Assembly (NCBI GenBank): GCA_937981575.1
Contig: CALJNR010000054.1
Location: 1-64,000 of the forward strand
Origin: an uncultured Clostridia bacterium
GTDB lineage: Bacteria; Bacillota; Clostridia; Lachnospirales; Cellulosilyticaceae
DNA length: 64,000 nt
Direction: 5' to 3'
Made by a program: the position numbers and the translations under genes. Within the stretch, counting starts at the first letter, position 1. Each line of letters begins with the position of its first letter. Positions 1-64,000 of the stretch are shown here, piece after piece. The notes under the pieces were generated by a model. It worked only from the letters and a program-made list of their open reading frames with translations, was not told the DNA's origin and made no database searches.

Positions 1-2252
1 CCCTTATAAGGAAAACTATGAATATGAATAGCTGGATTGAAGTTAATTTCTATAATAGAGTATGGGCTTTGTTCATCCGTATAATCTTCAAGCATCATAT
101 CTACTCCGCAGAATTTTGCCTGGGCTGCCCTTGCTGCATCGACTGCAATATGCTTAAACTTGTCTGGAATGCTGTCTGTATAATCAATGCTGTCGCCGCC
201 TGTGCTAATATTAGAGTTCTCTCTAAGGTACACGACTTCATCCTTTTTAGGGATATAGTTAAAATCCATATTTTTTTGTTTGAGAAAGAGTGCGCAGCTT
301 GCATCTAACTGTATTTTTTCAAGCGGGGTTTTGTAGCCTTTCCCTCTGAGTTCATCTTGATTTTTAACTTCTGTAAGTTCTGTAATCGTATGCACGCCAT
401 CTCCTACTACATTAGCTGGTACGCGGTGCAGGATTCCTTCTACCTTATCTCCTATCACTAAAAACCGATATTCTTTTCCTTTTGCAAATTCTTCAACAAG
501 TACAGTATCATCGTATTTAAACCCTATTTCAAGTGCTTTTTTGATGTCATCTTTACCTGCTCCCTCCGGAAAGATGCTGATACCTGTTCCAAAGTTAGTG
601 GACTTAGGTTTCACAACAATAGACTGATTTTCATACTGTAAGGCCGCCTTATCCAAGTTATGATCTTTATTTAGCTCTATGCCCGAAGGAACACAAATGT
701 TATGTCTTTCAAGAATCTTTTTTGTCACTGTTTTATTTTCCATTATCAGCATCGTAATATAACTGTCTTTAGACGTTTTGGTAGCCTGCTTTACATATTC
801 CGTTCTCTTTCCTTTCGTTAATGCTATAAAGTTATCTGCCCTATCAAGTACATCTACCTTGATTCCTCTTTTTATTGCCTCTTTCATGAGAATCTGAGTT
901 GAAAGCTCCAAATCTTCATACCCCTCAAGCTTATAACGTTTTCTATAGGCCTCTTGTCTATATGTTTTAGCCAGCTCAATATGTGCTGTGAGGTATCCTT
1001 TCTCCTCAGCTCTTTTTGTAATTTGATAAGCATAAGTCTTTGTAACGTCTTGTGCCCTTTCAATCATTTGATCAATAAGTGCTTCCTGGTTAAGCCCTAG
1101 TATCTCATTCATTATTTTTATTTCACTAAGCACACCTAGCATCCAATCTGTTTTTTGCACTTCCCGGCCATCTTGCATCAGCACAATTTCATCTAGGCCA
1201 TGTTTAGAAATCAGCTTTTGATTAAGCAGCGCCTCTTGCTGCCAGTTGGAGTAGCATGATTCTTCTTTCGTAAGCAGATAAAGAATAAAAATATGGATGA
1301 AGTTTAAGTCTTCTAAACTAATCCCAGCTTTTTCAAAAGGATTAATATCAATACTTCTGATTTCTATATATTGAATACCTTCATTTTGTATTGAATTTAA
1401 AAGATCTTTGTTATCTTTTGCCTTTGGTCTTATTTGAGTATACAGCTCTTTGTAACTTTGAATCATATTTTCTTTGACAAAACTTTGAATGCTTTGGATA
1501 TAACTTTCAACATTACTGTATTCCGGAAACAAATCTGTATGATTTTTGTACCCGCATTCTCCATTTCTAAAAGAAACTGCACCATGATCCAAAAAGCTGT
1601 CGCTGCCGACAGGGACAAGCATCTTAGTACATTCTTTAGTATAACTTTTATGAATGATTGGGGCCGCCCCTAATAGATAGATAAGAAGCCATCTGTATCT
1701 TAAATAGTTCCTGACTACTTTCAAATACAAGCTGTCTTTAAACAACTTATAGCTGATATCCGGCTTTTGGTGCTTAAAAAGTCTTTTGAAAAGTATCTCA
1801 TCAAAAGAAAAGTTATAATGTATGCCTGATATCAGTTGTTTTTTACCCCCATACCTTTTAAATAACTTTTCCCTATACAGCCTGGCTTCCCGGCACTCAC
1901 CACAGTCGCTGTATTTCGCAATCGGGATGTCTTTATCATCTGGTATATCACAAGGCATTGACTGCGGCCATAGATACTCACCATCTATTTCCAGCACTGT
2001 AATATCATATAACGCATTCAAAAAATTATAAACTTCCTTTGTCGTTTTAAAAGCAGGGGTAATAAGTTCTACCTGACTTTCCGAAAAATCTGTTGTGATA
2101 TATGGGTTTAAAAGTTTATCTCCAAATGCTTCTGGATGATTGGTCATAGCAAGTTTTCCATCTTCATAGGTTCTAAGGGCTTCTCTTTCGACGCCAAATC
2201 TCCCGCTTAGGAGTTCTTCTTTATCAAATAGTTCTTTAATGAGATAAAGCAT
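1..2252 (-). CDS. gshF: Bifunctional glutamate-cysteine ligase/glutathione synthetase GshF (partial, 3' end cut by window)
   Basis: Reading the minus strand from ATG 2252 gives an uninterrupted frame of about 750 codons that runs off the window. It makes glutathione from glutamate, cysteine and glycine in one polypeptide. The N-terminal half resembles the gamma-glutamylcysteine ligase domain (FGVEREALR near the start, HYNFSF, IRSIDINPF). The C-terminal half is an ATP-grasp domain (VVKPKSTNFGTGISIF, VEEFAKGKEYRFLV, EINFNPAIHIHSFP). GshF proteins are about 750-780 residues, so only about 20 residues are probably missing. The ribosome binding site AAGGAG lies 7 bases before the ATG, and the start overlaps the end of the upstream MATE gene, suggesting coupled translation. 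The MarR-MATE-GshF order suggests a thiol or toxic-compound stress operon; that role is inference. Confidence 0.93.
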   Translation of the reverse strand, partial: MLYLIKELFDKEELLSGRFGVEREALRTYEDGKLAMTNHPEAFGDKLLNPYITTDFSESQVELITPAFKTTKEVYNFLNALYDITVLEIDGEYLWPQSMPCDIPDDKDIPIAKYSDCGECREARLYREKLFKRYGGKKQLISGIHYNFSFDEILFKRLFKHQKPDISYKLFKDSLYLKVVRNYLRYRWLLIYLLGAAPIIHKSYTKECTKMLVPVGSDSFLDHGAVSFRNGECGYKNHTDLFPEYSNVESYIQSIQSFVKENMIQSYKELYTQIRPKAKDNKDLLNSIQNEGIQYIEIRSIDINPFEKAGISLEDLNFIHIFILYLLTKEESCYSNWQQEALLNQKLISKHGLDEIVLMQDGREVQKTDWMLGVLSEIKIMNEILGLNQEALIDQMIERAQDVTKTYAYQITKRAEEKGYLTAHIELAKTYRQEAYRKRYKLEGYEDLELSTQILMKEAIKRGIKVDVLDRADNFIALTKGKRTEYVKQATKTSKDSYITMLIMENKTVTKKILERHNICVPSGIELNKDHNLDKAALQYENQSIVVKPKSTNFGTGISIFPEGAGKDDIKKALEIGFKYDDTVLVEEFAKGKEYRFLVIGDKVEGILHRVPANVVGDGVHTITELTEVKNQDELRGKGYKTPLEKIQLDASCALFLKQKNMDFNYIPKKDEVVYLRENSNISTGGDSIDYTDSIPDKFKHIAVDAARAAQAKFCGVDMMLEDYTDEQSPYSIIEINFNPAIHIHSFPYK

Positions 2253-3564
2253 TCTTATACTCCTTCCAAACTTTAAATTTATAAATCAAATAGGCAATCA
2301 CGCCTTTTAACATACTTGAAGCTGCAATGCTGACCCATATTCCCGTTAACCCCAAAAACGGAACGAATAGAAGTGCCATAGGAATACGAAGTATTGTGAA
2401 AGTGATACTGATTGCAGCTGGTATTTTAGGAAGCCCTAGACCTGTAAAGGTTCCATTAGATACCATCTCCATCGTGCTAAATATTTGTGTAAGCCCCACA
2501 ACTCTTAAATAACTGGCAGCAATCATAATGGTATTGTGCTCCCTGACAAAAACGCTGGCAAGCCACTCTGGAATACTTAGAAAAAAGGCTGCTGTTATGA
2601 TCGAATAAATAACACCGATCCCTAATGCTGCATTATACCCTTTATTAATGCGCAAGTACTTCTTAGCCCCATAATTCTGCCCTACAAATCCTGCTATCGC
2701 CCCATTTAGTCCGCCTATTACCATATACGTTATTGCTTCCACCTGCAGGCCGATTCGCTGAGCTGCGATTGCATCTGATCCAAACTGCGCAATAATCCTA
2801 GCCAAAATAATATTAACGAGTGTAAACAGAATACGCTGAGTAGCCATAGGGATTCCAAGCTTTATGATATCTCTTACCCTTTCATATTGAAGCCCCACAT
2901 CTCTTCTATATTTAAAAAGATTTTTTCCTTTGATATTAAAAAGTACAAACATCACTACATTTGCAATAAGTGTTGCAACCCCTGCTCCTAAAACGCCCAT
3001 TTCCAGTACATAAATAAAAATAGGATCTAAAATAATATTAAGCACGATCCCAATGGCACTGATATAAAGTGCCCCAGAATTATTTCCAAAACTGCCAAGG
3101 GCCCTAATATAAAACAGATTAAAAAATGAAAAGAATAAAATGGGGATATTAACCAGAAGATAGAGGTAAGAATCTCTTTCTACAACTGGGTTATCAAGCC
3201 TTAAAAATCCTATAAATGCTTTACCAAATACTAAAAGAACAAGACCATAAAGCACACCTAGCAAAATATTTAAAACAAGCCCTGCATTCATGTATTCTGA
3301 AGTTTCTGTTTCATTCTTTCTTCCTGCTGCGTGAGCCAGTTTGATTCCTGCTCCAATAACAACTAAGGCATTGATTGCATATCCTAGGCCCACAAAAAAG
3401 GTAGAGGACCCTATACTAGCTACAGCATCACTGCCCAGCCGCCCAACCCATATCATATCTACAAGATTATAAGTCAGCTGTAAAAACGAACTCCCCATAA
3501 TTGGAAGTGCCAGCGCTATGATAACCTTTACAATATTTCCTTCCGTTAAATCAACTTTTTTCAT
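2236..3564 (-). CDS. MATE family multidrug/cation exporter
   Basis: A 442-residue integral membrane protein with about 12 hydrophobic segments and the MATE signature near its start (IIALALPIMGSSFLQLTYNLVDMIW cut short: the PIM..S..Q..YN.VD..WVG pattern at residues 20-42). MATE proteins export drugs or metabolites using Na+ or H+ gradients across the cytoplasmic membrane. The start ATG 3564 has AAGGAG 7 bases upstream. It lies 33 bases after the MarR gene and its last codons overlap the gshF start, so the three genes form one operon. The substrate is not evident; coupling to a MarR repressor and to glutathione synthesis makes an electrophile or thiol-reactive drug plausible. Confidence 0.92.
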   Translation of the reverse strand: MKKVDLTEGNIVKVIIALALPIMGSSFLQLTYNLVDMIWVGRLGSDAVASIGSSTFFVGLGYAINALVVIGAGIKLAHAAGRKNETETSEYMNAGLVLNILLGVLYGLVLLVFGKAFIGFLRLDNPVVERDSYLYLLVNIPILFFSFFNLFYIRALGSFGNNSGALYISAIGIVLNIILDPIFIYVLEMGVLGAGVATLIANVVMFVLFNIKGKNLFKYRRDVGLQYERVRDIIKLGIPMATQRILFTLVNIILARIIAQFGSDAIAAQRIGLQVEAITYMVIGGLNGAIAGFVGQNYGAKKYLRINKGYNAALGIGVIYSIITAAFFLSIPEWLASVFVREHNTIMIAASYLRVVGLTQIFSTMEMVSNGTFTGLGLPKIPAAISITFTILRIPMALLFVPFLGLTGIWVSIAASSMLKGVIAYLIYKFKVWKEYKNALSH

Positions 3565-3597
3565 TACGCTTCTCCTTGCTGCCGTAAATGCTCTGGT

Positions 3598-4038
3598 CTA
3601 CTGCTCTTTACATTTCTGAAGTGCTTCTATAAATAAGTGCAAACTTTCAATAACTTGTTCTCGTTTATCCTTCGGAATAGATTCAAAAACTTTGCTATAG
3701 TAGCTAGTATCTCTCTCTTCTATAGATTGATACAATAGTTTGCCCTTATCTGTTAGTGATAAACTCACATATCGCCTGTCTAGAGCGTTAGTAATACGAT
3801 CTACAAGCCCTGCTTCAACCATTCTGTTTATCGTGCGGCTCAAAGTACTCGAATCTACTCCTATAAATTCTGCCAAGTGACAAATACACGTTTCTTCTGC
3901 CTTTACAAGTTCCGCAAGGATCTGCCACTGCGCAAGACTGATGCCGCAGCAGCCGCATTCTTCCTTAAGCCTCCAGTTCATATTAAGCTCCATTTGCTCC
4001 GCTTTTTCCTTTAGTGCTTTGATTTTCTCCTCTTTCAT
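3598..4038 (-). CDS. MarR family transcriptional regulator, cysteine-rich
   Basis: A 146-residue winged-helix protein: helix region HLAEFIGVDSSTLSRTINRM, wing VDRITNALDRRYVSLSLTDKG, and a C-terminal dimerisation helix. It has a notable cysteine cluster, EECGCCGIS at residues 27-35, plus ETCIC about 20 residues later, which may sense redox state, metals or electrophiles. MarR proteins usually repress their own operon. The perfect palindrome ATGTATTATACAT at 4104-4116, between the -10 box and the gene, is a fitting operator. First gene of the MarR-MATE-gshF operon. The start ATG 4038 is preceded by GGGAGG at about 10 bases. Confidence 0.92.
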   Translation of the reverse strand: MKEEKIKALKEKAEQMELNMNWRLKEECGCCGISLAQWQILAELVKAEETCICHLAEFIGVDSSTLSRTINRMVEAGLVDRITNALDRRYVSLSLTDKGKLLYQSIEERDTSYYSKVFESIPKDKREQVIESLHLFIEALQKCKEQ

Positions 4039-4103
4039 CGCGCAGCCTGCCTCCCTTCCTAACGATGCTGTTCATTTTTCATGAGTTTACTTTCTAGTAT
4101 TAA

Positions 4104-4146
4104 ATGTATTATACATCTATTGTATCATGCAGGATTATTTTGTCAA
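4104..4146 (-). promoter_or_regulatory. Promoter and candidate MarR operator for the marR-MATE-gshF operon
   Basis: On the minus strand, TTGACA (plus positions 4141-4146) and TACAAT (4119-4124) are separated by 16 bases, a good sigma-A promoter. A perfect 13-base inverted repeat ATGTAT-T-ATACAT (4104-4116) lies 2 bases downstream of the -10 box, over the expected transcription start. A MarR dimer bound there would block initiation. The promoter is clear; the operator assignment is inference. Confidence 0.7.
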
Positions 4147-4257
4147 TATTATATAATAAATTTAATAGTCCGCTGAAACAAAGAAATCTTCTGTTTCATA
4201 CCAAAATAAGATAGATTCTAAACTAATTAAGTATAAAATATACTTAATAATTAAGCC

Positions 4258-4286
4258 TTGAACCTGGCTTCATTTAATTGTATAAT
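4258..4286 (+). promoter_or_regulatory. Sigma-A-like promoter of the tRNA pair
   Basis: TTGAAC (4258-4263), a 17-base spacer and a consensus TATAAT (4281-4286), ending 27 bases before the first tRNA. A terminator follows the second tRNA, so both are probably made from this promoter. Confidence 0.75.
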
Positions 4287-4313
4287 TTAAGAGACCTAGA
4301 TATTAAGTCTTGT

Positions 4314-4385
4314 GGGGGTATAGCGCAGCGGGAGCGCACTTGACTGGCAGTCAAGGGGCCGAGGGTTCAAATCCCTCTATCTCCA
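4314..4385 (+). tRNA. tRNA-Ala (anticodon GGC)
   Basis: A complete 72-base cloverleaf: acceptor GGGGGTA/TATCTCC with discriminator A and no encoded CCA, D stem GCGC/GCGC, anticodon stem CTTGA/TCAAG with loop CTGGCAG (anticodon GGC), and T arm GAGGG-TTCAAAT-CCCTC. The third acceptor pair is G3:U70, the alanine identity element, which supports the anticodon call. The D-arm sequence is atypical (GCGC where most have GCTC). Confidence 0.95.
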
Positions 4386-4497
4386 TCTTAAAATCCAGTT
4401 AATTATTGAAATGACTATGACACTATGCTATGATTATAAATGTATTTGAAGCTAGAATCTTCCCTCATATTGTTCTATATTCTATTTTTAATATTAA

Positions 4498-4570
4498 TGG
4501 GATGTGGCTCAGGTGGTAGAGCGCTTGTCTGGGGGGCAAGAGGCCGAGGGTTCGAGTCCCTTCATTCCAA
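4498..4570 (+). tRNA. tRNA-Pro (anticodon GGG), with an unusual U1:A72 pair
   Basis: A 73-base cloverleaf: acceptor TGGGATG/CATTCCA with discriminator A, D stem GCTC/GAGC, anticodon stem CTTGT/GCAAG with loop CTGGGGG (anticodon GGG, G37 as expected for proline tRNAs), and T arm GAGGG-TTCGAGT-CCCTT. No CCA is encoded. The variable loop and T arm nearly match the preceding tRNA-Ala, so the two may share ancestry. A U1:A72 end is unusual for a bacterial tRNA-Pro, which normally has C1:G72, so efficient prolylation is not certain. Confidence 0.85.
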
Positions 4571-4576
4571 GTAAAA

Positions 4577-4632
4577 CAAAAAAGCTATAAACTCTCAGAA
4601 ATATTGATTTCTTAGGGCTTATAGCTTTTTTC
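4577..4632 (+). terminator. Intrinsic terminator after the tRNA pair
   Basis: Inverted repeat AAAGCTATAA (4581-4590) / TTATAGCTTT (4619-4628) followed by a T run to 4631, starting just after tRNA-Pro. Confidence 0.8.
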
Positions 4633-4773
4633 CATCCCATCTTTTTTACTATTTCCTCTATTTCTTCATTATAAAATAAGGCCATAATCATCATGGTTTC
4701 CAAATAAAAGTAATATAAGACAATCTTCAATTATGCAACCCTCATTTCCCCAAAATCATCAGATGAAACAAAA

Positions 4774-6939
4774 TTATACTAGTGGACTGATCTCTCCCTC
4801 ACAGAACAAGTTGAGCCTGTGTAGAGCTCTTGTACATGCAATGTATAAAAGCTTTTTATCATTTTTAGTGTTATAATTCTGAGTATCAGCATCGCATATT
4901 AAGACAGCGTCGAATTCAAGACCTTTCGACATATATACAGGTATAATAAATACGCCCTGTAAGGTAGCTATGCTGTCATTTGTTATTAACTTCATATCAA
5001 TCCTGTCTTTTAAACGTTTAAAAAGCGAAAGTGCATTTTTTTCAGTTTTACAGATTAATCCGATTGAATGGTATCCCTTTTCTAGACATGATTTAGTTTC
5101 TGAAATAATCATATCATCAAGACCTACTTGATCGATAGCTGCATATGTTTTCGGTTCATCTCCTTTTCGACTGAAGCTTTTTATTTCCAAATTTTTTTCA
5201 ATAAGTTTCGTGCTATAAGTTAAAATTTCATTGGTACAGCGAAAACTTTTATCCATAGTAATAAGGGAATATTTTTTCTTATTTAAAATTTTTCTAATTT
5301 GTTCGTAGAGAGCCAAATCCTCTTGTTTTCCAAGGGTTTGATTGATATCTCCTAAAATCGTGTATTTAGCATTTGGAAATAGTAAATTGAATATTTCATA
5401 ATGCAGAGGGTAATAATCCTGCGCTTCATCAATGACGACTTGTTTTATGTTTTTATATTCATTTGTTCCATTTAATTTTAAGGTTAAAAAAGCAATAACT
5501 GCGGCATCGTCATAGTATAGCAAATCGGAATATAGATTTTCCTGCGTAAAGGTTAAAATAGCATCAATGCAATCCGGGAGCTCTAACTCTTTAGCTAAGC
5601 AATAAAAATATTCTTTATCGCTTAACAGCTTTCTATAAAGCCTGTGAGCATTAAGCTCGGTGAATTTCTGTATATCTTTTTTTACTATATACTCTTCTGA
5701 TTTATTGATATGTCCATCGTGTGACTCACGCATTAATTCTAAAATAAAATCCTCTAGTTGCTTTAATTGGAGTGCTAAAGGCGTACTTTTTCTTCCCGAT
5801 AATATTTTGTCTTTTAATATTTCTTTGCTTACAATACACTTCCCAGCATAATAAACATCCTCAAAATCTATCCACTTGTATGGCAAATCATAAATAAACC
5901 GATTGATTATGTCTAAAAACTGGTGTGAGGTTTTGAACTCTATACTGCTTTTTATAAGCTCCGGGTACCCGGGGCTTGTGATTAGGTTTTCTAAAAATTG
6001 ATTTTTAGTTTGTACTTGTTCATTTTGTAATATTTTAACTAGTATTTCTTCAAATACCATAGAAATAACATTATCTTCTCCAAGTTCTGGTAACACATTA
6101 GAAATATACTGTTCAAATAAAGCGTTTGGTGAAATAATAACTATATTATTAGCAGACAGCCCGGGCGATAGCCCTTGATACATGAAATATGCCGCTCTAT
6201 GAAGGGCAATGGAGGTTTTCCCGCTTCCCGCCACTCCCTGCACCATCATTAATTCATTTTCCATATCTCTTATCACAATATCTTGTTCTTTCTGTATCGT
6301 TTCTACGATCGTTTTCATTTTTGAAGAAGTATTTTGAGACAGTAATTTTCTTAAAAATTCATCTACAATTTGAACATCTGAATCAAAAAAATACTCCAGT
6401 ATGCCTTCATTGATTTCATATTGACGTTTTAAATTAACCTCCCCTGTTATCTTTCCATAAGGCGCTTCATAAAACGCCGGCCCCATTACAAAACGGTAAA
6501 AAACACTTGCTATTGGTGATCTCCAGTCATAAACATACATTTCATATGAATCTTCTTTCATTAAGGAAGAACGTCCGATATATACTTTCTCAAATACATC
6601 TTCATCATCAAATTTAAAATCAATGCGCGCAAAATAAGGGGATTTAATTAACTGTTCTAGCTGCAAAATTTTGTTTTCTGTGGCTTCATAGTCCGTGATT
6701 TTATTAATAACCGGATTTACATATTGGCTTAATGCCGCAAGGGCTTCGAAGCCTTCGCTAGTCCAGAGTCCTGATATAGAGTGGGACGTATTTTCACGCA
6801 GCTCCTTTTTGGCAGAAATAATCGCTGACTTATTCTCTTCGTTGCACGCTCTTGCTTCATTCAGCTGGCTTTTCGCTAAAGATATGGTTTGCTCTAATCT
6901 TTGATTTTCAACTTCTAGTTCATACTGATTATTTTCCAT
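4774..6939 (-). CDS. helD: HelD-like UvrD/Rep family ATPase (RNA polymerase recycling factor)
   Basis: About 721 residues. A charged N-terminal coiled coil (residues 1-50) precedes an SF1 helicase core with Walker A GVAGSGKTS near residue 237, Walker B VIDEAQDYYPLH, and late motifs MDKSFRCTNEI and MSKGLEFDAVLI. The long N-terminal arm is typical of HelD, which enters the RNA polymerase secondary channel and releases stalled polymerase from DNA using ATP. I prefer ATG 6939 over GTG 6951, because GAGGGG lies directly before the GTG but about 11 bases from the ATG. No operon partners: tRNAs on one side and a terminator region on the other. A generic UvrD-like helicase is the alternative. Confidence 0.88.
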   Translation of the reverse strand: MENNQYELEVENQRLEQTISLAKSQLNEARACNEENKSAIISAKKELRENTSHSISGLWTSEGFEALAALSQYVNPVINKITDYEATENKILQLEQLIKSPYFARIDFKFDDEDVFEKVYIGRSSLMKEDSYEMYVYDWRSPIASVFYRFVMGPAFYEAPYGKITGEVNLKRQYEINEGILEYFFDSDVQIVDEFLRKLLSQNTSSKMKTIVETIQKEQDIVIRDMENELMMVQGVAGSGKTSIALHRAAYFMYQGLSPGLSANNIVIISPNALFEQYISNVLPELGEDNVISMVFEEILVKILQNEQVQTKNQFLENLITSPGYPELIKSSIEFKTSHQFLDIINRFIYDLPYKWIDFEDVYYAGKCIVSKEILKDKILSGRKSTPLALQLKQLEDFILELMRESHDGHINKSEEYIVKKDIQKFTELNAHRLYRKLLSDKEYFYCLAKELELPDCIDAILTFTQENLYSDLLYYDDAAVIAFLTLKLNGTNEYKNIKQVVIDEAQDYYPLHYEIFNLLFPNAKYTILGDINQTLGKQEDLALYEQIRKILNKKKYSLITMDKSFRCTNEILTYSTKLIEKNLEIKSFSRKGDEPKTYAAIDQVGLDDMIISETKSCLEKGYHSIGLICKTEKNALSLFKRLKDRIDMKLITNDSIATLQGVFIIPVYMSKGLEFDAVLICDADTQNYNTKNDKKLLYIACTRALHRLNLFCEGEISPLV

Positions 6940-7034
6940 TACGCAAATCACCCCTCATTTAGAATCGGCGGAAAATCTATCTCCAAAACCGTTATTTCAA
7001 TAAGTCTAGCACGACCCAAATCCAAAAAACAGTC

Positions 7035-7120
7035 TTTTTGTTGTTCATTCAGTGTGTTATAATTAAGGTGGAAAGAAAGTTTAACGACACCTACGAGTTT
7101 GTAAACTCGTATTTTTTTAT
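7035..7120 (+). ncRNA. Candidate short plus-strand RNA with its own promoter and terminator
   Basis: TTTTTG (7035-7040), a 17-base spacer and TATAAT (7058-7063) are followed 29 bases later by a perfect hairpin, TACGAGTTT-GT-AAACTCGTA (7092-7111), with seven T residues. This would give a transcript of about 50 bases beginning near 7070. No convincing reading frame is present, although an SD-like AAGGTGG lies at its start. Small-RNA status is inferred from promoter and terminator geometry only. Confidence 0.35.
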
Positions 7121-7125
7121 GTTTC

Positions 7126-7178
7126 AAGGGGCTGTTACATAACTGCTTAATCAGTTATGCAACAGCCCCTTGTTTTTT
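7126..7178 (+). terminator. Strong hairpin terminator at the end of the giant secreted-protein gene
   Basis: A 20-base near-perfect inverted repeat starting AAGGGGCTGTT (7126-7145) and ending AACAGCCCCTT (7152-7171), followed on the plus strand by GTTTTTT. The T run contains the stop codon of the minus-strand gene. On the minus strand no U run follows directly, so it is best as a plus-strand terminator or a 3'-protective hairpin. Confidence 0.6.
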
Positions 7179-10100
7179 ACTTAACGATTAATACCTGTTT
7201 TGTTTCCGGAAACCATATTACATTTCCATCCAGCTTATCTGATACATATCTAAGTGGTACAAAGATACGATTAGCTTGAATAATAGCTGGAGTATCAAAT
7301 CCTGCAAGAGGTTTATTGGCTTCTATTTCTAGAACTTTGCCATCTAGTATAATGACTGCCTTTTTACTATCTTTGTTCCACTTTACATCTGCAGACATAT
7401 TTTCTGCAATGAATCTTAGCGGAACCATCGTTCTTTGGTTTATAACAGCTGGTGCTACATCATTGGATACTGATTTCCCGTTAACCTTTGTCATATGCTC
7501 ATCGATTCTAAGACTTACTTGAAGCAGCTTATCTGTCTCTAATACACCATAATTTCCTGGTCCATTTACGAAAAACGCAAAGTTTTTAGTCTTTTCATCA
7601 TATTGTCCGCCAAAGAGCTGAATTTCTATTTCTCCCTTTGCATTTACAACATATTTAACACCTGTAAGCTTACTTGGGTCTTTAATCTTTGCCTTTGATA
7701 AGTCTAAACTAAGCTCTGCCGGACTATTAAAGGCCATTAAGCTTTCTGCTTTATTTCCAGAACGCACTATATTTGCTTCAATACTTATAACCCCTGCTCC
7801 AATATCAGCAAGCTTTTTATCAGCTCCAACTGATGCCCCTGCTTGAATCTCCTCAGCTGTCTTGGTATCAAGCTTTTGAGCCTTAAGCTCAATAATCCTC
7901 TGCACATCTTTTTTCTGGCTTTCTGAAAGACTTCCAAACAAAATCTGGGATGATAATTTTAGTTCTAAGTCTGCTTGTTTTACAACAAGTTCTTTATTGC
8001 TCCTGTTTACTTCTCCTACTGTCAGTTTAACCTCATTCTGTCCCCCAGAGGTCTTTGCTTCTGGCACATTACTTGAACCGCCGCTTCCGCTTGTACTTCC
8101 TGAGTTATTACTGCCTCCACTATTACCTGTATTGCTGCTGCCTCCGTTGTTTCCGCCTGTATTTCCTGAATTATTGTTCCCGTCATTTTGGGTGATCTTA
8201 ATAATTTCAGAAGCATTTCTCACACGCAGGCGTTTTTCATTCCCTAGGCCTTCTGAACAAAAACCTACTGCTGAAACGGTATCCCCGATTTGTATCGAAG
8301 CATCCCACTTACCTAAAGAAGCCGAGTCTCCAGATTCATTGCCGATATAGCCTTCTACATAAACGTTTGCTTCTCCAGTTCCGTCATCTATAAATAATGA
8401 GGTTCCCTCCATTCTTGTAACTTTGCCTTGTACTTTAACCAGCCATCCCTCATTTTTCTCCAGCATGCTGTCTCCTGTAGACATTGCTTTAGGCGGAATA
8501 GGATTAAGTTTAGCGTCTAGTACAATAAGATCTGTATCTTCGTTTTGAATAGCTATTTCAGTATCTCCTTGGTATTCATCAACTCTTCCTATGATCCTAA
8601 CTTTAGTTCCTATAGGCAGCTTAGCTTTTGATATCCCGAACACCGTAATTCCTGCTGTCGCGTCTTGTACATAAATCGTTTCAAAGAAGGCATTAGAACG
8701 TCCGAGTGCCTTAGAATAAGCTTCGGACTCTGACATCACAATCCCTTCAACCGCTACCTTTTCACCGAAGCGGTCCGCTTTGTTATCATCATCCAAATCT
8801 ATTCTTACAGCAGCTATTGGTTCAACTGGTACTTCCTTTTTGGCTTCCATCCAGCTTAATATAGCCTTTGTAATATCTGCATTAGAGTTAAGATTGTCTC
8901 CTGTTACTTCAAAATCTGAAAAGAAAGTACTGCCTGCTACAACAACTTTTCCGCCGCCTGCAAGTTGTTCGGCTCCTATAGCATTCACATCTCCTTTTAC
9001 AACTGGTACGGCATCATTTTTCTTATCTGCATCTGAAGATTCAGTTGTTACATGCCCTTTTACAAGCCAGTCAACCTTAGAAGCATCTCCATTTTCTTTT
9101 AGAACTACTGAACATCCGCTATAAAAACTATATTTAGAGTCCGTTGCCAGCGGCAGTAAATTATAAAGCACTGATGTATATCTTTCAAATGATAATCTAT
9201 ATTCCTGTCCGCCATTTTTCGTAAAGTCTACGACTTGGTCATCATTGATACGCAGATTAGAATCTATAGCTTCCAGAATCTTGTTGTACTGTACTGTAGT
9301 TTGATATTCATAGGCTGTGATTGGATCAGCATCCCCATAGTCAGCTCTTGATGCAAGGATAATGCTTCCTCCATCTTTGACGAACTCAGCTATAGCAGCT
9401 ATTTCTGCCTCTTCAAACTTTTGAGCTTTTAGGCCTGATGCAGATTTATCCACTCTCTGCGGCGCAGTAATAATGAGTATAGCCGCATTATTTAATATCT
9501 CTTTAGTCATTTGCCCGCCGCTTTCAAATAAAATCATTTCTTTATCACTCAGCATTTTTTTAAGTCCAAGATATTTTCCGGCATAATCACCGCTTACATA
9601 TTGGTTTTGATGTCCCGTATCAATTATAACTTTTGTAATATCTGCGGCATTTTTAACACTTATTCTCTGACTTGTACTGAACTTCTTATCTATGCCATTG
9701 TAATTAATAGTTGTTGCTGCATAAATATCGAAACTACCGGCCTTTTCTGGTTTCCACGTCATATTGGCAGTCCCTGTTCCGCCAGCGGCAATAGAAGCTA
9801 TAACAGCTTCACCTATTTTGTTTGCAGCATTCATACTGCCTGCAAAATATTCAACTTTTATGTTGTTTAAGACAGTTTTGCTGTTATTATAAGCTGCAGC
9901 TGCCAAAGTTATCGTTTCCCCAGCTACTGTTGGAGACTGCGAAGCTGTTACTCCTGAAAGTCCTACAGGTACCACTTCGCCAATCCATACCGGCGCTGTA
10001 ACTGCTATATCTTTATCTGTTTGGTCTATTCGTACATAATAATAAGAATACTCAGGGTCCAGTGCAAGATCCCAAACTGCTTCATTAGTGTCAAATGTTT

Positions 10101-13100
10101 TGCTGGCAGCTACAGTTCCACCATTTGTTATAATAGATATTTTACCTATCTTATCATTTGCATCTGGATCTTTGGCCTTAATTGAAACGTTAAGTTTATC
10201 CGGCGCATCCATGATCGTTCCCATGACGTTTCCATTCACATAGTATGCAATCTCTAAGTTTTTATCCTCAGATGCATAAACCCTATAGTTACGTATAGCA
10301 TCATATACGTTTTCTCTTGTTAATTCATTTGCAAGCACTACCGTTCTCGCTTCATTTGATGTAATCCAATTGCCTTTATGATTGTCTTGATTATTAGACG
10401 GTGCAACGTGCCAGCCTTTATCCAGTGCTCTGGTATAATATTCATAACTTGGGAAATATCCTGAAGTTCGTACAGGCCCTTCTCCATTTCCTACCTCAAC
10501 CAGATGTGTAACGGCATCAGTTCCCACGCTGTAGTATCCGAAATCTGCAAAATCACCGAATGTTGTACCAGGATGATTAAGCTGCGAAATGGACTGAGGC
10601 ACTTTTGCAATTTCACTATAATAAGTAGGCAAATTAATTTTAGCTACATTTCTTGAGTAAAAGCCTTCCGTATTAAAAGTATTAATATGTCCCCATCCGC
10701 CTGTACTGCCTGACCATGTCATTTCATAGCCTGCTATAGCAACATATTTACCATTCTCATTATACCTGTCAGCCGCCGCTAATGCATTGCTCCATTTCGT
10801 GCTTGTATGGGAAGTTAACGTTGCAGTTGTGTCATTATCGAACCAGTTAGAATGGTCTGTTACCGCAAAATAATCTGCTTTCCCACGGTCTCTTGCATAT
10901 TCATAAGCTTCATTCAGTGTTCCAGTTCCATCAGAGTTTTCTGCTGTATGGCTATGGAGCTGTCCTCTGTAATGGTTGTATTCCACAAGTCCAATTGTAA
11001 AGCTCCAGTCCTTTGACCCCTCATTGCCTAATAAATCTTTTACTCTCACTTCAACTTTATGGGTTGATTGTGAAAGGGGTACTGCTGGCGTATATGTAAA
11101 TCCTTCATGAGTAACTGCTGCGTCACCGGGCGCTATGACTTTGCCATCTATTCTAAGTTCAAAGGTCCCTGTGTCTATTCCTGTTTTATCTTCAAATATA
11201 GCTGATATTACCGGTAAAGTATTAGTTTTATCCAGAACTGCCCCCGATTTAGGAAGATGATCTTTGATGATAGGTCCATCAATGTCTTCATCTACTAAAT
11301 TTAATGTTTGCAGCATGGTGATATCTGATGGATAAAATGCCGTATTAACGTCATCATTTGCTACTATGTAATATTCAAAACCTGCCAATGATAGGTCTGA
11401 TTTTGGAATGCGTGCCACATACATATTGCGTATTACTTTGTTGGCCTCATCTAGTTTTTTCGTCATCACTGCTGATTTATAAGCAGTTTCTCCAGCTGCC
11501 CGGTAGTAAAGAGTAGCTGATACCACCTGCCTGTCATCTGTTATTTTAGCTTCTAGTTCAAGATCACGGGCAATATTATGTTTCTCTATAGGCGTTAATA
11601 AAATGACTGGAAGTTCCTTATCTAAGGTATTTCCTTTCATCACATGGACACCGATGTTGTCAAAATAATCTGCCTCATATAAATCCCATTGTAAGAATGA
11701 GAAAGCAGTGCTTCCTTTCGTCACTGAATAGTTTCTGACTAACGTTTTATCAAGTGTAGAGTAGTCTCCGAGTTTCCACTCCGTTCCTGGATTTTCTCCT
11801 ATTTTACCTACTACATCTATAAGATTATCCCCTTTATAAAGGGCAACTGCATCATTCCCATTGAAAGTTGCAGTGCTATGGCTAATATTTCCTTTACTCT
11901 TAAGAGCTTCTGCTGCACCGCTGTTCACAACAATATATGTCCCCTGGTCAGCCAGTGTCCCTGTTAAACTTAGAGATGAATTGACCGTAGTCTGACCATT
12001 GATATAAAGTTTCACACTATATCCTGACAAATTAACTTCTTTTCCTGTTCCATTGTAGATTTCTACAGCTTTGTTGTTGCCTTTTCCTTCTACATATTCC
12101 GAAATAAATAAGTCTTCTGCAATAGCTTCATCATCATATGTAATAGTTGCTGCTGAAATATCCTCTGCACTTCTAAGCTGCAGCGTATAATTACCGTTAT
12201 TAGCATCTTCTACAATTCCAAGGACATCAATTATGTCTCCTGCTTTTACTTTTTCTGCAATTTTGTCATAGTTATCGCCTCTTCGGCTGTCTAGTTTTGC
12301 AGTAATAGTCATGCCGTTTTTACTTAATTTGATATTCGCATTTTTATAGCTATCTGATGTTAAACTATCAAGCGTAACAGCTGAAAGCTTAACGAGACGT
12401 CCTTCATTTTCTTCTCTTACACCATCAACTAAAATGTTACTTGCATTAACTGCATTGCCATTTGATAGAATTTGGATGTATGTAACTTTTATAAGCTCAA
12501 ACTTCCCATTAAATTCGGCTGTTGTCCCTGCTGCGCTAACAAGATCTCCAGCTTTTATAGATGGCAGGTTGGCTGAATCATACAGCATAATGCCCCCTGT
12601 CTCATCTTGAATATAACATCCTAGTGAAGCTATTGATGAAGTGTAATCTTGAATAGCTACCCCCTGAACTGTTACAGTTTTCCCTGCTCCTAAGGCTTTA
12701 ACCTCTCTTAGGTTTTGAGGCGGAAGCACATCAGGAATGCTATTATCCTTAAGGTTAATAACATATTCTCCATTTTCAGGCTTTCTTACCGTCTGCGTAC
12801 CATCTGATGCTTCAATATAATACTTAATGCGGTCTCCCATAACCTGATCAGCTGGAATAACAACTGTTTTACCTGTTGTACTTTCTGCCTGAACAGGCGC
12901 AATTTCATAAACGCTTCCCGTCGTCAAATAATACACCATACTTGTTGTGACCGGCTGAGTAGTCTGGAAACTCAAAGTTACCGCCTCACCTACATTTGCA
13001 TTTTGCACTTGAGTATGGATAATCGAAAGCGTATCCTGGCTTGGCAAATTATCTGGTATATTAACAGGAGACTGACTATTTCTTGGCGCTGCTGCTTGAG

Positions 13101-13692
13101 AGACAAAGTCATTCTTGTTATTGTTTGAATCTACCCAGCTAGGTGTTCTTGCAATACTATTCGTGTTGGAGGTAGCAGCTGCCACCTCACCTTCAAAGGC
13201 ATTAGCTGTTCCATACCCTACGAAATCCACTACCGACGGATCATCTTTACCGCTTATTGCATTTGAGTTCTTTACTAATGCTACTTTAGCGTTAGCCCCT
13301 GCCATAGCAATTAAGCCTATAGCATCAGGCGTTGGTAAGTCTGCTGCTGCTCCAGTCCCTGCTGCCTGCTGAATTAAATAATAACCATGCTTTTTTATGA
13401 TCCCCGAAAGAACGGTACTGTTACTACTGCTTAGCACACTGCCGAAATTGCCTGTTGCTGAAGCATACTGTACTGTCCATCCTGTTAAATCTATATCCTG
13501 ATCTGTTGGATTATAAAGCTCAATAAAGTCATTTTTATAAAATGCCCCACTGTTCCCTCCTCCACCGTAAACCTGACTGATAACCACATGACCTGCGGCC
13601 TGCCCTGAGGCAAAAATAAACTGTTGTGGTATGAGCCCTAGCGTGAGTAGTATACTCAGTACTATAGCTAGAAACCTCTTTGATGTCTTCAT
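7177..13692 (-). CDS. Giant secreted multidomain protein: lamin-tail, OB-fold, PHP/CehA-like metallohydrolase and copper-amine-oxidase-like domains
   Basis: About 2171 residues from ATG 13692, which has GGGAGGG 8 bases upstream; an in-frame ATG at 13785 lacks this site and would put 31 charged residues before the signal peptide. Visible order: signal peptide ending near FIFASGQA; a lamin-tail domain (VVISQVYGGGG, FIELYNPTD); OB-fold regions; a second lamin-tail domain (LFISEYVEGKGNNKAVEIYNG); a PHP/CehA-type domain from about residue 905 (RGQLHSHT, FAVTDHSNW); Ig-like spacers; a GldG/ThuA-like region (IIDTGHQNQYVSGDY, about 1350-1600); another OB-fold; a Gly/Ser/Asn-rich linker (about 1840-1885); and two copper-amine-oxidase N-domain-like repeats at the C terminus (MVPLRFIAENM, FVPLRYVSDKL), probably for wall or surface retention. 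The likely role is extracellular phosphoester or nucleic-acid hydrolysis; the substrate is unknown. Confidence 0.88.
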   Translation of the reverse strand: MKTSKRFLAIVLSILLTLGLIPQQFIFASGQAAGHVVISQVYGGGGNSGAFYKNDFIELYNPTDQDIDLTGWTVQYASATGNFGSVLSSSNSTVLSGIIKKHGYYLIQQAAGTGAAADLPTPDAIGLIAMAGANAKVALVKNSNAISGKDDPSVVDFVGYGTANAFEGEVAAATSNTNSIARTPSWVDSNNNKNDFVSQAAAPRNSQSPVNIPDNLPSQDTLSIIHTQVQNANVGEAVTLSFQTTQPVTTSMVYYLTTGSVYEIAPVQAESTTGKTVVIPADQVMGDRIKYYIEASDGTQTVRKPENGEYVINLKDNSIPDVLPPQNLREVKALGAGKTVTVQGVAIQDYTSSIASLGCYIQDETGGIMLYDSANLPSIKAGDLVSAAGTTAEFNGKFELIKVTYIQILSNGNAVNASNILVDGVREENEGRLVKLSAVTLDSLTSDSYKNANIKLSKNGMTITAKLDSRRGDNYDKIAEKVKAGDIIDVLGIVEDANNGNYTLQLRSAEDISAATITYDDEAIAEDLFISEYVEGKGNNKAVEIYNGTGKEVNLSGYSVKLYINGQTTVNSSLSLTGTLADQGTYIVVNSGAAEALKSKGNISHSTATFNGNDAVALYKGDNLIDVVGKIGENPGTEWKLGDYSTLDKTLVRNYSVTKGSTAFSFLQWDLYEADYFDNIGVHVMKGNTLDKELPVILLTPIEKHNIARDLELEAKITDDRQVVSATLYYRAAGETAYKSAVMTKKLDEANKVIRNMYVARIPKSDLSLAGFEYYIVANDDVNTAFYPSDITMLQTLNLVDEDIDGPIIKDHLPKSGAVLDKTNTLPVISAIFEDKTGIDTGTFELRIDGKVIAPGDAAVTHEGFTYTPAVPLSQSTHKVEVRVKDLLGNEGSKDWSFTIGLVEYNHYRGQLHSHTAENSDGTGTLNEAYEYARDRGKADYFAVTDHSNWFDNDTTATLTSHTSTKWSNALAAADRYNENGKYVAIAGYEMTWSGSTGGWGHINTFNTEGFYSRNVAKINLPTYYSEIAKVPQSISQLNHPGTTFGDFADFGYYSVGTDAVTHLVEVGNGEGPVRTSGYFPSYEYYTRALDKGWHVAPSNNQDNHKGNWITSNEARTVVLANELTRENVYDAIRNYRVYASEDKNLEIAYYVNGNVMGTIMDAPDKLNVSIKAKDPDANDKIGKISIITNGGTVAASKTFDTNEAVWDLALDPEYSYYYVRIDQTDKDIAVTAPVWIGEVVPVGLSGVTASQSPTVAGETITLAAAAYNNSKTVLNNIKVEYFAGSMNAANKIGEAVIASIAAGGTGTANMTWKPEKAGSFDIYAATTINYNGIDKKFSTSQRISVKNAADITKVIIDTGHQNQYVSGDYAGKYLGLKKMLSDKEMILFESGGQMTKEILNNAAILIITAPQRVDKSASGLKAQKFEEAEIAAIAEFVKDGGSIILASRADYGDADPITAYEYQTTVQYNKILEAIDSNLRINDDQVVDFTKNGGQEYRLSFERYTSVLYNLLPLATDSKYSFYSGCSVVLKENGDASKVDWLVKGHVTTESSDADKKNDAVPVVKGDVNAIGAEQLAGGGKVVVAGSTFFSDFEVTGDNLNSNADITKAILSWMEAKKEVPVEPIAAVRIDLDDDNKADRFGEKVAVEGIVMSESEAYSKALGRSNAFFETIYVQDATAGITVFGISKAKLPIGTKVRIIGRVDEYQGDTEIAIQNEDTDLIVLDAKLNPIPPKAMSTGDSMLEKNEGWLVKVQGKVTRMEGTSLFIDDGTGEANVYVEGYIGNESGDSASLGKWDASIQIGDTVSAVGFCSEGLGNEKRLRVRNASEIIKITQNDGNNNSGNTGGNNGGSSNTGNSGGSNNSGSTSGSGGSSNVPEAKTSGGQNEVKLTVGEVNRSNKELVVKQADLELKLSSQILFGSLSESQKKDVQRIIELKAQKLDTKTAEEIQAGASVGADKKLADIGAGVISIEANIVRSGNKAESLMAFNSPAELSLDLSKAKIKDPSKLTGVKYVVNAKGEIEIQLFGGQYDEKTKNFAFFVNGPGNYGVLETDKLLQVSLRIDEHMTKVNGKSVSNDVAPAVINQRTMVPLRFIAENMSADVKWNKDSKKAVIILDGKVLEIEANKPLAGFDTPAIIQANRIFVPLRYVSDKLDGNVIWFPETKQVLIVK

Positions 13693-14025
13693 CTTTTTAT
13701 CCCTCCCATAAATAATAAGATCGTTTGTAATGAATACTGAATCTATCGAAATGTTCTTTTTGCTTTTCCTCCTTTCTTTATTCATTTAACCTCTTTAGCA
13801 AATAATTCTGCTGATCCAAAATGCCGCTGCAAGCCTTTTGTTAAAATCTACTATTTTATACTTTTGTATTTCTAAATTATATTAATTTTATACAATTCAA
13901 AAAAGGGCGTGTGTCCCCATTCTATCCTAATAATCATTTTTGTAAAAACAGCAAATATATTTTTGTTATTTTTATTCAAATTACCCAAAGGAAGCTTGCT
14001 TAGTCATAATTTTTACTCAGGGATA

Positions 14026-14054
14026 TTGATATAGCCTGTTTTTATAGGTATACT
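14026..14054 (+). promoter_or_regulatory. Sigma-A-like promoter for the YibE/F gene
   Basis: TTGATA (14026-14031), a 17-base spacer and TATACT (14049-14054), 52 bases before the start codon. The rest of the 13693-14106 gap is AT-rich; I see no gene or strong hairpin in it. Confidence 0.7.
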
Positions 14055-14106
14055 TATTTCAATTAACCTCACAATACTGTCGCTGCGGTACACTAAGGGG
14101 GCATTT

Positions 14107-15255
14107 ATGAAAAAACTTACACTAGCTAAGACACTATCTTCTTTTATTATCATCCTATTATTCTTTTCATTTTTATATTACTTAGGTACCAATCAAAAAC
14201 ACATCTTTAACAAAAACAAAGGACAAATTGCATTTGAAAAAGCTAGAGTCCTTGAAGTACTAAGTGAAAAACTCCAAGAATATGACGTAGTTCCTGGTCT
14301 TTATATGGGAACACAGGAAATCGAGATTAAAATATTAACAGGTGCTCATAAGGGCGAAGTTTATCAGCTGAGAAATAATCTCAGCCGCATCTATAATGTT
14401 TATGTCAAAAAAGGCATGTCTATTATCGTCAGTATCGATCAAACAGGTACTCAAATGCAGCCTATCTCTGTGTATTCCTACTACCGTCTGCCTGTTTTAT
14501 ATGCCCTTGCCTCTATATTTTTCTTGCTGCTGATTGTTTTAGGAGGCAAAAAAGGTCTCAAGTCTGTCATAGGGCTATTGTTTACACTGATTTGCGTGAT
14601 CTTTTTATTTGTGCCGCTTTTATTTAGAGGGTATTCCCCGATACTATCTGCGGTGCTTGTAACTACGCTGACAACTTTCGCAACCCTGCTGCTTCTAAAC
14701 GGCTGGAGCCAAAAGACTCTGTCTGCCATTTTAGGGACAAGTCTCGGTCTCGTTCTTGCCGGCCTGTTCTCATACATCAGCGGAAATTTAGCCCATATCT
14801 CTGCCATAAATACCTCCGAAGCAGAAACGCTTATGAATATTGCCTCTGATACAACAATGCAGGTAAAAGGCATTCTGTTCGCTGGAATCTTGGTTGCCTC
14901 TCTTGGGGCTGTTATGGACGTTGGTATGTCTATAGCTTCTGCTATATTTGAGATCCATAATGCTAACCCTAAGCTTACTAAAAAAGAGCTTTTCATAGCG
15001 GGCATGAACGTTGGAAAAGATATGATGGGAACCATGTCAAATACCCTTATTCTCGCCTTTACCGGCGGGTCTTTAAATGTCCTTATACTGCTTTATGCCT
15101 ACAATATGCCCTATTTGCAGCTGATGAATATAGACTTTTTAGCCATCGAGCTTATCCGTGGCCTTTCAGGAAGTATCGCCGTCGTCCTGACTGTTCCGCT
15201 GACAGCCTCAATCAGTGCTTATCTGATTCCTGGCAGCAAGACTTACAAAAAATAA
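14107..15255 (+). CDS. YibE/F family membrane protein
   Basis: A 382-residue protein with an N-terminal membrane anchor (residues 8-26), an extracytoplasmic region of about 100 residues (IEIKILTGAHKGEVYQLRNNLS), then about seven membrane helices. The helical part carries the YibE/F pattern SLGAVMDVGMSIASAI and GKDMMGTMSNTLILAF. Function in this family is not established; a transport role is often proposed. The start ATG 14107 follows AAGGGGGC. It is a single-gene unit between its own promoter and a bidirectional terminator. The only plus-strand gene between 2 and 21 kb. Confidence 0.9.
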   Translation: MKKLTLAKTLSSFIIILLFFSFLYYLGTNQKHIFNKNKGQIAFEKARVLEVLSEKLQEYDVVPGLYMGTQEIEIKILTGAHKGEVYQLRNNLSRIYNVYVKKGMSIIVSIDQTGTQMQPISVYSYYRLPVLYALASIFFLLLIVLGGKKGLKSVIGLLFTLICVIFLFVPLLFRGYSPILSAVLVTTLTTFATLLLLNGWSQKTLSAILGTSLGLVLAGLFSYISGNLAHISAINTSEAETLMNIASDTTMQVKGILFAGILVASLGAVMDVGMSIASAIFEIHNANPKLTKKELFIAGMNVGKDMMGTMSNTLILAFTGGSLNVLILLYAYNMPYLQLMNIDFLAIELIRGLSGSIAVVLTVPLTASISAYLIPGSKTYKK

Positions 15256-15259
15256 TGAA

Positions 15260-15312
15260 GCATGATAAAAAACTGACGTAACCCCTAAGTTTACGTCAGT
15301 TTTTTATCATGC
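15260..15312. terminator. Bidirectional terminator between yibE/F and the alpha-xylosidase operon
   Basis: A long inverted repeat GCATGATAAAAAACTGACGT / ACGTCAGTTTTTTATCATGC around a short loop. It has A runs on one arm and T runs on the other, so it works for both converging transcripts. Confidence 0.9.
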
Positions 15313-15405
15313 AAAAATCTACTAGATGCTTTTCCATTATTTTACGTTAACAACTCTATTTAAATGCAAATTCCCCATTCTATTTCAATACTCAAATTTT
15401 AATAT

Positions 15406-17721
15406 TTAGCAGGAAACAGTTATAGTTCCTGTATATTGATCTGGAGCAATCCTAATGCCTTGCTTAGTAGGCTCAGCCGTACATCCTTCTCCTGCCTCTG
15501 CCTTATCTATATTTCTTAACAGCATCGTCCATGGTTTGCCTGCTCCTTCTGCTGTAACTGTTAAAGTGCCGCTACTCCTGATGGCTTTTACCAAAAGCTC
15601 TAAATTTCCTTTGTGATCTCTTACTTCCGCCAGCGTTTCCTGCCCTTCCTCAAGATTAGTAAGCTGCAGTTCAACGCGATCTGCATAGTCATAGACCGCA
15701 TCTCGCTCATTATTGCCAACAGCCAGAAGACTGTTTGCCCTTACCATCAGCGGAATACTCATATAACCGTGGGTTTCTGCATAGTATCTGCCTCCTTCAA
15801 AGGTTTCTCCAGTAAAGAAGTTCATCCATTTTCCCTCTGGCAGATAGTAGCTTACTTTGCCTTCCTCATTAAATATCGGTGCTACCATCAGCGCATCTCC
15901 CAGCATGTACTGCGTATCCAGATATCTGCAGGCTGGCTCATTAAATGCCATAATCATAGGGCGCATCATTGGATACCCTGTCTTAGCCGTATAATAGGCT
16001 TCATTATAAAGATATGGCATCAATCTACATTTTAAATTTGTAAAATACCTAAGCACATCAACTGCTTCTTCATCAAACAGCCATGGTACCCGGTAAGAAC
16101 TGCTTCCATGGAGTCTGCTATGGGTTGATAAAAGTCCAAAAGCTACCCACCTTTTATAAATATCAGGGCTTGCAAGATTTTCGAAACCGCTGATATCATG
16201 GCTCCAAAAACCAAAACCAGACATACATAAGGATAATCCGCCTCTTAAACTCTCTGACATGGATTCATAAGTCGCCCAGCAGTCTCCTCCCCAATGAACC
16301 GGGAACTTCTGTGAACAAGCTGTCGCTGATCTTGCAAAAAGTGCTGCTTCATTTTCTCCTCTTTCCTTAAGCAGAAGCTCAAATACCGCTTCATTGTACA
16401 AGTAGGTATAAAAATTATGCATTTTCACAGGATCTGACCCGTCATAGTAAACTACATCTGTCGGTATTCTTTCTCCAAAATCAGTTTTAAATGAATCCAC
16501 GCCCATATTTAGAAGTTCTTTGAGTTTTTCCTTGTACCATTTACACGCCTCTGGATTGGTAAAGTCTACAAGTCCCATACCAGCCTGCCATCTGTCCCAC
16601 TGCCAGACATCCCCATTCTTAAGCTTTACAAGATAGCCTTTCTTCATAGCCTCTTTAAAAAGCTTGGATTTTTGAGCAATGTATGGATTAATCCACAAAC
16701 AAATCTTAAGCCCCTTATCCTTAAGGCGTCTCAGCATCGCTTCAGGATTTGCAAATACCCTTTCGTCCCATTCAAAGTTGCACCATTCCACTTCTTTCAT
16801 CCAAAAACAGTCAAAATGAAAAACGTGGAGCGGCAGATCTCTACTAAACATGCCTTCTATAAATTCATTTACTGTGTTTTCATCATAACTTGTTGTAAAA
16901 GATGTTGTAAGCCATAATCCAAATGACCATGCCGGCGGCAGAGCTGGTTTTCCTGTCAGGGTGGTATAGCTTTCAAGAACTTCCCGCATAGTATTTCCAC
17001 CGATTATATAGTACTCAAGCTTTTCTCCCTGAACCGAAAATTGTACCCGTTCCACTTGTTCTGAAGCTACTTCAAAAGACACCCTTTCCGGATGATTGAC
17101 AAAAACGCCATAGTTTTGATTTGTGATATAAAAAGGTACATTTTTGTAAGCAAGTTCTGATGAAGTCCCCCCATCTTCATTCCACATATCAACAACCTGG
17201 CCATTTTTAACAAAAGGTGTGAAACGTTCTCCAAGCCCATAAACGCATTCTCCGACCGTAAGAGACAGCTGCTCTCTCATAAAGGTTTCATCTTTTTCAT
17301 TCTGAATATAGGCTATACACTTTGGCTGACTTGCAGTAAGTTTCTTATTTCCAAAAAAATATTCTATTTTAAAAGTTCCTTTCTGAACGACTGCCCTGGT
17401 TTTGCCTGCTGTAAAAGTAATACTTTTTTCATCCTGCTGCCACGCCGCTTTTGCACTTTCATCTTCATTTAGTGGAAAAAACGGCCCTCTTGCCTGCAGT
17501 CCTTCAAAATGATTAATACGCACTTTGATAATATTCTCCTGTGGCGAGCTTAAGCGTATTGTAAGTGTTCCTTGATCTAAAGTCTTAGCTCTTCCCGGTG
17601 CATATTGGGTAAAAGCGTAAATTGCTAATTCGCCGTTATCACAGCTTACATCAAATACCTGCAGCGGGTGCAGCAGCATATGTTTATCTTTGTTTAACCA
17701 TTGACCATCTGTAAACTTCAT
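15406..17721 (-). CDS. yicI: GH31 alpha-xylosidase (YicI-like)
   Basis: A 771-residue cytoplasmic glycoside hydrolase that releases alpha-linked xylose (or glucose) from oligosaccharides such as isoprimeverose. The start MKFTDGQWL and the HPLQVFDV segment match the YicI N-terminal domain. The GH31 nucleophile lies in FKTDFGER (Asp414) and the acid/base in HWGGDCWA (Asp480), equivalent to Asp416 and Asp482 of E. coli YicI. There is no signal peptide, so substrates must be imported, consistent with the two permeases and binding protein directly upstream. GAGGAG precedes the start. Last gene of the operon before a bidirectional terminator. A broader alpha-glucosidase specificity cannot be excluded. 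Confidence 0.94.
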   Translation of the reverse strand: MKFTDGQWLNKDKHMLLHPLQVFDVSCDNGELAIYAFTQYAPGRAKTLDQGTLTIRLSSPQENIIKVRINHFEGLQARGPFFPLNEDESAKAAWQQDEKSITFTAGKTRAVVQKGTFKIEYFFGNKKLTASQPKCIAYIQNEKDETFMREQLSLTVGECVYGLGERFTPFVKNGQVVDMWNEDGGTSSELAYKNVPFYITNQNYGVFVNHPERVSFEVASEQVERVQFSVQGEKLEYYIIGGNTMREVLESYTTLTGKPALPPAWSFGLWLTTSFTTSYDENTVNEFIEGMFSRDLPLHVFHFDCFWMKEVEWCNFEWDERVFANPEAMLRRLKDKGLKICLWINPYIAQKSKLFKEAMKKGYLVKLKNGDVWQWDRWQAGMGLVDFTNPEACKWYKEKLKELLNMGVDSFKTDFGERIPTDVVYYDGSDPVKMHNFYTYLYNEAVFELLLKERGENEAALFARSATACSQKFPVHWGGDCWATYESMSESLRGGLSLCMSGFGFWSHDISGFENLASPDIYKRWVAFGLLSTHSRLHGSSSYRVPWLFDEEAVDVLRYFTNLKCRLMPYLYNEAYYTAKTGYPMMRPMIMAFNEPACRYLDTQYMLGDALMVAPIFNEEGKVSYYLPEGKWMNFFTGETFEGGRYYAETHGYMSIPLMVRANSLLAVGNNERDAVYDYADRVELQLTNLEEGQETLAEVRDHKGNLELLVKAIRSSGTLTVTAEGAGKPWTMLLRNIDKAEAGEGCTAEPTKQGIRIAPDQYTGTITVSC

Positions 17722-17736
17722 CTTCTCTCTCCTCTC

Positions 17737-18561
17737 TTACCCTTTTACCGCTCCAGCCGATATACCGCCTACAATGTATTTTTGACCTAGAATAAATACA
17801 GCAAATACTGGAAGCAGTGTAAGAACAATGTTAGCACTCACTAAGTTCCATGAATTTTCAAATGCTCCAAAGAAATTATATACTGCAAGTGTCATAGGCC
17901 ACTGAGCTGAGTTATTAAGAAAATACAATGGCATAATAAAATCGTTCCATACCGCCATAAAATTAAGGACAAATAATGTCGATAAAATAGGCTTTAAAAG
18001 CGGAATAATAATTTGAACAAACAACATCAACGGCGTACATCCATCAATGACTGCAGCCTCGTCGATTTCTCTTGGAATTGTGTTAACAAAACCATAGCCC
18101 AAAAAGATGCTAAGCGGAATATTAATAGCTGCATAAATAAGTATAATTCCTACTCGGGTATTCATAAGTGATGTAAATTTCATCACTTCCATAAGGGCTA
18201 CATGGTTAATGGGAATCGCTATGCCTGCAATTAAAAAATAATAAATAATGTTGTTAAGTTTAGATCTATTGCGCGCTAAAGTAAATGCTGCTGCCCCCAC
18301 CACAATGACAATGAGCGTCGCACTGCTTGCTGCATAAACGAGACTGTTAAGAAACGAAATGGCAAGTTTTCCTCTTTCAATAACAACAGCAAAGTTTTCA
18401 AACATCCACTTCGTCGGCAGAGCAAGTGACATGCTATTAGATTCAGCACGATCTTTAAAAGCATTAAGCAAAATAACCACTAAAGGAATCAATACAACCA
18501 GGCTGATCATCCATACAACCATATTGATGATGATTTTCGACACTGCTTTTTTAGCTTTCAT
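17737..18561 (-). CDS. Carbohydrate ABC transporter permease, MalG type
   Basis: About 274 residues with six hydrophobic helices and the EAA loop of importer permeases (IPREIDEAAVIDGCTPLMLFVQIIIPLLKP, here given in part: REIDEAAVIDGCTP). It forms the membrane channel with the MalF-type partner encoded just upstream. Its start ATG 18561 shares one base with the partner's TGA stop (TGATG), so translation is coupled. GGAGG lies about 10 bases upstream. The ATPase is not in the cluster, so a shared MsmX-like ATPase elsewhere is likely. Confidence 0.93.
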   Translation of the reverse strand: MKAKKAVSKIIINMVVWMISLVVLIPLVVILLNAFKDRAESNSMSLALPTKWMFENFAVVIERGKLAISFLNSLVYAASSATLIVIVVGAAAFTLARNRSKLNNIIYYFLIAGIAIPINHVALMEVMKFTSLMNTRVGIILIYAAINIPLSIFLGYGFVNTIPREIDEAAVIDGCTPLMLFVQIIIPLLKPILSTLFVLNFMAVWNDFIMPLYFLNNSAQWPMTLAVYNFFGAFENSWNLVSANIVLTLLPVFAVFILGQKYIVGGISAGAVKG

Positions 18562-19439
18562 CAAATCTCCACCTCCTTACTTTCCATGGCTTTGATAATA
18601 AAATAAATAAGTGCCAGTACAACAGCGAATAAAAGACTGGATAAAGTCGTTCCCATGGCATAATTGCCTTTTGAAAACTCTTTATAAACAGCAGTATTGA
18701 TAACCCCTGTTGCATTCCCTGGACCACCATTTGTAAGCGCGTATACCATATCAAATACCCTAAGTCCATAAGTTACATTTAATACCGTAGCACTGACAAG
18801 TATAGGTTTTAAAAGCGGAAGCGTGATATATTTGAACTTATCCAAATAAGAAGCCCCATCAATACTTGCTGCCTCATAATAAGTAGGGGATATAGCTTGA
18901 AGTGCAGCAATAATAATAACCATGATATACCCTGCCCCTTTCCATGTATCCACTGTCATTACCGTTCCGAAAGCAAGGTTTAAATCTGTCAGCCAGCTTT
19001 TTGTCATAAAGTTCATGCCTATATCTTTAAAAAAGTTGTTCACAAACCCTGCCGATGGATGAAGCAGACTTTTAAAAACTAGACCTACTACCAGATAAGA
19101 CATCACTTGCGGCGAAAAAATCACCAGTCTATGAAAATTGCGCACCCACGTGCGGTCATTCGTTAAAACGAGGGCCATTCCAAGTCCTGCTGTTGTTTTA
19201 AGAATAGTTGTCACTACAGTAAATACTAAAGTGTTCCAAATAAAGGTCCGGTACTGTGAACTCCCTTTAAAAACATCGATGTAGTTTTTAAAGCCTACAT
19301 AATTCATTTGATTACTATAGGCATTCCAATCTGTCAGTGAATAAAAGAGCCCGAGTACCCCTGGCAGAAAACATAACATAAAGTAAATAATAACAGCGCC
19401 CAAGGCAAAATATGTTGGGTAGATTTTTTTAGTGTTCAT
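18561..19439 (-). CDS. Carbohydrate ABC transporter permease, MalF type
   Basis: About 292 residues from MNTKKIYPTYF, with six membrane helices and an EAA loop (YYEAASIDGASYLDKFKYITLP). I place the start at ATG 19439, about 11 bases after AAGGAG; a longer frame to 19496 adds non-conserved residues that run into the upstream repeat. Heterodimer partner of the MalG-type permease downstream. The 180-base gap separating it from the binding-protein gene holds a repeat and a hairpin, which may lower permease expression relative to the binding protein. Confidence 0.93.
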   Translation of the reverse strand: MNTKKIYPTYFALGAVIIYFMLCFLPGVLGLFYSLTDWNAYSNQMNYVGFKNYIDVFKGSSQYRTFIWNTLVFTVVTTILKTTAGLGMALVLTNDRTWVRNFHRLVIFSPQVMSYLVVGLVFKSLLHPSAGFVNNFFKDIGMNFMTKSWLTDLNLAFGTVMTVDTWKGAGYIMVIIIAALQAISPTYYEAASIDGASYLDKFKYITLPLLKPILVSATVLNVTYGLRVFDMVYALTNGGPGNATGVINTAVYKEFSKGNYAMGTTLSSLLFAVVLALIYFIIKAMESKEVEI

Positions 19440-19477
19440 TTTGTCCCTACTCTCCTTTCTGCAAAACATTGTGCTTA

Positions 19478-19560
19478 TAAACAAGGCAGCATGCAAAATC
19501 CACTCCTATGTGAGATGGCAAAGTTTGGCTGCTTCCCAACATAACGAACTTTCCTCTCTC
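19478..19560 (+). repeat. Dispersed intergenic repeat, copy A (diverged)
   Basis: An 83-base segment matching copies at 23846-23925 and 34279-34363. Shared blocks are ACAAG, ATGTGAGAT, AAAGTTTGG and CGAACTTTCC. It is the most diverged copy: the first stem (GCGTGC/GCACGC in the others) is lost. It sits between the sugar-binding protein and permease genes of one operon, so it is transcribed on the minus strand. Confidence 0.75.
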
Positions 19561-19563
19561 ATG

Positions 19564-19595
19564 ATAAGGGTACCCTGCAAATGAGGGTACCCTTA
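19564..19595. promoter_or_regulatory. Intercistronic hairpin in the sugar ABC operon
   Basis: TAAGGGTACCCT and AGGGTACCCTTA form a 12-base perfect stem with a short loop and no T run. It lies between the solute-binding protein and the first permease. Such hairpins often stabilise the upstream message, giving excess binding protein; that role here is inference. Confidence 0.5.
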
Positions 19596-19619
19596 TAGCA
19601 AGTTTCTTATCTCCAAGCC

Positions 19620-20969
19620 CTATTTCTTCCAAGCCGGATCATTATGTAACTGTGCCTGCTCATCTCTTCTGTCTGAAATAATCTTAACGAGTTGTTCTGG
19701 TGTAACAGCGCCTACATACATATCTTCTAAATCTTTGCCCACGTCCATCCACTGGCTGTCTACATAAGAAACTGCTGCCTGCATAACTGTGCCTTTTTCT
19801 AGTGTATCTATATAGGCTTTAAATTCTCCAGGAAATCTTGAAGGGACTTCTGGCCAGCATAATTCGAGAAGTCCAGGCTGTCCTTCAAAACGTTTTTGAA
19901 GGTTTTCCGGCCTTGCTAAAAATCTGAAGAATTCAAGGGCCGCTTCTGCATTTTTGCTGTTTTTGTTAATAAAATACGCGTTACTTGCCGGGTTAACACC
20001 TACCATTTGATTGTCTGCCCAAGGCATTGTAAAGATGCCCATTTGTTCAAGCTTCATTTCCGGATGCTCTGCAATTACCTCAAATGCCCATCCAGCTTCT
20101 ACAAGAACCATGGCTACTTCTCTATTTGCAAAAGCTGCTTTTGCATTTTCAAAAGTATCACTTAAGAAGTTCTCCCCATAAAAGCCTAAGTCTGAAAATT
20201 CTTTGAGCTGCTTAACAATCGTTAAGAGTTCTGGAATATCATCTAAATTCATTTCGTTATTATTCATTTTTTCATACAGCCCTGGGTGATTTTTTGCATA
20301 CATCGGACCTGATTCAAATAATGGAAGGACCTGATGCCATCCATTTTGGGTTGGTTCATAAATAGGTGTTACCCCTGAATCTTTGATTTTTTGGCAGACT
20401 GCCTTAAACTGTTCATAAGTTTTAGGTATTTCAAGGTTCAGCTCTTTAAAAATATCTTTGTTATAAACATAGAACCACATCTTTTTCCCCGGAAATGTTA
20501 TACCGTATACCTCATTGTTGTAAGATATAGAGGGCAGCACATCTTTATCCATACGGCTTACAAACTCTTCCTTAGTTACTGGTACACAATTTAGCTCTGG
20601 TAAAATCCTTCCGTTTAAGCTGAGCGGGTCTGCATCTACACAGAAAATATCAGGTGCTTCCCCCGCATTAAGTTTCACTTTAATTAAGTCACGCCACTGC
20701 GAGTCCGGAGAAATTTGAAAATCAACTTTGATTCCTGTTTCTGCTTCAAATTCTTTAGCAAGGCTTTGCACAACGCCTGTAGTCGGAAGCCCTGATTGAT
20801 GTGATCCGAAAGTAAGCGTTATCCCTTCTTTGCTGCTGGATTTACCTTTTTCTCCTTCAGCAATACTTTTTGTTTCTTGATTTGTCTGACTGCTTTTCGT
20901 CCCCGTGCATCCAGCAAACATAGTCGTTGTCATAACAAGTGTTGCTGTTAAAGCCAATAGTTTCTTCAT
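19620..20969 (-). CDS. Extracellular carbohydrate-binding lipoprotein of an ABC importer
   Basis: A 449-residue family 1 solute-binding protein. The N terminus is a lipoprotein signal with lipobox FAGC (Cys at residue 20), followed by a Ser/Lys-rich linker and the typical ITLTFGSHQ...LAKEFEAETGIKVDFQ opening. It captures an oligosaccharide outside the membrane and delivers it to the two permeases downstream. Co-location with a GH31 alpha-xylosidase suggests an alpha-xyloside or alpha-glucoside ligand. GGAGGGG lies 8 bases before ATG 20969. First gene of the operon, divergent from the YesM/YesN pair that probably controls it. Confidence 0.93.
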   Translation of the reverse strand: MKKLLALTATLVMTTTMFAGCTGTKSSQTNQETKSIAEGEKGKSSSKEGITLTFGSHQSGLPTTGVVQSLAKEFEAETGIKVDFQISPDSQWRDLIKVKLNAGEAPDIFCVDADPLSLNGRILPELNCVPVTKEEFVSRMDKDVLPSISYNNEVYGITFPGKKMWFYVYNKDIFKELNLEIPKTYEQFKAVCQKIKDSGVTPIYEPTQNGWHQVLPLFESGPMYAKNHPGLYEKMNNNEMNLDDIPELLTIVKQLKEFSDLGFYGENFLSDTFENAKAAFANREVAMVLVEAGWAFEVIAEHPEMKLEQMGIFTMPWADNQMVGVNPASNAYFINKNSKNAEAALEFFRFLARPENLQKRFEGQPGLLELCWPEVPSRFPGEFKAYIDTLEKGTVMQAAVSYVDSQWMDVGKDLEDMYVGAVTPEQLVKIISDRRDEQAQLHNDPAWKK

Positions 20970-21083
20970 ACCCTATACCCCTCCATTTCGTACAAAAATC
21001 CTTGAGTTTCTGTACGTTTTATTGTATATTTTAATAATACCTTTTCTCCTTCTAATTTAAAATGGATAAAATAGATTTGCATT

Positions 21084-21112
21084 TTGCATTTTTTTGTAGC
21101 GTATTATATAAT
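21084..21112 (+). promoter_or_regulatory. Sigma-A-like promoter of the YesM/YesN pair
   Basis: TTGCAT (21084-21089), a 17-base spacer and TATAAT (21107-21112), 42 bases before the kinase start. It lies in the intergenic region shared with the divergent sugar-transport operon. Confidence 0.7.
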
Positions 21113-21154
21113 AACAAAATAATATTAAGCCATAGATATCACGAGGGATGAACT

Positions 21155-22996
21155 ATGAAAAATAAACTGCGTTCACAGAAAATGAATCTTTTTTTTGACT
21201 ATGCACTGCTTATTCTGCTGCTTTTATCGATCTGCTTTTTTACGTTCTACTTTTATTACAGAGAAAATATTTATAAAGATGCTAAAGCTTATGCTAACAA
21301 CCTAACCTCGTCCATAAGCAGCTCTGTAGCCTCAGAAATTGATAAAATGTCAACTATTTCTATGAACATCATTTATTCAAGCATTATACAAAAGAACTTA
21401 GTTAGCATTGAAAATATAGGCAGCGAACAAACTTCTCTTAACCCTGCTTACGCCTCATCCAGGGACAGCGTTTTAAATATTTATGACACAATCTCAGCGA
21501 TTATCGGTCCTTTTCAGAGTGTAACACAAATTAATATTTATTCCCTTCAAGGAACTTGTATTGGTTCCGGATTTCATCAGTACACTGCCCCCGTTATACT
21601 GTCCCAAAAATCTTGGTACGAAGAAACCTTAAAAAATAACGGCGTAAAATATATAACCTCTCCAGAGCACTTAGTGAATATGCCTTCCATACATATGAAC
21701 TTTAGAGATGATAAGTTTATTTCTCTGTGCAGGGTTTTTTTCGACGGTGCTGACCGCCCTCAAGGAATCGTTCAGGTTATTCAAAATTGTAGCAATATCT
21801 TTGCATTCGCCGAGCAAGCTGCTGCTGCTAATCCTAATATGTCCTTTTATATTTATAATGATAGAGGTGAATTAGTGTATCCTTATGACCTCAGTCACGC
21901 CCCTGCTATCGATTACAATACTGTTATTAAAACACACAGTCTACTCCCATCTAAGAGCTATACCCTAAATGATAAATCACAAAAAGTAAAAATAGAGATA
22001 ACCTATACTTATATCAACAAGCTTGGCTGGAAGGTCGTTGCAGCTCAGCCTAAATCACTTTTACTTAAACCGCTGTACACCTTTACTACATATTTTATTT
22101 TTATTATTTTAGCCGGTATTTTGATCACTCTGCTTCTTTGCTTTTTCGTAGCTAGTAAGCTGACATCGCCTCTCCATAAGTTAACACTTGCGATTAAAGA
22201 GGTAAATATTAATAATGTACTTGAAAAAAACACATCGATTATCCCGTGCCCAAACAGCTCTATAGAAGAAATTCATGCACTATTTAATTCTTTTAATTCG
22301 ATGTACCATAAGCTTTGTCTTTCTTCACAGGAAATTATCAGTATAAAATCCGAGGAGACACGGGCCAAGATGTCCGCAACCCAAGCTATGATTAATCCTC
22401 ACTTTCTCTATAATAACTTGACGACTCTTAGTATTCTTGCTGAAGAAAACAAAACCGATCAGGTTATCTTTATGTGCAGCTCGCTTTGTGACTACTTCCG
22501 TTATATTTCCGCCATCGATGAACCTTCTGTAACGATTGAAACTGAATGTCTTTATACAGAAAAATACATCGCCTGCATGCAAATACGTTTCGGGCCTGAT
22601 TTTAACTACTCTATTGATATTCCTGAAGAGCTCAAAGGCGTTCACATTCCCAAACTTATTATTCAGCCTATCGTTGAAAATGCTTTTAAATATGCTTTTG
22701 ATACAGCCCCTCCCTGGCAGCTTAAGATCCGGGGCGAAAAATGTTCTAATCATTGGCTCATTCATATTCAAGATAACGGTCAAGGCATGTCTGATCATAC
22801 CTTAGATGTTCTTTCAGATAAATTAAACAAGCTCAAAGACAGCCGTGAAATTACATCGCTTAAAATCGGGGGAATGGGTATCAAAAATGTGTATTTGAGA
22901 CTCCTTCTTCTCTACAACGAAGAGACCATCTTTAAAATCCAAAGCACGCCAAATCAAGGGACTTGTATTACAATAGGAGGTCCTATCATTTATTAA
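21155..22996 (+). CDS. YesM-type sensor histidine kinase
   Basis: A 613-residue membrane kinase: first helix at residues 14-34, an extracytoplasmic Cache-like sensor, a second helix near 310-332, a HAMP linker, then a His_kinase domain with phosphoacceptor His416 in INPHFLYN and a C-terminal ATPase with IVENAFKYAF, DNGQGM and GGMGIKNVYLRL. This class pairs with YesN response regulators to sense sugars. It is divergent from the sugar ABC/GH31 operon and its own regulator follows, so it most likely senses the transported saccharide. GAGGG lies 8 bases before the ATG. Confidence 0.93.
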   Translation: MKNKLRSQKMNLFFDYALLILLLLSICFFTFYFYYRENIYKDAKAYANNLTSSISSSVASEIDKMSTISMNIIYSSIIQKNLVSIENIGSEQTSLNPAYASSRDSVLNIYDTISAIIGPFQSVTQINIYSLQGTCIGSGFHQYTAPVILSQKSWYEETLKNNGVKYITSPEHLVNMPSIHMNFRDDKFISLCRVFFDGADRPQGIVQVIQNCSNIFAFAEQAAAANPNMSFYIYNDRGELVYPYDLSHAPAIDYNTVIKTHSLLPSKSYTLNDKSQKVKIEITYTYINKLGWKVVAAQPKSLLLKPLYTFTTYFIFIILAGILITLLLCFFVASKLTSPLHKLTLAIKEVNINNVLEKNTSIIPCPNSSIEEIHALFNSFNSMYHKLCLSSQEIISIKSEETRAKMSATQAMINPHFLYNNLTTLSILAEENKTDQVIFMCSSLCDYFRYISAIDEPSVTIETECLYTEKYIACMQIRFGPDFNYSIDIPEELKGVHIPKLIIQPIVENAFKYAFDTAPPWQLKIRGEKCSNHWLIHIQDNGQGMSDHTLDVLSDKLNKLKDSREITSLKIGGMGIKNVYLRLLLLYNEETIFKIQSTPNQGTCITIGGPIIY

Positions 22997-23007
22997 GGAG
23001 GGTAATA

Positions 23008-23772
23008 ATGTCTATCAAAAGAACTTACAAATATATGGTTGTTGAAGATGAATATTTAATCCGCGAAAACATTATAAAAAAAATAACCAGCCTTAATCTG
23101 CCTCTGGAACTAATCGGTAAAGCCTCAAATGGCAAAGATGGTTTAGAGCTTGTTGAATTGCTGCAGCCCCACTTACTTATTACAGATATCAAAATGCCAC
23201 AGATGGATGGCTTAGCCTTTACCAAACAGCTTCACACTTCCTATCCCTCTATCAAAACAGTAATTTTAAGCGGATATAACGATTTTACTTTTGCACAGCA
23301 AGCCCTTCGGTATGGCGTCAAAGATTTTTTGCTTAAACCCATTTCTTCTGAAAACCTTAATGAATGTCTTCAGAAAATAATTGTTATGCTGGATTCGGAG
23401 TATAATCATACTGCTGTTTTTTCAGCAGACCCTCATAGCCTTAGCAAAGAGGAAATCAGCAATATCACTGAAGTTTATCTTCGGGAAAATTTCAAAAAAG
23501 ATATTTCTCTTAGTGAAGTAGCCGACAAGCTGGGGTTTACTTCCGATTATATAAGCCGTACTTTCAAAAAATATAAAAATGAATCTCCCATCAAATACAT
23601 TACTAGGCTACGCATTAATGAAGCCAAGCAGCTTTTAATCAATCACCCTAATATAGATATCAAAAAGGTTGGTGAATTATCCGGCTATAGTGATCCTTTT
23701 TATTTCAGCCGCGTATTTAAATCTAACACAGGCCTATACCCTAGTGAGTATCGAATGCATCACAAAAAATAA
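23008..23772 (+). CDS. YesN-type response regulator with AraC DNA-binding domain
   Basis: A 254-residue protein: receiver domain (VVEDEYLIREN, phosphoacceptor Asp60 in LLITDIKMP, Lys in FLLKPIS) and a C-terminal AraC domain with two helix-turn-helices (ISLSEVADKLGFTSDYISRTF, KVGELSGYSDPFYFSRVFK). The start is ATG 23008, 6 bases after AAGGAGG; an in-frame extension overlaps the kinase gene. It is expected to activate the divergent sugar operon when phosphorylated by the kinase encoded just upstream. Confidence 0.94.
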   Translation: MSIKRTYKYMVVEDEYLIRENIIKKITSLNLPLELIGKASNGKDGLELVELLQPHLLITDIKMPQMDGLAFTKQLHTSYPSIKTVILSGYNDFTFAQQALRYGVKDFLLKPISSENLNECLQKIIVMLDSEYNHTAVFSADPHSLSKEEISNITEVYLRENFKKDISLSEVADKLGFTSDYISRTFKKYKNESPIKYITRLRINEAKQLLINHPNIDIKKVGELSGYSDPFYFSRVFKSNTGLYPSEYRMHHKK

Positions 23773-23777
23773 TACAA

Positions 23778-23823
23778 GGAAGCCTTCTCAAATGCACCTG
23801 CCTATGCATTTGAGAAGGCTTCC
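23778..23823 (+). terminator. Long perfect hairpin after the YesN gene
   Basis: A 19-base perfect stem (GGAAGCCTTCTCAAATGCA and its complement, 23778-23796 and 23805-23823) just after the stop codon. No T run follows, so it may be an mRNA 3'-end stabiliser rather than a terminator. Confidence 0.55.
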
Positions 23824-23845
23824 CAGCAAGATAAACTTTTCTATT

Positions 23846-23925
23846 TAACAAGAAAGCGTGCAAAAAGCGCACGCCAATGTGAGATAGGAAAGTTTGGTCA
23901 CTTGCCAGCAAGACGAACTTTCCTA
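23846..23925 (+). repeat. Dispersed intergenic repeat, copy B
   Basis: TAACAAGAAAGCGTGC opens an 80-base unit with two stem-loops: GCGTGC/GCACGC with an A-rich loop, then TAGGAAAGTTTG/CGAACTTTCCTA around TCACTTGCCAGC. Nearly identical to copy C (34279-34363). The segment just upstream (CAGCAAGATAAACTTTTCTA, 23825-23844) resembles the right end of the unit, so the copy may be a partial tandem. Confidence 0.85.
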
Positions 23926-23941
23926 CGAAAATCTCCTCTTT

Positions 23942-23994
23942 AAAATATAGAAATATAGGCACAGCAAACAAGCCTATATTTCTATATTTTTTTT
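23942..23994 (+). terminator. Intrinsic terminator after repeat B
   Basis: A 19-base perfect inverted repeat (AAAATATAGAAATATAGGC, 23942-23960, with its complement at 23972-23990) ending in a T run. Probable end of the YesM/YesN transcript. Confidence 0.75.
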
Positions 23995-24019
23995 AGGCAC
24001 CTAAGCTCTCGACTATACT

Positions 24020-24295
24020 CTAAGCTAATTTTTCTACTACATAACCTTTTGATTGAAGTTGCTTAATTAATCTTACTTCTCTTTGTTGTTCTTTTTTTAT
24101 TAGATATTCATTTTCTTGTTCTTTGTACATTTCCCGCTTTTTTAAAAGGACATAGATTATTTTTAATAACATATTTGCCGTTGCCACTAATGCTTTTTTC
24201 TTACCCATACGACTTACCATTGACCAGTATTTCTTACTTATTCGACTATCTTTTTTTACTGTTGCAGCCCATGCACACTCACATAAAACACTCAT
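24020..24295 (-). CDS. IS110 family transposase, C-terminal part (in the -1 frame)
   Basis: About 91 residues from an internal ATG. The frame itself opens further upstream, at the A9 run near 24330, where it joins the N-terminal part. It holds the conserved Transposase_20 end: VLCECAWAATVKKDSRISKKYWSMVSR and GKKKALVATANMLLKIIY, including the region that bears the catalytic serine in this family. It is not an independent gene: it has no ribosome binding site of its own, and its start codon shares bases with the stop region of the N-terminal frame. Confidence 0.8.
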   Translation of the reverse strand: MSVLCECAWAATVKKDSRISKKYWSMVSRMGKKKALVATANMLLKIIYVLLKKREMYKEQENEYLIKKEQQREVRLIKQLQSKGYVVEKLA

Positions 24296-25257
24296 TAGCC
24301 ATTTATTACCACAGGTAATACTATCTCTTTTTTTTTACCTGCACTTTCATTGTTTGCTGGACTCAGTCCTGACCATGAACTTATTGCACTACTATTTGGA
24401 AACTGGTTCATATCGATCCCTATCTCAGCTATAATGCTTATACCACCTATCTCATTAATTCCTGGGATACTATCAATGATTTCTAATTCTTGTCTCCTAC
24501 TTGCTATTCTTTCATCTATATGTTTTTCCAATTCTGCAATCTGTTGTTCTATAAAAATGATATGATTTAGGTGCATTTTTAATATTGTTCTATGATGTGT
24601 ACGTATTTTACCGTTTAATGCTTCACAAAGTTCTTCAATTGATGATTTTAATCTTCCCTTACCTCTACCTTGATACAATGTAGTTATAAACTCTTTGTCC
24701 AATGGTCTTCCTTCAATAATTTGATTTAAAATCTGTCTTCCTGTTTCACCCATTATATTTGAAAGCACTGTAGAAATCTTAACATTAGCGTCCTGTAACA
24801 CCTTGTGAACACGATTAATTTCCCTTGTTTGTTCCCCTAACAAACTTTTTCTTAGCCTCGTTAAATCTCTTAAATCTCGTATTTCCTCACAAGGAACAAA
24901 ACTTTTTTCTATTAGCCCACATCTTAAAAGTTTTGCGATCCATTCTGCATCTTTCACATCTGTCTTTCTTCCAGGTACATTTTTTATTCGTCTGGCATTG
25001 GCAACGACTAACTCCATTTGTCCTATCTCTAAAACATTCCATACAGGTTTCCAATAAACACCTGTACTTTCCATTGCTACATGTGTACATTTCATTTCTA
25101 ATAAATAATCCAACAACTTTAATAAACCGTTTGTAGTAGTAGAAAACTCTTTTATTTCCTTATTCGGTGTTTTATCTAATTCTCCATATAAAACACAACT
25201 TACAACAATATCCTTATGCACGTCTAATCCAGCACATCTCTCAATAATAGCATCCAT
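24295..25257 (-). CDS. IS110 family transposase, N-terminal part (frameshifted)
   Basis: A 320-residue frame carrying the DEDD RuvC-like catalytic domain (CAGLDVHKDIVVSCV; MESTGVYWKP; NVPGRKTDVKDAEWIAKLL) and the start of the Transposase_20 domain (IPGINEIGGISIIAEIG, SGLSPANNESAGKKK). After GKKK it leaves the family frame and stops. The change occurs at a run of nine A residues: reading one base back there restores RDSITCGNKWLMSVLCEC, which continues into the second frame. This is either a homopolymer indel that inactivates the element or a -1 frameshift/slippage site. Confidence 0.9.
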   Translation of the reverse strand: MDAIIERCAGLDVHKDIVVSCVLYGELDKTPNKEIKEFSTTTNGLLKLLDYLLEMKCTHVAMESTGVYWKPVWNVLEIGQMELVVANARRIKNVPGRKTDVKDAEWIAKLLRCGLIEKSFVPCEEIRDLRDLTRLRKSLLGEQTREINRVHKVLQDANVKISTVLSNIMGETGRQILNQIIEGRPLDKEFITTLYQGRGKGRLKSSIEELCEALNGKIRTHHRTILKMHLNHIIFIEQQIAELEKHIDERIASRRQELEIIDSIPGINEIGGISIIAEIGIDMNQFPNSSAISSWSGLSPANNESAGKKKEIVLPVVING

Positions 25258-25490
25258 TCCGCATGCTCCTTTTAAGGTATTTGGTAAACTATAATGGTAG
25301 ATGAATTAAAATTTCCTACGCGTGCTCGAAGCACAATACCTTGTTCTTGACTACCATTATTCTCACGTTCCTACACGAAATCAACGTAACAGAAAGTTCT
25401 ACGAGTTTGTGTTTACCATTTAAGAATATTGCCTATTCCGCTTCTAGATTTTCATCATACCTTGTGAAACTTCCGTTTCATGCCCCGTTC
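25258..25490 (-). ncRNA. Candidate IS110 bridge RNA region
   Basis: The non-coding stretch before the transposase contains nested inverted repeats: ATAATGGTAG/CTACCATTAT (25291-25300 and 25351-25360), an inner hairpin GTGCT-CGA-AGCAC (25322-25334), AAGGTATT/AATACCTT, and TGGTAAAC/GTTTACCA with a more distal partner. In IS110-subgroup elements this position encodes the bridge RNA whose loops pair with target and donor DNA. The structure is seen; the function is inferred from position and family. Confidence 0.55.
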
Positions 25491-25500
25491 CTATCTCAAT

Positions 25501-25536
25501 AAAAAAGCAGAAAACTGCTGCATGGCAGTTTTCTGC
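25501..25536 (-). terminator. Intrinsic terminator of the haem/TspO operon
   Basis: GCAGAAAACTGC (25507-25518) and GCAGTTTTCTGC (25525-25536) form a 12-base stem followed on the minus strand by six T residues. It lies 24 bases after the TspO-like gene. Confidence 0.88.
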
Positions 25537-25559
25537 GCTATGTACTATTTAACATCTAG

Positions 25560-26354
25560 TTATAGTTGCTGCATCCTGCTCTTTCTATTAAGCCAAAGCC
25601 TATAGACACTGTTAGCAAGCAGTATCCCTATCCCAAAATAAGCAGCAACCTGAATAAAGGGATACTGCCCTGAAAAATCAGTTCTATGCCTGATAAGTAT
25701 GCCAAGAAGGGCCCAAGCTATTACTAATGCATAGGCTATATCATTGTAAAGCCATATGAATACATAGCCAAGAGCTGCCGCCAAAAGCATAAGCAGAACT
25801 GTCCAAAACTCTTCTGAAAGACCGAATCTATTCCAATTAACAGATACTAAAAAAGTTGTAATATTAGCTGCTGCAGCAATTGAAATCCACCCTAAATAGA
25901 TACTAAAGGGCAGCTTTAAAAATAAGCGTTCTGCCGTGCCTAATTCTTTTGGAATACTAAAGTAAATCTTAATGAGCAGATAAAGCAGCGTTAGCATAAT
26001 GATCACAGAAAGCAATATATATTCATAATGCCACGCAAAAAGCCAAGCACCATTTAGAAGGCAGGTTCCAACAAACAGCCAGCCAATCCTAAATAAATTT
26101 AACCTTTCTGCTTCTTTAGGGTGCCTTAGAACCGAAATACTAAAAATAACAAACAGTAACAATAAAATATAAATCAGCCCCCAAATCGCGAATGTTATTC
26201 CTGCTGGTGCAAAGAGATTAGGGTATTTCGCAGAAACTTCCTGAGTAGTTATGCCGTTTATAGGAAGCCTTACTGCTAGATAATTCACTGCAATCATTAA
26301 AATATAAGCTATGCTCATCGCCAGCTGCAATAAAAAACTATGCTTTTTATTCAT
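25560..26354 (-). CDS. TspO/MBR-related membrane protein
   Basis: A 264-residue protein with about seven to eight membrane helices. The segment FAPAGITFAIWGLIYILL and later tryptophan-containing helices (WLFAWHYEYI, LGWISIAAAANI) match proteins annotated as tryptophan-rich sensory or TspO/MBR family, though it is longer than the classic 160-residue TspO. TspO proteins bind porphyrins and haem intermediates. Here it is the last gene of a siroheme-dependent haem operon, 18 bases after ahbB, so a tetrapyrrole-linked role fits. The family call is moderate; a generic membrane protein is the alternative. Confidence 0.72.
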   Translation of the reverse strand: MNKKHSFLLQLAMSIAYILMIAVNYLAVRLPINGITTQEVSAKYPNLFAPAGITFAIWGLIYILLLLFVIFSISVLRHPKEAERLNLFRIGWLFVGTCLLNGAWLFAWHYEYILLSVIIMLTLLYLLIKIYFSIPKELGTAERLFLKLPFSIYLGWISIAAAANITTFLVSVNWNRFGLSEEFWTVLLMLLAAALGYVFIWLYNDIAYALVIAWALLGILIRHRTDFSGQYPFIQVAAYFGIGILLANSVYRLWLNRKSRMQQL

Positions 26355-26372
26355 GAACTTTCACCTCACTAT

Positions 26373-26849
26373 TTAACGTGATCCCACAAAATATTTCATA
26401 CTGATTTTTTTAAGTTCCTTCGTACTAAATAACACCTCATACCGATAAATAGAAGTCCGTTCTGCAATTTCTTTAATGAGGGCTTCACACGCTTCCCGGC
26501 TTTTGGCATGAATCATTGTATAAAGGTTATAAGGCCATTTTGGAAGTGTTTGTCTTTGATAGCAATGGCTGATTTCATCATAAGACGCCATAAGCCTTGC
26601 TGCCTCTTGAATCTGATCTTCCGGCACCTCCCAGACTACCATGGCATTGGCTTTTATCCCCGCCTTTTGATGATGAAGAACCGCTCCAATTCGCCGCAGT
26701 ACTTTTCTCTTCTTTAAATTTTCAATGCGGCATATCACTTCTTCTTCGGTAATGCCCAGTTCTTTTGCCATATGCAAATACGGCTCTTTAACTAATGGCA
26801 GATCATCCTGCAGCCGTAGTGCAATGGCCTCATCTATTGAGTCGATCAT
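26373..26849 (-). CDS. ahbB: Siroheme decarboxylase subunit AhbB (Lrp/AsnC fold)
   Basis: 158 residues with an N-terminal winged helix (DDLPLVKEPYLHMAKELGITEEEVICRI, shown in parts: DDLPLVKEPY) and an AsnC-like ligand domain. AhbB hallmarks are RRIGAVLHHQKAG, ANAMVVWEVPE, SHCYQR and WPYNLYTMIH. With AhbA it removes two carboxyl groups from siroheme to give 12,18-didecarboxysiroheme. It lies 3 bases after ahbA, with GGAGGGAG before its ATG. These proteins are often misannotated as Lrp regulators; the paired arrangement with AhbA and two radical SAM genes supports the enzymatic role. Confidence 0.9.
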   Translation of the reverse strand: MIDSIDEAIALRLQDDLPLVKEPYLHMAKELGITEEEVICRIENLKKRKVLRRIGAVLHHQKAGIKANAMVVWEVPEDQIQEAARLMASYDEISHCYQRQTLPKWPYNLYTMIHAKSREACEALIKEIAERTSIYRYEVLFSTKELKKISMKYFVGSR

Positions 26850-26852
26850 CTT

Positions 26853-27311
26853 CTACTCTCCCTCCTTTAAGCCAAAACGCACACGTATTTTAAAGGTCTT
26901 TATACTTTTTAAAACCAATAAGTCTTTTATGATTCCTTTATGCTTTATCTCCTCCAGGATTGTTTCAAGTTGGGACTCCGATCCCGCCGTTACAGTAAAC
27001 CACATATTATACCGATGATTTCTAAGATAATTATGCGTTATCCCCACATAACTGTTAATAACTTGTGTAGCCTCTTCGATGAAGCATTCCTCTATCTCAG
27101 CACCGCATAAAGCACTGGTATAGCCAAGGCTTTTTGAATCGAATACTCCGCCTAATCTTCGGATATATCCCTCATCTTTTAATACTTGTATGCGCTTAAT
27201 GATTTCATCCTCAGTGTTACCAAATTCAGCTGCCAGCTGCAAAAAGGGCCTTGAACTTAAGGGAAAGTCATCTTGAATTCTATCTAATAAGCTTTGCATA
27301 ATATCTTCCAT
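26853..27311 (-). CDS. ahbA: Siroheme decarboxylase subunit AhbA (Lrp/AsnC fold)
   Basis: 152 residues. Diagnostic segments are DDFPLSSRPFLQLA, IRRLGGVFDSKSLGY and THNYLRNHRYNMWFTV, matching AhbA rather than AhbB. It forms the siroheme decarboxylase with the AhbB encoded next. The gene begins one base after the end of nirJ2, so it is translationally linked. The protein is cytoplasmic and needs no metal cofactor of its own. Confidence 0.9.
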   Translation of the reverse strand: MEDIMQSLLDRIQDDFPLSSRPFLQLAAEFGNTEDEIIKRIQVLKDEGYIRRLGGVFDSKSLGYTSALCGAEIEECFIEEATQVINSYVGITHNYLRNHRYNMWFTVTAGSESQLETILEEIKHKGIIKDLLVLKSIKTFKIRVRFGLKEGE

Positions 27312-28304
27312 CTAAAGCACCCTCCTACCGAAAGCACATAGGCTTTCTTCTGCCATATAATCACCATCATGGTAAAAAGCAGCCCGTGCTCTGCAGCCGC
27401 CGCACAAAATCTTATACATACAGCTGCCGCATCTGCCTTTATAATCTAGAGTACGCAGCTTTTGAAAAACATTATTTTCTTTCCAAATAGCACTAAAAGG
27501 TTTCTTTCTTACATTGTCAATAGGGATATCAAGATACGCACAAGGCTGTACATCCCCCTTGGGATTAATAATGCAGTAACTGATTCCAGCGAGACATCCT
27601 TTTGTAAATCTCATTTCTATGCCTTGCTCCTTGGCAATCCGCATAAACTGAGGGGCGCAGGTTGGCTTAAGCTCTATATCTATTAGCTTCTGCTTTTTGA
27701 CAATATCAGTTAATAGGTCTTCATATTGCGCTTTGCTTAAAAAGTCTTCCTGAATGGATACGGCTCTTCCGGTAGGCACCAGAAAGAAAATATGATGGGC
27801 TCGTGCTCCAAGCTTAGCTGCAAAGTCTGTTATCCGAAGCACTTCATGATAATTCCAGTCTGTTACTGTTGTATGTACCTGAAAGCTAAGTCCAGCTTCT
27901 TTGCAGCATCTCATCCCGCTGACAGCCTGCTCCCAGGCAGAGTCTAGCCCCCTAAATGCATTATGCTTATCCGGATCCATACTGTCCAGGCTTATTCCTA
28001 TTCCCATTGCCCCTGCTTCTTTAAGCTTAAGGGCTCTTTCCTTGGTAAGCAGTGTCCCATTACTTCCTAGTACCGGCCTTAGCTTAAAGCCCGCAGCATA
28101 GTGGATAAGCTCATCAAGATCTGGCCTTAAAAGAGGTTCTCCTCCTGAGAAGATCATTATTTTAAAACCAGCCTCAGCAATTTCTTCAATAAGCCTTTTG
28201 GCTTCTTTTGTACTAAGCTCCTCATAGTAACTATCGCCGGCATCCCGATAGCAATGTTTGCATTTCATATTGCATTTGTTAGTGGTATTCCACGAAACAA
28301 TCAT
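27312..28304 (-). CDS. nirJ2: Radical SAM protein NirJ2 / AhbD-like haem synthase
   Basis: 330 residues. The radical SAM cluster motif is CNMKCKHC at residues 11-18, followed by FSGGEPLLRPD, and a C-terminal SPASM-like cysteine set (KGCLAGISYC, GRCGSCMYKILCGGC). Homologous AhbD converts Fe-coproporphyrin III to haem b by radical decarboxylation of two propionates. It overlaps the end of nirJ1 by 26 bases, indicating coupled translation. In clostridia and heliobacteria this protein is usually called NirJ2; the exact split of steps between NirJ1 and NirJ2 is assumed from AhbC/AhbD. Confidence 0.87.
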   Translation of the reverse strand: MIVSWNTTNKCNMKCKHCYRDAGDSYYEELSTKEAKRLIEEIAEAGFKIMIFSGGEPLLRPDLDELIHYAAGFKLRPVLGSNGTLLTKERALKLKEAGAMGIGISLDSMDPDKHNAFRGLDSAWEQAVSGMRCCKEAGLSFQVHTTVTDWNYHEVLRITDFAAKLGARAHHIFFLVPTGRAVSIQEDFLSKAQYEDLLTDIVKKQKLIDIELKPTCAPQFMRIAKEQGIEMRFTKGCLAGISYCIINPKGDVQPCAYLDIPIDNVRKKPFSAIWKENNVFQKLRTLDYKGRCGSCMYKILCGGCRARAAFYHDGDYMAEESLCAFGRRVL

Positions 28305-29472
28305 TCTTTCCCTCCTTTATCTCTTCATCTGTTAGATAACAGGCAGGATCAGATGCCCAAAAATCTCCGCTTACTGCCTCTGCTCTTACTCTAAGATTAC
28401 CATTACAGATCCTAAGCCAGCTGCAATCACTGCATCTGCCTCTTAATAAAGGTTTTCTGTCTCTTAACTTTGAAAGAAGCGGTTCTTCAGGATCTTTCCA
28501 TATCTCGCTGAACTTTCTTTCTCTAATACTTCCTAGATGATGCTGCTGGCTAAACTGATCAGGATGTACATCCCCTTTAAAATCAATGTTCGCTATCGCC
28601 ATTCCTGAGCGGTTCCCCCCGTTCATACTAAGGAATCTTAAAGCACGTTCTGCCTGATCTGGGTAGTTCTTTTTAATCTGCAAATACAAGTAAGCTGCAT
28701 CCGCATGATTATCTACAGTTAAAATTTCCGTCTTCCCCTTAAGCTTGGCTGCTTCTTTAATTATAAGGTCCATTACCTGTCTTTTTTCCTCTAAGGTAAT
28801 ATCCTCGTCTGCCATACAGCTGCCTCTGCCTGAATAAGCCAGATGATAAAAACAAACTCTTGGAATCCCTTCTTCTTTTATAAACTCAAAAACCGAGTTT
28901 ATCTCACTATAGTTGCTGCGGCTGATTGTAAAACGCAGTCCAACTTTCTGCCCAATACTTAAGCAGTTTCTAATGCCCGCTGCAGCCTTATCAAAACTTC
29001 CTTGAGCTCCCCTAAATACATCATTTTTTTCCCGCATACCATCTATACTTATACCCACGTATCCTACTCCGCCTGCTTTAATTGCCTTGGCTGTTTCTTG
29101 ATCAATTAATGTACCGTTTGTCGAAAGCGTCGTTCGAATCCCTTTAACTGCAGCATAATTTATAAGCTCAAATAAATCTTTTCTTAAAAGAGGCTCTCCT
29201 CCCGAAACGAGCAGTACAGGAACTTTTAAGCCTGCTAGGTCATCAATTAAAGCTTTTGCTTCTTTAGTATTTAGCTCCTCATCAAATTGAATGGGCTTTG
29301 AGTCTGCATAGCAGTGCCTGCATCTTAAGTTACATGTATTTGTGCAATTCCATACAACTACAGGTCCATGTCCTTCTTTTATTCCAAACTTTTCTCCCGT
29401 TGCTTTTGGGGTGTATCGATAAGCATCCCCAGCGTCACTTAAGCCGCATAATATTTGAGTAACTCCAACCAT
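28279..29472 (-). CDS. nirJ1: Radical SAM protein NirJ1 / AhbC-like
   Basis: About 397 residues. The radical SAM motif CNLRCRHCYAD is near residue 47, preceded by a long N-terminal segment (VTQILCGLSDAGDAYRY) typical of NirJ1. A glycine-rich SAM loop (LLVSGGEPLLRKD) and C-terminal cysteines (RGRCSDCSWLRIC) follow. AhbC homologues convert didecarboxysiroheme to Fe-coproporphyrin III by removing acetate side chains. I chose ATG 29472, 8 bases after AGAAAGG, over the adjacent GTG 29475. First gene of the operon nirJ1-nirJ2-ahbA-ahbB-tspO. Confidence 0.87.
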   Translation of the reverse strand: MVGVTQILCGLSDAGDAYRYTPKATGEKFGIKEGHGPVVVWNCTNTCNLRCRHCYADSKPIQFDEELNTKEAKALIDDLAGLKVPVLLVSGGEPLLRKDLFELINYAAVKGIRTTLSTNGTLIDQETAKAIKAGGVGYVGISIDGMREKNDVFRGAQGSFDKAAAGIRNCLSIGQKVGLRFTISRSNYSEINSVFEFIKEEGIPRVCFYHLAYSGRGSCMADEDITLEEKRQVMDLIIKEAAKLKGKTEILTVDNHADAAYLYLQIKKNYPDQAERALRFLSMNGGNRSGMAIANIDFKGDVHPDQFSQQHHLGSIRERKFSEIWKDPEEPLLSKLRDRKPLLRGRCSDCSWLRICNGNLRVRAEAVSGDFWASDPACYLTDEEIKEGKNDCFVEYH

Positions 29473-29659
29473 CACAGCATCCTTTCTGCGGTGTACTATG
29501 TCTACATCTTTATTGCCTCTTGTACACCAAAGCTTTCTAAGGCCTATATTAAAAAACAGCAGTATTCTCTTTCATATAGGCTTCAAAGATCTTATTATCA
29601 TCTATCTCTATAACCATATATATGGACCAGATCCCTAAAATACAACTTATTAGTTAAAC

Positions 29660-29702
29660 AAAAAAAACGATTTTACCATTATAGGTAAAATCGTCTTTTT
29701 TC
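29660..29702. terminator. Bidirectional terminator near the coiled-coil gene
   Basis: ACGATTTTACC (29667-29677) and GGTAAAATCGT (29684-29694) with an A run before and a T run after. Terminates the minus-strand gene ending at 29713. The 29473-29660 stretch holds only the haem operon's leader; I see no clear promoter there. Confidence 0.85.
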
Positions 29703-29712
29703 GTTATTAATC

Positions 29713-30648
29713 TTATAGATTAATTATTAGTTCTTCTTTAGTCACCTCAATCTTATACAGTGTTTCACCTGCCAGCTTTTTGGCATTTTTTAGTTCTTCT
29801 AAAGCTTTCTTGACCTCTGTGTCCAATAGATCTATTTGTTCTTGGTCTCTTCTGATTTTATCCCTTATGCTTAAATCCGTAAAAATATTATCAAACCAAA
29901 AGTCAAAAACCCTAGTTCCTGTATCAATCCCTAAATGAACTGGCGCACTAAAACCTTTAACATCACGCAGTTCCTTTTTAAAGTCCTCAAGCAGTGCAGT
30001 TAAATGATGGCATTCACTAGCTGCTGTATCAAGATGCTCATATTTAGCCATATGACTGATAATACCGCCTCTTGTAAAAACATCAAAGGTTGCCCAGTTT
30101 TCAGCGCTTTTCAGATGTTCCCGGATAGCTGCAATCTTATTAATAACCCGCACTCCTAGAGTTTCTGCTTCTTTGATCTCTATCAGTTCTTTACTAACCT
30201 TTCCAGCCTTTTCTTCAAGCTCGAAGTACTGCTGCCCTAATGCTCCATGATCATACTTAAGCTGCATTGCTCTTTGAGACAATTCATTTTGGTACTCTCT
30301 TTTTTCTTTTTTTAATATCTCAATACGCCCTATTAATGCCCCTTTGTCTTCTTGAAGCTGCTTACAGCGTTCCACTATTTTATCATATTTTAACTTCGCT
30401 CCAAGTTCTTCGCCTATTTCTTTTTCAACCCGCTCTTCATAACGACCCATAAACTTAATCAGCATTACCGAAAAAGAATCTCTCTTGATTTTTTCCACAT
30501 CCCGTTTTTCTTTTTCAAACGCTTTTAGTAAAATATCCATTTCCTCATTAGCTGCTGAGATCGTCTTTTCAAGTGTCATTAAGCGATTTTCCAAAACTGG
30601 CAGACTCTCCACCCTAAGCTTAAGCTCCCTTAACTCAATATTATTCAT
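29713..30648 (-). CDS. Uncharacterised coiled-coil protein
   Basis: A 311-residue soluble protein that I do not recognise. Residues 1-60 and 95-165 are strongly charged heptad-like coiled coil (ENRLMTLEKTISAANEEMD; KKEKREYQNELSQRAMQL). A less charged middle section (NWATFDVFTRGGIISHMAKYEHLD) is followed by FDFWFDNIFTDLSIRDKI and a final coiled coil. No signal peptide, membrane segment or catalytic motif is visible. GGGGTGA precedes ATG 30648. The next gene upstream, a phospholipase C-like protein on the same strand, may be cotranscribed (106-base gap). A structural or scaffold role is only a guess. Confidence 0.8.
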   Translation of the reverse strand: MNNIELRELKLRVESLPVLENRLMTLEKTISAANEEMDILLKAFEKEKRDVEKIKRDSFSVMLIKFMGRYEERVEKEIGEELGAKLKYDKIVERCKQLQEDKGALIGRIEILKKEKREYQNELSQRAMQLKYDHGALGQQYFELEEKAGKVSKELIEIKEAETLGVRVINKIAAIREHLKSAENWATFDVFTRGGIISHMAKYEHLDTAASECHHLTALLEDFKKELRDVKGFSAPVHLGIDTGTRVFDFWFDNIFTDLSIRDKIRRDQEQIDLLDTEVKKALEELKNAKKLAGETLYKIEVTKEELIINL

Positions 30649-30754
30649 TATGGCTCACCCCTGCCCTTTGCTTTTCATTTTCCCCATAGGGTTTAATACA
30701 GCCTAACACTCAAATAACTGTACTTAAACCACCGATTGAAGCATACAAAAGTCT

Positions 30755-31324
30755 TTACGCCACTTCTACAGCCGGCATCTGCACTTTTTGAGCTTCACTA
30801 AGTTCAATCAGCCTTCTTACTACCCCGCTGGCTGTACTTAATGCATAGTAAATGTCTTTATTGATGCTATAGGCACCTATAGTATATGCTGCCAGCCGTT
30901 CATTTATTGTATCTTTTATATTGCCGCACATCACTTCTTCAGCAACTAAAAGCTCCCCTAAAATAAAACGCTTGATACAAGTAAGTTCCAGGAGATGTTC
31001 ATAGGCCATATGTCTAATTACTCCTTTTGCTCTGAAGGGCTTTGTATGATAAATACAGTAATAATCACAAATAAAGTGTGTCACAACCCCTAATGCCTTT
31101 GAAAATTCCTTGAGTGACATGGGCGCAGATGTAATATGCTCACAGTACTGAATAAGGTCATCAAAACTTTGATGAGAAAAGTGCGGCCAGTCAATATCTC
31201 CCGGGTACACATCCGGCTTAATATTGCCGTATACATAACTCAAATAATCTATTTCCAGCCCCATTTTGGCCGTAAATTCTTTATATAAAACATTTGCAAT
31301 CAAAAGATGTGTTGTAATATGCAT
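30755..31324 (-). CDS. Zinc-dependent phospholipase C-like protein
   Basis: 189 residues of the zinc-dependent phospholipase C family. Metal-ligand-like residues are visible: HITTHLLIAN at the start, GNIKPDVYP, HFSHQSFDDL, LGVVTHFICDYYCIYH and AYEHLLELT. It lacks a signal peptide, so the cytoplasmic bacterial branch, whose substrate is unknown, is meant rather than a secreted toxin. GAGAGGAT precedes ATG 31324. It lies 76 bases after thiW with no terminator between. Confidence 0.82.
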   Translation of the reverse strand: MHITTHLLIANVLYKEFTAKMGLEIDYLSYVYGNIKPDVYPGDIDWPHFSHQSFDDLIQYCEHITSAPMSLKEFSKALGVVTHFICDYYCIYHTKPFRAKGVIRHMAYEHLLELTCIKRFILGELLVAEEVMCGNIKDTINERLAAYTIGAYSINKDIYYALSTASGVVRRLIELSEAQKVQMPAVEVA

Positions 31325-31400
31325 AAGATCATCCTCTCTAACTCCTACTATAATACAATCTCTGCATAATTACTACAGTAAAATACAGGTTTACATAAAA

Positions 31401-31907
31401 CTATACATTTTTTTCTTGGTTAAACTGCCCGAAAAGCTTTACCTGCTCCATTCCGCGCAGCAGAATAACTGCAAGCACCGCACCCCCTAATGAGCTTAAA
31501 CCAAAAGGAATGATAAATCCAAATAAAGCTGCTTCTCTTCCAAGGATCAGCGCAGCTACAGGATAAGCTGCTAAAGCGCCGATCAGTCCTGTTCCCACTA
31601 CCTCTCCAATAAAAGCCAGTGCCAGTTTTCTGCTTTTTTGATAAATAAGCCCTGCAAAGAGTGCACCAAACATACTTCCTGGAAAAGCCAGCATACTTCC
31701 TGTTCCCAGCATCACTCTAATCGTTGACGTACAAAAGGCTGCAGCCAGTGCGTACCATGGTCCTAGTATTACCCCTGCCATTACATTAATAAGATGCTGC
31801 ATCGGAAAACATTTTGCTGCGCCTACCGGGATATAAAAAGTAGAACTAGCGGCCCCCAATGCAATAAATAGTGCTGCCAAACACATTTTTCTTACTTTAC
31901 TGTTCAT
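31401..31907 (-). CDS. thiW: Thiamine-precursor ECF transporter S component ThiW
   Basis: A 168-residue protein with five to six membrane helices. The pattern KMCLAALFIALG, GAAKCFPMQHLINVMAGVILGPWYA and FPGSMFGALFAGLIY matches ThiW, the substrate-specific subunit that takes up a thiazole precursor with a shared ECF energizing module. The TPP riboswitch directly upstream confirms the thiamine link. GAGGAG precedes the ATG. No other thiamine genes lie nearby, so this is a solitary S component. Confidence 0.93.
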   Translation of the reverse strand: MNSKVRKMCLAALFIALGAASSTFYIPVGAAKCFPMQHLINVMAGVILGPWYALAAAFCTSTIRVMLGTGSMLAFPGSMFGALFAGLIYQKSRKLALAFIGEVVGTGLIGALAAYPVAALILGREAALFGFIIPFGLSSLGGAVLAVILLRGMEQVKLFGQFNQEKNV

Positions 31908-31968
31908 AATCCATCTCCTCTAAATTTATGTTTTGCCTGAAAGAATACATGCTCCGCTTTTAAGAACA

Positions 31969-32004
31969 CAAAAATATGGGATATACCCATACAAGTACAT
32001 CCCA
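31969..32004 (-). terminator. Terminator of the TPP riboswitch expression platform
   Basis: On the minus strand TGGGAT-G-TAC and GTA-T-ATCCCA form a hairpin followed by ATATTTTTG. It lies between the TPP aptamer and thiW, so thiamine pyrophosphate binding would end transcription early. Confidence 0.75.
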
Positions 32005-32024
32005 TTAAATCACTTAATGTAAAA

Positions 32025-32113
32025 TTCCTACGTTGGCATTATCCAAATCAGGTCCATGGGTCGAAGCTGCTATTTGCTTCCTCTCAGCCTGTATGCACAA
32101 GCTCCCCTCTATT
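32025..32113 (-). promoter_or_regulatory. TPP riboswitch (THI element)
   Basis: Read on the minus strand, the aptamer has GGGGAGC, the core CAGGCTGAGAGGAAG, a variable P3-P5 segment, then GACCTGATTTGGATAATGCC and AACGTAGGAA, all highly conserved TPP-aptamer blocks. Directly upstream of thiW and followed by a terminator hairpin. Confidence 0.96.
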
Positions 32114-32124
32114 CAATTGAACTT

Positions 32125-32153
32125 AGTTTACCATATCCTGCCGTATTTTTCAA
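32125..32153 (-). promoter_or_regulatory. Promoter of the TPP riboswitch-thiW transcript
   Basis: On the minus strand TTGAAA (plus 32148-32153), a 17-base spacer and TAAACT (32125-32130), ending about 12 bases before the aptamer. Confidence 0.7.
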
Positions 32154-32257
32154 TCTTCATTTTAAGCTATATCGTTTTTTAGATCCCGTACTCTACCTCG
32201 ACTAGTATGGTCTTGTGTCTCATAAAACGTATTTAAAATCCAAACTATATGTAATAA

Positions 32258-32935
32258 CTAAAGATCTAATATTTCATATTCATGTTCTAATAAGTTAATA
32301 AAAAGCACTTGCTTTCTAATAAGCTTCCCGCGGTTAATCAGGATTTTTGCCACTTCACTGACCTGCGTTGAACTAACTAGTGCCGGCGTAAATGAAGGAT
32401 TCCCCAGCAGCTTTTCCTTCCCACTGGAAGTTCTGCTTTTATAAATCTTATCAAGTGTCCGGTCTCCTGGGAAAATAGTTGCAACCTGCCCATACCACCC
32501 GGCAATAGCCCCATGAACAAAAGGAATCCTAAGCTTCTCACATATTCCCTGAATCAAGAACCTCGTATCAATATTATCCAGTGCATCTACAACAACATCA
32601 TGTCCCCCAAGCAAACACTCTCCATTATCAGAAGTTAGTAATTCATGGACGGCATGTACCTTAATCTCTGAATTTACTATAGCCATTCTGTTTTTGGCTG
32701 TAAGTGCCTTGCTTTGTCCCAGCACTTTTTCGTCGCATAATATCTGCCTATTGAGATTACTTTCATCAAAAACATCCCCATCAATTGCTGTAATAGTGCC
32801 CACCCCAAGCCTGGCCAGCATTTCAATCACATACCCGCCAAGTCCCCCACAGCCTACCACACATACTCTTGATTGCTGGAGTACTTGATTTTCCTCTTCA
32901 CTTAAAGTTGCTTTATTCCGTTCATATCTTCGCAA
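32258..32935 (-). CDS. ThiF/MoeB/HesA family sulfur-carrier adenylyltransferase
   Basis: A 225-residue E1-like enzyme with nucleotide-binding loop VCVVGCGGLGGYVIEML, catalytic segment SNLNRQILCDE and VVDALDNIDTRF. It should adenylate the C-terminal Gly-Gly of the MoaD-like protein encoded just upstream, for sulfur transfer into the pterin dithiolene. The CxxC zinc pairs of E. coli MoeB are not visible. It starts at TTG 32935, 6 bases after a G8 run and 2 bases after the MoaD stop, so the two are translated together. Last gene of the AOR maturation group. Confidence 0.88.
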   Translation of the reverse strand: MRRYERNKATLSEEENQVLQQSRVCVVGCGGLGGYVIEMLARLGVGTITAIDGDVFDESNLNRQILCDEKVLGQSKALTAKNRMAIVNSEIKVHAVHELLTSDNGECLLGGHDVVVDALDNIDTRFLIQGICEKLRIPFVHGAIAGWYGQVATIFPGDRTLDKIYKSRTSSGKEKLLGNPSFTPALVSSTQVSEVAKILINRGKLIRKQVLFINLLEHEYEILDL

Positions 32936-32937
32936 AA

Positions 32938-33162
32938 TCAGCCCCCCCCAACTGGTGGAAAGATCGATACCGTATCTGCTTCCTTAAGAATAGTGTCAAG
33001 CTCCCCATCTCTTCCGTTGATAAGCAAAATAGCTACATCCTCTTTCGGAATTTCAAGCCTATCAATAATATTTTGAGATGCAGCGCCTTCAGGAAGCTCT
33101 AAAAACATTTCTTTGCCTCTCCCCTGTCTAAGCGTCGCAAATAACTTAACTTTAATCTGCAT
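32938..33162 (-). CDS. moaD: MoaD/ThiS-like sulfur carrier protein
   Basis: A 74-residue ubiquitin-like protein (MQIKVKLFATLRQGRG) ending in FPPVGGG, the di-glycine tail that is thiocarboxylated during molybdopterin synthesis. I chose ATG 33162 because AGGAGG lies 8 bases upstream; the ATG at 33171 overlaps that site. The mature end has three glycines, so the last may be trimmed or tolerated. It is flanked by the radical SAM maturase and the ThiF-like activator, which suggests a dedicated role in the tungsten-pterin cofactor of the nearby oxidoreductase. Confidence 0.9.
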   Translation of the reverse strand: MQIKVKLFATLRQGRGKEMFLELPEGAASQNIIDRLEIPKEDVAILLINGRDGELDTILKEADTVSIFPPVGGG

Positions 33163-33188
33163 AGATTTCACCTCCTACTTCTCTCCAG

Positions 33189-34229
33189 CTATATACAATA
33201 AATAAGCTTTCTAGCCCATAAACAATCACCGCAGGACGGTACATTGCTGTAGCAGTCTACATCTGCATGCTTTATCATATCACATCCATCCGCCAAATCA
33301 CAGTCCGTACATGAAGGATACTGATTGTTAAACACTACATCCCTAAATCCTTTATAGCTGCTGCTATCCCATATATTCTTTAATGTTTCGTTTTCTATAT
33401 TGCCAAAAGCATGAGCCGAAATACTTTTTAGGTGCCCAAAAACAACTTCCGTCCCATCGTGGGCAAATCTATAACATGGCACCACATCTCCCGAAGCCGT
33501 AATGACCAAAGCCTTATTATCTATAAACCGGCACCGCCTCTCAGTCTTCAGCTGATAAGACGGAAGTTTCAGGTCAATGGCCTTTCTAAAGGCATGGGTT
33601 TGAATCTTATTAAAAAATTGCTTGATGCTTTCATTTTCATACCGTGTATAAAGTATCAAATCTTTATCTTCTAATACAGAAGGTAAAATATGTGAAAGGA
33701 TAACCCCAGATACCTGAAGTGACTCTGCTAAATCTATCACCTTAAAAACATCATCTTTATTTTTATCAGAAAGAACCATCTGAAAAGAAAGGATCGGCAT
33801 AGAACTTTTCAGCTCTTTCTTCACCTTATTTAATATTTTGATGTTTTCAATGATTCTCTCCAGCGAAAACTGCCTGATCTGATAAAACTTTTCCTCCGCT
33901 CCATCAATAGAAATGATTACATGGTTAACAGTTTCTACAATCGTTCTCACCATAGCCTCATCCATCAGCGTTCCATTGGTTGTAAGGGTTAACTGATAAC
34001 CTTTTAGCGCCTCCATAACCTCCTTAGCCTTTTTAGCAAAAGTCGGCTCACCAATACCCCCAAGCACAATCTCCTTTACAGAAAGCATACTTTGAATTTC
34101 CCCAATGCACTTTTCAAGAACCGCATCATCCATATCCATCTCTCGTTGATGCCATGCCTTGCGGTAACACATCTCACACTTTAGATTACAGCGATTCGTA
34201 AGCTCCAAATAAACTTTTTCAACTGACAT
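33189..34229 (-). CDS. Radical SAM maturase of the tungsten-cofactor oxidoreductase
   Basis: About 346 residues. The radical SAM motif CNLKCEMCYRK is at residues 12-22, with VLGGIGEPTFAKKA as the SAM-binding glycine motif. C-terminal cysteines (SCTDCDLADGCDM, CYSNVPSCGDCLW) resemble a SPASM/twitch domain holding extra Fe-S clusters. Proteins of this type sit beside tungsten-containing aldehyde oxidoreductases and are called tungsten cofactor oxidoreductase radical SAM maturases; their reaction is not known. I chose ATG 34229, 6 bases after GGAGG, over ATG 34256. It follows the AOR gene after a repeat and hairpin. Confidence 0.85.
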   Translation of the reverse strand: MSVEKVYLELTNRCNLKCEMCYRKAWHQREMDMDDAVLEKCIGEIQSMLSVKEIVLGGIGEPTFAKKAKEVMEALKGYQLTLTTNGTLMDEAMVRTIVETVNHVIISIDGAEEKFYQIRQFSLERIIENIKILNKVKKELKSSMPILSFQMVLSDKNKDDVFKVIDLAESLQVSGVILSHILPSVLEDKDLILYTRYENESIKQFFNKIQTHAFRKAIDLKLPSYQLKTERRCRFIDNKALVITASGDVVPCYRFAHDGTEVVFGHLKSISAHAFGNIENETLKNIWDSSSYKGFRDVVFNNQYPSCTDCDLADGCDMIKHADVDCYSNVPSCGDCLWARKLIYCI

Positions 34230-34278
34230 CCTCCACCTCCATCTTGGCTTAGACATTCAAGAAAAATTATCCTAAATC

Positions 34279-34363
34279 TAACAAGAAAGCGTGCAAAAAA
34301 CGCACGCCCATGTGAGATAGAAAAGTTTGGTCACTTGCCAGCTTGGGCGAACTTTCCTATCTC
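34279..34363 (+). repeat. Dispersed intergenic repeat, copy C
   Basis: An 85-base unit nearly identical to copy B. It has stem 1 GCGTGC-AAAAAAC-GCACGC and stem 2 GAGATAGAAAAGTTTG/CGAACTTTCCTATCTC around CACTTGCCAGC. It lies between the AOR terminator hairpin and the radical SAM gene. Confidence 0.85.
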
Positions 34364-34396
34364 AAAATAAAGAGCTTCGTTAAGAAGCTCTTTATC
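34364..34396 (-). terminator. Terminator/attenuator after the AOR gene
   Basis: ATAAAGAGCTTC (34368-34379) and GAAGCTCTTTAT (34384-34395) form a 12-base stem followed on the minus strand by a short T-rich tract. It probably reduces, rather than abolishes, read-through into the maturase genes. Confidence 0.75.
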
Positions 34397-34404
34397 TCTT
34401 ATCA

Positions 34405-36195
34405 TTATAATCCTAGTAAAGACTTTCTCTCTTCTGTTGGAATACCTTCTGCACTCCAGCCGCGTTCTGCATAGTAGCCTGGAAGAAGGTCAGCAAGTTT
34501 AGCCACATTTCCTTTAGAAGGTCCTTCTGGAATATCATCTTCTAACAATCTCTTTGGCAATGTATCTTGTGATGGATCAATACCCGCTGATAAGTTGTAT
34601 AGTCTTTCAATGTTCCAAATTCTTTCTCCAGCCACGAGTACATCTTCTGCAGTCCAAGATGTGCCAATCACTGCATTAATCATATTCGCATAATCTCCTG
34701 CTCCCATTGCAAAAGAAGTAAAGAGACATAAACCTGATGCATCAATAAATGCTGTAAGGTCTTGGAATATTTTAACCCATGTTGCTTTGCCTTCAAGAGA
34801 GAAACGATCTAATTTTTCTGGCAGACCAAGGATTTCAGGAGAAATCAGGTAACCTCTTACATGACAGCCGCCGCGGTTAGAAGTTGCATATTGGAGTCCC
34901 TGTCCTTGAATAGCTCTTGGATCGTAAGCTGGAAGCTCTTGTTTTTTTACAGACATTGAAAGTTCAGGTACCCCATAAGAATCTGCAAGTCTGTAAGAAC
35001 CATCAGCCATCTTATCTCCAAGACCTTCTCTTACGCCCATACGTTTTGTCCATTCAACAACAGCATCAGCATTACCAAACTCTAATGAAAGACCACCAAG
35101 ATCTTCATCTTTAATATATCCTTTTTGGTAAAGTTCCATCGCTGCCGCAATAGTCGCTCCAGCTGAAATGGTATCTAAACCATATTCATTACACCAAAAG
35201 TTAGCTTTAATAACTGCACCTAAATCAGATACGCCGCAGTCCCCGCCGAATGCCCAGATGGTTTCATACTCAGGACCGCCGCCTTCGATATCATCCACCT
35301 TACAATAACGTCCGCAGGCAATAGGACATCTATAGCATGGGTCTTTTTTCACTAAGTATTTTTCAGCTAATGTTTCACCACTGATATCTTCTGCTTTATC
35401 AAACTGAGAAGTTTGGAAGTTATTAGTTGGAAATACGCCATTTTCATTAATGATATTAACAAGAACTGCCGTTCCGTATGTAGGTAAGCCTTGACCTGTA
35501 ACCCCGTTATCTTTGATCTTCTGCATGCATTCTTTAACAACTGCTTTAAGACCTTCTGGATCAGCAAGTTCAACTTTTTTGCTTCCTTTTACAACAATAG
35601 CTTTGAGGTTTTTAGACCCCATTACTGCCCCAACGCCAGAACGTCCTGCTGCTCTGCAGTAGTCATTCATTACCGCTGCAATGTTAGATAACTTTTCACC
35701 AGCAGGCCCGATAGTAAGGATTCTTGATTTTTCCGGTGTTTCTGCTTCTAGTGTTTTTGTAGTATCTGAAACGATTTTACCCCATAGGTGCGCTGCAGAT
35801 CTAAATTCAATTTTATCATCTTCAATCATAACATAAACAGGCGCCTCAGCTTTACCTTCTACAATCACTAAATCATAACCTGCAAACTTAAGTTCTGGTC
35901 CCCAATAACCTCCCGAGTTAGACGAAGCAATAGTTCCTGTAAGCGGAGATTTGGTTACGACCATGTATCTGCCGCCTGTTGGTGTTGGTGTGCCTGTTAA
36001 AGGTCCTGTTACGATAAAAAGTTTGTTATCTGGACTGAGCGCATCCACATCTGGTGCAACCTCATCTGAATAAAGCTTTGTACCAAGTCCTCTGCCTCCC
36101 ACAAACTTTTTAGCAAGTTCTTCATTTAAAGCCTCCACTTGATAAGTGCTTGTTGTGAGATTAATTCTTAAAATTTTGCCTTGATAACCGTACAT
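34405..36195 (-). CDS. aor: Aldehyde:ferredoxin oxidoreductase (tungsten-dependent)
   Basis: A 596-residue enzyme oxidising aldehydes to acids (or the reverse) with ferredoxin. The [4Fe-4S] ligands are in CYRCPIAC (Cys287, Cys290, Cys294) and GLCLF (Cys490), matching the spacing of Pyrococcus AOR. Pterin-contact motifs include GGRGLGTKLY, GPLTGTPTPTGGRYM and RSGVGAVMGSKNLKA. I chose ATG 36195, 8 bases after AAAGGGGG; a longer frame to 36258 lacks similarity and enters the riboswitch leader. The gene has its own Moco/Tuco-type riboswitch and lies beside tungstate uptake and cofactor genes, which supports tungsten use. Confidence 0.95.
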   Translation of the reverse strand: MYGYQGKILRINLTTSTYQVEALNEELAKKFVGGRGLGTKLYSDEVAPDVDALSPDNKLFIVTGPLTGTPTPTGGRYMVVTKSPLTGTIASSNSGGYWGPELKFAGYDLVIVEGKAEAPVYVMIEDDKIEFRSAAHLWGKIVSDTTKTLEAETPEKSRILTIGPAGEKLSNIAAVMNDYCRAAGRSGVGAVMGSKNLKAIVVKGSKKVELADPEGLKAVVKECMQKIKDNGVTGQGLPTYGTAVLVNIINENGVFPTNNFQTSQFDKAEDISGETLAEKYLVKKDPCYRCPIACGRYCKVDDIEGGGPEYETIWAFGGDCGVSDLGAVIKANFWCNEYGLDTISAGATIAAAMELYQKGYIKDEDLGGLSLEFGNADAVVEWTKRMGVREGLGDKMADGSYRLADSYGVPELSMSVKKQELPAYDPRAIQGQGLQYATSNRGGCHVRGYLISPEILGLPEKLDRFSLEGKATWVKIFQDLTAFIDASGLCLFTSFAMGAGDYANMINAVIGTSWTAEDVLVAGERIWNIERLYNLSAGIDPSQDTLPKRLLEDDIPEGPSKGNVAKLADLLPGYYAERGWSAEGIPTEERKSLLGL

Positions 36196-36276
36196 TAAAC
36201 GACCCCCTTTAAATTTGGCGCAGCAATACTTGTTTGCTGCAAATGATTTGAAAAACATTTACTGCTTTTACTAGCC

Positions 36277-36371
36277 AAATCCTTTCCAATCACGGGAGGC
36301 AGCAAAGTTTCCTGTGCTACCCATAGGTTAATGGTTCATAGCCTAAGCCTTAGAACAATTAACTCGGACGT
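36277..36371 (-). promoter_or_regulatory. Moco/Tuco riboswitch controlling aor
   Basis: The minus strand carries the Moco RNA-type core: GGAAACT, then GCTGCCTCCCGTGATTGGAAAGGA, closed by pairing of AAAUCC with the 5' segment GGACGU-like end. A second region at 44435-44523 shares TCCGA, TTGTTCTAAGG-like, GGAAACT, GCCTCC and TTGGAAAGGA blocks. The remaining leader (36196-36276) holds a hairpin GCAGCAA/TTGCTGC but no terminator, so regulation may be translational. Function follows from motif and gene context. Confidence 0.82.
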
Positions 36372-36524
36372 TGGTATCCCATACTTTCGTACAAAAAACA
36401 CCTTCTTTATAAAAAATAACCCCGTCAACAATTGTACATTTTCACCACAATTATTCTCATAATTACTTTTATTTTATCAGATTCTCCCAAATCTTTCAAC
36501 TAAAATCTGCTTAACAAGATGCTT

Positions 36525-36971
36525 TTACTCTTCTATTTCTATGCTGTCTCCAACCTTAACTATTCCGCTTTTTAGAACCTTTGTAAAAATCCCTTCTTTA
36601 GGCATGATACACTGTCCAACCTGAACCTTGATCGCACAACCTGTATGACATTCTTTACCGATTTGAGAAACCTCCTGAAGCGTTTCACCAATTTTTAGTA
36701 TTGTCCCTACCGGAAGTTCATGCAGCAAAATCCCTTCAGTTGTAATATTTTCAGCAAACTTTCCGCTGCAAAGGCCTTCTATCCCTATCTTTGTCATCTT
36801 ATCAATGCTTTCCTGCGCCAGCAAACTAACTTGTCTATGCCATTTACCTGCATGAGCATCTCCTACAAGTCCGTGGTCTTCCTGAAAAAAGCCTTCTTGA
36901 ACTGCTTCTTTAATGACACCTTTTTCCTTGCTGGTATTAATTGAAATGACTTTCCCTATAACTTTGCTCAT
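36525..36971 (-). CDS. MOSC domain protein
   Basis: A 148-residue single MOSC domain ([33 protein letters not shown], here as [15 protein letters not shown]), with the conserved late cysteine in [15 protein letters not shown] domains bind or transfer sulfur for molybdenum cofactor enzymes. Its ATG overlaps the moaC stop by 4 bases (ATGA), so it is coupled to the moa genes. Last gene of the mogA-tup-moe-moa operon; the exact reaction is unknown, but cofactor sulfuration or storage is likely. Confidence 0.87.
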
Positions 36972-37444
36972 TTTAAATCCTCCCTTATATAATCTCCGGA
37001 TTTGCCTCCTGATTTTTTTAAAAGACGAATGTCTCCAATGATCATGTCTTTATCAATTGCCTTACACATATCATAGATTGTTAAAGCGGCTACTGATACA
37101 GCTGTCAGTGCTTCCATCTCTACCCCTGTTTTACCCACCGTCTTAACTTCAGCTTCGATTAAAACACTGCAGTCTTCAATCTTAAAGCGAAGGTCTACTC
37201 CGGTCAGCATAAGCGGGTGGCACATCGGGACTAAATCACTGGTTTTCTTAGCCCCCATAATGCCCGCAATCTGCGATACGGATAAAACATCTCCCTTTTT
37301 AATACGGGCATTCCGAATAGCTTCTATCGTCTCCGGTTTCATTGTAATCATCCCGGCAGCTACAGCTGTCCTTGACGTATCGTCTTTTCCCGTTACCTCT
37401 ACCATATACGCTCTTCCTGAATCATTAAAGTGTGTAAACGACAT
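36968..37444 (-). CDS. moaC: Cyclic pyranopterin monophosphate synthase MoaC
   Basis: 158 residues. Family motifs include [51 protein letters not shown] and [19 protein letters not shown]. With MoaA it converts GTP to cyclic pyranopterin monophosphate, the first step of the pterin cofactor. It lies 18 bases after moaA and overlaps the MOSC gene. Confidence 0.96.
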
Positions 37445-37462
37445 CTTTCATCCTCCTATTTT

Positions 37463-38419
37463 TCAGCCGCCGACCTGTACCATGTTTCTTGCAATAAAAT
37501 CTCCGGCTTCAATCTGATGCTGCTGTGGCTTTTTAAGTATCACATATTTAAGAAATTCGGTTAAATCTCCGCCTTCTCTTAAAACTTTTTTGAGATCAAA
37601 TTCTTCATTGGAGTGCAGACAATGCTTGAGCTTTCCTTCTGAAGTAATTCGCACTCTATTGCATGCACTGCAGAACTTACATGATATAGGGCTTATAAGA
37701 CCGATTTTACCTTTTGCCCTTGGCAGCTGATAAAGCGTTGCCGGCGAACTTGGATCTGCATTTTTAAGCTTTCTAAGACTTGGAACCTTCTCCAAAACAT
37801 ACTCATTAGGCAGGAAATTCTTAAGTGACCAATTAGCCACTTCACCAATTGGCATAAGCTCAATAAAACGCACATCTATGGGTTCTTGCTCCGTAAGACT
37901 TACAAACTTTTCAATTTCATCATCATTAAACCCGCCAATCAGTACCGCATTAAGCTTAATAGGACCAAGTCCAGCTTCTTTCGCCTTTTCAATGCCAAGA
38001 AGAACATCTTTTAGTTTCCCGCCTCTGGTCATTGCAGCGTACTTTTTTTCATCCAATGTGTCTATACTGATATTTACTCTGTGAAGACCTGCTGCCCTTA
38101 GGTCCTTTGCCATTGTTTTTAAATAGGTCCCATTGGTCGTGAGCGCGAAGTCTTTGATTTCCGAATGCCTGCTTATTTTCTCGATAAGGGATACAATGCC
38201 TTTTCTTGCAAGGGGTTCTCCTCCTGTAATCCGTACTTTGTTAATTCCCAGTTTAACATAAGCAGATACGATTTCATCAATTTCCTCAAGGGTTAAAATA
38301 TCACGATGAGCCCGCTTTGGAATACCTTCTTCCGGCATACAGTACCTGCACCTTAAATTGCATAAATCCGTAATAGATAGTCTTAAATAGTTAATTTCTC
38401 TTCCATATGCATCTTTCAC
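37463..38419 (-). CDS. moaA: GTP 3',8-cyclase MoaA
   Basis: A 318-residue radical SAM enzyme with N-terminal cluster motif CNLRCRYCMPE, SAM loop ITGGEPLARKG and C-terminal second-cluster motif CKFCSACNRVRITSEGKLKHC. It ends in VGG, the catalytically important Gly-Gly tail. It rearranges GTP in the first step of molybdopterin/tungstopterin synthesis. The start is GTG 38419, directly after the TAG of the preceding gene, with GGTAGGTG upstream. Confidence 0.96.
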   Translation of the reverse strand: MKDAYGREINYLRLSITDLCNLRCRYCMPEEGIPKRAHRDILTLEEIDEIVSAYVKLGINKVRITGGEPLARKGIVSLIEKISRHSEIKDFALTTNGTYLKTMAKDLRAAGLHRVNISIDTLDEKKYAAMTRGGKLKDVLLGIEKAKEAGLGPIKLNAVLIGGFNDDEIEKFVSLTEQEPIDVRFIELMPIGEVANWSLKNFLPNEYVLEKVPSLRKLKNADPSSPATLYQLPRAKGKIGLISPISCKFCSACNRVRITSEGKLKHCLHSNEEFDLKKVLREGGDLTEFLKYVILKKPQQHQIEAGDFIARNMVQVGG

Positions 38420-40321
38420 CTAGTCACCTACCTTCACTATCGTGCCTGGATTTTCAAGCTCATATCCCCCGATTAATACGAGCTGATTTTTAAACGCTTC
38501 TGATTTCAAAATATCGATAAAGCTTTGGACTCTATCATCCTCTAAATATTGAACCGGAACTAAAAAGTCATAGGCTTCATAGCCTACAGGCACAAAATCA
38601 AGCCCCATCGCCTGGGCTGCTGAATAAATACCAAGCCCTGCATCAGCTCCACCGGAACTGATAGTAACGGCAACAGTCATATGGGTTGTCATCTCACGAT
38701 TATATCCTGTGATAGTGTGCGGATCAATTTGCTGTTTTTTTAATTCATAATCTAAAAGGTGTCTGGTGCCTGCACCTCTTTGTCTGTTAACATAGCTTAT
38801 ATCTTCCCGCCTCAAATCACTAAATCCTTTAATATCCTTTGGATTTCCTTTTTGAACCATAAGACCTTGAAGCCTTTTAACTCCTTTAATAAGTGCCATT
38901 GAGCCTAAAGGGAAATATTTTTTTACATAGGAAACATTATATTCTCCTGTATCTTCGTCTAAAAGATGAATGGGTGAAATGTGGCATTCCCCACGTTTCA
39001 TAGACATGATGCCCCCCAGGCTTCCTACATGGCCTGAGGCGAGCGGCATCCTGTCTGCAATAACATCTAGGATCAAATCATGACTTCCAATCAGTACCAG
39101 GCGTCTTTGAATCTCTTCTATTGACTTAATGAGCTTAATCTCAACTTCTTGACCGCTTTCGATGCCTTCTGACATTCTTGGTACAGTTAATACCCCATCT
39201 GCCCGCACAAGGCTCATCGTAGCTCCAGCCCCTCTGCTAAGCGGAGTAGCAATCAGTTTTTGACCCACTTCACCTAAAGTTACTCTTATAAGTTCTTCAT
39301 GCTTGAGTGAAGAAACAACCCGCTGGGATAATATTGCTCGAGCCTCTTCGGTTCTTTCTTTTTTGCCTAAATACCATGTTAAAATAGGTCTTGCAAAAGT
39401 TTGGAAAGAAAAATAGGCCGAAACAGGGTATCCCGGAATGCCGATCACAGGCTTGCCTTTAATCATGCCAAGTATAGTCGGCTTCCCTGGTTTCAGGGCA
39501 ACTCCATGTACAACTACCTCTCCCAGTTCCCTGATAAGATCAACTGTAAAGTCTTTAGAACCGGCTGATGACCCTGCATTGATAATCAGCATGTCGTTTT
39601 CTTCTACGCCTTTCATAATAGCTGCCCTAAGGGCTTTTTGATCATCTTTCACAGGAGCATAAATCTGGGGCAGTCCTCCCTCTTCTATGACCAATCCTTC
39701 AAATACCTTTGAATTCGAATCTATAATTTTCCCGCAGCTAAGTTCATTCACTGACTGCACAATTTCTGTTCCTGTCGGCAAAATACCAACTTTGGTTTTT
39801 GAAAACACATGAACTTTATCAATCCCGCCATTTAATAATGCCCCTATATCCATAGGCCTTATGGTGTGATATGAAGGAAGAATCATCTCCCCTTGGACGA
39901 TGTCTTCCCCTACTGGCCTTATATGCTGCCATGGATAAGCCGGTGCTATAATCTCCACCCAGCCGTCTTCAAGCTCTGATACATCCTCGATCATAATAAC
40001 AGCATCTCTGTCATGGGGAATAGGGTTGCCTGTATTAATGTATTCAAAGTCTGTTCCTAAAACAAGATGTTTAGGGGTTTTCTCTGTTGCCCCATAAGTT
40101 TTAGCAGCCATTAACGCAATGCCGTCCATTGCTGCTGCATGATAATGTGGGGATGAATTTTTTGCAAAAACAGCTTCTGTTGTTGTCCGGAAAAGGGCTT
40201 CTCCTGCTGGCACCCATTCTGTCTTTGGCGGCACCGCTAAGGCTTCTTTATATAAACTCATCGCTTCTTCAACAGGAATATTAGAGATATATATATTTCT
40301 GTGTTGTTTGTCTTTTTCCAT
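38420..40321 (-). CDS. MoeA-like molybdopterin protein fused to a PBP-like (LysR substrate-binding type) domain
   Basis: A 633-residue fusion. Residues 1-405 form a MoeA domain (HYHAAAMDGIALMA, VGILPTGTEIVQ, INAGSSAGSKDF, VIGIPGYPVSAYFSF). Residues 410-633 form a periplasmic-binding-protein-like domain found in molybdopterin proteins (LVLIGSHDLILDVIADRM, QRGAGTRHLLDYEL, TISSGGADAGLGIYSAAQAMGL). The PBP domain may sense or present the oxyanion. It sits directly behind a normal moeA, so the two may act on different metals or steps. AAGGAGGTGG precedes its ATG, which lies one base after the moeA stop. Confidence 0.92.
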   Translation of the reverse strand: MEKDKQHRNIYISNIPVEEAMSLYKEALAVPPKTEWVPAGEALFRTTTEAVFAKNSSPHYHAAAMDGIALMAAKTYGATEKTPKHLVLGTDFEYINTGNPIPHDRDAVIMIEDVSELEDGWVEIIAPAYPWQHIRPVGEDIVQGEMILPSYHTIRPMDIGALLNGGIDKVHVFSKTKVGILPTGTEIVQSVNELSCGKIIDSNSKVFEGLVIEEGGLPQIYAPVKDDQKALRAAIMKGVEENDMLIINAGSSAGSKDFTVDLIRELGEVVVHGVALKPGKPTILGMIKGKPVIGIPGYPVSAYFSFQTFARPILTWYLGKKERTEEARAILSQRVVSSLKHEELIRVTLGEVGQKLIATPLSRGAGATMSLVRADGVLTVPRMSEGIESGQEVEIKLIKSIEEIQRRLVLIGSHDLILDVIADRMPLASGHVGSLGGIMSMKRGECHISPIHLLDEDTGEYNVSYVKKYFPLGSMALIKGVKRLQGLMVQKGNPKDIKGFSDLRREDISYVNRQRGAGTRHLLDYELKKQQIDPHTITGYNREMTTHMTVAVTISSGGADAGLGIYSAAQAMGLDFVPVGYEAYDFLVPVQYLEDDRVQSFIDILKSEAFKNQLVLIGGYELENPGTIVKVGD

Positions 40322-40322
40322 C

Positions 40323-41564
40323 TTAGATATCCACCTCCTTTAAGAGATAAACCTTGACTTTCTCGCCTTTCATCAGTCCTTCTGTACGCTCTGGAATACG
40401 CAGATATCCTGAAGCCTTAGCCAGAAGAGTCATCATGCCTGACTTGGCATAAAAAGGAACGGCGTTCCATCCCTCCTCATCTTGAACAAGCTGCACCATC
40501 TGATACGTTTCTTTACCCGGTGAAGAATGAACATTGCCTAGTAAAACAGCTGTTACGCTGAACTCTTTTTGAGGTCTTTCTAAAAGGTGATCCATATAGG
40601 CTTTTACAAACTGATTAAAGATAATAAGCGCCGATGCAGGGTGCCCTGGCAGTCCAAATACAGCCTTTTGCCCTACTCTTCCAATGATTGTAGGTTTGCC
40701 TGGCTTAATAGATATGCCATGAACCAAAACACTGCCGCCTTCAAAAGACTCGATCACTGCCTTTGTATAATCTCTTGTCCCGACAGAACTTCCTCCAGAG
40801 AGCAGTACAATATCTGCACTATCCAAGGCTTTCCCTGTTTCCTCTTTAAGCGTATCAAAATGATCTTTAACAATAGCCTTTTTGACTACTTCTCCACCAA
40901 GTTCTGTAATGAGACTGCTTAAGGCGTAGCCGTTAATATCTCTTATTTCTCCAAGTTTCTTAGGCTCTTCGAGATCCACGATTTCATCTCCTGTAGACAA
41001 AATAGCAAAACGCAGCTTCTTATACACTTTAATATGATGAATGCCTGCCCCTGCAAGAAGTCCAATATCATAGGGGGTAAGTTTCTTGCCTTTACTTACT
41101 ATTAACTCCCCTTCTTTAAGATCATCTCCAATGCGCGTCATGTTCTCTAAAGGTGCAATTGGTCTATGGATAAGAATAGTTTTTTCATCCAGCTTTTCCA
41201 CATACTCGATCATAACGACCCCATCAGCCCCTTCCGGAACCATCCCTCCTGTGGGAACATAAACAGCCTGTCCGCCCTTTAAGAGAAAATCTGCTATTTC
41301 TCCCATTGCAACTTCATTAATACAGTCAAGAAAGCTTGGCATAGACTCCGAAGCCCCCATCACTTCCTGACTGATTACCGCATAGCCATCTACTGTTGAA
41401 CGGTTAAATTCCGGCAGATCCAGCGGAGCTGTAACTTCTTCACTGACTATCCTGCCTGTTGCCGACATAAGATGAATCTCTTCCGACTCTATAGCATACT
41501 CTTCTGCCAGCTTATTAATGATACTATGAACTTCACTGGCTGTAAGCACGTTAAAAAACTCCAT
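40323..41564 (-). CDS. moeA: Molybdopterin molybdenumtransferase MoeA
   Basis: A 413-residue protein. Motifs include LPEFNRSTVDGYAV, VPTGGMVPEGADGVVMIEYVE, AILSTGDEIVDLEEP, LSGGSSVGTRDYT and FGLPGHPASALIIFN. MoeA inserts molybdate or tungstate into adenylylated pterin. It is the first of two consecutive MoeA-domain genes. It lies about 60 bases after tupC in the same operon. Confidence 0.95.
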   Translation of the reverse strand: MEFFNVLTASEVHSIINKLAEEYAIESEEIHLMSATGRIVSEEVTAPLDLPEFNRSTVDGYAVISQEVMGASESMPSFLDCINEVAMGEIADFLLKGGQAVYVPTGGMVPEGADGVVMIEYVEKLDEKTILIHRPIAPLENMTRIGDDLKEGELIVSKGKKLTPYDIGLLAGAGIHHIKVYKKLRFAILSTGDEIVDLEEPKKLGEIRDINGYALSSLITELGGEVVKKAIVKDHFDTLKEETGKALDSADIVLLSGGSSVGTRDYTKAVIESFEGGSVLVHGISIKPGKPTIIGRVGQKAVFGLPGHPASALIIFNQFVKAYMDHLLERPQKEFSVTAVLLGNVHSSPGKETYQMVQLVQDEEGWNAVPFYAKSGMMTLLAKASGYLRIPERTEGLMKGEKVKVYLLKEVDI

Positions 41565-41623
41565 TCAGTCACCTCTTCTTTTTGTCTTTACTGCTTTTAA
41601 AAATATCTATCATTGCCTTTATA

Positions 41624-42238
41624 TTAATTAAGACAGATGCACTGATCACAAAAGCGCTCAGCCTGCATCCTATTATGTGTCACAAAAATAATGGTACAGT
41701 TTGTTTCTTGATGATAAACCTTAAGCTGCTCTTCAATAGTCAGAACTGCATCTTCATGAATATTGGAGGTTGTCTCATCTAATAAAAGGAGCGCAGGCCG
41801 CGCAGCAAGGGCTCTGGCTAAAGCAACTTTCTGCGCTTCTCCACCCGAGAGAGTCTCTGCCCTTTGCCTGCTGATTGCTTCAATATTCATGTTTTTCATA
41901 AGTTTATGGACCTTCTCTTGTCTTATTTGTTTGGGAACACCTCTTACTTTAAGCGGATATTCTATGTTATCATAAACACTGCGTTTAAAAAGATACGGCT
42001 TTTGGCTTACCATTCCGATCAACTGCCTGTTTTCTTCTTTAAAGCAAGCTCCTTCGTAAAGAACTTCCCCTTCATAATCCAAGTCAAGGCCGCTGATAAT
42101 ATGAAGCAGAGTGCTTTTGCCCGAACCATTATCTCCTAGAAGCCCTGTAATCTGCCCTTTTGTAAAATGCAGATCCAAAATCTTGAGCACTGTTTTGTCG
42201 TTATATTTTTTTAAGAGATTTTTAACTGTTATTTCCAC
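41624..42238 (-). CDS. tupC: Tungstate ABC transporter ATPase TupC
   Basis: A 204-residue ATPase with Walker A GDNGSGKSTL, Q-loop VSQKPYLFKR, signature LSGGEAQKVALARALA and Walker B LLLLDETTS. It powers import through TupB. Its start overlaps the tupB end by 10 bases. It lacks the extra C-terminal regulatory domain of ModC, consistent with the small TupC type. Confidence 0.93.
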   Translation of the reverse strand: MEITVKNLLKKYNDKTVLKILDLHFTKGQITGLLGDNGSGKSTLLHIISGLDLDYEGEVLYEGACFKEENRQLIGMVSQKPYLFKRSVYDNIEYPLKVRGVPKQIRQEKVHKLMKNMNIEAISRQRAETLSGGEAQKVALARALAARPALLLLDETTSNIHEDAVLTIEEQLKVYHQETNCTIIFVTHNRMQAERFCDQCICLN

Positions 42239-42921
42239 GGCTCAGCCTCCTTATAAACAACAATATTAACAAGCAGTGAAATTAATAGCAGAACAACGCC
42301 AAGTGCAATCGACATATCATACTCTCCCATTGAGTTCATCAGCGCTATGGTTGTTGTCATCACTCTTGTTGAGCCTTTTATATTTCCTCCAACAATCATA
42401 ACAGCTCCAACTTCTGAAATGGCTCTTGAAAAACCTGCAATTAAGTGGACTAAAAAATCCATTTTAAATTCTCTTATTATAAGTATCATAACCTGAAAGG
42501 AATCAGCTCCCAGCAGCAAGCCTTCTTGCTGAATCTGCCTGCCTCTTTGCTTAACCGTATGATAGATAAGTCCTAAAACAAGCGGCGTAACCAAAACAGT
42601 TTGGGCAATAATCATAGCTGACGGGGTATATAAAAGGCCGAGAAACCCAAAAGGTCCACGCCTTGAAAGCATGAGCAGTATAAGAAGCCCAATAACTACT
42701 GACGGCGTACTCATTGACGCATATAGCAGCCTTGAGATAAGCTGTTTGCCTTTAAATCTTTTTAATCCTAACCAAATACCCAAAGGAACGCAAAACAAAG
42801 ATGAAATCATAACCGCTGATAAGGAAACAACAAGTGATCTTATAATAATTTCATAAAGCTCGGGGTCAAAGGAAACAATCATCCAAAAGGCTTTTATAAA
42901 ACCGTTTGCAATTTCATTCAT
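42229..42921 (-). CDS. tupB: Tungstate ABC transporter permease TupB
   Basis: A 230-residue permease with about five to six membrane helices and the binding-protein-dependent transport loop (GLLLGADSFQVMILIIREFKMDFL in part: GADSFQVMILI). It pairs with TupC. The start ATG shares a base with the tupA TGA stop (TGATG). Confidence 0.93.
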   Translation of the reverse strand: MNEIANGFIKAFWMIVSFDPELYEIIIRSLVVSLSAVMISSLFCVPLGIWLGLKRFKGKQLISRLLYASMSTPSVVIGLLILLMLSRRGPFGFLGLLYTPSAMIIAQTVLVTPLVLGLIYHTVKQRGRQIQQEGLLLGADSFQVMILIIREFKMDFLVHLIAGFSRAISEVGAVMIVGGNIKGSTRVMTTTIALMNSMGEYDMSIALGVVLLLISLLVNIVVYKEAEPWK

Positions 42922-43766
42922 CAGTACTTCTCTGCACAGGGAATAAAAAGAGATTTTCCATATATCCCTGCCCCATACTCCTTAATTTTTTCCTGAATCT
43001 TAGGTGATAAAATCCATTTAATAAAAGTTTGAGCCCCTTTGCTGTTAATTCTATCATTTTTATCTGGGCTAACGGCAATTACCCCATACATATTTACAAG
43101 ATATTCATCATTTTCTACCATAATATCAAGTTCCAGATCTTTAGAAAGCTTAAGATAAGTCGCCATATCCGAAAGCGTATAGCCCCTTAGTTCATCTGCC
43201 ATTTTGAGTACATCTCCCATGCCTTTTCCAGCGGATATGTAATGGCTGTATGACGGCTCGCTGCCAAGTTCGTTCCAAATGCTGAGTTCTTTTTTATGGG
43301 TTCCTGACTGATCCCCTCTTGAAACAAACACTGCCTGCTCTTTTTCTATCTCTTTAAAGGCTTCCAAAACACCACCACCCTTTTCTTTTAATCCTATTGG
43401 ATCTTCTGATGGTCCTGCTAAAATGAATGTATTGTACATAACATCCCATCTTTTTGTGCCATGTCCTTCTTTTACAAAGGCGACTTCTGACGGTTTATCG
43501 TGTACCAAAAGCACATCGACTTCTCCATCTTGTCCAAGTTTTATTGCTTGTCCTGTTCCTACGGCAATAACCTTTGCTTCAATGCCCGTTTCTTTATAAA
43601 ACATTGGCAGCAGTTCATCCAAAAGTCCGCTGTCTTGAAGGCTCGTTGTTGAACCAATCAAAAGCGCCGATCCTTTTTGAACTCCGGCCTGCATCCATAA
43701 AACTCCGCAGATCATTGAAGTGGCTGCAAGCATACCTGCCATCATTAAAACTATTTTTTTTTTCAT
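42921..43766 (-). CDS. tupA: Tungstate-binding protein TupA
   Basis: A 281-residue secreted binding protein with an N-terminal signal helix (residues 4-24). TupA hallmark segments are IGSTTSLQDSGLLDELLPMF and FVSRGDQSGTHKKEL, which form the oxyanion pocket that prefers tungstate over molybdate. A cysteine at SMICG might be a weak lipobox. Linked to tupB by a TGATG overlap. Confidence 0.93.
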   Translation of the reverse strand: MKKKIVLMMAGMLAATSMICGVLWMQAGVQKGSALLIGSTTSLQDSGLLDELLPMFYKETGIEAKVIAVGTGQAIKLGQDGEVDVLLVHDKPSEVAFVKEGHGTKRWDVMYNTFILAGPSEDPIGLKEKGGGVLEAFKEIEKEQAVFVSRGDQSGTHKKELSIWNELGSEPSYSHYISAGKGMGDVLKMADELRGYTLSDMATYLKLSKDLELDIMVENDEYLVNMYGVIAVSPDKNDRINSKGAQTFIKWILSPKIQEKIKEYGAGIYGKSLFIPCAEKY

Positions 43767-43809
43767 TCTATACTCCCTTCAACTTATATTAAGGCTGCAT
43801 ACCTGCTGT

Positions 43810-44301
43810 TTATTTTTGGCCGCATTCTGATGTGTCGCCAACAAGTATTTGTATCCCATGATGCAGCGTATCAATAATAAATCCCAGCGATTCTTTCACA
43901 GCCTTTGGACTGCCTGGCAGATTGACAATAAGCGTTTTCCCTCTGATCCCTGATATCCCTCTTGAAAGCATTGCCTTGGGGGTAATTTGAAGACTATTGT
44001 AACGCATGGCTTCTGAAATGCCCGGAGCCTGCCTAGTAATCACCTTAAGCGTAGCTTCAGGGGTAATATCTCTTTGACTGAATCCAGTCCCTCCCGTTGT
44101 CAAAATCAGATTGAGCTGAAGTTCATCTGCCATATAAAGCATTTCTTTTGCTAAAGCTTCTTCATCATCTGGAAGAACCACATATCTGTGAACACGATAT
44201 CCTTTTTCTTCAATAAGTGTTTGTATAAGCCTGCCGCTCAAGTCTTCTCTTTCTCCTTTTGAACCTTTATCACTAGCTGTAATAATCCCTACCTGATACA
44301 T
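43810..44301 (-). CDS. mogA: MogA/MoaB-type molybdopterin adenylyltransferase
   Basis: About 163 residues (YQVGIITASDKGSKGERED, TTGGTGFSQRDITPEAT, RGISGIRGKTLIVNLPGSPKAV). It adenylates the pterin before metal insertion by MoeA. I chose ATG 44301, 6 bases after GGAGG; a longer frame to 44331 would overlap that site. First gene of the nine-gene cofactor operon, behind a Moco/Tuco riboswitch and a terminator. Confidence 0.92.
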   Translation of the reverse strand: MYQVGIITASDKGSKGEREDLSGRLIQTLIEEKGYRVHRYVVLPDDEEALAKEMLYMADELQLNLILTTGGTGFSQRDITPEATLKVITRQAPGISEAMRYNSLQITPKAMLSRGISGIRGKTLIVNLPGSPKAVKESLGFIIDTLHHGIQILVGDTSECGQK

Positions 44302-44391
44302 ATAACGCCTCCAATACTCATCACTTTTCATTCTATAAACTTAAGATTAAGTAGCTGCAAATAATAAAAGTAAATATTTTCCATAATAAAC

Positions 44392-44420
44392 AAAAAAATC
44401 CTGTCCTAGTGGACAGAATC
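44392..44420 (-). terminator. Terminator of the mogA riboswitch
   Basis: On the minus strand ATTCTGTCC-ACTA-GGACAGGAT is followed by a seven-base T run. It comes 15 bases after the aptamer and 91 bases before the mogA start, so it is well placed as an off-switch for the whole operon. Confidence 0.88.
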
Positions 44421-44434
44421 AAATAAAGTACTCT

Positions 44435-44523
44435 TTATCCTTTCCAACAGGAGGCTGTGCAGTTTCCCACAAAGCCCAGACTTACCATCATAGATTCTTC
44501 CTTAGACCAATAAGTTCGGATAA
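44435..44523 (-). promoter_or_regulatory. Moco/Tuco riboswitch controlling mogA-tup-moe-moa operon
   Basis: The minus strand has TTATCC (plus 44518-44523) pairing with GGATAA (44435-44440) as the closing stem. Inside are TCCGAACTTATTGGTCTAAGG, in part, GTGGGAAACTGCAC, and GCCTCCTGTTGGAAAGGA. These blocks match the aptamer before aor in the same order. A terminator follows. A -10-like TATAAT on the minus strand (plus 44544-44549) lies just upstream. Confidence 0.82.
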
Positions 44524-44707
44524 CATTTAGTTGTTTATTCATTATTATACTCATTAAAAACTTACCATATATGAGTAATTATATCATATTAGTTGTTTGA
44601 TGTATTTCCATCTATAATTATACTGAATTTTACCCTTTAAAACTACCCCAAAATTTAAAATAATACGCCTAAATTTTACACCAATCTTAGCCAATCTTCT
44701 AATTTTG

Positions 44708-44736
44708 TTGATACCCAATGTTCGATATGTTAGTAT
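44708..44736 (+). promoter_or_regulatory. Promoter of the AraC regulator gene
   Basis: TTGATA (44708-44713), a 17-base spacer and TAGTAT (44731-44736), 87 bases before the start codon. The rest of 44550-44800 is AT-rich with no other structure that I can support. Confidence 0.6.
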
Positions 44737-44823
44737 ATACTTATAGAGAATATTGCATCATTATAATTATTTTATTAAAGATGTACAAAAGCGGTTTAGT
44801 TTGTAGTGAAAGGATGTTTGATA

Positions 44824-45666
44824 ATGATTCGCAGCTTTGACCCGAATTTTGAAAAACATCATAATTATGAGACGGAGTACCTTAAGGTGCTCTACTACGA
44901 CTTGTCCAAAAATTATAAAGAAATGTATAAATCCTATGAATACAATAGATTATGTACCATCATGAGTGGTACGAAACATGTCAAAATTAATAATGGTGAG
45001 GAGTTTGATTATACAGATTCTGAATTTATCCTTCTTCCTCCTCGTTCAAGCGTAGAAATGGAGATCAAAGAAGATACCATAGCCGTTGTCTATGAAATCA
45101 GCGATAAGCTTATTGAGGATACTAAAAAACGCATTGAACTTACTACTGAGCAAGAGGTTCATTTATCCGAAAAAACAATTATCAAAGAAAAGTTTACTGA
45201 AACAATAAAAGAACCCCTTCAAAGAATCAACCATTACTGCATGAGTAATGACCGTAACAAAAGCTTTCTTATTGATCTTTGTTCGCAGGAACTCATCTAC
45301 AGTTTGATAAAAAACTGCTGCATTACTTTAGATCCTTCGAAAAATACCTTTGATCCTGTTACATATACACTTAATTATTTAAAGGAACATATTTCTGAAA
45401 ATATAACCATTAAAGAAATTGCAGATCAGCTCAACATATCTGCTTCAAGTCTCGCGGCCAGTTTCAAAAAAAGAACGAATATGACCCCCAAGGAGTATCA
45501 GAATATATTAAAGCTTAAATTGTCAAAAGAAGCTCTTAAATACAAAAATGTAACAGAAGTCTGTTATGATCTTGGATTTGAAAATGTTTCTTATTTTATT
45601 AAACTGTTTAAAAATTATTATGGGGAAACCCCTAAACAATTCGCCATACGTCTTACACAGTCTTAA
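44824..45666 (+). CDS. AraC family transcriptional regulator
   Basis: About 280 residues: an N-terminal cupin-like sensor region (TIMSGTKHVKINNGEEFDY, FILLPPRSSVEMEI) and a C-terminal AraC domain with two helix-turn-helices (ITIKEIADQLNISASSLAASF, VTEVCYDLGFENVSYFIKLF). I chose ATG 44824, 9 bases after AAAGGA. It is transcribed away from the tungsten-cofactor operon, but nothing ties it directly to it. Its ligand is unknown. Confidence 0.9.
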   Translation: MIRSFDPNFEKHHNYETEYLKVLYYDLSKNYKEMYKSYEYNRLCTIMSGTKHVKINNGEEFDYTDSEFILLPPRSSVEMEIKEDTIAVVYEISDKLIEDTKKRIELTTEQEVHLSEKTIIKEKFTETIKEPLQRINHYCMSNDRNKSFLIDLCSQELIYSLIKNCCITLDPSKNTFDPVTYTLNYLKEHISENITIKEIADQLNISASSLAASFKKRTNMTPKEYQNILKLKLSKEALKYKNVTEVCYDLGFENVSYFIKLFKNYYGETPKQFAIRLTQS

Positions 45667-45687
45667 AAGTAAATCTTTATGTTTGCT

Positions 45688-45722
45688 CCCTTGTTAGCAA
45701 GATGAGCTTATGTATCTCAAAA
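45688..45722 (+). repeat. Possible partial copy of the dispersed repeat
   Basis: CCCTTGTTAGCAAGATGAGC and TATCTCAAAAT resemble the right-hand part of copies B and C (CACTTGCCAGCAAGACGAAC, TATCTCAAAAT) with several changes. The left half is absent. Confidence 0.4.
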
Positions 45723-45724
45723 TG

Positions 45725-45762
45725 AAATAAGCGACACAGAGCTAATCTGTTTCGCTTATTTT
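45725..45762. terminator. Bidirectional terminator between AraC gene and the fbp group
   Basis: AAATAAGCGA and TCGCTTATTT with an inner ACAGA/TCTGT extension and T run. The stop codon of the zinc-ribbon gene (45742) lies inside it. Confidence 0.8.
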
Positions 45763-45927
45763 TCTTTCTGTATTTCTTATACTATCTGCATCTTTATCGT
45801 CTACTGCTAATACCTCTTTGCTTGAAACTAATTTTTTGCAACGGTTGCAAAAATAACTGCTCGAACCGCACGCAGCTAAAACTTCAAGCTGCGCTTTGCA
45901 AACCGGACAAAAGAATTTTTCATCCAT
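45742..45927 (-). CDS. Small zinc-ribbon protein
   Basis: A 61-residue protein with two CxxC pairs, CPVC (residues 7-10) and CNRC (27-30), forming a likely zinc ribbon, followed by a charged tail. AGGAGG lies 8 bases before ATG 45927, so it is a real gene. It comes 10 bases after fbp and its end is within the operon terminator. Function unknown; small zinc ribbons may bind nucleic acids or proteins. Confidence 0.8.
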   Translation of the reverse strand: MDEKFFCPVCKAQLEVLAACGSSSYFCNRCKKLVSSKEVLAVDDKDADSIRNTERKISETD

Positions 45928-45937
45928 AATATTCCTC

Positions 45938-47917
45938 CTATTTGAACTCTTTTTCTTTCAAAAGGCCCAGCCTATAATATTCAACTAGTGTAAGAAGCGC
46001 TTGAATCTGGCTGATGATATCTTTTCCAACATCCGTATCTTTTACTCTTTTCCTTTGATAGACAACTTCTATAATATTCATAGTCGTAACAATGTCTTTT
46101 TCAGATGCAATCGCATTCTGTACTCCTTCAAAAGGCTGATGAGAAGCGAGTTGCAGACCATACGAATTATAGATAAGTGTATAACCCGCTATCCCCGTCA
46201 CTTTCTGGTAAGCTTTTGTAAACCCTCCGTCAATCACAATAATCTTGCCATTTGCCTTGATTGGGGTTTCTCCTGATTTAACCTGAACGGGCACATGTCC
46301 ATTAATAATATGTGACTGCTCTTCATAAATATTAAATTCTTTCAAGATCTTTCGCGCCAGCTCTACATTCTCTAACTGGTCGTAATAAGGGTTTCTGCGC
46401 TCTATGCTGCAGGATTTATCTTCTATAAAATATTTTTCAAAAGTAGCCATCTTATCTTTTCCAAAAAGCGGCGAACATCTGCCGCACCATAGGTACCACA
46501 TCATATCCTGTCCCTTTTGACGCACCACTAAATCCTCTCGATTAAAATAGCCATCTCTTACGATTTCCTCAAGTTTATCCAGGTAACCTTTCCCTGAGTA
46601 GAGCCTGCCGTCCAGATTTACCGTTTGAAAAGTGCCATCTTCATTCATAAGAATACATCCATGGTAAAGCAGGTTGTTATTATAGACTTTATACATGCTC
46701 CCCTTCGAAAACATAAAACGAATATGTTCCTGTAATTTGGAACTATGTATAAAAGAATGTACCAACCTTTCTACTACCTGTTCTTCTTCTTTTGTAAGCC
46801 TATAAGGATCCTCCTCATCTATGGTAACAAAATCAGTATCCTTTAATAGATAAGTTTTTCCTTCAAGCGTAACAGTTTTTTCTTTAAAATTTATTTGATG
46901 AAGTAGATCTCTTCCTTGCATGACCGGATCAAATGATCGCATGATGAGTTCATGTTCAAGCTTAAACTGGATTATAGTTATGGCCTTATGCATAAGGGCA
47001 ATAAGCTCTGTATCATCTTTCTTAATGTCTATTTCCCCTTCAGCCTTCGGCATAAAAAGGCTGCAGTTCGTATTTTTGTAATAATGCATGGCAAAGGTAG
47101 CTAAAGGCAGCAAATTAATACCATAGCCATCTTCTAACGTCTGAAGGCTCGAGTAGCTACAGGCAATCCTTATGACGTTGGCAATGCAGGCCCCGCTGCC
47201 GGCGGCTGCCCCCATCCATAGTATGTCGTGATTGCCCCACTGAATGTCAATAGAGTGATAATTTTCAATAATATCCATCACAATATCTGCTCTTGCCCCT
47301 CTGTCAAAAATATCCCCAATAACATGCAGTCTGTCTACTGCCAGGCGCTGAATCAGATAGCAAAAGGCGCACATAAATTCATTAGCTTTATTAAGACTTA
47401 CTATTCTCTCAATAATCTCATTATAGTATTGTTCTTTGTTATGGGCATCAATCTGTTCACTCAGCAGTTCTTCCATAACATAGGCAAATTCTTTAGGAAG
47501 AGCCTTTCTTACTTTTGAGCGGGTATATTTAGAAGATATAGCCTTACATAGTTTGATAATGCGGTACAAGTTAATGCGGTACCAGTCATTCATATCTTCT
47601 TCCTTTTTGCTAACCTGCTCTAGTTTCTTTTCTGGATAGTAAATCAGCATCGCAAGACTCCTGCGATCTCTTTCTGAAAGTTCACTCATAAATAATGTAT
47701 CAATTTTAGGCTTTAAAACCCCTGATGCATTGCGAAGCACATGAGAAAACGCTTCATATTCTCCATGTATATCAGATACAAAGTGTTCTGTTGCTTTTGG
47801 CAGGTTCAAAATAGCCTGCAGGTTAATAATTTCCGTTATTGCAGCATCCGTTGTTGGGTATTGCTTTGCTAAAAACTTAATCAGCTGCATATTGATTGAT
47901 TCATGCGCTTTAACCAC
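45938..47917 (-). CDS. fbp: Fructose-1,6-bisphosphatase class III
   Basis: A 659-residue calcineurin-like phosphatase specific to Firmicutes. Metal-binding motifs are FVSDIHGEYEAF, VIGDIFDRGARAD, WGNHDILWMGAAAGS and INGHVPVQVKSGE. It converts fructose-1,6-bisphosphate to fructose-6-phosphate for gluconeogenesis. The start is GTG 47917, 8 bases after AGGGGG. It is followed by the zinc-ribbon gene and preceded by ispF on the same strand. Confidence 0.95.
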   Translation of the reverse strand: MVKAHESINMQLIKFLAKQYPTTDAAITEIINLQAILNLPKATEHFVSDIHGEYEAFSHVLRNASGVLKPKIDTLFMSELSERDRRSLAMLIYYPEKKLEQVSKKEEDMNDWYRINLYRIIKLCKAISSKYTRSKVRKALPKEFAYVMEELLSEQIDAHNKEQYYNEIIERIVSLNKANEFMCAFCYLIQRLAVDRLHVIGDIFDRGARADIVMDIIENYHSIDIQWGNHDILWMGAAAGSGACIANVIRIACSYSSLQTLEDGYGINLLPLATFAMHYYKNTNCSLFMPKAEGEIDIKKDDTELIALMHKAITIIQFKLEHELIMRSFDPVMQGRDLLHQINFKEKTVTLEGKTYLLKDTDFVTIDEEDPYRLTKEEEQVVERLVHSFIHSSKLQEHIRFMFSKGSMYKVYNNNLLYHGCILMNEDGTFQTVNLDGRLYSGKGYLDKLEEIVRDGYFNREDLVVRQKGQDMMWYLWCGRCSPLFGKDKMATFEKYFIEDKSCSIERRNPYYDQLENVELARKILKEFNIYEEQSHIINGHVPVQVKSGETPIKANGKIIVIDGGFTKAYQKVTGIAGYTLIYNSYGLQLASHQPFEGVQNAIASEKDIVTTMNIIEVVYQRKRVKDTDVGKDIISQIQALLTLVEYYRLGLLKEKEFK

Positions 47918-47961
47918 TGTAATAACCCCCTAGCTGTTTATCAAATAAGTCTGACTTAAAA

Positions 47962-48441
47962 TTACCCCTGCCACTCTAAAAGGACAATGGCTTGGCTGGA
48001 AATCCCAAGCTTTTCTCCTGTAAAGCCTAACCCTTCTTCTGTTGTTGCTTTAATATTAACCTGGGATACCCCTATCTTAAGAGCACCTGCAATGTTTTTT
48101 CTCATCGCTTCAATATGCGGCGCCATTTTAGGGGCCTCAGCTATAATCGTCGCATCAATATTATGGACACCCGCCCCTTTAGCATCAAGCAGGGCTCCTA
48201 CATGTTCAAGCAGTTTAATGCTGGATATATCTTTGTATTTCGGGTCTGTATCTGGAAAATGTCTGCCTATATCTCCTTCTGCTGCAGCGCCAAGCAGTGC
48301 ATCCATGATCGCATGAACCAAAACATCAGCATCCGAATGCCCAAGCAGCCCCTTTTCATAAGGAATTTCAACGCCGCCCATAATGAGTTTTCTATCTTCA
48401 GTTAATCGATGAACATCATATCCCATACCTATTCTTAACAT
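47962..48441 (-). CDS. ispF: 2-C-methyl-D-erythritol 2,4-cyclodiphosphate synthase
   Basis: 159 residues with [11 protein letters not shown], the zinc ligands in DVH and [22 protein letters not shown], and [14 protein letters not shown]. It performs the fifth step of the MEP isoprenoid pathway. AAAGGAG precedes the ATG. It lies 44 bases before fbp. Confidence 0.96.
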
Positions 48442-48606
48442 GATCCTTATACTCCTTTAAACGCTATTTCTAAAAACAAATACCTTCTTTTATTCATTTT
48501 GTTTATTCTACTTAAAATTCTACCACATATTGCACTAAGAATCTATGTTCTGACTAGACTTATAGGATAAATTTATATATTCTGCTGCTTTATTTGTAAC
48601 CACCGT

Positions 48607-48762
48607 TTATTTTTCAAAGTTAAACTTTTGTTGAGATTGTTTCATCTGCATAAATCTAACTATTTCAACGTCTAAAGCTTTACTTATCCTTAAAATTTCT
48701 TCCTTTTGGGTCCCCTCCAGCGATTTATGCAGTCTGTTTCGCAAACTATCAATTTCTTTCAT
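48607..48762 (-). CDS. Spo0E-like aspartyl-phosphate phosphatase
   Basis: A 51-residue two-helix protein: IDSLRNRLHKSLEG and ISKALDVEIVRFMQ, where the second helix carries the SxxLD signature of Spo0E phosphatases, which dephosphorylate Spo0A~P and delay sporulation. I chose ATG 48762, 8 bases after AAGGTG; a longer frame to 48813 lacks a good site. Stands alone between ispF and the chemoreceptor gene. Confidence 0.8.
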   Translation of the reverse strand: MKEIDSLRNRLHKSLEGTQKEEILRISKALDVEIVRFMQMKQSQQKFNFEK

Positions 48763-48965
48763 TGCTTCTTCACCTTCTTTATTAGCATCGTTTCTCATAT
48801 GTATTTTTTTCACCCATGCATTCCCTTTTTATATGTATTCTCTTTTATCTCAGGTCTGTTTTTATTTAACTGATAAGTTTAGTAATCTATCAAACGACAG
48901 CACTCATATGCCTTCTTGAACTTTTAAGTATGCTTTAAAACTACCGTAAAATCTCTTGAAGACTG

Positions 48966-50999
48966 CTACATTGTAAATTTTCCAACTAATCCTTGAAGTT
49001 CTTTCGCTGCTTGCATGTTTTCGTCTGCCATCTTTACTTCATCTAGAGTCATATCTACAATAGCGACAGTATTTTCTGCAATATCCTGAACACCTTTTGC
49101 CCCTTCTGAAGCAGTAACAGCTACTTCATTAATTGCTGTTGAAATACTGGATATCGATGCATTCAGCTGGTCAGCAGCCAGTTCAAATTCTGTCATCAGC
49201 TGATTGACAACACCGGCATCATTATTATACTGTTCACTGACCCTAATTAGCTTTTTATAATCTTCCAAAACATTTTGATCAATAAAAGATAATATAGCTT
49301 CTGAATTGACTTTCATATGTCCTACTGATAAATAGACATTTTTGACGATTCCCTGAATACCGTCTGCTGTTTCAGCAGATTCTTCAGCTAGTTTTCTGAT
49401 CTCATCTGCTACCACCGCAAAGCCTCTCCCCTTATCCCCTGCCCTTGCTGCTTCTATCGCTGCATTGAGTGCTAAGAGATTTGTCTGTGCAGTAATTGAA
49501 AGAATTGTATCTGCCAAAACACCGATTTGACTTATAATATTGGTTTCTTCTATGGCCTGCTCCATATTTGTTCTGGCGCGATTATATATTTCTCTCGCGT
49601 TTTCTGCTGAGCCTACAGATTCTTCATTAAGTTTGATAGCCCGTTTGGCAATCTGATGTGACAGCTGTGTCCCCTCTTTAACCTTCTCTGCAATCGTTGA
49701 AACATTTGCATCGATTTCAGAAATGGTAGCTGTAATTTCCTCTGAAGAAGCAGCTGTTTCCTCTATTTCTGCTGACAGTTCTTGTGTGGTAGCTGAATTA
49801 TTATGGGCATATTCTTGCACCTTCATCGAAATCTGCTCCAGTTTTCCCGCATTTTCCATAATGTCACCGGATACTAAAACCAGTCTTGCCGCCATCTCCC
49901 TTAGAACTTTACGGGTTTCAAACATCGCTTTTGCAATGATTCCGGTCTCATCTCTTTTTTTGGCCAAATAACTGTAGCTTTCATCATACTTTAGATCCAG
50001 CTGCGCCGTTTTATGAATGAGTTCTGTCAGTTTAATAATAGGATCTGAAATCTTTTTTGCAAAGAAAAGTCCTGCCAGCAGAGCAAAAATAGCACAGCCC
50101 AATCCAATCTCAAGTATATATTTCATCATGTCATAAACTGGTCTCATCACTTCATCTAAATCTCCAGTGATAACTAAAGTCCAATTTGTCTCAGGAATAA
50201 CACTGTAAGAAGCTTTTTTTTGCTTGCCTCCAAAATGGTACGTAATCGCATCTGGAACTACTTTTTCTCCTTTTCCAATCCGTTCTACAACAGCTTTAAT
50301 TTGCACATTTTCAACTGGCTGTCCTATTTTGTCTTTCTGCGGGTGAAAAAGCATATTTCCTTTTTCATCTACCAAATAAGCATAGCTTGATTTTGTATTT
50401 AAAATACCTGCCTCTGCTAAATACTTAATAATACTATCTGTATAAACTGCCACAGCCACAAATCCTGCTAACTGATCATTGATCTTTACCGGGTGCACAA
50501 AGGCAATAACATATGATCCGGTAGACTTGGACTTCAGCGTTTCACTAATTACAGGCATGCCTGACCCTAGAACCTCTTGCGCATATTCGCGGTCTCCAAA
50601 ATCTTGACCAATGAGTTTTGTATCGCTGTCTGCTACATTGATTCCGTTTAGATCCACTACAAAAATATGTTCAATATTTCCTGCTTGTTCTTGAAGCTTT
50701 TGAAGCTTTATATTTAAAGCTTCCTGTATCTCACTTGCTCCAGCCCTATCTTTGTTTTGAATTTTAACTAAAAGGTCTTTAACTAACTTTTCTTCTGCAA
50801 TGAAGGCTGCATTTTTTGTTTCATGATCAATCATCGAGCGAATAAGATAAAAGTTATCTTTATTCGTTTCAGCCATAACAGTATCTGTAATAGTTGACAG
50901 CGTTCCTACCGATTTAAATAGTGTAAATCCTCCCATAATGGTTATAGTAAAGAGCATCATCGTAATCATCATAATCGACAACTTAGCTTTAATCGTCAT
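48966..50999 (-). CDS. Methyl-accepting chemotaxis protein with Cache sensor
   Basis: A 677-residue chemoreceptor: first membrane helix at residues 9-29, a dCache-type extracellular sensor ([20 protein letters not shown], in part; [19 protein letters not shown]), second helix near 290-312, HAMP, and a cytoplasmic coiled coil with the invariant tip [24 protein letters not shown], in part [15 protein letters not shown]. It signals to CheA/CheW, which are not in the window. Its ATG overlaps the upstream GGDEF-EAL stop by 4 bases (ATGA), so the two genes are coupled. Confidence 0.93.
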
Positions 51000-53110
51000 A
51001 TCCTATATTCTCCCCTCAATTTTTGAACTGCCTCATTCTCTGGTATAGGTTTACTAAATAAGTATCCCTGAATTTTATTACATTTGTGCTTAATAAGATA
51101 CTGCATCTGATCCTCGTTCTCAACCCCTTCTGCCACAACACACAAGTCCATACTTCTTCCAATTTTGACAATATGATCTGTTAACGACTTATTTTTTCCT
51201 TCTGTTGAAATAGTGTCAATAAATGTTTTGTCAATCTTAAGCGTGGTAATAGGCAGCTGCCTTAAATAATTTAAAGACGAATAACCTTTTCCAAAATCAT
51301 CGAGAGCAATTTTTATACCTCTTGCTCTCATAAGCTTTAGCTTTCCTGCAATAGCCTCATAGGATTCCATAAGGATGGATTCTGTGATTTCAAGTTCCAG
51401 ATACTTAGGATTAATTTTGGTCATCTCTAAAATATCCATTACAACATCTGCAAAATCATCTTGCAAAAGCTGCAGCATGGATACATTAACAGATATCGTC
51501 AATTCTGTATGTCCTAAATTGTGAAGGCGTTTTAAAAATAAGCTTGCATTTCTAAGCACCCATTCGCCAATAGGTATGATTAAGTGAGTATCTTCTGCTA
51601 CACCAATAAACTTAGCTGGTGAAACAAATCCGAGTTCAGCATTTCTCCACCTTATGAGAGCCTCAAATCCTGAAATTTTATTGGTTTTAATATCTAGCTG
51701 CGGCTGATAGTGAAGTTCAAATTCATTGTTTTCGAGCGCCATACGCAGATTCCTCTCCGTTCTCATTCTTTCAGCTACTGCCTCATTCATCGGAACATTA
51801 TAAATTACAATTTTATTTTTCCCTGCCTCTTTTGCCTTGTGCATAGCTATATCAGCGTTTTTCAAAAGTTCATCTAGAGAGTTTCCATGCTCTGGGAAAA
51901 TGGATATCCCGATACTTACTGTCGTAAAGATTGATCTTCCATCTACTTCTACTGGTGTTCTAAAGGCTTTAAGAATTTCTACTGCACCTTTTTCTATCTG
52001 ATTTACTTCTTCAAGATCATTAACTAAAATAATAAATTCATCTCCGCTCAGTCTGTATAAATGTGAATGATTTCCTTGAAGCTTTCCAAGTCTTTCTCCA
52101 ATTTTTTTAAGTACGCGGTCTCCATAGGTATGTCCCATCGTATCATTTATATATTTAAAATTATCAATATCTATAAATAAGATTGCTGCTTTTTTATGAT
52201 GCTTATCAGCAATGATTTCACTTAGCGTCTCTGAAAGTGCAATGCGGTTTTTTAAACCTGTCAGCTGATCATGATAAGCTAACTGCTGCAAATCTTTTTC
52301 GTATGCCCTAAGTTCAGTAATATCTGTATGTGCCCCCGACATGCAGTAAAGCTGCCCTTTCTCATCGAATAATGCTTTCCCTCTTGCTTGTACCCATTTA
52401 TAGCTTCCGCCTTTCGTCTTTATTCTATATTCTGCTTGATAATAATCGGTTTCACCTTGCTTATGTCTTTTCATTGTGCTGCCGGCAGCAGCTTGATCTT
52501 CTGGATGAATCAAAGAATCCCATCCCCTCAAAGTTTCCAAATCGCACTTATCATATCCAGTAATCTCATACCACCTATCGGAAAAAAACATCTCTCCGTT
52601 TTTTTCTTCCCATATCCCATCATTGGCAGCTTCACAGATTAATCGGTACCTGGTCTCACTTTCTATCAGCTGCTTTTGTCTTTTTACCGTTTCATCATAC
52701 TGTTTTCTCAGCATTTCTTCTGAGGCTGCTAATTGTCCGTACGCCCCTTCAATTTCATCATTTGCAAAAGCCAGGTCCTGATAACTGTTAATAAGTTCTG
52801 ATTCTGTCTCCTTAATTTTTCTAAGTGCTAAGTAGACAAGAATGTAAATCCCAGCCCCTGTCACGGCAACGTATACCCATCCTTTAAGCATATTGATAAG
52901 TGTCAGAGTCTCTTTTTCATAAATAAGAAAACTTACTATTTTGTCTGACAACAAAATCCAAAAGGCCCCAACAGCCATATAAATAGACGCAATTTTGATT
53001 GCTATTCTTTGTGGCTCATACTCTTTTTTCTCAAAAAACTGCTGAGAAAAATTTGTTGTTATCTGCTTATTAATAATCTTTTTAAAACCATCTATTCTCT
53101 TTTCTATCAT
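50996..53110 (-). CDS. PAS-GGDEF-EAL cyclic di-GMP signalling protein
   Basis: A 704-residue membrane protein: two helices (about residues 38-58 and 76-97), a coiled coil, a PAS domain ([23 protein letters not shown], in part), a GGDEF domain whose signature reads SGDEF near residue 355, and an EAL domain with EALIRW near 482 and [13 protein letters not shown]. The EAL phosphodiesterase looks complete; the cyclase has Ser in the first position of the loop, which may or may not be active. Coupled to the chemoreceptor gene. AAGGGG precedes ATG 53110. Confidence 0.92.
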
Positions 53111-53190
53111 TTCTCCACCCCTTTAATACCTTTCTATGAAAATTTATTAATCTATCTGCTGATGACATCATCTATCCAGTAATCATTAAG

Positions 53191-53242
53191 AAAAAAGGAT
53201 AATCCTGTACTATACTGCTATAGTACAGGATTATCCTTTTTT
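53191..53242. terminator. Strong bidirectional terminator
   Basis: AAAAAAGGATAATCCTGTAC and its complement form a stem of more than 20 bases around CTGC, with A and T runs at the two ends. Separates the response regulator gene from the GGDEF-EAL unit. Confidence 0.9.
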
Positions 53243-53263
53243 CCAGAATGAAAAATAGTAAGA

Positions 53264-54400
53264 CTATCCCCCGAAAAATTTCGGTTTAGTGTAATTCTTA
53301 TAATATGCCTTGTAATTTTGTCGAAACTCTATAGGAGGCACGCCTACATATTTCTTGAAAATCTTACTGAAATATTCAACATCTTTATATCCCAGCTTGT
53401 TACCTACTTCATAGGTTTTGAGTTCTCCATCTGCAAGTAGTTTTTTTGCCTTTTCCATTTTTACTCTTGTAAGATATTCTACGAGCGGAATGCCAGCTCT
53501 TTGCTTAAAAGTTTCACTGATATACGTTTTGTTCAAAAAAAGTTTCTCTGCAATAGTCTTAAGTGAAAGATCCTCATCTGGACTTTCTAAAACGCACTCA
53601 GACACTTGGCTTACAATATGTGTTCCCCTTTGCCCACATTGGAGCAGATTAATGAGCACACATATTTCCTCTATCCTGCTGTTAAAAACTGCTTTCATCT
53701 CATTTAAGTCCTTACATTCAGCAAAAGATATATCTTCAAAAAAGTCCCTTTCTGTAAACTGTGTCAGCCACTTTTTATGCTGAAATAATATTTTTGAGGT
53801 CTCATTTAATACATTTTTTAATACGCTCTCAACTTTCAATAAGTTATAGCCTAAGTTAGCACCTGTAATATCTATCATACGCATAGCAACTTCAAGGCAT
53901 CTTATATTTCCCTCTTCAATAAGTTCAATCATTTGATGAGCATCTGCTTTTGGGAAAAATATTTCTACCTGCTCTACAAGGTTTTGCTCAAGGTTTCTCA
54001 ACCTGTCTTGCTGTATGTTTTTTTCAGCAATAAATGTCTTTACCCTTTTTAGAAGACTTAGAACCTCCTCTTTGTCTACAGGTTTAGTCATATAATCAAA
54101 AGCCCCTAAAACAAGGCCCTGTCTCGCATATGTAAAATCTGTATAATCGCTTAGCAGAACCACACATGGACATAAATGATTCTCCACGATTTTTTTCAGC
54201 AGTTCGAGTCCATCCACTTTCGGCATTTTGATATCCGTTATCACAAGATCTACTGAAGTATTTTTAAGTACCTCTAATGCTGCTTGTCCATTTGTGGCTT
54301 CAGCCGATAGGATAAAACCTGTTTTCTCCCCCCAGATTTTAAGTCTTTTTAGTTCTCTGCGAATAATATCCATATCATCTACGATAAGTACCTTCAGCAT
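53264..54400 (-). CDS. Response regulator with AraC-type output
   Basis: About 378 residues: receiver domain (VLIVDDMDIIRRE, Asp56 in VITDIKMP, Lys in YMTKPVD), a long middle region of unknown function, and an AraC DNA-binding domain (LSLKTIAEKLFLNKTYISETF, VGNKLGYKDVEYFSKIFKKYVG in part). I chose ATG 54400, 8 bases after AAGGAG. It begins 30 bases after the kinase gene; the two should form one pair. Its targets are not evident. Confidence 0.92.
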   Translation of the reverse strand: MLKVLIVDDMDIIRRELKRLKIWGEKTGFILSAEATNGQAALEVLKNTSVDLVITDIKMPKVDGLELLKKIVENHLCPCVVLLSDYTDFTYARQGLVLGAFDYMTKPVDKEEVLSLLKRVKTFIAEKNIQQDRLRNLEQNLVEQVEIFFPKADAHQMIELIEEGNIRCLEVAMRMIDITGANLGYNLLKVESVLKNVLNETSKILFQHKKWLTQFTERDFFEDISFAECKDLNEMKAVFNSRIEEICVLINLLQCGQRGTHIVSQVSECVLESPDEDLSLKTIAEKLFLNKTYISETFKQRAGIPLVEYLTRVKMEKAKKLLADGELKTYEVGNKLGYKDVEYFSKIFKKYVGVPPIEFRQNYKAYYKNYTKPKFFGG

Positions 54401-54429
54401 CTCTTCCACTCCTTTTCTTACATCCTTTT

Positions 54430-56796
54430 TCACCAAGAAAATGGTAATGTGAAATACACAGCTGCTCCAGCATTAACTTCACCAGTTATCCATGTTCTGC
54501 CTCCATGCTTTTGAATAATTTTCTTTATCGTAACAAGACCGATTCCTGTCCCTTCAAACTCCTCACTGGTATGTAGTCTCTGAAAAATCCCAAATAATTT
54601 ATCTGAGTATTCCATATCAAAGCCAACGCCGTTATCCTTTACATAGAATATATATTCTTGTTCTGAAATTGTGCTGCCTATAGTGATAAGCGCCTGTTCC
54701 CTGTCCTTTGTAAATTTAACCGCATTAGATAATACGTTGTAAATAACCTGTTTCAATAATATTTTATCTGCATAAACACGAGGCAACCCTGTTTCAATGA
54801 CAAATCTTATGTCTCTCTCTGGAGCAGCAAGTTTAATCTCATTGGCAGCTGAAGCAAATATTTCCTCAATATTTATCTCCTCTTTATACAAAGCTGCTCT
54901 GGCAGTAGTAGAATACTGCAGGAGCTTATTGATCATCTCAATCATATCTTTACAGATGCTTCTGATGTTTTGCAGAATATCTGATGCTTCTCCCCCCAGC
55001 TTCTCCCCTAGATCCTCAAACATGATTCTGCTGTATCCATCAACTGCACGAAGCGGAGACTTCAAATCATGAGATACAGTGTAGGCAAAGGCCTCAAGTT
55101 CGCCGATAGCTTGCTGAAGCTCGTATGTCCGCTCCGCAACACGCATCTCAAGCTCTTCATTCAGCGTTTTGATTTCTTTAATAGCCATTTTGTATTCTGA
55201 AATATTATCAAAGACAACCCCTACTTCTTGATCAGAGGCTTTGAACACATTTACCAGGTAATAGATATCTACTTCTGAGTAATACGTCTCAAAGCGCTCT
55301 GTAATTCCTGTCCGCAGCACATTTTGATAAATGCTCAGTTCTTGATTGGGATACCCAAAGACATCTCTCCATGTTTTTCCAATAATATCATTTGTTTTTA
55401 TTTTTGTTTGGTTTTCAAAACCTGGATTTGCATTGATAAATCGTATGTCTACAAGCTTATTATCCTCATTAAATATAGGTTCAAAAATAAAAAACCCATT
55501 CAGCATTTTTTCAAACAAAAGAGCATATTGTTTTTCACTCGATTTCAGACTTTGCTGCACTGTGACAAGTTCTGTATACTGCTGTTTTAATTTATTATCT
55601 GAATCTGTTAAGGCTTTGTAGATTTTGGTTAATCTATCATGATTTTGCTGCAGTTTCTGTTTCATTCTGCTAATCCTTTTTATATAAAAAATAAGGATAA
55701 CTATAAAAACAATCAGCAGACTAAAAATAATAATTGTAGTATTTACAAGCGATCGATACGTCTCAAAAAACGAAAAAGGTTTATTAAACATTTCACACTC
55801 ATGGGGAATAGCATCCTGTGGAACTTTGAATCTCATAAGTTCATTATAATCAAAAACATATCGTGTCGTTTGCGCCTTCCTTATTGGTATGCTTTCAATC
55901 TTCTCTCCCTGCAGAATGCTCAAGGCTATTTCTCCAGCCTCTTCTCCCTGCAGCCTTCCGCTTAGCATACTCCCTCCAATGGCACCATGCCCCATCCCAA
56001 AATCATACAGGTGGTAGACAGGAACGCTGCTGTTTTGGCTTATCAGTTCACAAAAGTCTTCAAATCCTGCTACTTTTCCATCTGCATCTACGTAATAAGT
56101 GGTAATAAGAATAATACTGTCTTTTGGAGCTTGCTGAGCTTCCTTTACGGCCTCCTCAAGGCTTTTATCATTTAAAGTTGTAATTTTAATATTTGGATTG
56201 ATCTTCCTAGCAGCCTGAATAGTCATTTCTCCCGTTGATAATCCACTTTCAGTATTATCAAAAACTATATATATTTCTTTGATATCAGGATTTATCTTAA
56301 GCGCTGCTTTTAAAGTTTTATCAGGGTCTACCTTCTCAATGACGCCTGTCACACCACTTTGTCCTTGGAGCATCTGTTCGGCTCCCTTTTCATTTACCCC
56401 ACAAAACACAATAGGCGCATTAGAAAAAATGATCTCCCGATTCTTAAGTACAAAATCAAGTGCTGCATCATCTGTAGTCATAATCAAATCTATTTTATAT
56501 TGAGCATATTTATAATTTAAATAGGCATAAAGATTATCTAAGTTTTCTCTGGTTGGGTAATGCTTCCAATCCATATATTCAACAGCAATCTTATATCTAT
56601 TTCCGCTGCCGTTTAGCGCATTCATTATCCCTTCTGTCTGCTGATCTGTCCATGAAAGCCCTTTATGATAAGAATTCAAAACAAGTATATTTTTAGGGGC
56701 TTGATATGCATAAGTATCTTTCATTCCATAAAGAAAGACCAGTATTACAAGCATTGCTATTCCCCATCTGCAGTAAACTACTTTATCTTTTATCAT
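54430..56796 (-). CDS. Hybrid-input histidine kinase with ABC-type substrate-binding sensor and PAS domain
   Basis: About 788 residues from ATG 56796 (AGGGGGA 7 bases upstream). Order: signal/anchor helix; extracytoplasmic ABC substrate-binding-like domain (ILVLNSYHKGLSWTDQQTEG, IMTTDDAALDFVL, PIVFCGVNEKG), residues 30-320; membrane helix near 350-370; coiled coil; PAS domain (420-530); HisKA with His near 579 in VSHDLKSPL; and HATPase (NVLSNAVKF, DNGVGFDM, GTGIGLV). The binding domain is of the type seen in tryptophan/tyrosine-type ABC binding proteins. Partner of the downstream response regulator. The ligand is unknown. Confidence 0.92.
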   Translation of the reverse strand: MIKDKVVYCRWGIAMLVILVFLYGMKDTYAYQAPKNILVLNSYHKGLSWTDQQTEGIMNALNGSGNRYKIAVEYMDWKHYPTRENLDNLYAYLNYKYAQYKIDLIMTTDDAALDFVLKNREIIFSNAPIVFCGVNEKGAEQMLQGQSGVTGVIEKVDPDKTLKAALKINPDIKEIYIVFDNTESGLSTGEMTIQAARKINPNIKITTLNDKSLEEAVKEAQQAPKDSIILITTYYVDADGKVAGFEDFCELISQNSSVPVYHLYDFGMGHGAIGGSMLSGRLQGEEAGEIALSILQGEKIESIPIRKAQTTRYVFDYNELMRFKVPQDAIPHECEMFNKPFSFFETYRSLVNTTIIIFSLLIVFIVILIFYIKRISRMKQKLQQNHDRLTKIYKALTDSDNKLKQQYTELVTVQQSLKSSEKQYALLFEKMLNGFFIFEPIFNEDNKLVDIRFINANPGFENQTKIKTNDIIGKTWRDVFGYPNQELSIYQNVLRTGITERFETYYSEVDIYYLVNVFKASDQEVGVVFDNISEYKMAIKEIKTLNEELEMRVAERTYELQQAIGELEAFAYTVSHDLKSPLRAVDGYSRIMFEDLGEKLGGEASDILQNIRSICKDMIEMINKLLQYSTTARAALYKEEINIEEIFASAANEIKLAAPERDIRFVIETGLPRVYADKILLKQVIYNVLSNAVKFTKDREQALITIGSTISEQEYIFYVKDNGVGFDMEYSDKLFGIFQRLHTSEEFEGTGIGLVTIKKIIQKHGGRTWITGEVNAGAAVYFTLPFSW

Positions 56797-57145
56797 CAAA
56801 TTCCCCCTAAAGATAATTCCCATTACAATATCATTATCACTCTTTTTCCCTCCATTTACAGTCTTATTATTTGATCAACTTATTTATGGCATTTATTATT
56901 ACTTCTCACTCATATTGTATCATTAATACTCAATGCTATTTATTGTATTATAGTACAAAAATGTGCATATCATCAACAAATACACAAACAATATTTAAAA
57001 TAGTAGGTTGAACTTCTATACTTTTCGACATATACCACCTGCTTGTAAAGACACTAAGAATTTCGTCTTGCATCTATCGATTTTTTTATCTTTCTATTAC
57101 CCTGCCGGCTATCACTAATGCTTGACCACTTGCTTTTTATACATG
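56797..57145. other. Intergenic region before the kinase operon
   Basis: About 350 AT-rich bases between the kinase start and the terminator of the glycyl radical operon. It must hold the kinase promoter on the minus strand, but I see no clean -35/-10 pair. No gene or strong repeat is seen. Confidence 0.5.
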
Positions 57146-57180
57146 CAAAAATCCCCCTTATGTTTCGAAACATAAGGAGG
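57146..57180 (-). terminator. Terminator of the glycyl radical enzyme operon
   Basis: A perfect 22-base palindrome, CCTTATGTTTC/GAAACATAAGG (57156-57177), flanked by C and G runs, followed on the minus strand by ATTTTTG. Confidence 0.85.
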
Positions 57181-57242
57181 ATTAATCATCTTATTAACTA
57201 GCCTGGATGGCTATAATCCAAACTGTATTTTATACTTCAATA

Positions 57243-58298
57243 TCAGCAGTTACAAAATACAATTTTATTAAAGTTCAGTTCTCTATTTTTAAGTTTTTGA
57301 AAGACATCTGCCGCTTCTTCAAGATTAAACCTATGGGTAATAAGTGGTTTGACTTTAAGCTGACCTGAACTAATAAAATCCATTGTAGCTCTCCACTCAA
57401 CACCTGGGAAAGGTGCTGAATAGCTATTCCATGAACCTACCAGCTCCAGTTCTCCTCTTATAATTCTTTCAAAGCTTTTTGGTGGGAAAACAACATCTTT
57501 ATGGGCTGTACCTAAAAGAAGGATTCTGCCGAGGTTTTTAGTAGCTCTTAAGCTTTGTTCCTGAGTAATATTAGACCCTGCAGTTTCTATTGTAACATCG
57601 GCACCTTTTCCGCCTGTTACCTTTTTAATCGCCTCAATCGGATCTTCTTTCATCGAGTTAACAGTAATATCTGCTCCAAGCTTTTGGGCTTCACTTAATT
57701 TTTCATCCACGATATCTACTGCAACAACTTTAGTAGCCCCCATTATTTTTGAAAACTGTACGGCAATTTGTCCAATAGGCCCACATCCTAAAACCACAAC
57801 CGTTTCTCCAGGATTAATTTTTACCTTTCGCATACCATGAAGTGTAACAGCCGCTGGCTCTACAACAGCTCCTTCTTCAAAAGATACATTGGAAGGCATT
57901 TTTAATACATTAACCTGCGGTGCTACAACATATTCTGCAAAGGCCCCATCTCTCCTTGAACCGATAAAATCATAGTCTTCACATTGTCCATAGTTTCCAC
58001 TTGCACAAGAATCACATTTCATGCATGGAAGCATAGGCGCCACAACTACTTTATCTCCAATTTTCAGGTCTTTAACCTCTTCTCCTTTAGCTTCAATAAT
58101 ACCGCAGAACTCATGTCCTGGTATTGTCGGAAACTTATAAGTTCCTGTATGAAGCACTCTGTCTAAATCCGATCCACAAATTCCGGCGGCTTTAATATTA
58201 ACGAGCACTTCATTTTTATTTGTAATTTTAGGTTTGCTGACAGTTTCTATTCTTAAATCACCTGGTGCATGAAGCACAGCTGCTTTCATATTTGACAT
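57243..58298 (-). CDS. Zinc-dependent alcohol dehydrogenase, galactitol-1-phosphate 5-dehydrogenase-like
   Basis: A 351-residue medium-chain dehydrogenase: catalytic zinc ligands in GICGSDLD and PGHEFCGIIE, structural zinc cysteines CMKCDSCASGNYGQC and Rossmann motif VVLGCGPIGQIA. The segment GTAHKDVVFPPKSFERIIRGELELVGSW is close to galactitol-1-phosphate dehydrogenases (quoted in parts: FPPKSFERIIRGELELVGSW). It should oxidise a polyol or polyol phosphate with NAD+. Last gene of the operon, 22 bases after the other dehydrogenase gene. Confidence 0.88.
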   Translation of the reverse strand: MSNMKAAVLHAPGDLRIETVSKPKITNKNEVLVNIKAAGICGSDLDRVLHTGTYKFPTIPGHEFCGIIEAKGEEVKDLKIGDKVVVAPMLPCMKCDSCASGNYGQCEDYDFIGSRRDGAFAEYVVAPQVNVLKMPSNVSFEEGAVVEPAAVTLHGMRKVKINPGETVVVLGCGPIGQIAVQFSKIMGATKVVAVDIVDEKLSEAQKLGADITVNSMKEDPIEAIKKVTGGKGADVTIETAGSNITQEQSLRATKNLGRILLLGTAHKDVVFPPKSFERIIRGELELVGSWNSYSAPFPGVEWRATMDFISSGQLKVKPLITHRFNLEEAADVFQKLKNRELNFNKIVFCNC

Positions 58299-58320
58299 TT
58301 TGTTTCCCCTCCAAAGTTCA

Positions 58321-59373
58321 TTAATTTCCGCTTACAATAACAGCTTTTAAGCCTGCTCCGCTTGCTGCATAAGCAAACGCTTCTTTAGCCTGATCAATAT
58401 TAAATCTTCCAGTCACAATAGGTTTAAGATCCATTCTATCTGATGCTGCAATTTCAATTGAACTTATCACATGCTGAAGGCTTGAGCCTGTTGTTCCTAC
58501 CACCTTTAGTTCTTTATAATGCACAAGATTTGTATTAAGCGTTACAAACTCTTTCCCCTTCGGCATACCACCAAAGAGACTAATTCTGCCATGCACTGCT
58601 GCTATTTCTAAAGCCAGCTGCTGAATGGCTGGTACGCTGTTGGCGGTGATGACAATATCTGCGCCAAGTCCACTAGTTTCTTCGAGTACTCTTGTTTTAA
58701 GGTCTTCATTGGATGAATTAATAAGCACATCTGCAACACCGAGTGCTCTGACCTCTTCAAGTCTGCTGTCAACAATATCAACCATCATTACTTTCGTTGC
58801 TCCAGCAATTTTATTGATCATAGCATGCAGGACACCAATAGGCCCAGCTCCAATGATTACAACACTTTCACCTGGTTTTGTATCCACTGCCTGGTAGCTG
58901 TTATAGCAGCAAGACAGTGGTTCACATAACGCTGCTTCTTCATAAGATAAGCTGGCAGGAATGTTGATGACATTACCCATTTGGATTGCATGAGCCGGCA
59001 CCTTCATATACTCAGCAAAACCGCCATTCCAGCTGATTCCAAAAGCTTCATAGTCTGAGCATAGCTGATTAAAACCTTGTTTGCACATTTTGCAGTGTCC
59101 GCATCCAACATTTGGGGGTACAACTACTCTTTGTCCTACCTTATACCCTTGAACATTCGCCCCAATTTCAGCTATTTCTCCAGCTATTTCATGACCAAGT
59201 ATTCTTTGCTCGCCTTCTGGTATTTTGAAATGTCCATATTTATATATACGAATATCCGTACCACATACAGCACATGCCTTTACTTTGATAAGCATTTCAT
59301 CCGCATCAATTGCAGGTTTTGCTATTTCTTCAACTCTTATATCTTCAACACCATAATATACTGCAGCTTTCAT
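58321..59373 (-). CDS. Zinc-dependent alcohol dehydrogenase, sorbitol/threonine dehydrogenase-like
   Basis: A 350-residue medium-chain dehydrogenase with ACAVCGTDIRIY, LGHEIAGEIAEIG, structural zinc cysteines CGHCKMCKQGFNQLC and VVIIGAGPIGVLH. It probably oxidises a second polyol intermediate or reduces an aldehyde/ketone product of the glycyl radical enzyme encoded directly upstream. AAGGAGG lies 7 bases before ATG 59373. Paralogous to the next dehydrogenase but clearly different in sequence, so the two likely act on different substrates. Confidence 0.88.
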   Translation of the reverse strand: MKAAVYYGVEDIRVEEIAKPAIDADEMLIKVKACAVCGTDIRIYKYGHFKIPEGEQRILGHEIAGEIAEIGANVQGYKVGQRVVVPPNVGCGHCKMCKQGFNQLCSDYEAFGISWNGGFAEYMKVPAHAIQMGNVINIPASLSYEEAALCEPLSCCYNSYQAVDTKPGESVVIIGAGPIGVLHAMINKIAGATKVMMVDIVDSRLEEVRALGVADVLINSSNEDLKTRVLEETSGLGADIVITANSVPAIQQLALEIAAVHGRISLFGGMPKGKEFVTLNTNLVHYKELKVVGTTGSSLQHVISSIEIAASDRMDLKPIVTGRFNIDQAKEAFAYAASGAGLKAVIVSGN

Positions 59374-59438
59374 GATCTTCCTCCTTGAATTCTTATTATA
59401 AGTAACATTCTAAACTAAAGTTTAACGTACCTTTTCTA

Positions 59439-61778
59439 TTAATGCTGCTCAGTACGGTTAATGACCTCATCCTGAGCCTTTTTGCCCATTTGTACAAAAT
59501 ATGCACTATATCCTGTAACTCTGATACAGAGATTCTTATATTTTTCTGGCTTTTGCTGTGCTTCTAGGAGATCCTCTTTGCTGACAACATTAAGCTGAAT
59601 CTGAAGTCCGCCATCTTCAAAAAATGTTCTAAAAGCAGCCTTTAAAATTTCTAGACCCTTGTCCCCTTTTACCGCTGATGGATGAATTCTTATGTTAAGC
59701 GGTCCGCCAGTAATACGATTAAATGGTATTTTAGCAACTGAATTCAAAAGGGCAGTTAAGCCATTTTGATCGGCTCCAGTGCTTGGTGACTGGTTTTCAC
59801 TGATCCCATCACCAGTCTTTCTGCCATCCGGCGTTGATGTAAGTATTCTTCCCATCGATGTAAAATCTCTGTCTGATGACAAGGTAGGCAGAAGCCAATA
59901 AGTATAGTCTTTTTGATTAACGTTTTCAACCTCATCACAGAAAATATCAACAACCTTTGCAGCGAAAGCATCTACCCAGTCGATGTCGTTCCCGAACTTA
60001 TCTACTTTGTTTTTGAGCATTATTTGAAGTTCTGGATCATCTTGATAGTTACTGTTAAGCTGACAAACGAGCGCTTCAAGTGTAATAGCACCATCCATAA
60101 AAACTTGCTTTTTAATAGCGGCTAAAGAATCAATCACTGTTGCGAGGCCGCTTCCTTGTACGATAATATGATGGTACTTTGTTCCCCCATCATTCCAAGT
60201 GATTTGATTTTCTATAGTCCCTTCCATAAAACAGTCTTCTATTCTGATGCGTCCATTATTGCATTTCTTTTCCAGTGCGAAATCCTTCTCAAAGGCTTCT
60301 CTGTATTTTTCAAGCAGAAAACGCACTTGTGTTCTATAAGCCTCTAAAAGATCATCCAGACTCTTCATTTCCCTAACCGGCATCGACTCCACGCCGCTAT
60401 ACGGCTTAGACATAAGACCTATCATTCTGTCTTCTAAAGTATATAAGAGTTCGTTACTATCTATATCATTCCCCAGATTTAGAGGATTTTTGCCTTCGTT
60501 AAGTGCCAAAACAAGTGGAAGTACAAGGTTGAACCATAGCTGACGAAGTCCGCTTTGTTTGCCTGAAATATGTGGGTCATTACAGCCGTAAAATCCATAT
60601 TCATAGGCATCTTTTTCGTCTATTCCATATTTTTGAAGGGCCTCAATCATTGTCATGTCATTATAAATAACAATGGTAGCGTTGTCTCTCATTGCTTCAC
60701 AAACCTTGTGCCAGAAAGCATCTTCAATACCATCATAGTACCTTACTACAACGAATGGATTTCTAAGCTTAAGGTCATGTGCTGCTTCAATAAATAAATA
60801 GGAAAGTTCATTAACCCCAGGTTTCCCCCCTTCTAATAGGCCGCCGATCATGATGTAATTTGGATCGTCATAGGCTACTTCCAGGTTGTATAATACAGCT
60901 TCAAGCTCTTGAGACATATGATCAGTAGGCGCCATAATTTCATTATTTTTATAATAGAATTCTGTAATCAAATCCAAAGCTTCCTGCTTTGTAAGCTCAC
61001 CTTTATCTATGTCTTTCTTATAAAAGGGGTATAAATACTGGTCCATTCTGCCATAGTCTAAAACACCACATCCTGCCACTTTCATAAAAATAAGCGTAAT
61101 AAACCATAGAAGCTGAAGCGCTTCATGTAAATTCCTTGGAGCATGATAACTAATATGCTTACAAATATCTTCTAACCTTTTAAGTTCCTCTGCTCTTACT
61201 TTGTCGCTGCATTTTTCTGCTTCTTCTTTGACACAGTCCGCATATCTCAGAATGAATAAACTCATTGCATCATAGCAAAGTATTGCCCCTTCTAAAAATT
61301 CCTTTGCCTCTTTATTCTCTGTTCCTCTTAGGTTTTGCAGGTTATTTTCTGCCTTTTGCTTAAATCCTCCTAAGCCTTTTTCTAGCATTTCTTCCCAAAG
61401 TAATCCCAAATGTCCAAATGAATAAAACCAAGGCGCTCTTCTTTTAAGCCACCCATAAGAATAAAACCAAGAAATTTTTTGTTGTATTTCTTCTAAAGGA
61501 ATCGTCCACCAGTCTTTTGTTAACGCTGCCCCTTTTTCATATTCATCCTCTGTTGGAATAACCTCTTTAACTGATCCGATTAACTTCTCTTCTGGCTGGA
61601 TAAAAACTGAAACGCGTTTAAGAATATATTCAAGAGTTTTTCCATAACGCGGTGCATAGGAAAGATTTTCAAATAGTGGTTCACTTTCAATTAAATACTC
61701 TATACGCTCATAAAAGGTGAGTCTATAATCCTTGTCAAACCACTCATTAACTTTATTTTTTATTGCCTTTGATGCCAT
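59439..61778 (-). CDS. Glycyl radical enzyme, pyruvate formate-lyase/diol dehydratase family, with unusual active-site Gly-Cys-Asn-Asp
   Basis: About 779 residues. The C-terminal radical loop RVTGYSAYFVQMGKKAQDEV has Gly756 as radical site. The catalytic cysteine is Cys399 in FYGCNDPH. Characterised dehydratases, lyases and CutC of this family mostly have Gly-Cys-x-Glu, where Glu is the general base; here the residue is Asp401 and x is Asn. Early segments (YHAPRNLHEALQLLWF) match the diol-dehydratase branch rather than PFL, which has two cysteines in a row. I chose ATG 61778, 7 bases after GGGAGG. Encoded with an activase, a sugar kinase, a cupin and two polyol dehydrogenases, so a carbohydrate-derived substrate is likely. 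Confidence 0.93.
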   Translation of the reverse strand: MASKAIKNKVNEWFDKDYRLTFYERIEYLIESEPLFENLSYAPRYGKTLEYILKRVSVFIQPEEKLIGSVKEVIPTEDEYEKGAALTKDWWTIPLEEIQQKISWFYSYGWLKRRAPWFYSFGHLGLLWEEMLEKGLGGFKQKAENNLQNLRGTENKEAKEFLEGAILCYDAMSLFILRYADCVKEEAEKCSDKVRAEELKRLEDICKHISYHAPRNLHEALQLLWFITLIFMKVAGCGVLDYGRMDQYLYPFYKKDIDKGELTKQEALDLITEFYYKNNEIMAPTDHMSQELEAVLYNLEVAYDDPNYIMIGGLLEGGKPGVNELSYLFIEAAHDLKLRNPFVVVRYYDGIEDAFWHKVCEAMRDNATIVIYNDMTMIEALQKYGIDEKDAYEYGFYGCNDPHISGKQSGLRQLWFNLVLPLVLALNEGKNPLNLGNDIDSNELLYTLEDRMIGLMSKPYSGVESMPVREMKSLDDLLEAYRTQVRFLLEKYREAFEKDFALEKKCNNGRIRIEDCFMEGTIENQITWNDGGTKYHHIIVQGSGLATVIDSLAAIKKQVFMDGAITLEALVCQLNSNYQDDPELQIMLKNKVDKFGNDIDWVDAFAAKVVDIFCDEVENVNQKDYTYWLLPTLSSDRDFTSMGRILTSTPDGRKTGDGISENQSPSTGADQNGLTALLNSVAKIPFNRITGGPLNIRIHPSAVKGDKGLEILKAAFRTFFEDGGLQIQLNVVSKEDLLEAQQKPEKYKNLCIRVTGYSAYFVQMGKKAQDEVINRTEQH

Positions 61779-61811
61779 GATCAAACCTCCCTTTTGAATA
61801 AGCTGTCAGCG

Positions 61812-62708
61812 TTATACAACAATTGATTTTATATTCTTTTCAGTAAAACAATGATTTAAGTGAAACATATGTTCATGAGTCGGTGTTTCAAATACTGGGT
61901 TTTCTTTACCTATACATTTACCTTTTTCAATGCCGTAACTATGGTACGGAAGAAGTTCTACCTGAAGCAGATTCTCAAATCCACTTAAAAATTCCGCTGT
62001 TTCTTTCATATTTTCTAAGGTATCATTGACACCGGTAATGACTGGAATTCTTACAATAATATCAACGTCCAGTTTTGACAGCTTTTTTGCATTCTCTAAA
62101 ATTTGTTTGTTGCTGACTCCTGTATAACGCTTATGCATCTCATCATTCATACATTTTGAGTCTAATAATACTAAGTCTACTACTTCAAATAAGTCTTGAA
62201 TTTCTTCCCATTTCACATTAAATGCCGTATCAAGGGCATTGTGAATGCCGTGTGTTTTTGTTTTCTCAAAAACCTCTTTAACCCAGTCTTTTTGAAGAAG
62301 CGCTTCCCCTCCTGAAATGGTCAGGCCTCCACCTGAGTTTTTATAGTACTTTAAATCCTTAAGTGCAATGTCTGCTATGTGCTGCGAATCCATCTGTGTT
62401 CCAACAAGCTCGAGTGCGCCATATATACAAGCTTCTACACATTTGCCACAGCCATCACAATTTTTTCTGTCAAATGTTTTGATGCCATTTTCTGTGATTT
62501 GGTGCAGTGATTTTGGACAAGCTGAAATACATTTGCCGCATAACGTACAATTTTGTTCATAAAAGATAACTTCGGGCCTCTTATTATTGGTTTCTGGGTT
62601 ATGACACCACTGACAGCTTAGATTGCATCCCTTCACAAAAACTGTGGTTCTTATTCCTGGTCCATCGTTTACTGAAAACCGCTGTACTCTGCTGATTAGT
62701 CCTAACAT
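61812..62708 (-). CDS. Glycyl radical enzyme activase (radical SAM)
   Basis: About 298 residues. The radical SAM motif is CNLSCQWC in VKGCNLSCQWCHNPE, followed by two ferredoxin-like clusters (CTLCGKCISACP, CDGCGKCVEACI) typical of activases of the dehydratase branch; PFL activase lacks these. GGLTISGGEALLQKDW binds SAM. It installs the radical on Gly756 of the enzyme encoded 33 bases downstream. I chose ATG 62708 after AAAGAGTG. Confidence 0.94.
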   Translation of the reverse strand: MLGLISRVQRFSVNDGPGIRTTVFVKGCNLSCQWCHNPETNNKRPEVIFYEQNCTLCGKCISACPKSLHQITENGIKTFDRKNCDGCGKCVEACIYGALELVGTQMDSQHIADIALKDLKYYKNSGGGLTISGGEALLQKDWVKEVFEKTKTHGIHNALDTAFNVKWEEIQDLFEVVDLVLLDSKCMNDEMHKRYTGVSNKQILENAKKLSKLDVDIIVRIPVITGVNDTLENMKETAEFLSGFENLLQVELLPYHSYGIEKGKCIGKENPVFETPTHEHMFHLNHCFTEKNIKSIVV

Positions 62709-62801
62709 AAAAATCACTCTTTCTTAACTAGCGCCCCGCTGCTCTTATTTTTACCCAATTTGTTTTTCTAATTAAAACGATTTTAATTTTAGAATTTTTC
62801 T

Positions 62802-63278
62802 TTATTCGTTAATAAGCTTATATTGGTTTTCAAGTTTTTCAAGAATAAGATCATTGGCTCCAGTGTGCTCTTTAAAGATAATAATGTTAGTAACATTTCC
62901 TTTCACTGGATAAGGAATAAAGTGTCTCACACCTTTATGAAGGACAATACCCTTATTTCCTTCTAAGTAAAAAGCTTCTATTTCATCTTCACTAAGTACA
63001 CCTTTTTTAGCCACTACAATGATTTGATCTTCCCCTCCTAAAGGAATAACTGCTTCTTCGGTATCATTATGATACTCAAGCGTATCTGCAATCATCTCTC
63101 TTTGCTTGGCTTCAAGCAGGTTTACACTTATCTTTTCGATTCCTTTAAAAACAGCAAGATTTTCCCACCATCCGAAATTCTCATCTCCACCTGCCTGAAG
63201 GTGGTAATCTGCCGATAAAATCACACCATAGTCTTTAAAGTTTTCCTCTGTCATCTTTTTTACTTTTAAATCTTTCAT
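62802..63278 (-). CDS. AllA/ureidoglycolate lyase-like cupin protein
   Basis: 158 residues with a cupin fold pattern resembling the ureidoglycolate lyase family: VNLLEAKQREMIADTLEYHNDTEEAVIPLGGEDQIIVVA (key parts LEYHNDTEEAVIPLGG and IIVVAKKG) and KGIVLHKGVRHFIPYPV. The two histidines (HND, HKGVRH) may bind metal. No other purine or allantoin genes lie nearby, so a role in sugar or sugar-acid catabolism is more likely, for example an isomerase, epimerase or lyase. The gene lies between the kinase and the activase in the same direction. Confidence 0.7.
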   Translation of the reverse strand: MKDLKVKKMTEENFKDYGVILSADYHLQAGGDENFGWWENLAVFKGIEKISVNLLEAKQREMIADTLEYHNDTEEAVIPLGGEDQIIVVAKKGVLSEDEIEAFYLEGNKGIVLHKGVRHFIPYPVKGNVTNIIIFKEHTGANDLILEKLENQYKLINE

Positions 63279-63337
63279 TTCATGTCCCCCTCACCATCAT
63301 TTTGAAGTATTACATCTTACAGTTTTGGTATATTGTT

Positions 63338-64000
63338 TTATGATCTGCTACTAAGCTCATAAAGCTTTTTATAGACTGGTTCCATTGTTTTGATCATTTC
63401 TAGATATAAGGCAGCATATTCCTGATAGATCTTTGTATTTTTTTCATTAGGTTCAATACGATTCTTAGTCGTCGTAAAGGCTTTTGCAGTCTGCTCCATA
63501 TTGTTATAGATACCAACGCCGTATCCAGCACATATCGCTGAACCTAATACACCAACCTCTGTTCTTGAAAGCTGAACGTAAGGAATACCTAAAACATCTG
63601 CTTTGATTTGATTAAACATCTGACTTTTGCTTCCACCGCCTATTACTCTTACTTCCTTAAACTGAAGATCCTTGAACAACTCTTTTTCAATGGATAAGTA
63701 ATAGTAGTATTCATAAGCGATCGCTTCAAGCATGCTTTTATAAAAATGTCTTCTTTCATGCCCCCAGCTGAATCCTGCCCATGTTCCCCTTACTTCATTG
63801 TTATAAGGATAATTTCGTCCTCCTAAATGGGGCACGAAAAGAAGCCCATCTGTTCCTGGCTTAATATCTTTTGCTTCTTCATTCAGCATATTATAAGCTT
63901 CTTCCAGCTCTTCCTTGGAAGGTTTGAAGATCCCATCTCTGAACCAGCGAAGACATAATCCTCCTCCTCCAATATAGGCATGGGGAAACCATAATCCCTT
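63338..64000 (-). CDS. FGGY family carbohydrate kinase (partial, 5' end outside window)
   Basis: The minus-strand frame continues to the window edge (KGLWFPHAYIGGGGLCLRWF at the edge). Only the C-terminal ATP-binding half is present: GTDGLLFVPHLGGRNYPYNN, GLSWGHERRH-like AGFSWGHERRHFY, and VRVIGGGSKSQMFNQIKADVLG with the VLGSAICAGYG end. Matches xylulokinase/L-ribulokinase-type proteins. It phosphorylates a sugar or ketose in the first step of the pathway encoded downstream; the substrate is unknown. Confidence 0.92.
   Translation of the reverse strand, partial: KGLWFPHAYIGGGGLCLRWFRDGIFKPSKEELEEAYNMLNEEAKDIKPGTDGLLFVPHLGGRNYPYNNEVRGTWAGFSWGHERRHFYKSMLEAIAYEYYYYLSIEKELFKDLQFKEVRVIGGGSKSQMFNQIKADVLGIPYVQLSRTEVGVLGSAICAGYGVGIYNNMEQTAKAFTTTKNRIEPNEKNTKIYQEYAALYLEMIKTMEPVYKKLYELSSRS

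Follow-up and report, generated by a model that had tools for sequence, protein, structure and literature searches.

The window (the 64,000-nucleotide stretch of DNA that was analysed as a whole) carries on its minus strand a Moco/Tuco-type aptamer at 44421-44533 (referred to as copy 1), followed by an intrinsic terminator at 44392-44420 and by nine contiguous genes (44331-36525) that overlap slightly or are separated by no more than 59 bp. A covariance-model search (cmscan) of the whole window matched copy 1 to RF01055 at 57.1 bits (E 4.8e-11; gathering cut-off 36) and over the full model, from position 1 to 135, thereby confirming the Moco/Tuco riboswitch class that had been proposed for this leader in an initial annotation. 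The closing stem and conserved blocks on which that proposal was built were all located on the minus strand: P1 consists of TTATCC (44523-44518) with GGATAA (44440-44435), GGAAACT lies at 44467-44461, GCCTCC lies at 44455-44450, and the block TTGGAAAGGA is also present. The core of the class, with P1, P2, P4 and P5, a GAAA tetraloop and the segments CUCCGA, CUAAG, GCCUCC and UUGGAAAGGA, was found in both the cmscan alignment and a 41-member alignment, the first of these segments reading AUCCGAA in copy 1 (CUCCGA in the class).

A second RF01055 match (referred to as copy 2; 36266-36378, minus strand, 71.7 bits, E 2.4e-15) sits between the nine-gene operon and a gene for an aldehyde:ferredoxin oxidoreductase (AOR), some 8 kb from copy 1, and these two are the only RF01055 copies in the 3.56 Mb genome. 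The P3 columns of the RF01055 alignment were empty in both copies according to cmscan, and held 0-2 nt in the test for the P3-lacking subtype. Neither the second copy nor the missing P3, which is the published discriminator, had been mentioned in the initial annotation. Copy 1 is thus a new member of the known RF01055 class, of the P3-lacking type and in the usual setting of that type.

The hairpin and T run previously described right behind the aptamer were recovered by a terminator scan. The hairpin (44420-44397) has a 10-bp stem, GATTCTGTCC-ACTA-GGACAGGATT, and is followed by TTTTTG; one terminator-like site was observed in 650 bp, where 0.2 were expected from shuffled sequences. Three other species of the genus (G016, G018 and G019) have an aptamer and terminator at the equivalent place, and the four congeners have an identical terminator 5′ arm, UUCUGUCC. 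The whole could in principle be a chance match, in which an unstructured RF01055-like leader happens to lie beside the ordinary terminator of an upstream gene. The sole point in favour of this reading is a divergent neighbouring gene (44806, opposite strand), against which stand two copies at E 4.8e-11 and 2.4e-15 that both head cofactor operons and are both kept in four species. We consider its probability negligible, and rejected it on the covariance-model scores.

The nine downstream genes had been read as a single tungsten-cofactor operon, and profile searches bore out its content in the order mogA, tupA, tupB, tupC, moeA, moeA-PBP, moaA, moaC and MOSC, all on the minus strand. The mogA-like gene (43810-44331; MPT adenylyltransferase family) likely starts at around 44301, after GGAGG, judging from the sequence. 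It is followed by genes for a TupA-like tungstate-binding protein (42921-43766; NF041772, 2.2e-64), a TupB-like permease (42229-42921; NF041773, 8e-44) and a short TupC-like ATPase of 204 aa (41624-42238; ABC_tran; NF041774, 7e-37, a match that stands among many ABC models), all three below the cut-offs of their families. Because TupA scored 217 bits against the tungstate-binding family and did not reach the NCBIfam equivalog cut-off of 400, the tungstate specificity earlier ascribed to TupABC is here derived from homology to solved tungstate-binding proteins, with PDB 3lr1 and 5my5 being closest and 3muq also matched. The cofactor genes proper comprise moeA (40323-41564; molybdopterin metal insertion), a moeA fused to a PBP_like domain (38420-40321; PRK14498, 763 bits, over cut-off; PF12727), moaA (37463-38419; GTP 3′,8-cyclase, TIGR02666 over cut-off) and moaC (36968-37444; TIGR00581 over cut-off), while the ninth and last gene encodes a MOSC-domain protein (36525-36971; PF03473).

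Copy 2 precedes a tungsten-type aor gene (34405-36258, minus strand; PDB 9g7j, 1aor and 8c0z; PF02730). Because the AOR homology does not begin until M22, the 22nd residue of the reading frame, translation likely starts at around 36195, behind AAAGGGGG. Downstream on the same strand lie a radical SAM maturase of tungsten-cofactor oxidoreductases (33189-34256; TIGR04317, 380.4 bits at a cut-off of 380), a MoaD-like beta-grasp protein that ends in GGG and was assigned by inspection of its sequence (32938-33171), and a ThiF/MoeB-like adenylyltransferase (32258-32935; PF00899, 2.1e-53). Both copies therefore have downstream what is found with the RF01055 class, namely genes for cofactor synthesis, metal uptake or a cofactor-using enzyme, and the tungsten genes that accompany the P3-lacking subtype (Tup and a tungsten enzyme) lie in the same operon or organism. 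Further along the minus strand, a TPP riboswitch (64.7 bits, 32118-32008) precedes a ThiT-like membrane protein of 168 aa (31907-31401). In the congener G019, the aptamer of the AOR leader (L011, 1501-1641) contains an internal repeat, GGCTATGAACTGCTAGACTATGGCTATGAACTATTAACC, apparently duplicated recently within the aptamer, that enlarges its P2 region.

Regulski et al. 2008 (PMC2408646) assigned the P3-lacking form to the tungsten cofactor (Tuco), having found that P3-lacking RNAs accompany tungsten genes in 17 of 19 organisms, and that RNAs with a P3 accompany molybdenum genes. Since then, the proposed Tuco sensing by P3-lacking RNAs has been based on this correlation in a few dozen organisms. 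We retested it on RF01055 matches drawn from order, class and phylum samples, having set aside a genome-wide pattern scan that would bias the comparison because the pattern missed P3-bearing relatives with GCCTTCC. Aptamers were aligned, and at the 160 loci with downstream DNA the downstream genes were clustered and the clusters named by Pfam/NCBIfam. Operons containing TupA, TupB, WtpA or AOR were marked as tungsten and those containing ModA as molybdenum, which placed 72 of the 184 aptamers in marked operons. Tungsten-marked operons had 41 P3-lacking and 3 P3-bearing aptamers, versus 4 and 24 in ModA-marked operons (Fisher p 6e-12), in samples that consist mostly of better-scoring matches rather than random draws and in which related species are not independent; with one count per genus, the ratios were 26:2 and 3:12 (p 2e-6). 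These final calls combine alignment length with 13 by-eye changes made after the contexts were known, six of them in tungsten-marked operons, and without these changes the counts became 35:9 versus 4:24 (p 5e-8). With the initial automatic stem caller, 22 aptamers received no class; automatic stem calls gave p 5e-7, and leaving out the window's genus gave p 3e-10. The family to which the window belongs showed a complete contrast, with tup and AOR leaders lacking P3 and ModABC-type leaders (from other genera) bearing it.

The enlarged set thus retains a strong correlation, together with clean exceptions that any mechanism must explain. Two genera of one family (G400, G506 and G444) have P3-bearing aptamers (ATGGG..CCCAT, confirmed by cmscan) ahead of tup genes, one of them ahead of tupBCA (loci L157 9696-9565 and L162 601-732) and the other ahead of tupB (L184 9628-9486), and such leaders are well suited to a search for what truly determines specificity. 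Conversely, P3-lacking aptamers precede ModA or ModABC operons in G045, G349, G734 and G835. No invariant core position separated tungsten from molybdenum aptamers among those aligned, and a second metal-distinguishing core nucleotide was rejected as a candidate, the columns that differ apart from P3 lying mostly in helices.

The metal background of the window's genome (G000) was examined as well. It encodes two AORs, and no match to PF00384 (molybdopterin oxidoreductase / DMSO-reductase type), PF02738 (xanthine-dehydrogenase) or PF00174 (sulfite-oxidase) was found in it, absences that are provisional because the assembly is 92.7% complete; PF02738 proteins do occur in other species of the genus. 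A ModABC importer is encoded on another contig and the genome has four nitrogenase-type proteins, while in the congener G016 modA and nitrogenase genes lie some 15 kb apart on one contig. The molybdate importer thus plausibly serves nitrogenase, and the simplest reading is that molybdate goes to nitrogenase and that the pterin cofactor made by the copy 1 operon carries tungsten.

With P3 absent, P3 state correlated with the metal, Moco enzymes undetected and molybdate plausibly destined for nitrogenase, Tuco appears to be the likeliest ligand of copy 1. The earlier suggestion of a tungsten-cofactor ligand gains real support from the missing P3, TupABC, the AOR under the sister copy and the three Moco families not found, and we infer the ligand from these. 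Alternatively, the aptamer might respond to Moco, or to both cofactors irrespective of the metal, the absence of P3 then marking lineage and not ligand. Such a reading would accommodate the P3-lacking copies before ModABC operons, the invariant core that is common to both classes, and the unchanged specificity of the E. coli RNA after deletion of its P3 (PMC2408646). It fits less well with a P3 state that follows transporter type over some 40 genera and inside the window's own family, or with a genome in which no recognised Moco enzyme was found, and we regard it as unlikely. Since both copies lack P3, AORs are the only pterin enzymes found and molybdenum probably goes to nitrogenase, the effects of tungsten and molybdenum should separate in this genus, making it a good test bed for a Tuco ligand over Moco.

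The terminator of copy 1 might be controlled through P1. Its P1 3′ strand, GGATAAAGAGT (44440-44430), could form a putative antiterminator (44411-44440, minus strand) with the terminator 5′ arm GATTCTGTCC (44420-44411), and the duplex of GGAUAAAGAGU with GAUUCUGUCC was calculated at -8.0 kcal/mol (q 0.02 versus shuffled arms). The corresponding duplexes of three relatives ranged from -6.4 to -10.2 kcal/mol (q 0.02-0.15). When leaders ending before the terminator 3′ arm were folded, the P1 3′ strand paired with the terminator arm in three of four species; the window copy was the exception, in that the terminator arm of its shortened leader paired with the aptamer's P2 region, a fold that would likewise open the aptamer. 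In 25 of 33 terminator-bearing genera, pairing with the P1 3′ strand was better for the 5′ arm than for the 3′ arm (p 0.003); versus shuffled arms, the combined p was 0.13 (not significant). An antiterminator formed via GGAAAGGAU was dropped because its duplex energies were no better than those of shuffles, and the P1 3′ strand was used instead.

In the proposed mechanism, bound cofactor would hold P1 (UUAUCC/GGAUAA) together, upon which the terminator hairpin would form and leave the operon untranscribed, so that tungstate uptake and cofactor synthesis would stop. In the absence of cofactor, the P1 3′ strand would instead pair with the terminator 5′ arm and transcription would read through. 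An antiterminator that competes with P1, combined with a terminator, would yield a cofactor-dependent OFF switch, as expected of uptake and synthesis genes. Copy 1 could also be an ON switch or a constitutive attenuator, given that its direction rests on modelling and that the shortened leader of the window has a competing fold, but the order of aptamer and terminator, the P1-competing antiterminator and the biosynthesis and uptake genes make up the standard OFF arrangement, and Moco represses the E. coli moaA RNA (PMC2408646); we judge such other directions quite improbable. On balance, copy 1 is a P3-lacking Moco-class riboswitch whose ligand is probably the tungsten cofactor and which probably acts as a transcriptional OFF switch.

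Copy 1 resembles the P3-lacking Tuco/WCo RNAs of PMC2408646 in its full-length match, its core, its lack of P3 and its tup and pterin gene context, and does not differ from them in kind, platforms of the terminator type also being described there. With the E. coli moaA Moco riboswitch, which represses cofactor synthesis, it shares class and core; the E. coli RNA, in contrast, has a P3, does not respond to Tuco, and acts on translation with a ribosome site inside P1, whereas copy 1 uses a terminator. Moco-RNA motifs are likewise known from another anaerobic Firmicute, Eubacterium limosum (PMC5651825), where they lie upstream of a hydrogenase/formate dehydrogenase region rather than a tup operon. 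As in the tandem Moco-Moco and Wco-Wco riboswitches of PMC9481103, two copies of the same class serve one pathway in the window, but those tandems share one leader, whereas the window copies lie 8 kb from each other and in front of different genes.

Copy 2 differs from the P3-lacking Tuco/WCo RNAs (PMC2408646) in having no terminator and a predicted opposite direction. A terminator scan of its leader found none, and control of the ribosome site was modelled in its place. Likewise, a terminator or a ribosome site inside P1 was absent from all 13 AOR leaders (five genera), and one or the other was present in 21 of 33 genera for synthesis and uptake genes. In unconstrained folds the AOR ribosome site was paired, often with the GCCUCCC..UUGG strand of the aptamer, and sealing the aptamer freed it, the accessibility of the Shine-Dalgarno (SD) sequence in the window rising from 0.33 to 0.75. 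A rise of more than 0.3 was obtained for 10/13 AOR leaders versus 10/45 synthesis/uptake leaders (p 5e-4), or 4/5 versus 9/33 by genus. Moreover, 10 of the 13 AOR genes, versus 20 of 676 others, have CCAAA (the complement of UUUGG) shortly before the ribosome site, and two leaders that did not belong to the sample, one from Christensenella sp. UBA1431 and one from a Cloacimonadota genome, folded likewise.

These folds suggest that, without ligand, the GCCUCCC..UUGG strand may mask the AOR ribosome site, which would become free once the strand is buried by ligand binding. The hidden state was only weakly better than in shuffles (p 0.05-0.57 with 20 shuffles), and swapping partners (aptamer core and AOR ribosome site) across lineages gave a median p of about 0.1-0.15, which is suggestive only. 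Because of these results, and because GCCUCC is able to pair with almost any GGAGG, copy 2 acting as a translational ON switch for AOR is a prediction that we put at roughly even odds. Pairing of the copy 2 P1 5′ strand with the AOR ribosome site was no better than in shuffles and was rejected.

Should copy 2 behave as predicted, one ligand would have opposite outputs, with Tuco stopping its own synthesis and uptake through the terminator of copy 1 while turning on AOR translation through copy 2, and the synthesis of the AOR enzyme would be gated by cofactor supply. We advance this combination tentatively, as somewhat less probable than its converse. The one new idea here that can be tested is this pair of opposite polarity, RF01055 being otherwise a known class, and two copies with different platforms would allow opposite effects of one cofactor to be compared side by side. 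The 2008 paper discusses repression (PMC2408646), and opposite polarity of RF01055 before AOR is not described in the accessible literature, most subscription literature lying outside our search.

Several other aptamer arrangements were present in the collection. Mixed tandems precede formate dehydrogenase operons in one genus (L221 601-1019, L228 601-1018 and L219 9696-9290; G726, G851 and G986), with a P3-lacking aptamer (80-88 bits) followed some 165 nt on by one that has P3 (66-68 bits). Such a leader would be a two-input tungsten/molybdenum gate if the metal is indeed marked by P3; the 2022 survey of tandem riboswitches contains Moco and Wco tandems and no mixed Wco/Moco pair (PMC9481103). 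Doublet and triplet P3-bearing aptamers within one leader (L225 and L222; G851:C37 and G726:C21) precede ModABC and large secreted-type proteins. A recurrent operon with mostly P3-lacking aptamers (L134, L135, L136, L140, L153, L193 and others) encodes an FMN-binding protein, a PF00174 molybdopterin-domain protein, parts of an ECF-type transporter, a MobB/FeS protein and unnamed families, and looks like an undescribed redox and uptake system linked to tungsten or molybdenum. Finally, a P3-lacking aptamer with AOR was found in a Cloacimonadota genome (L312, 9890-10008), far from the Firmicutes, possibly because switch and enzyme were transferred horizontally as a unit, or because the contig was mis-binned.
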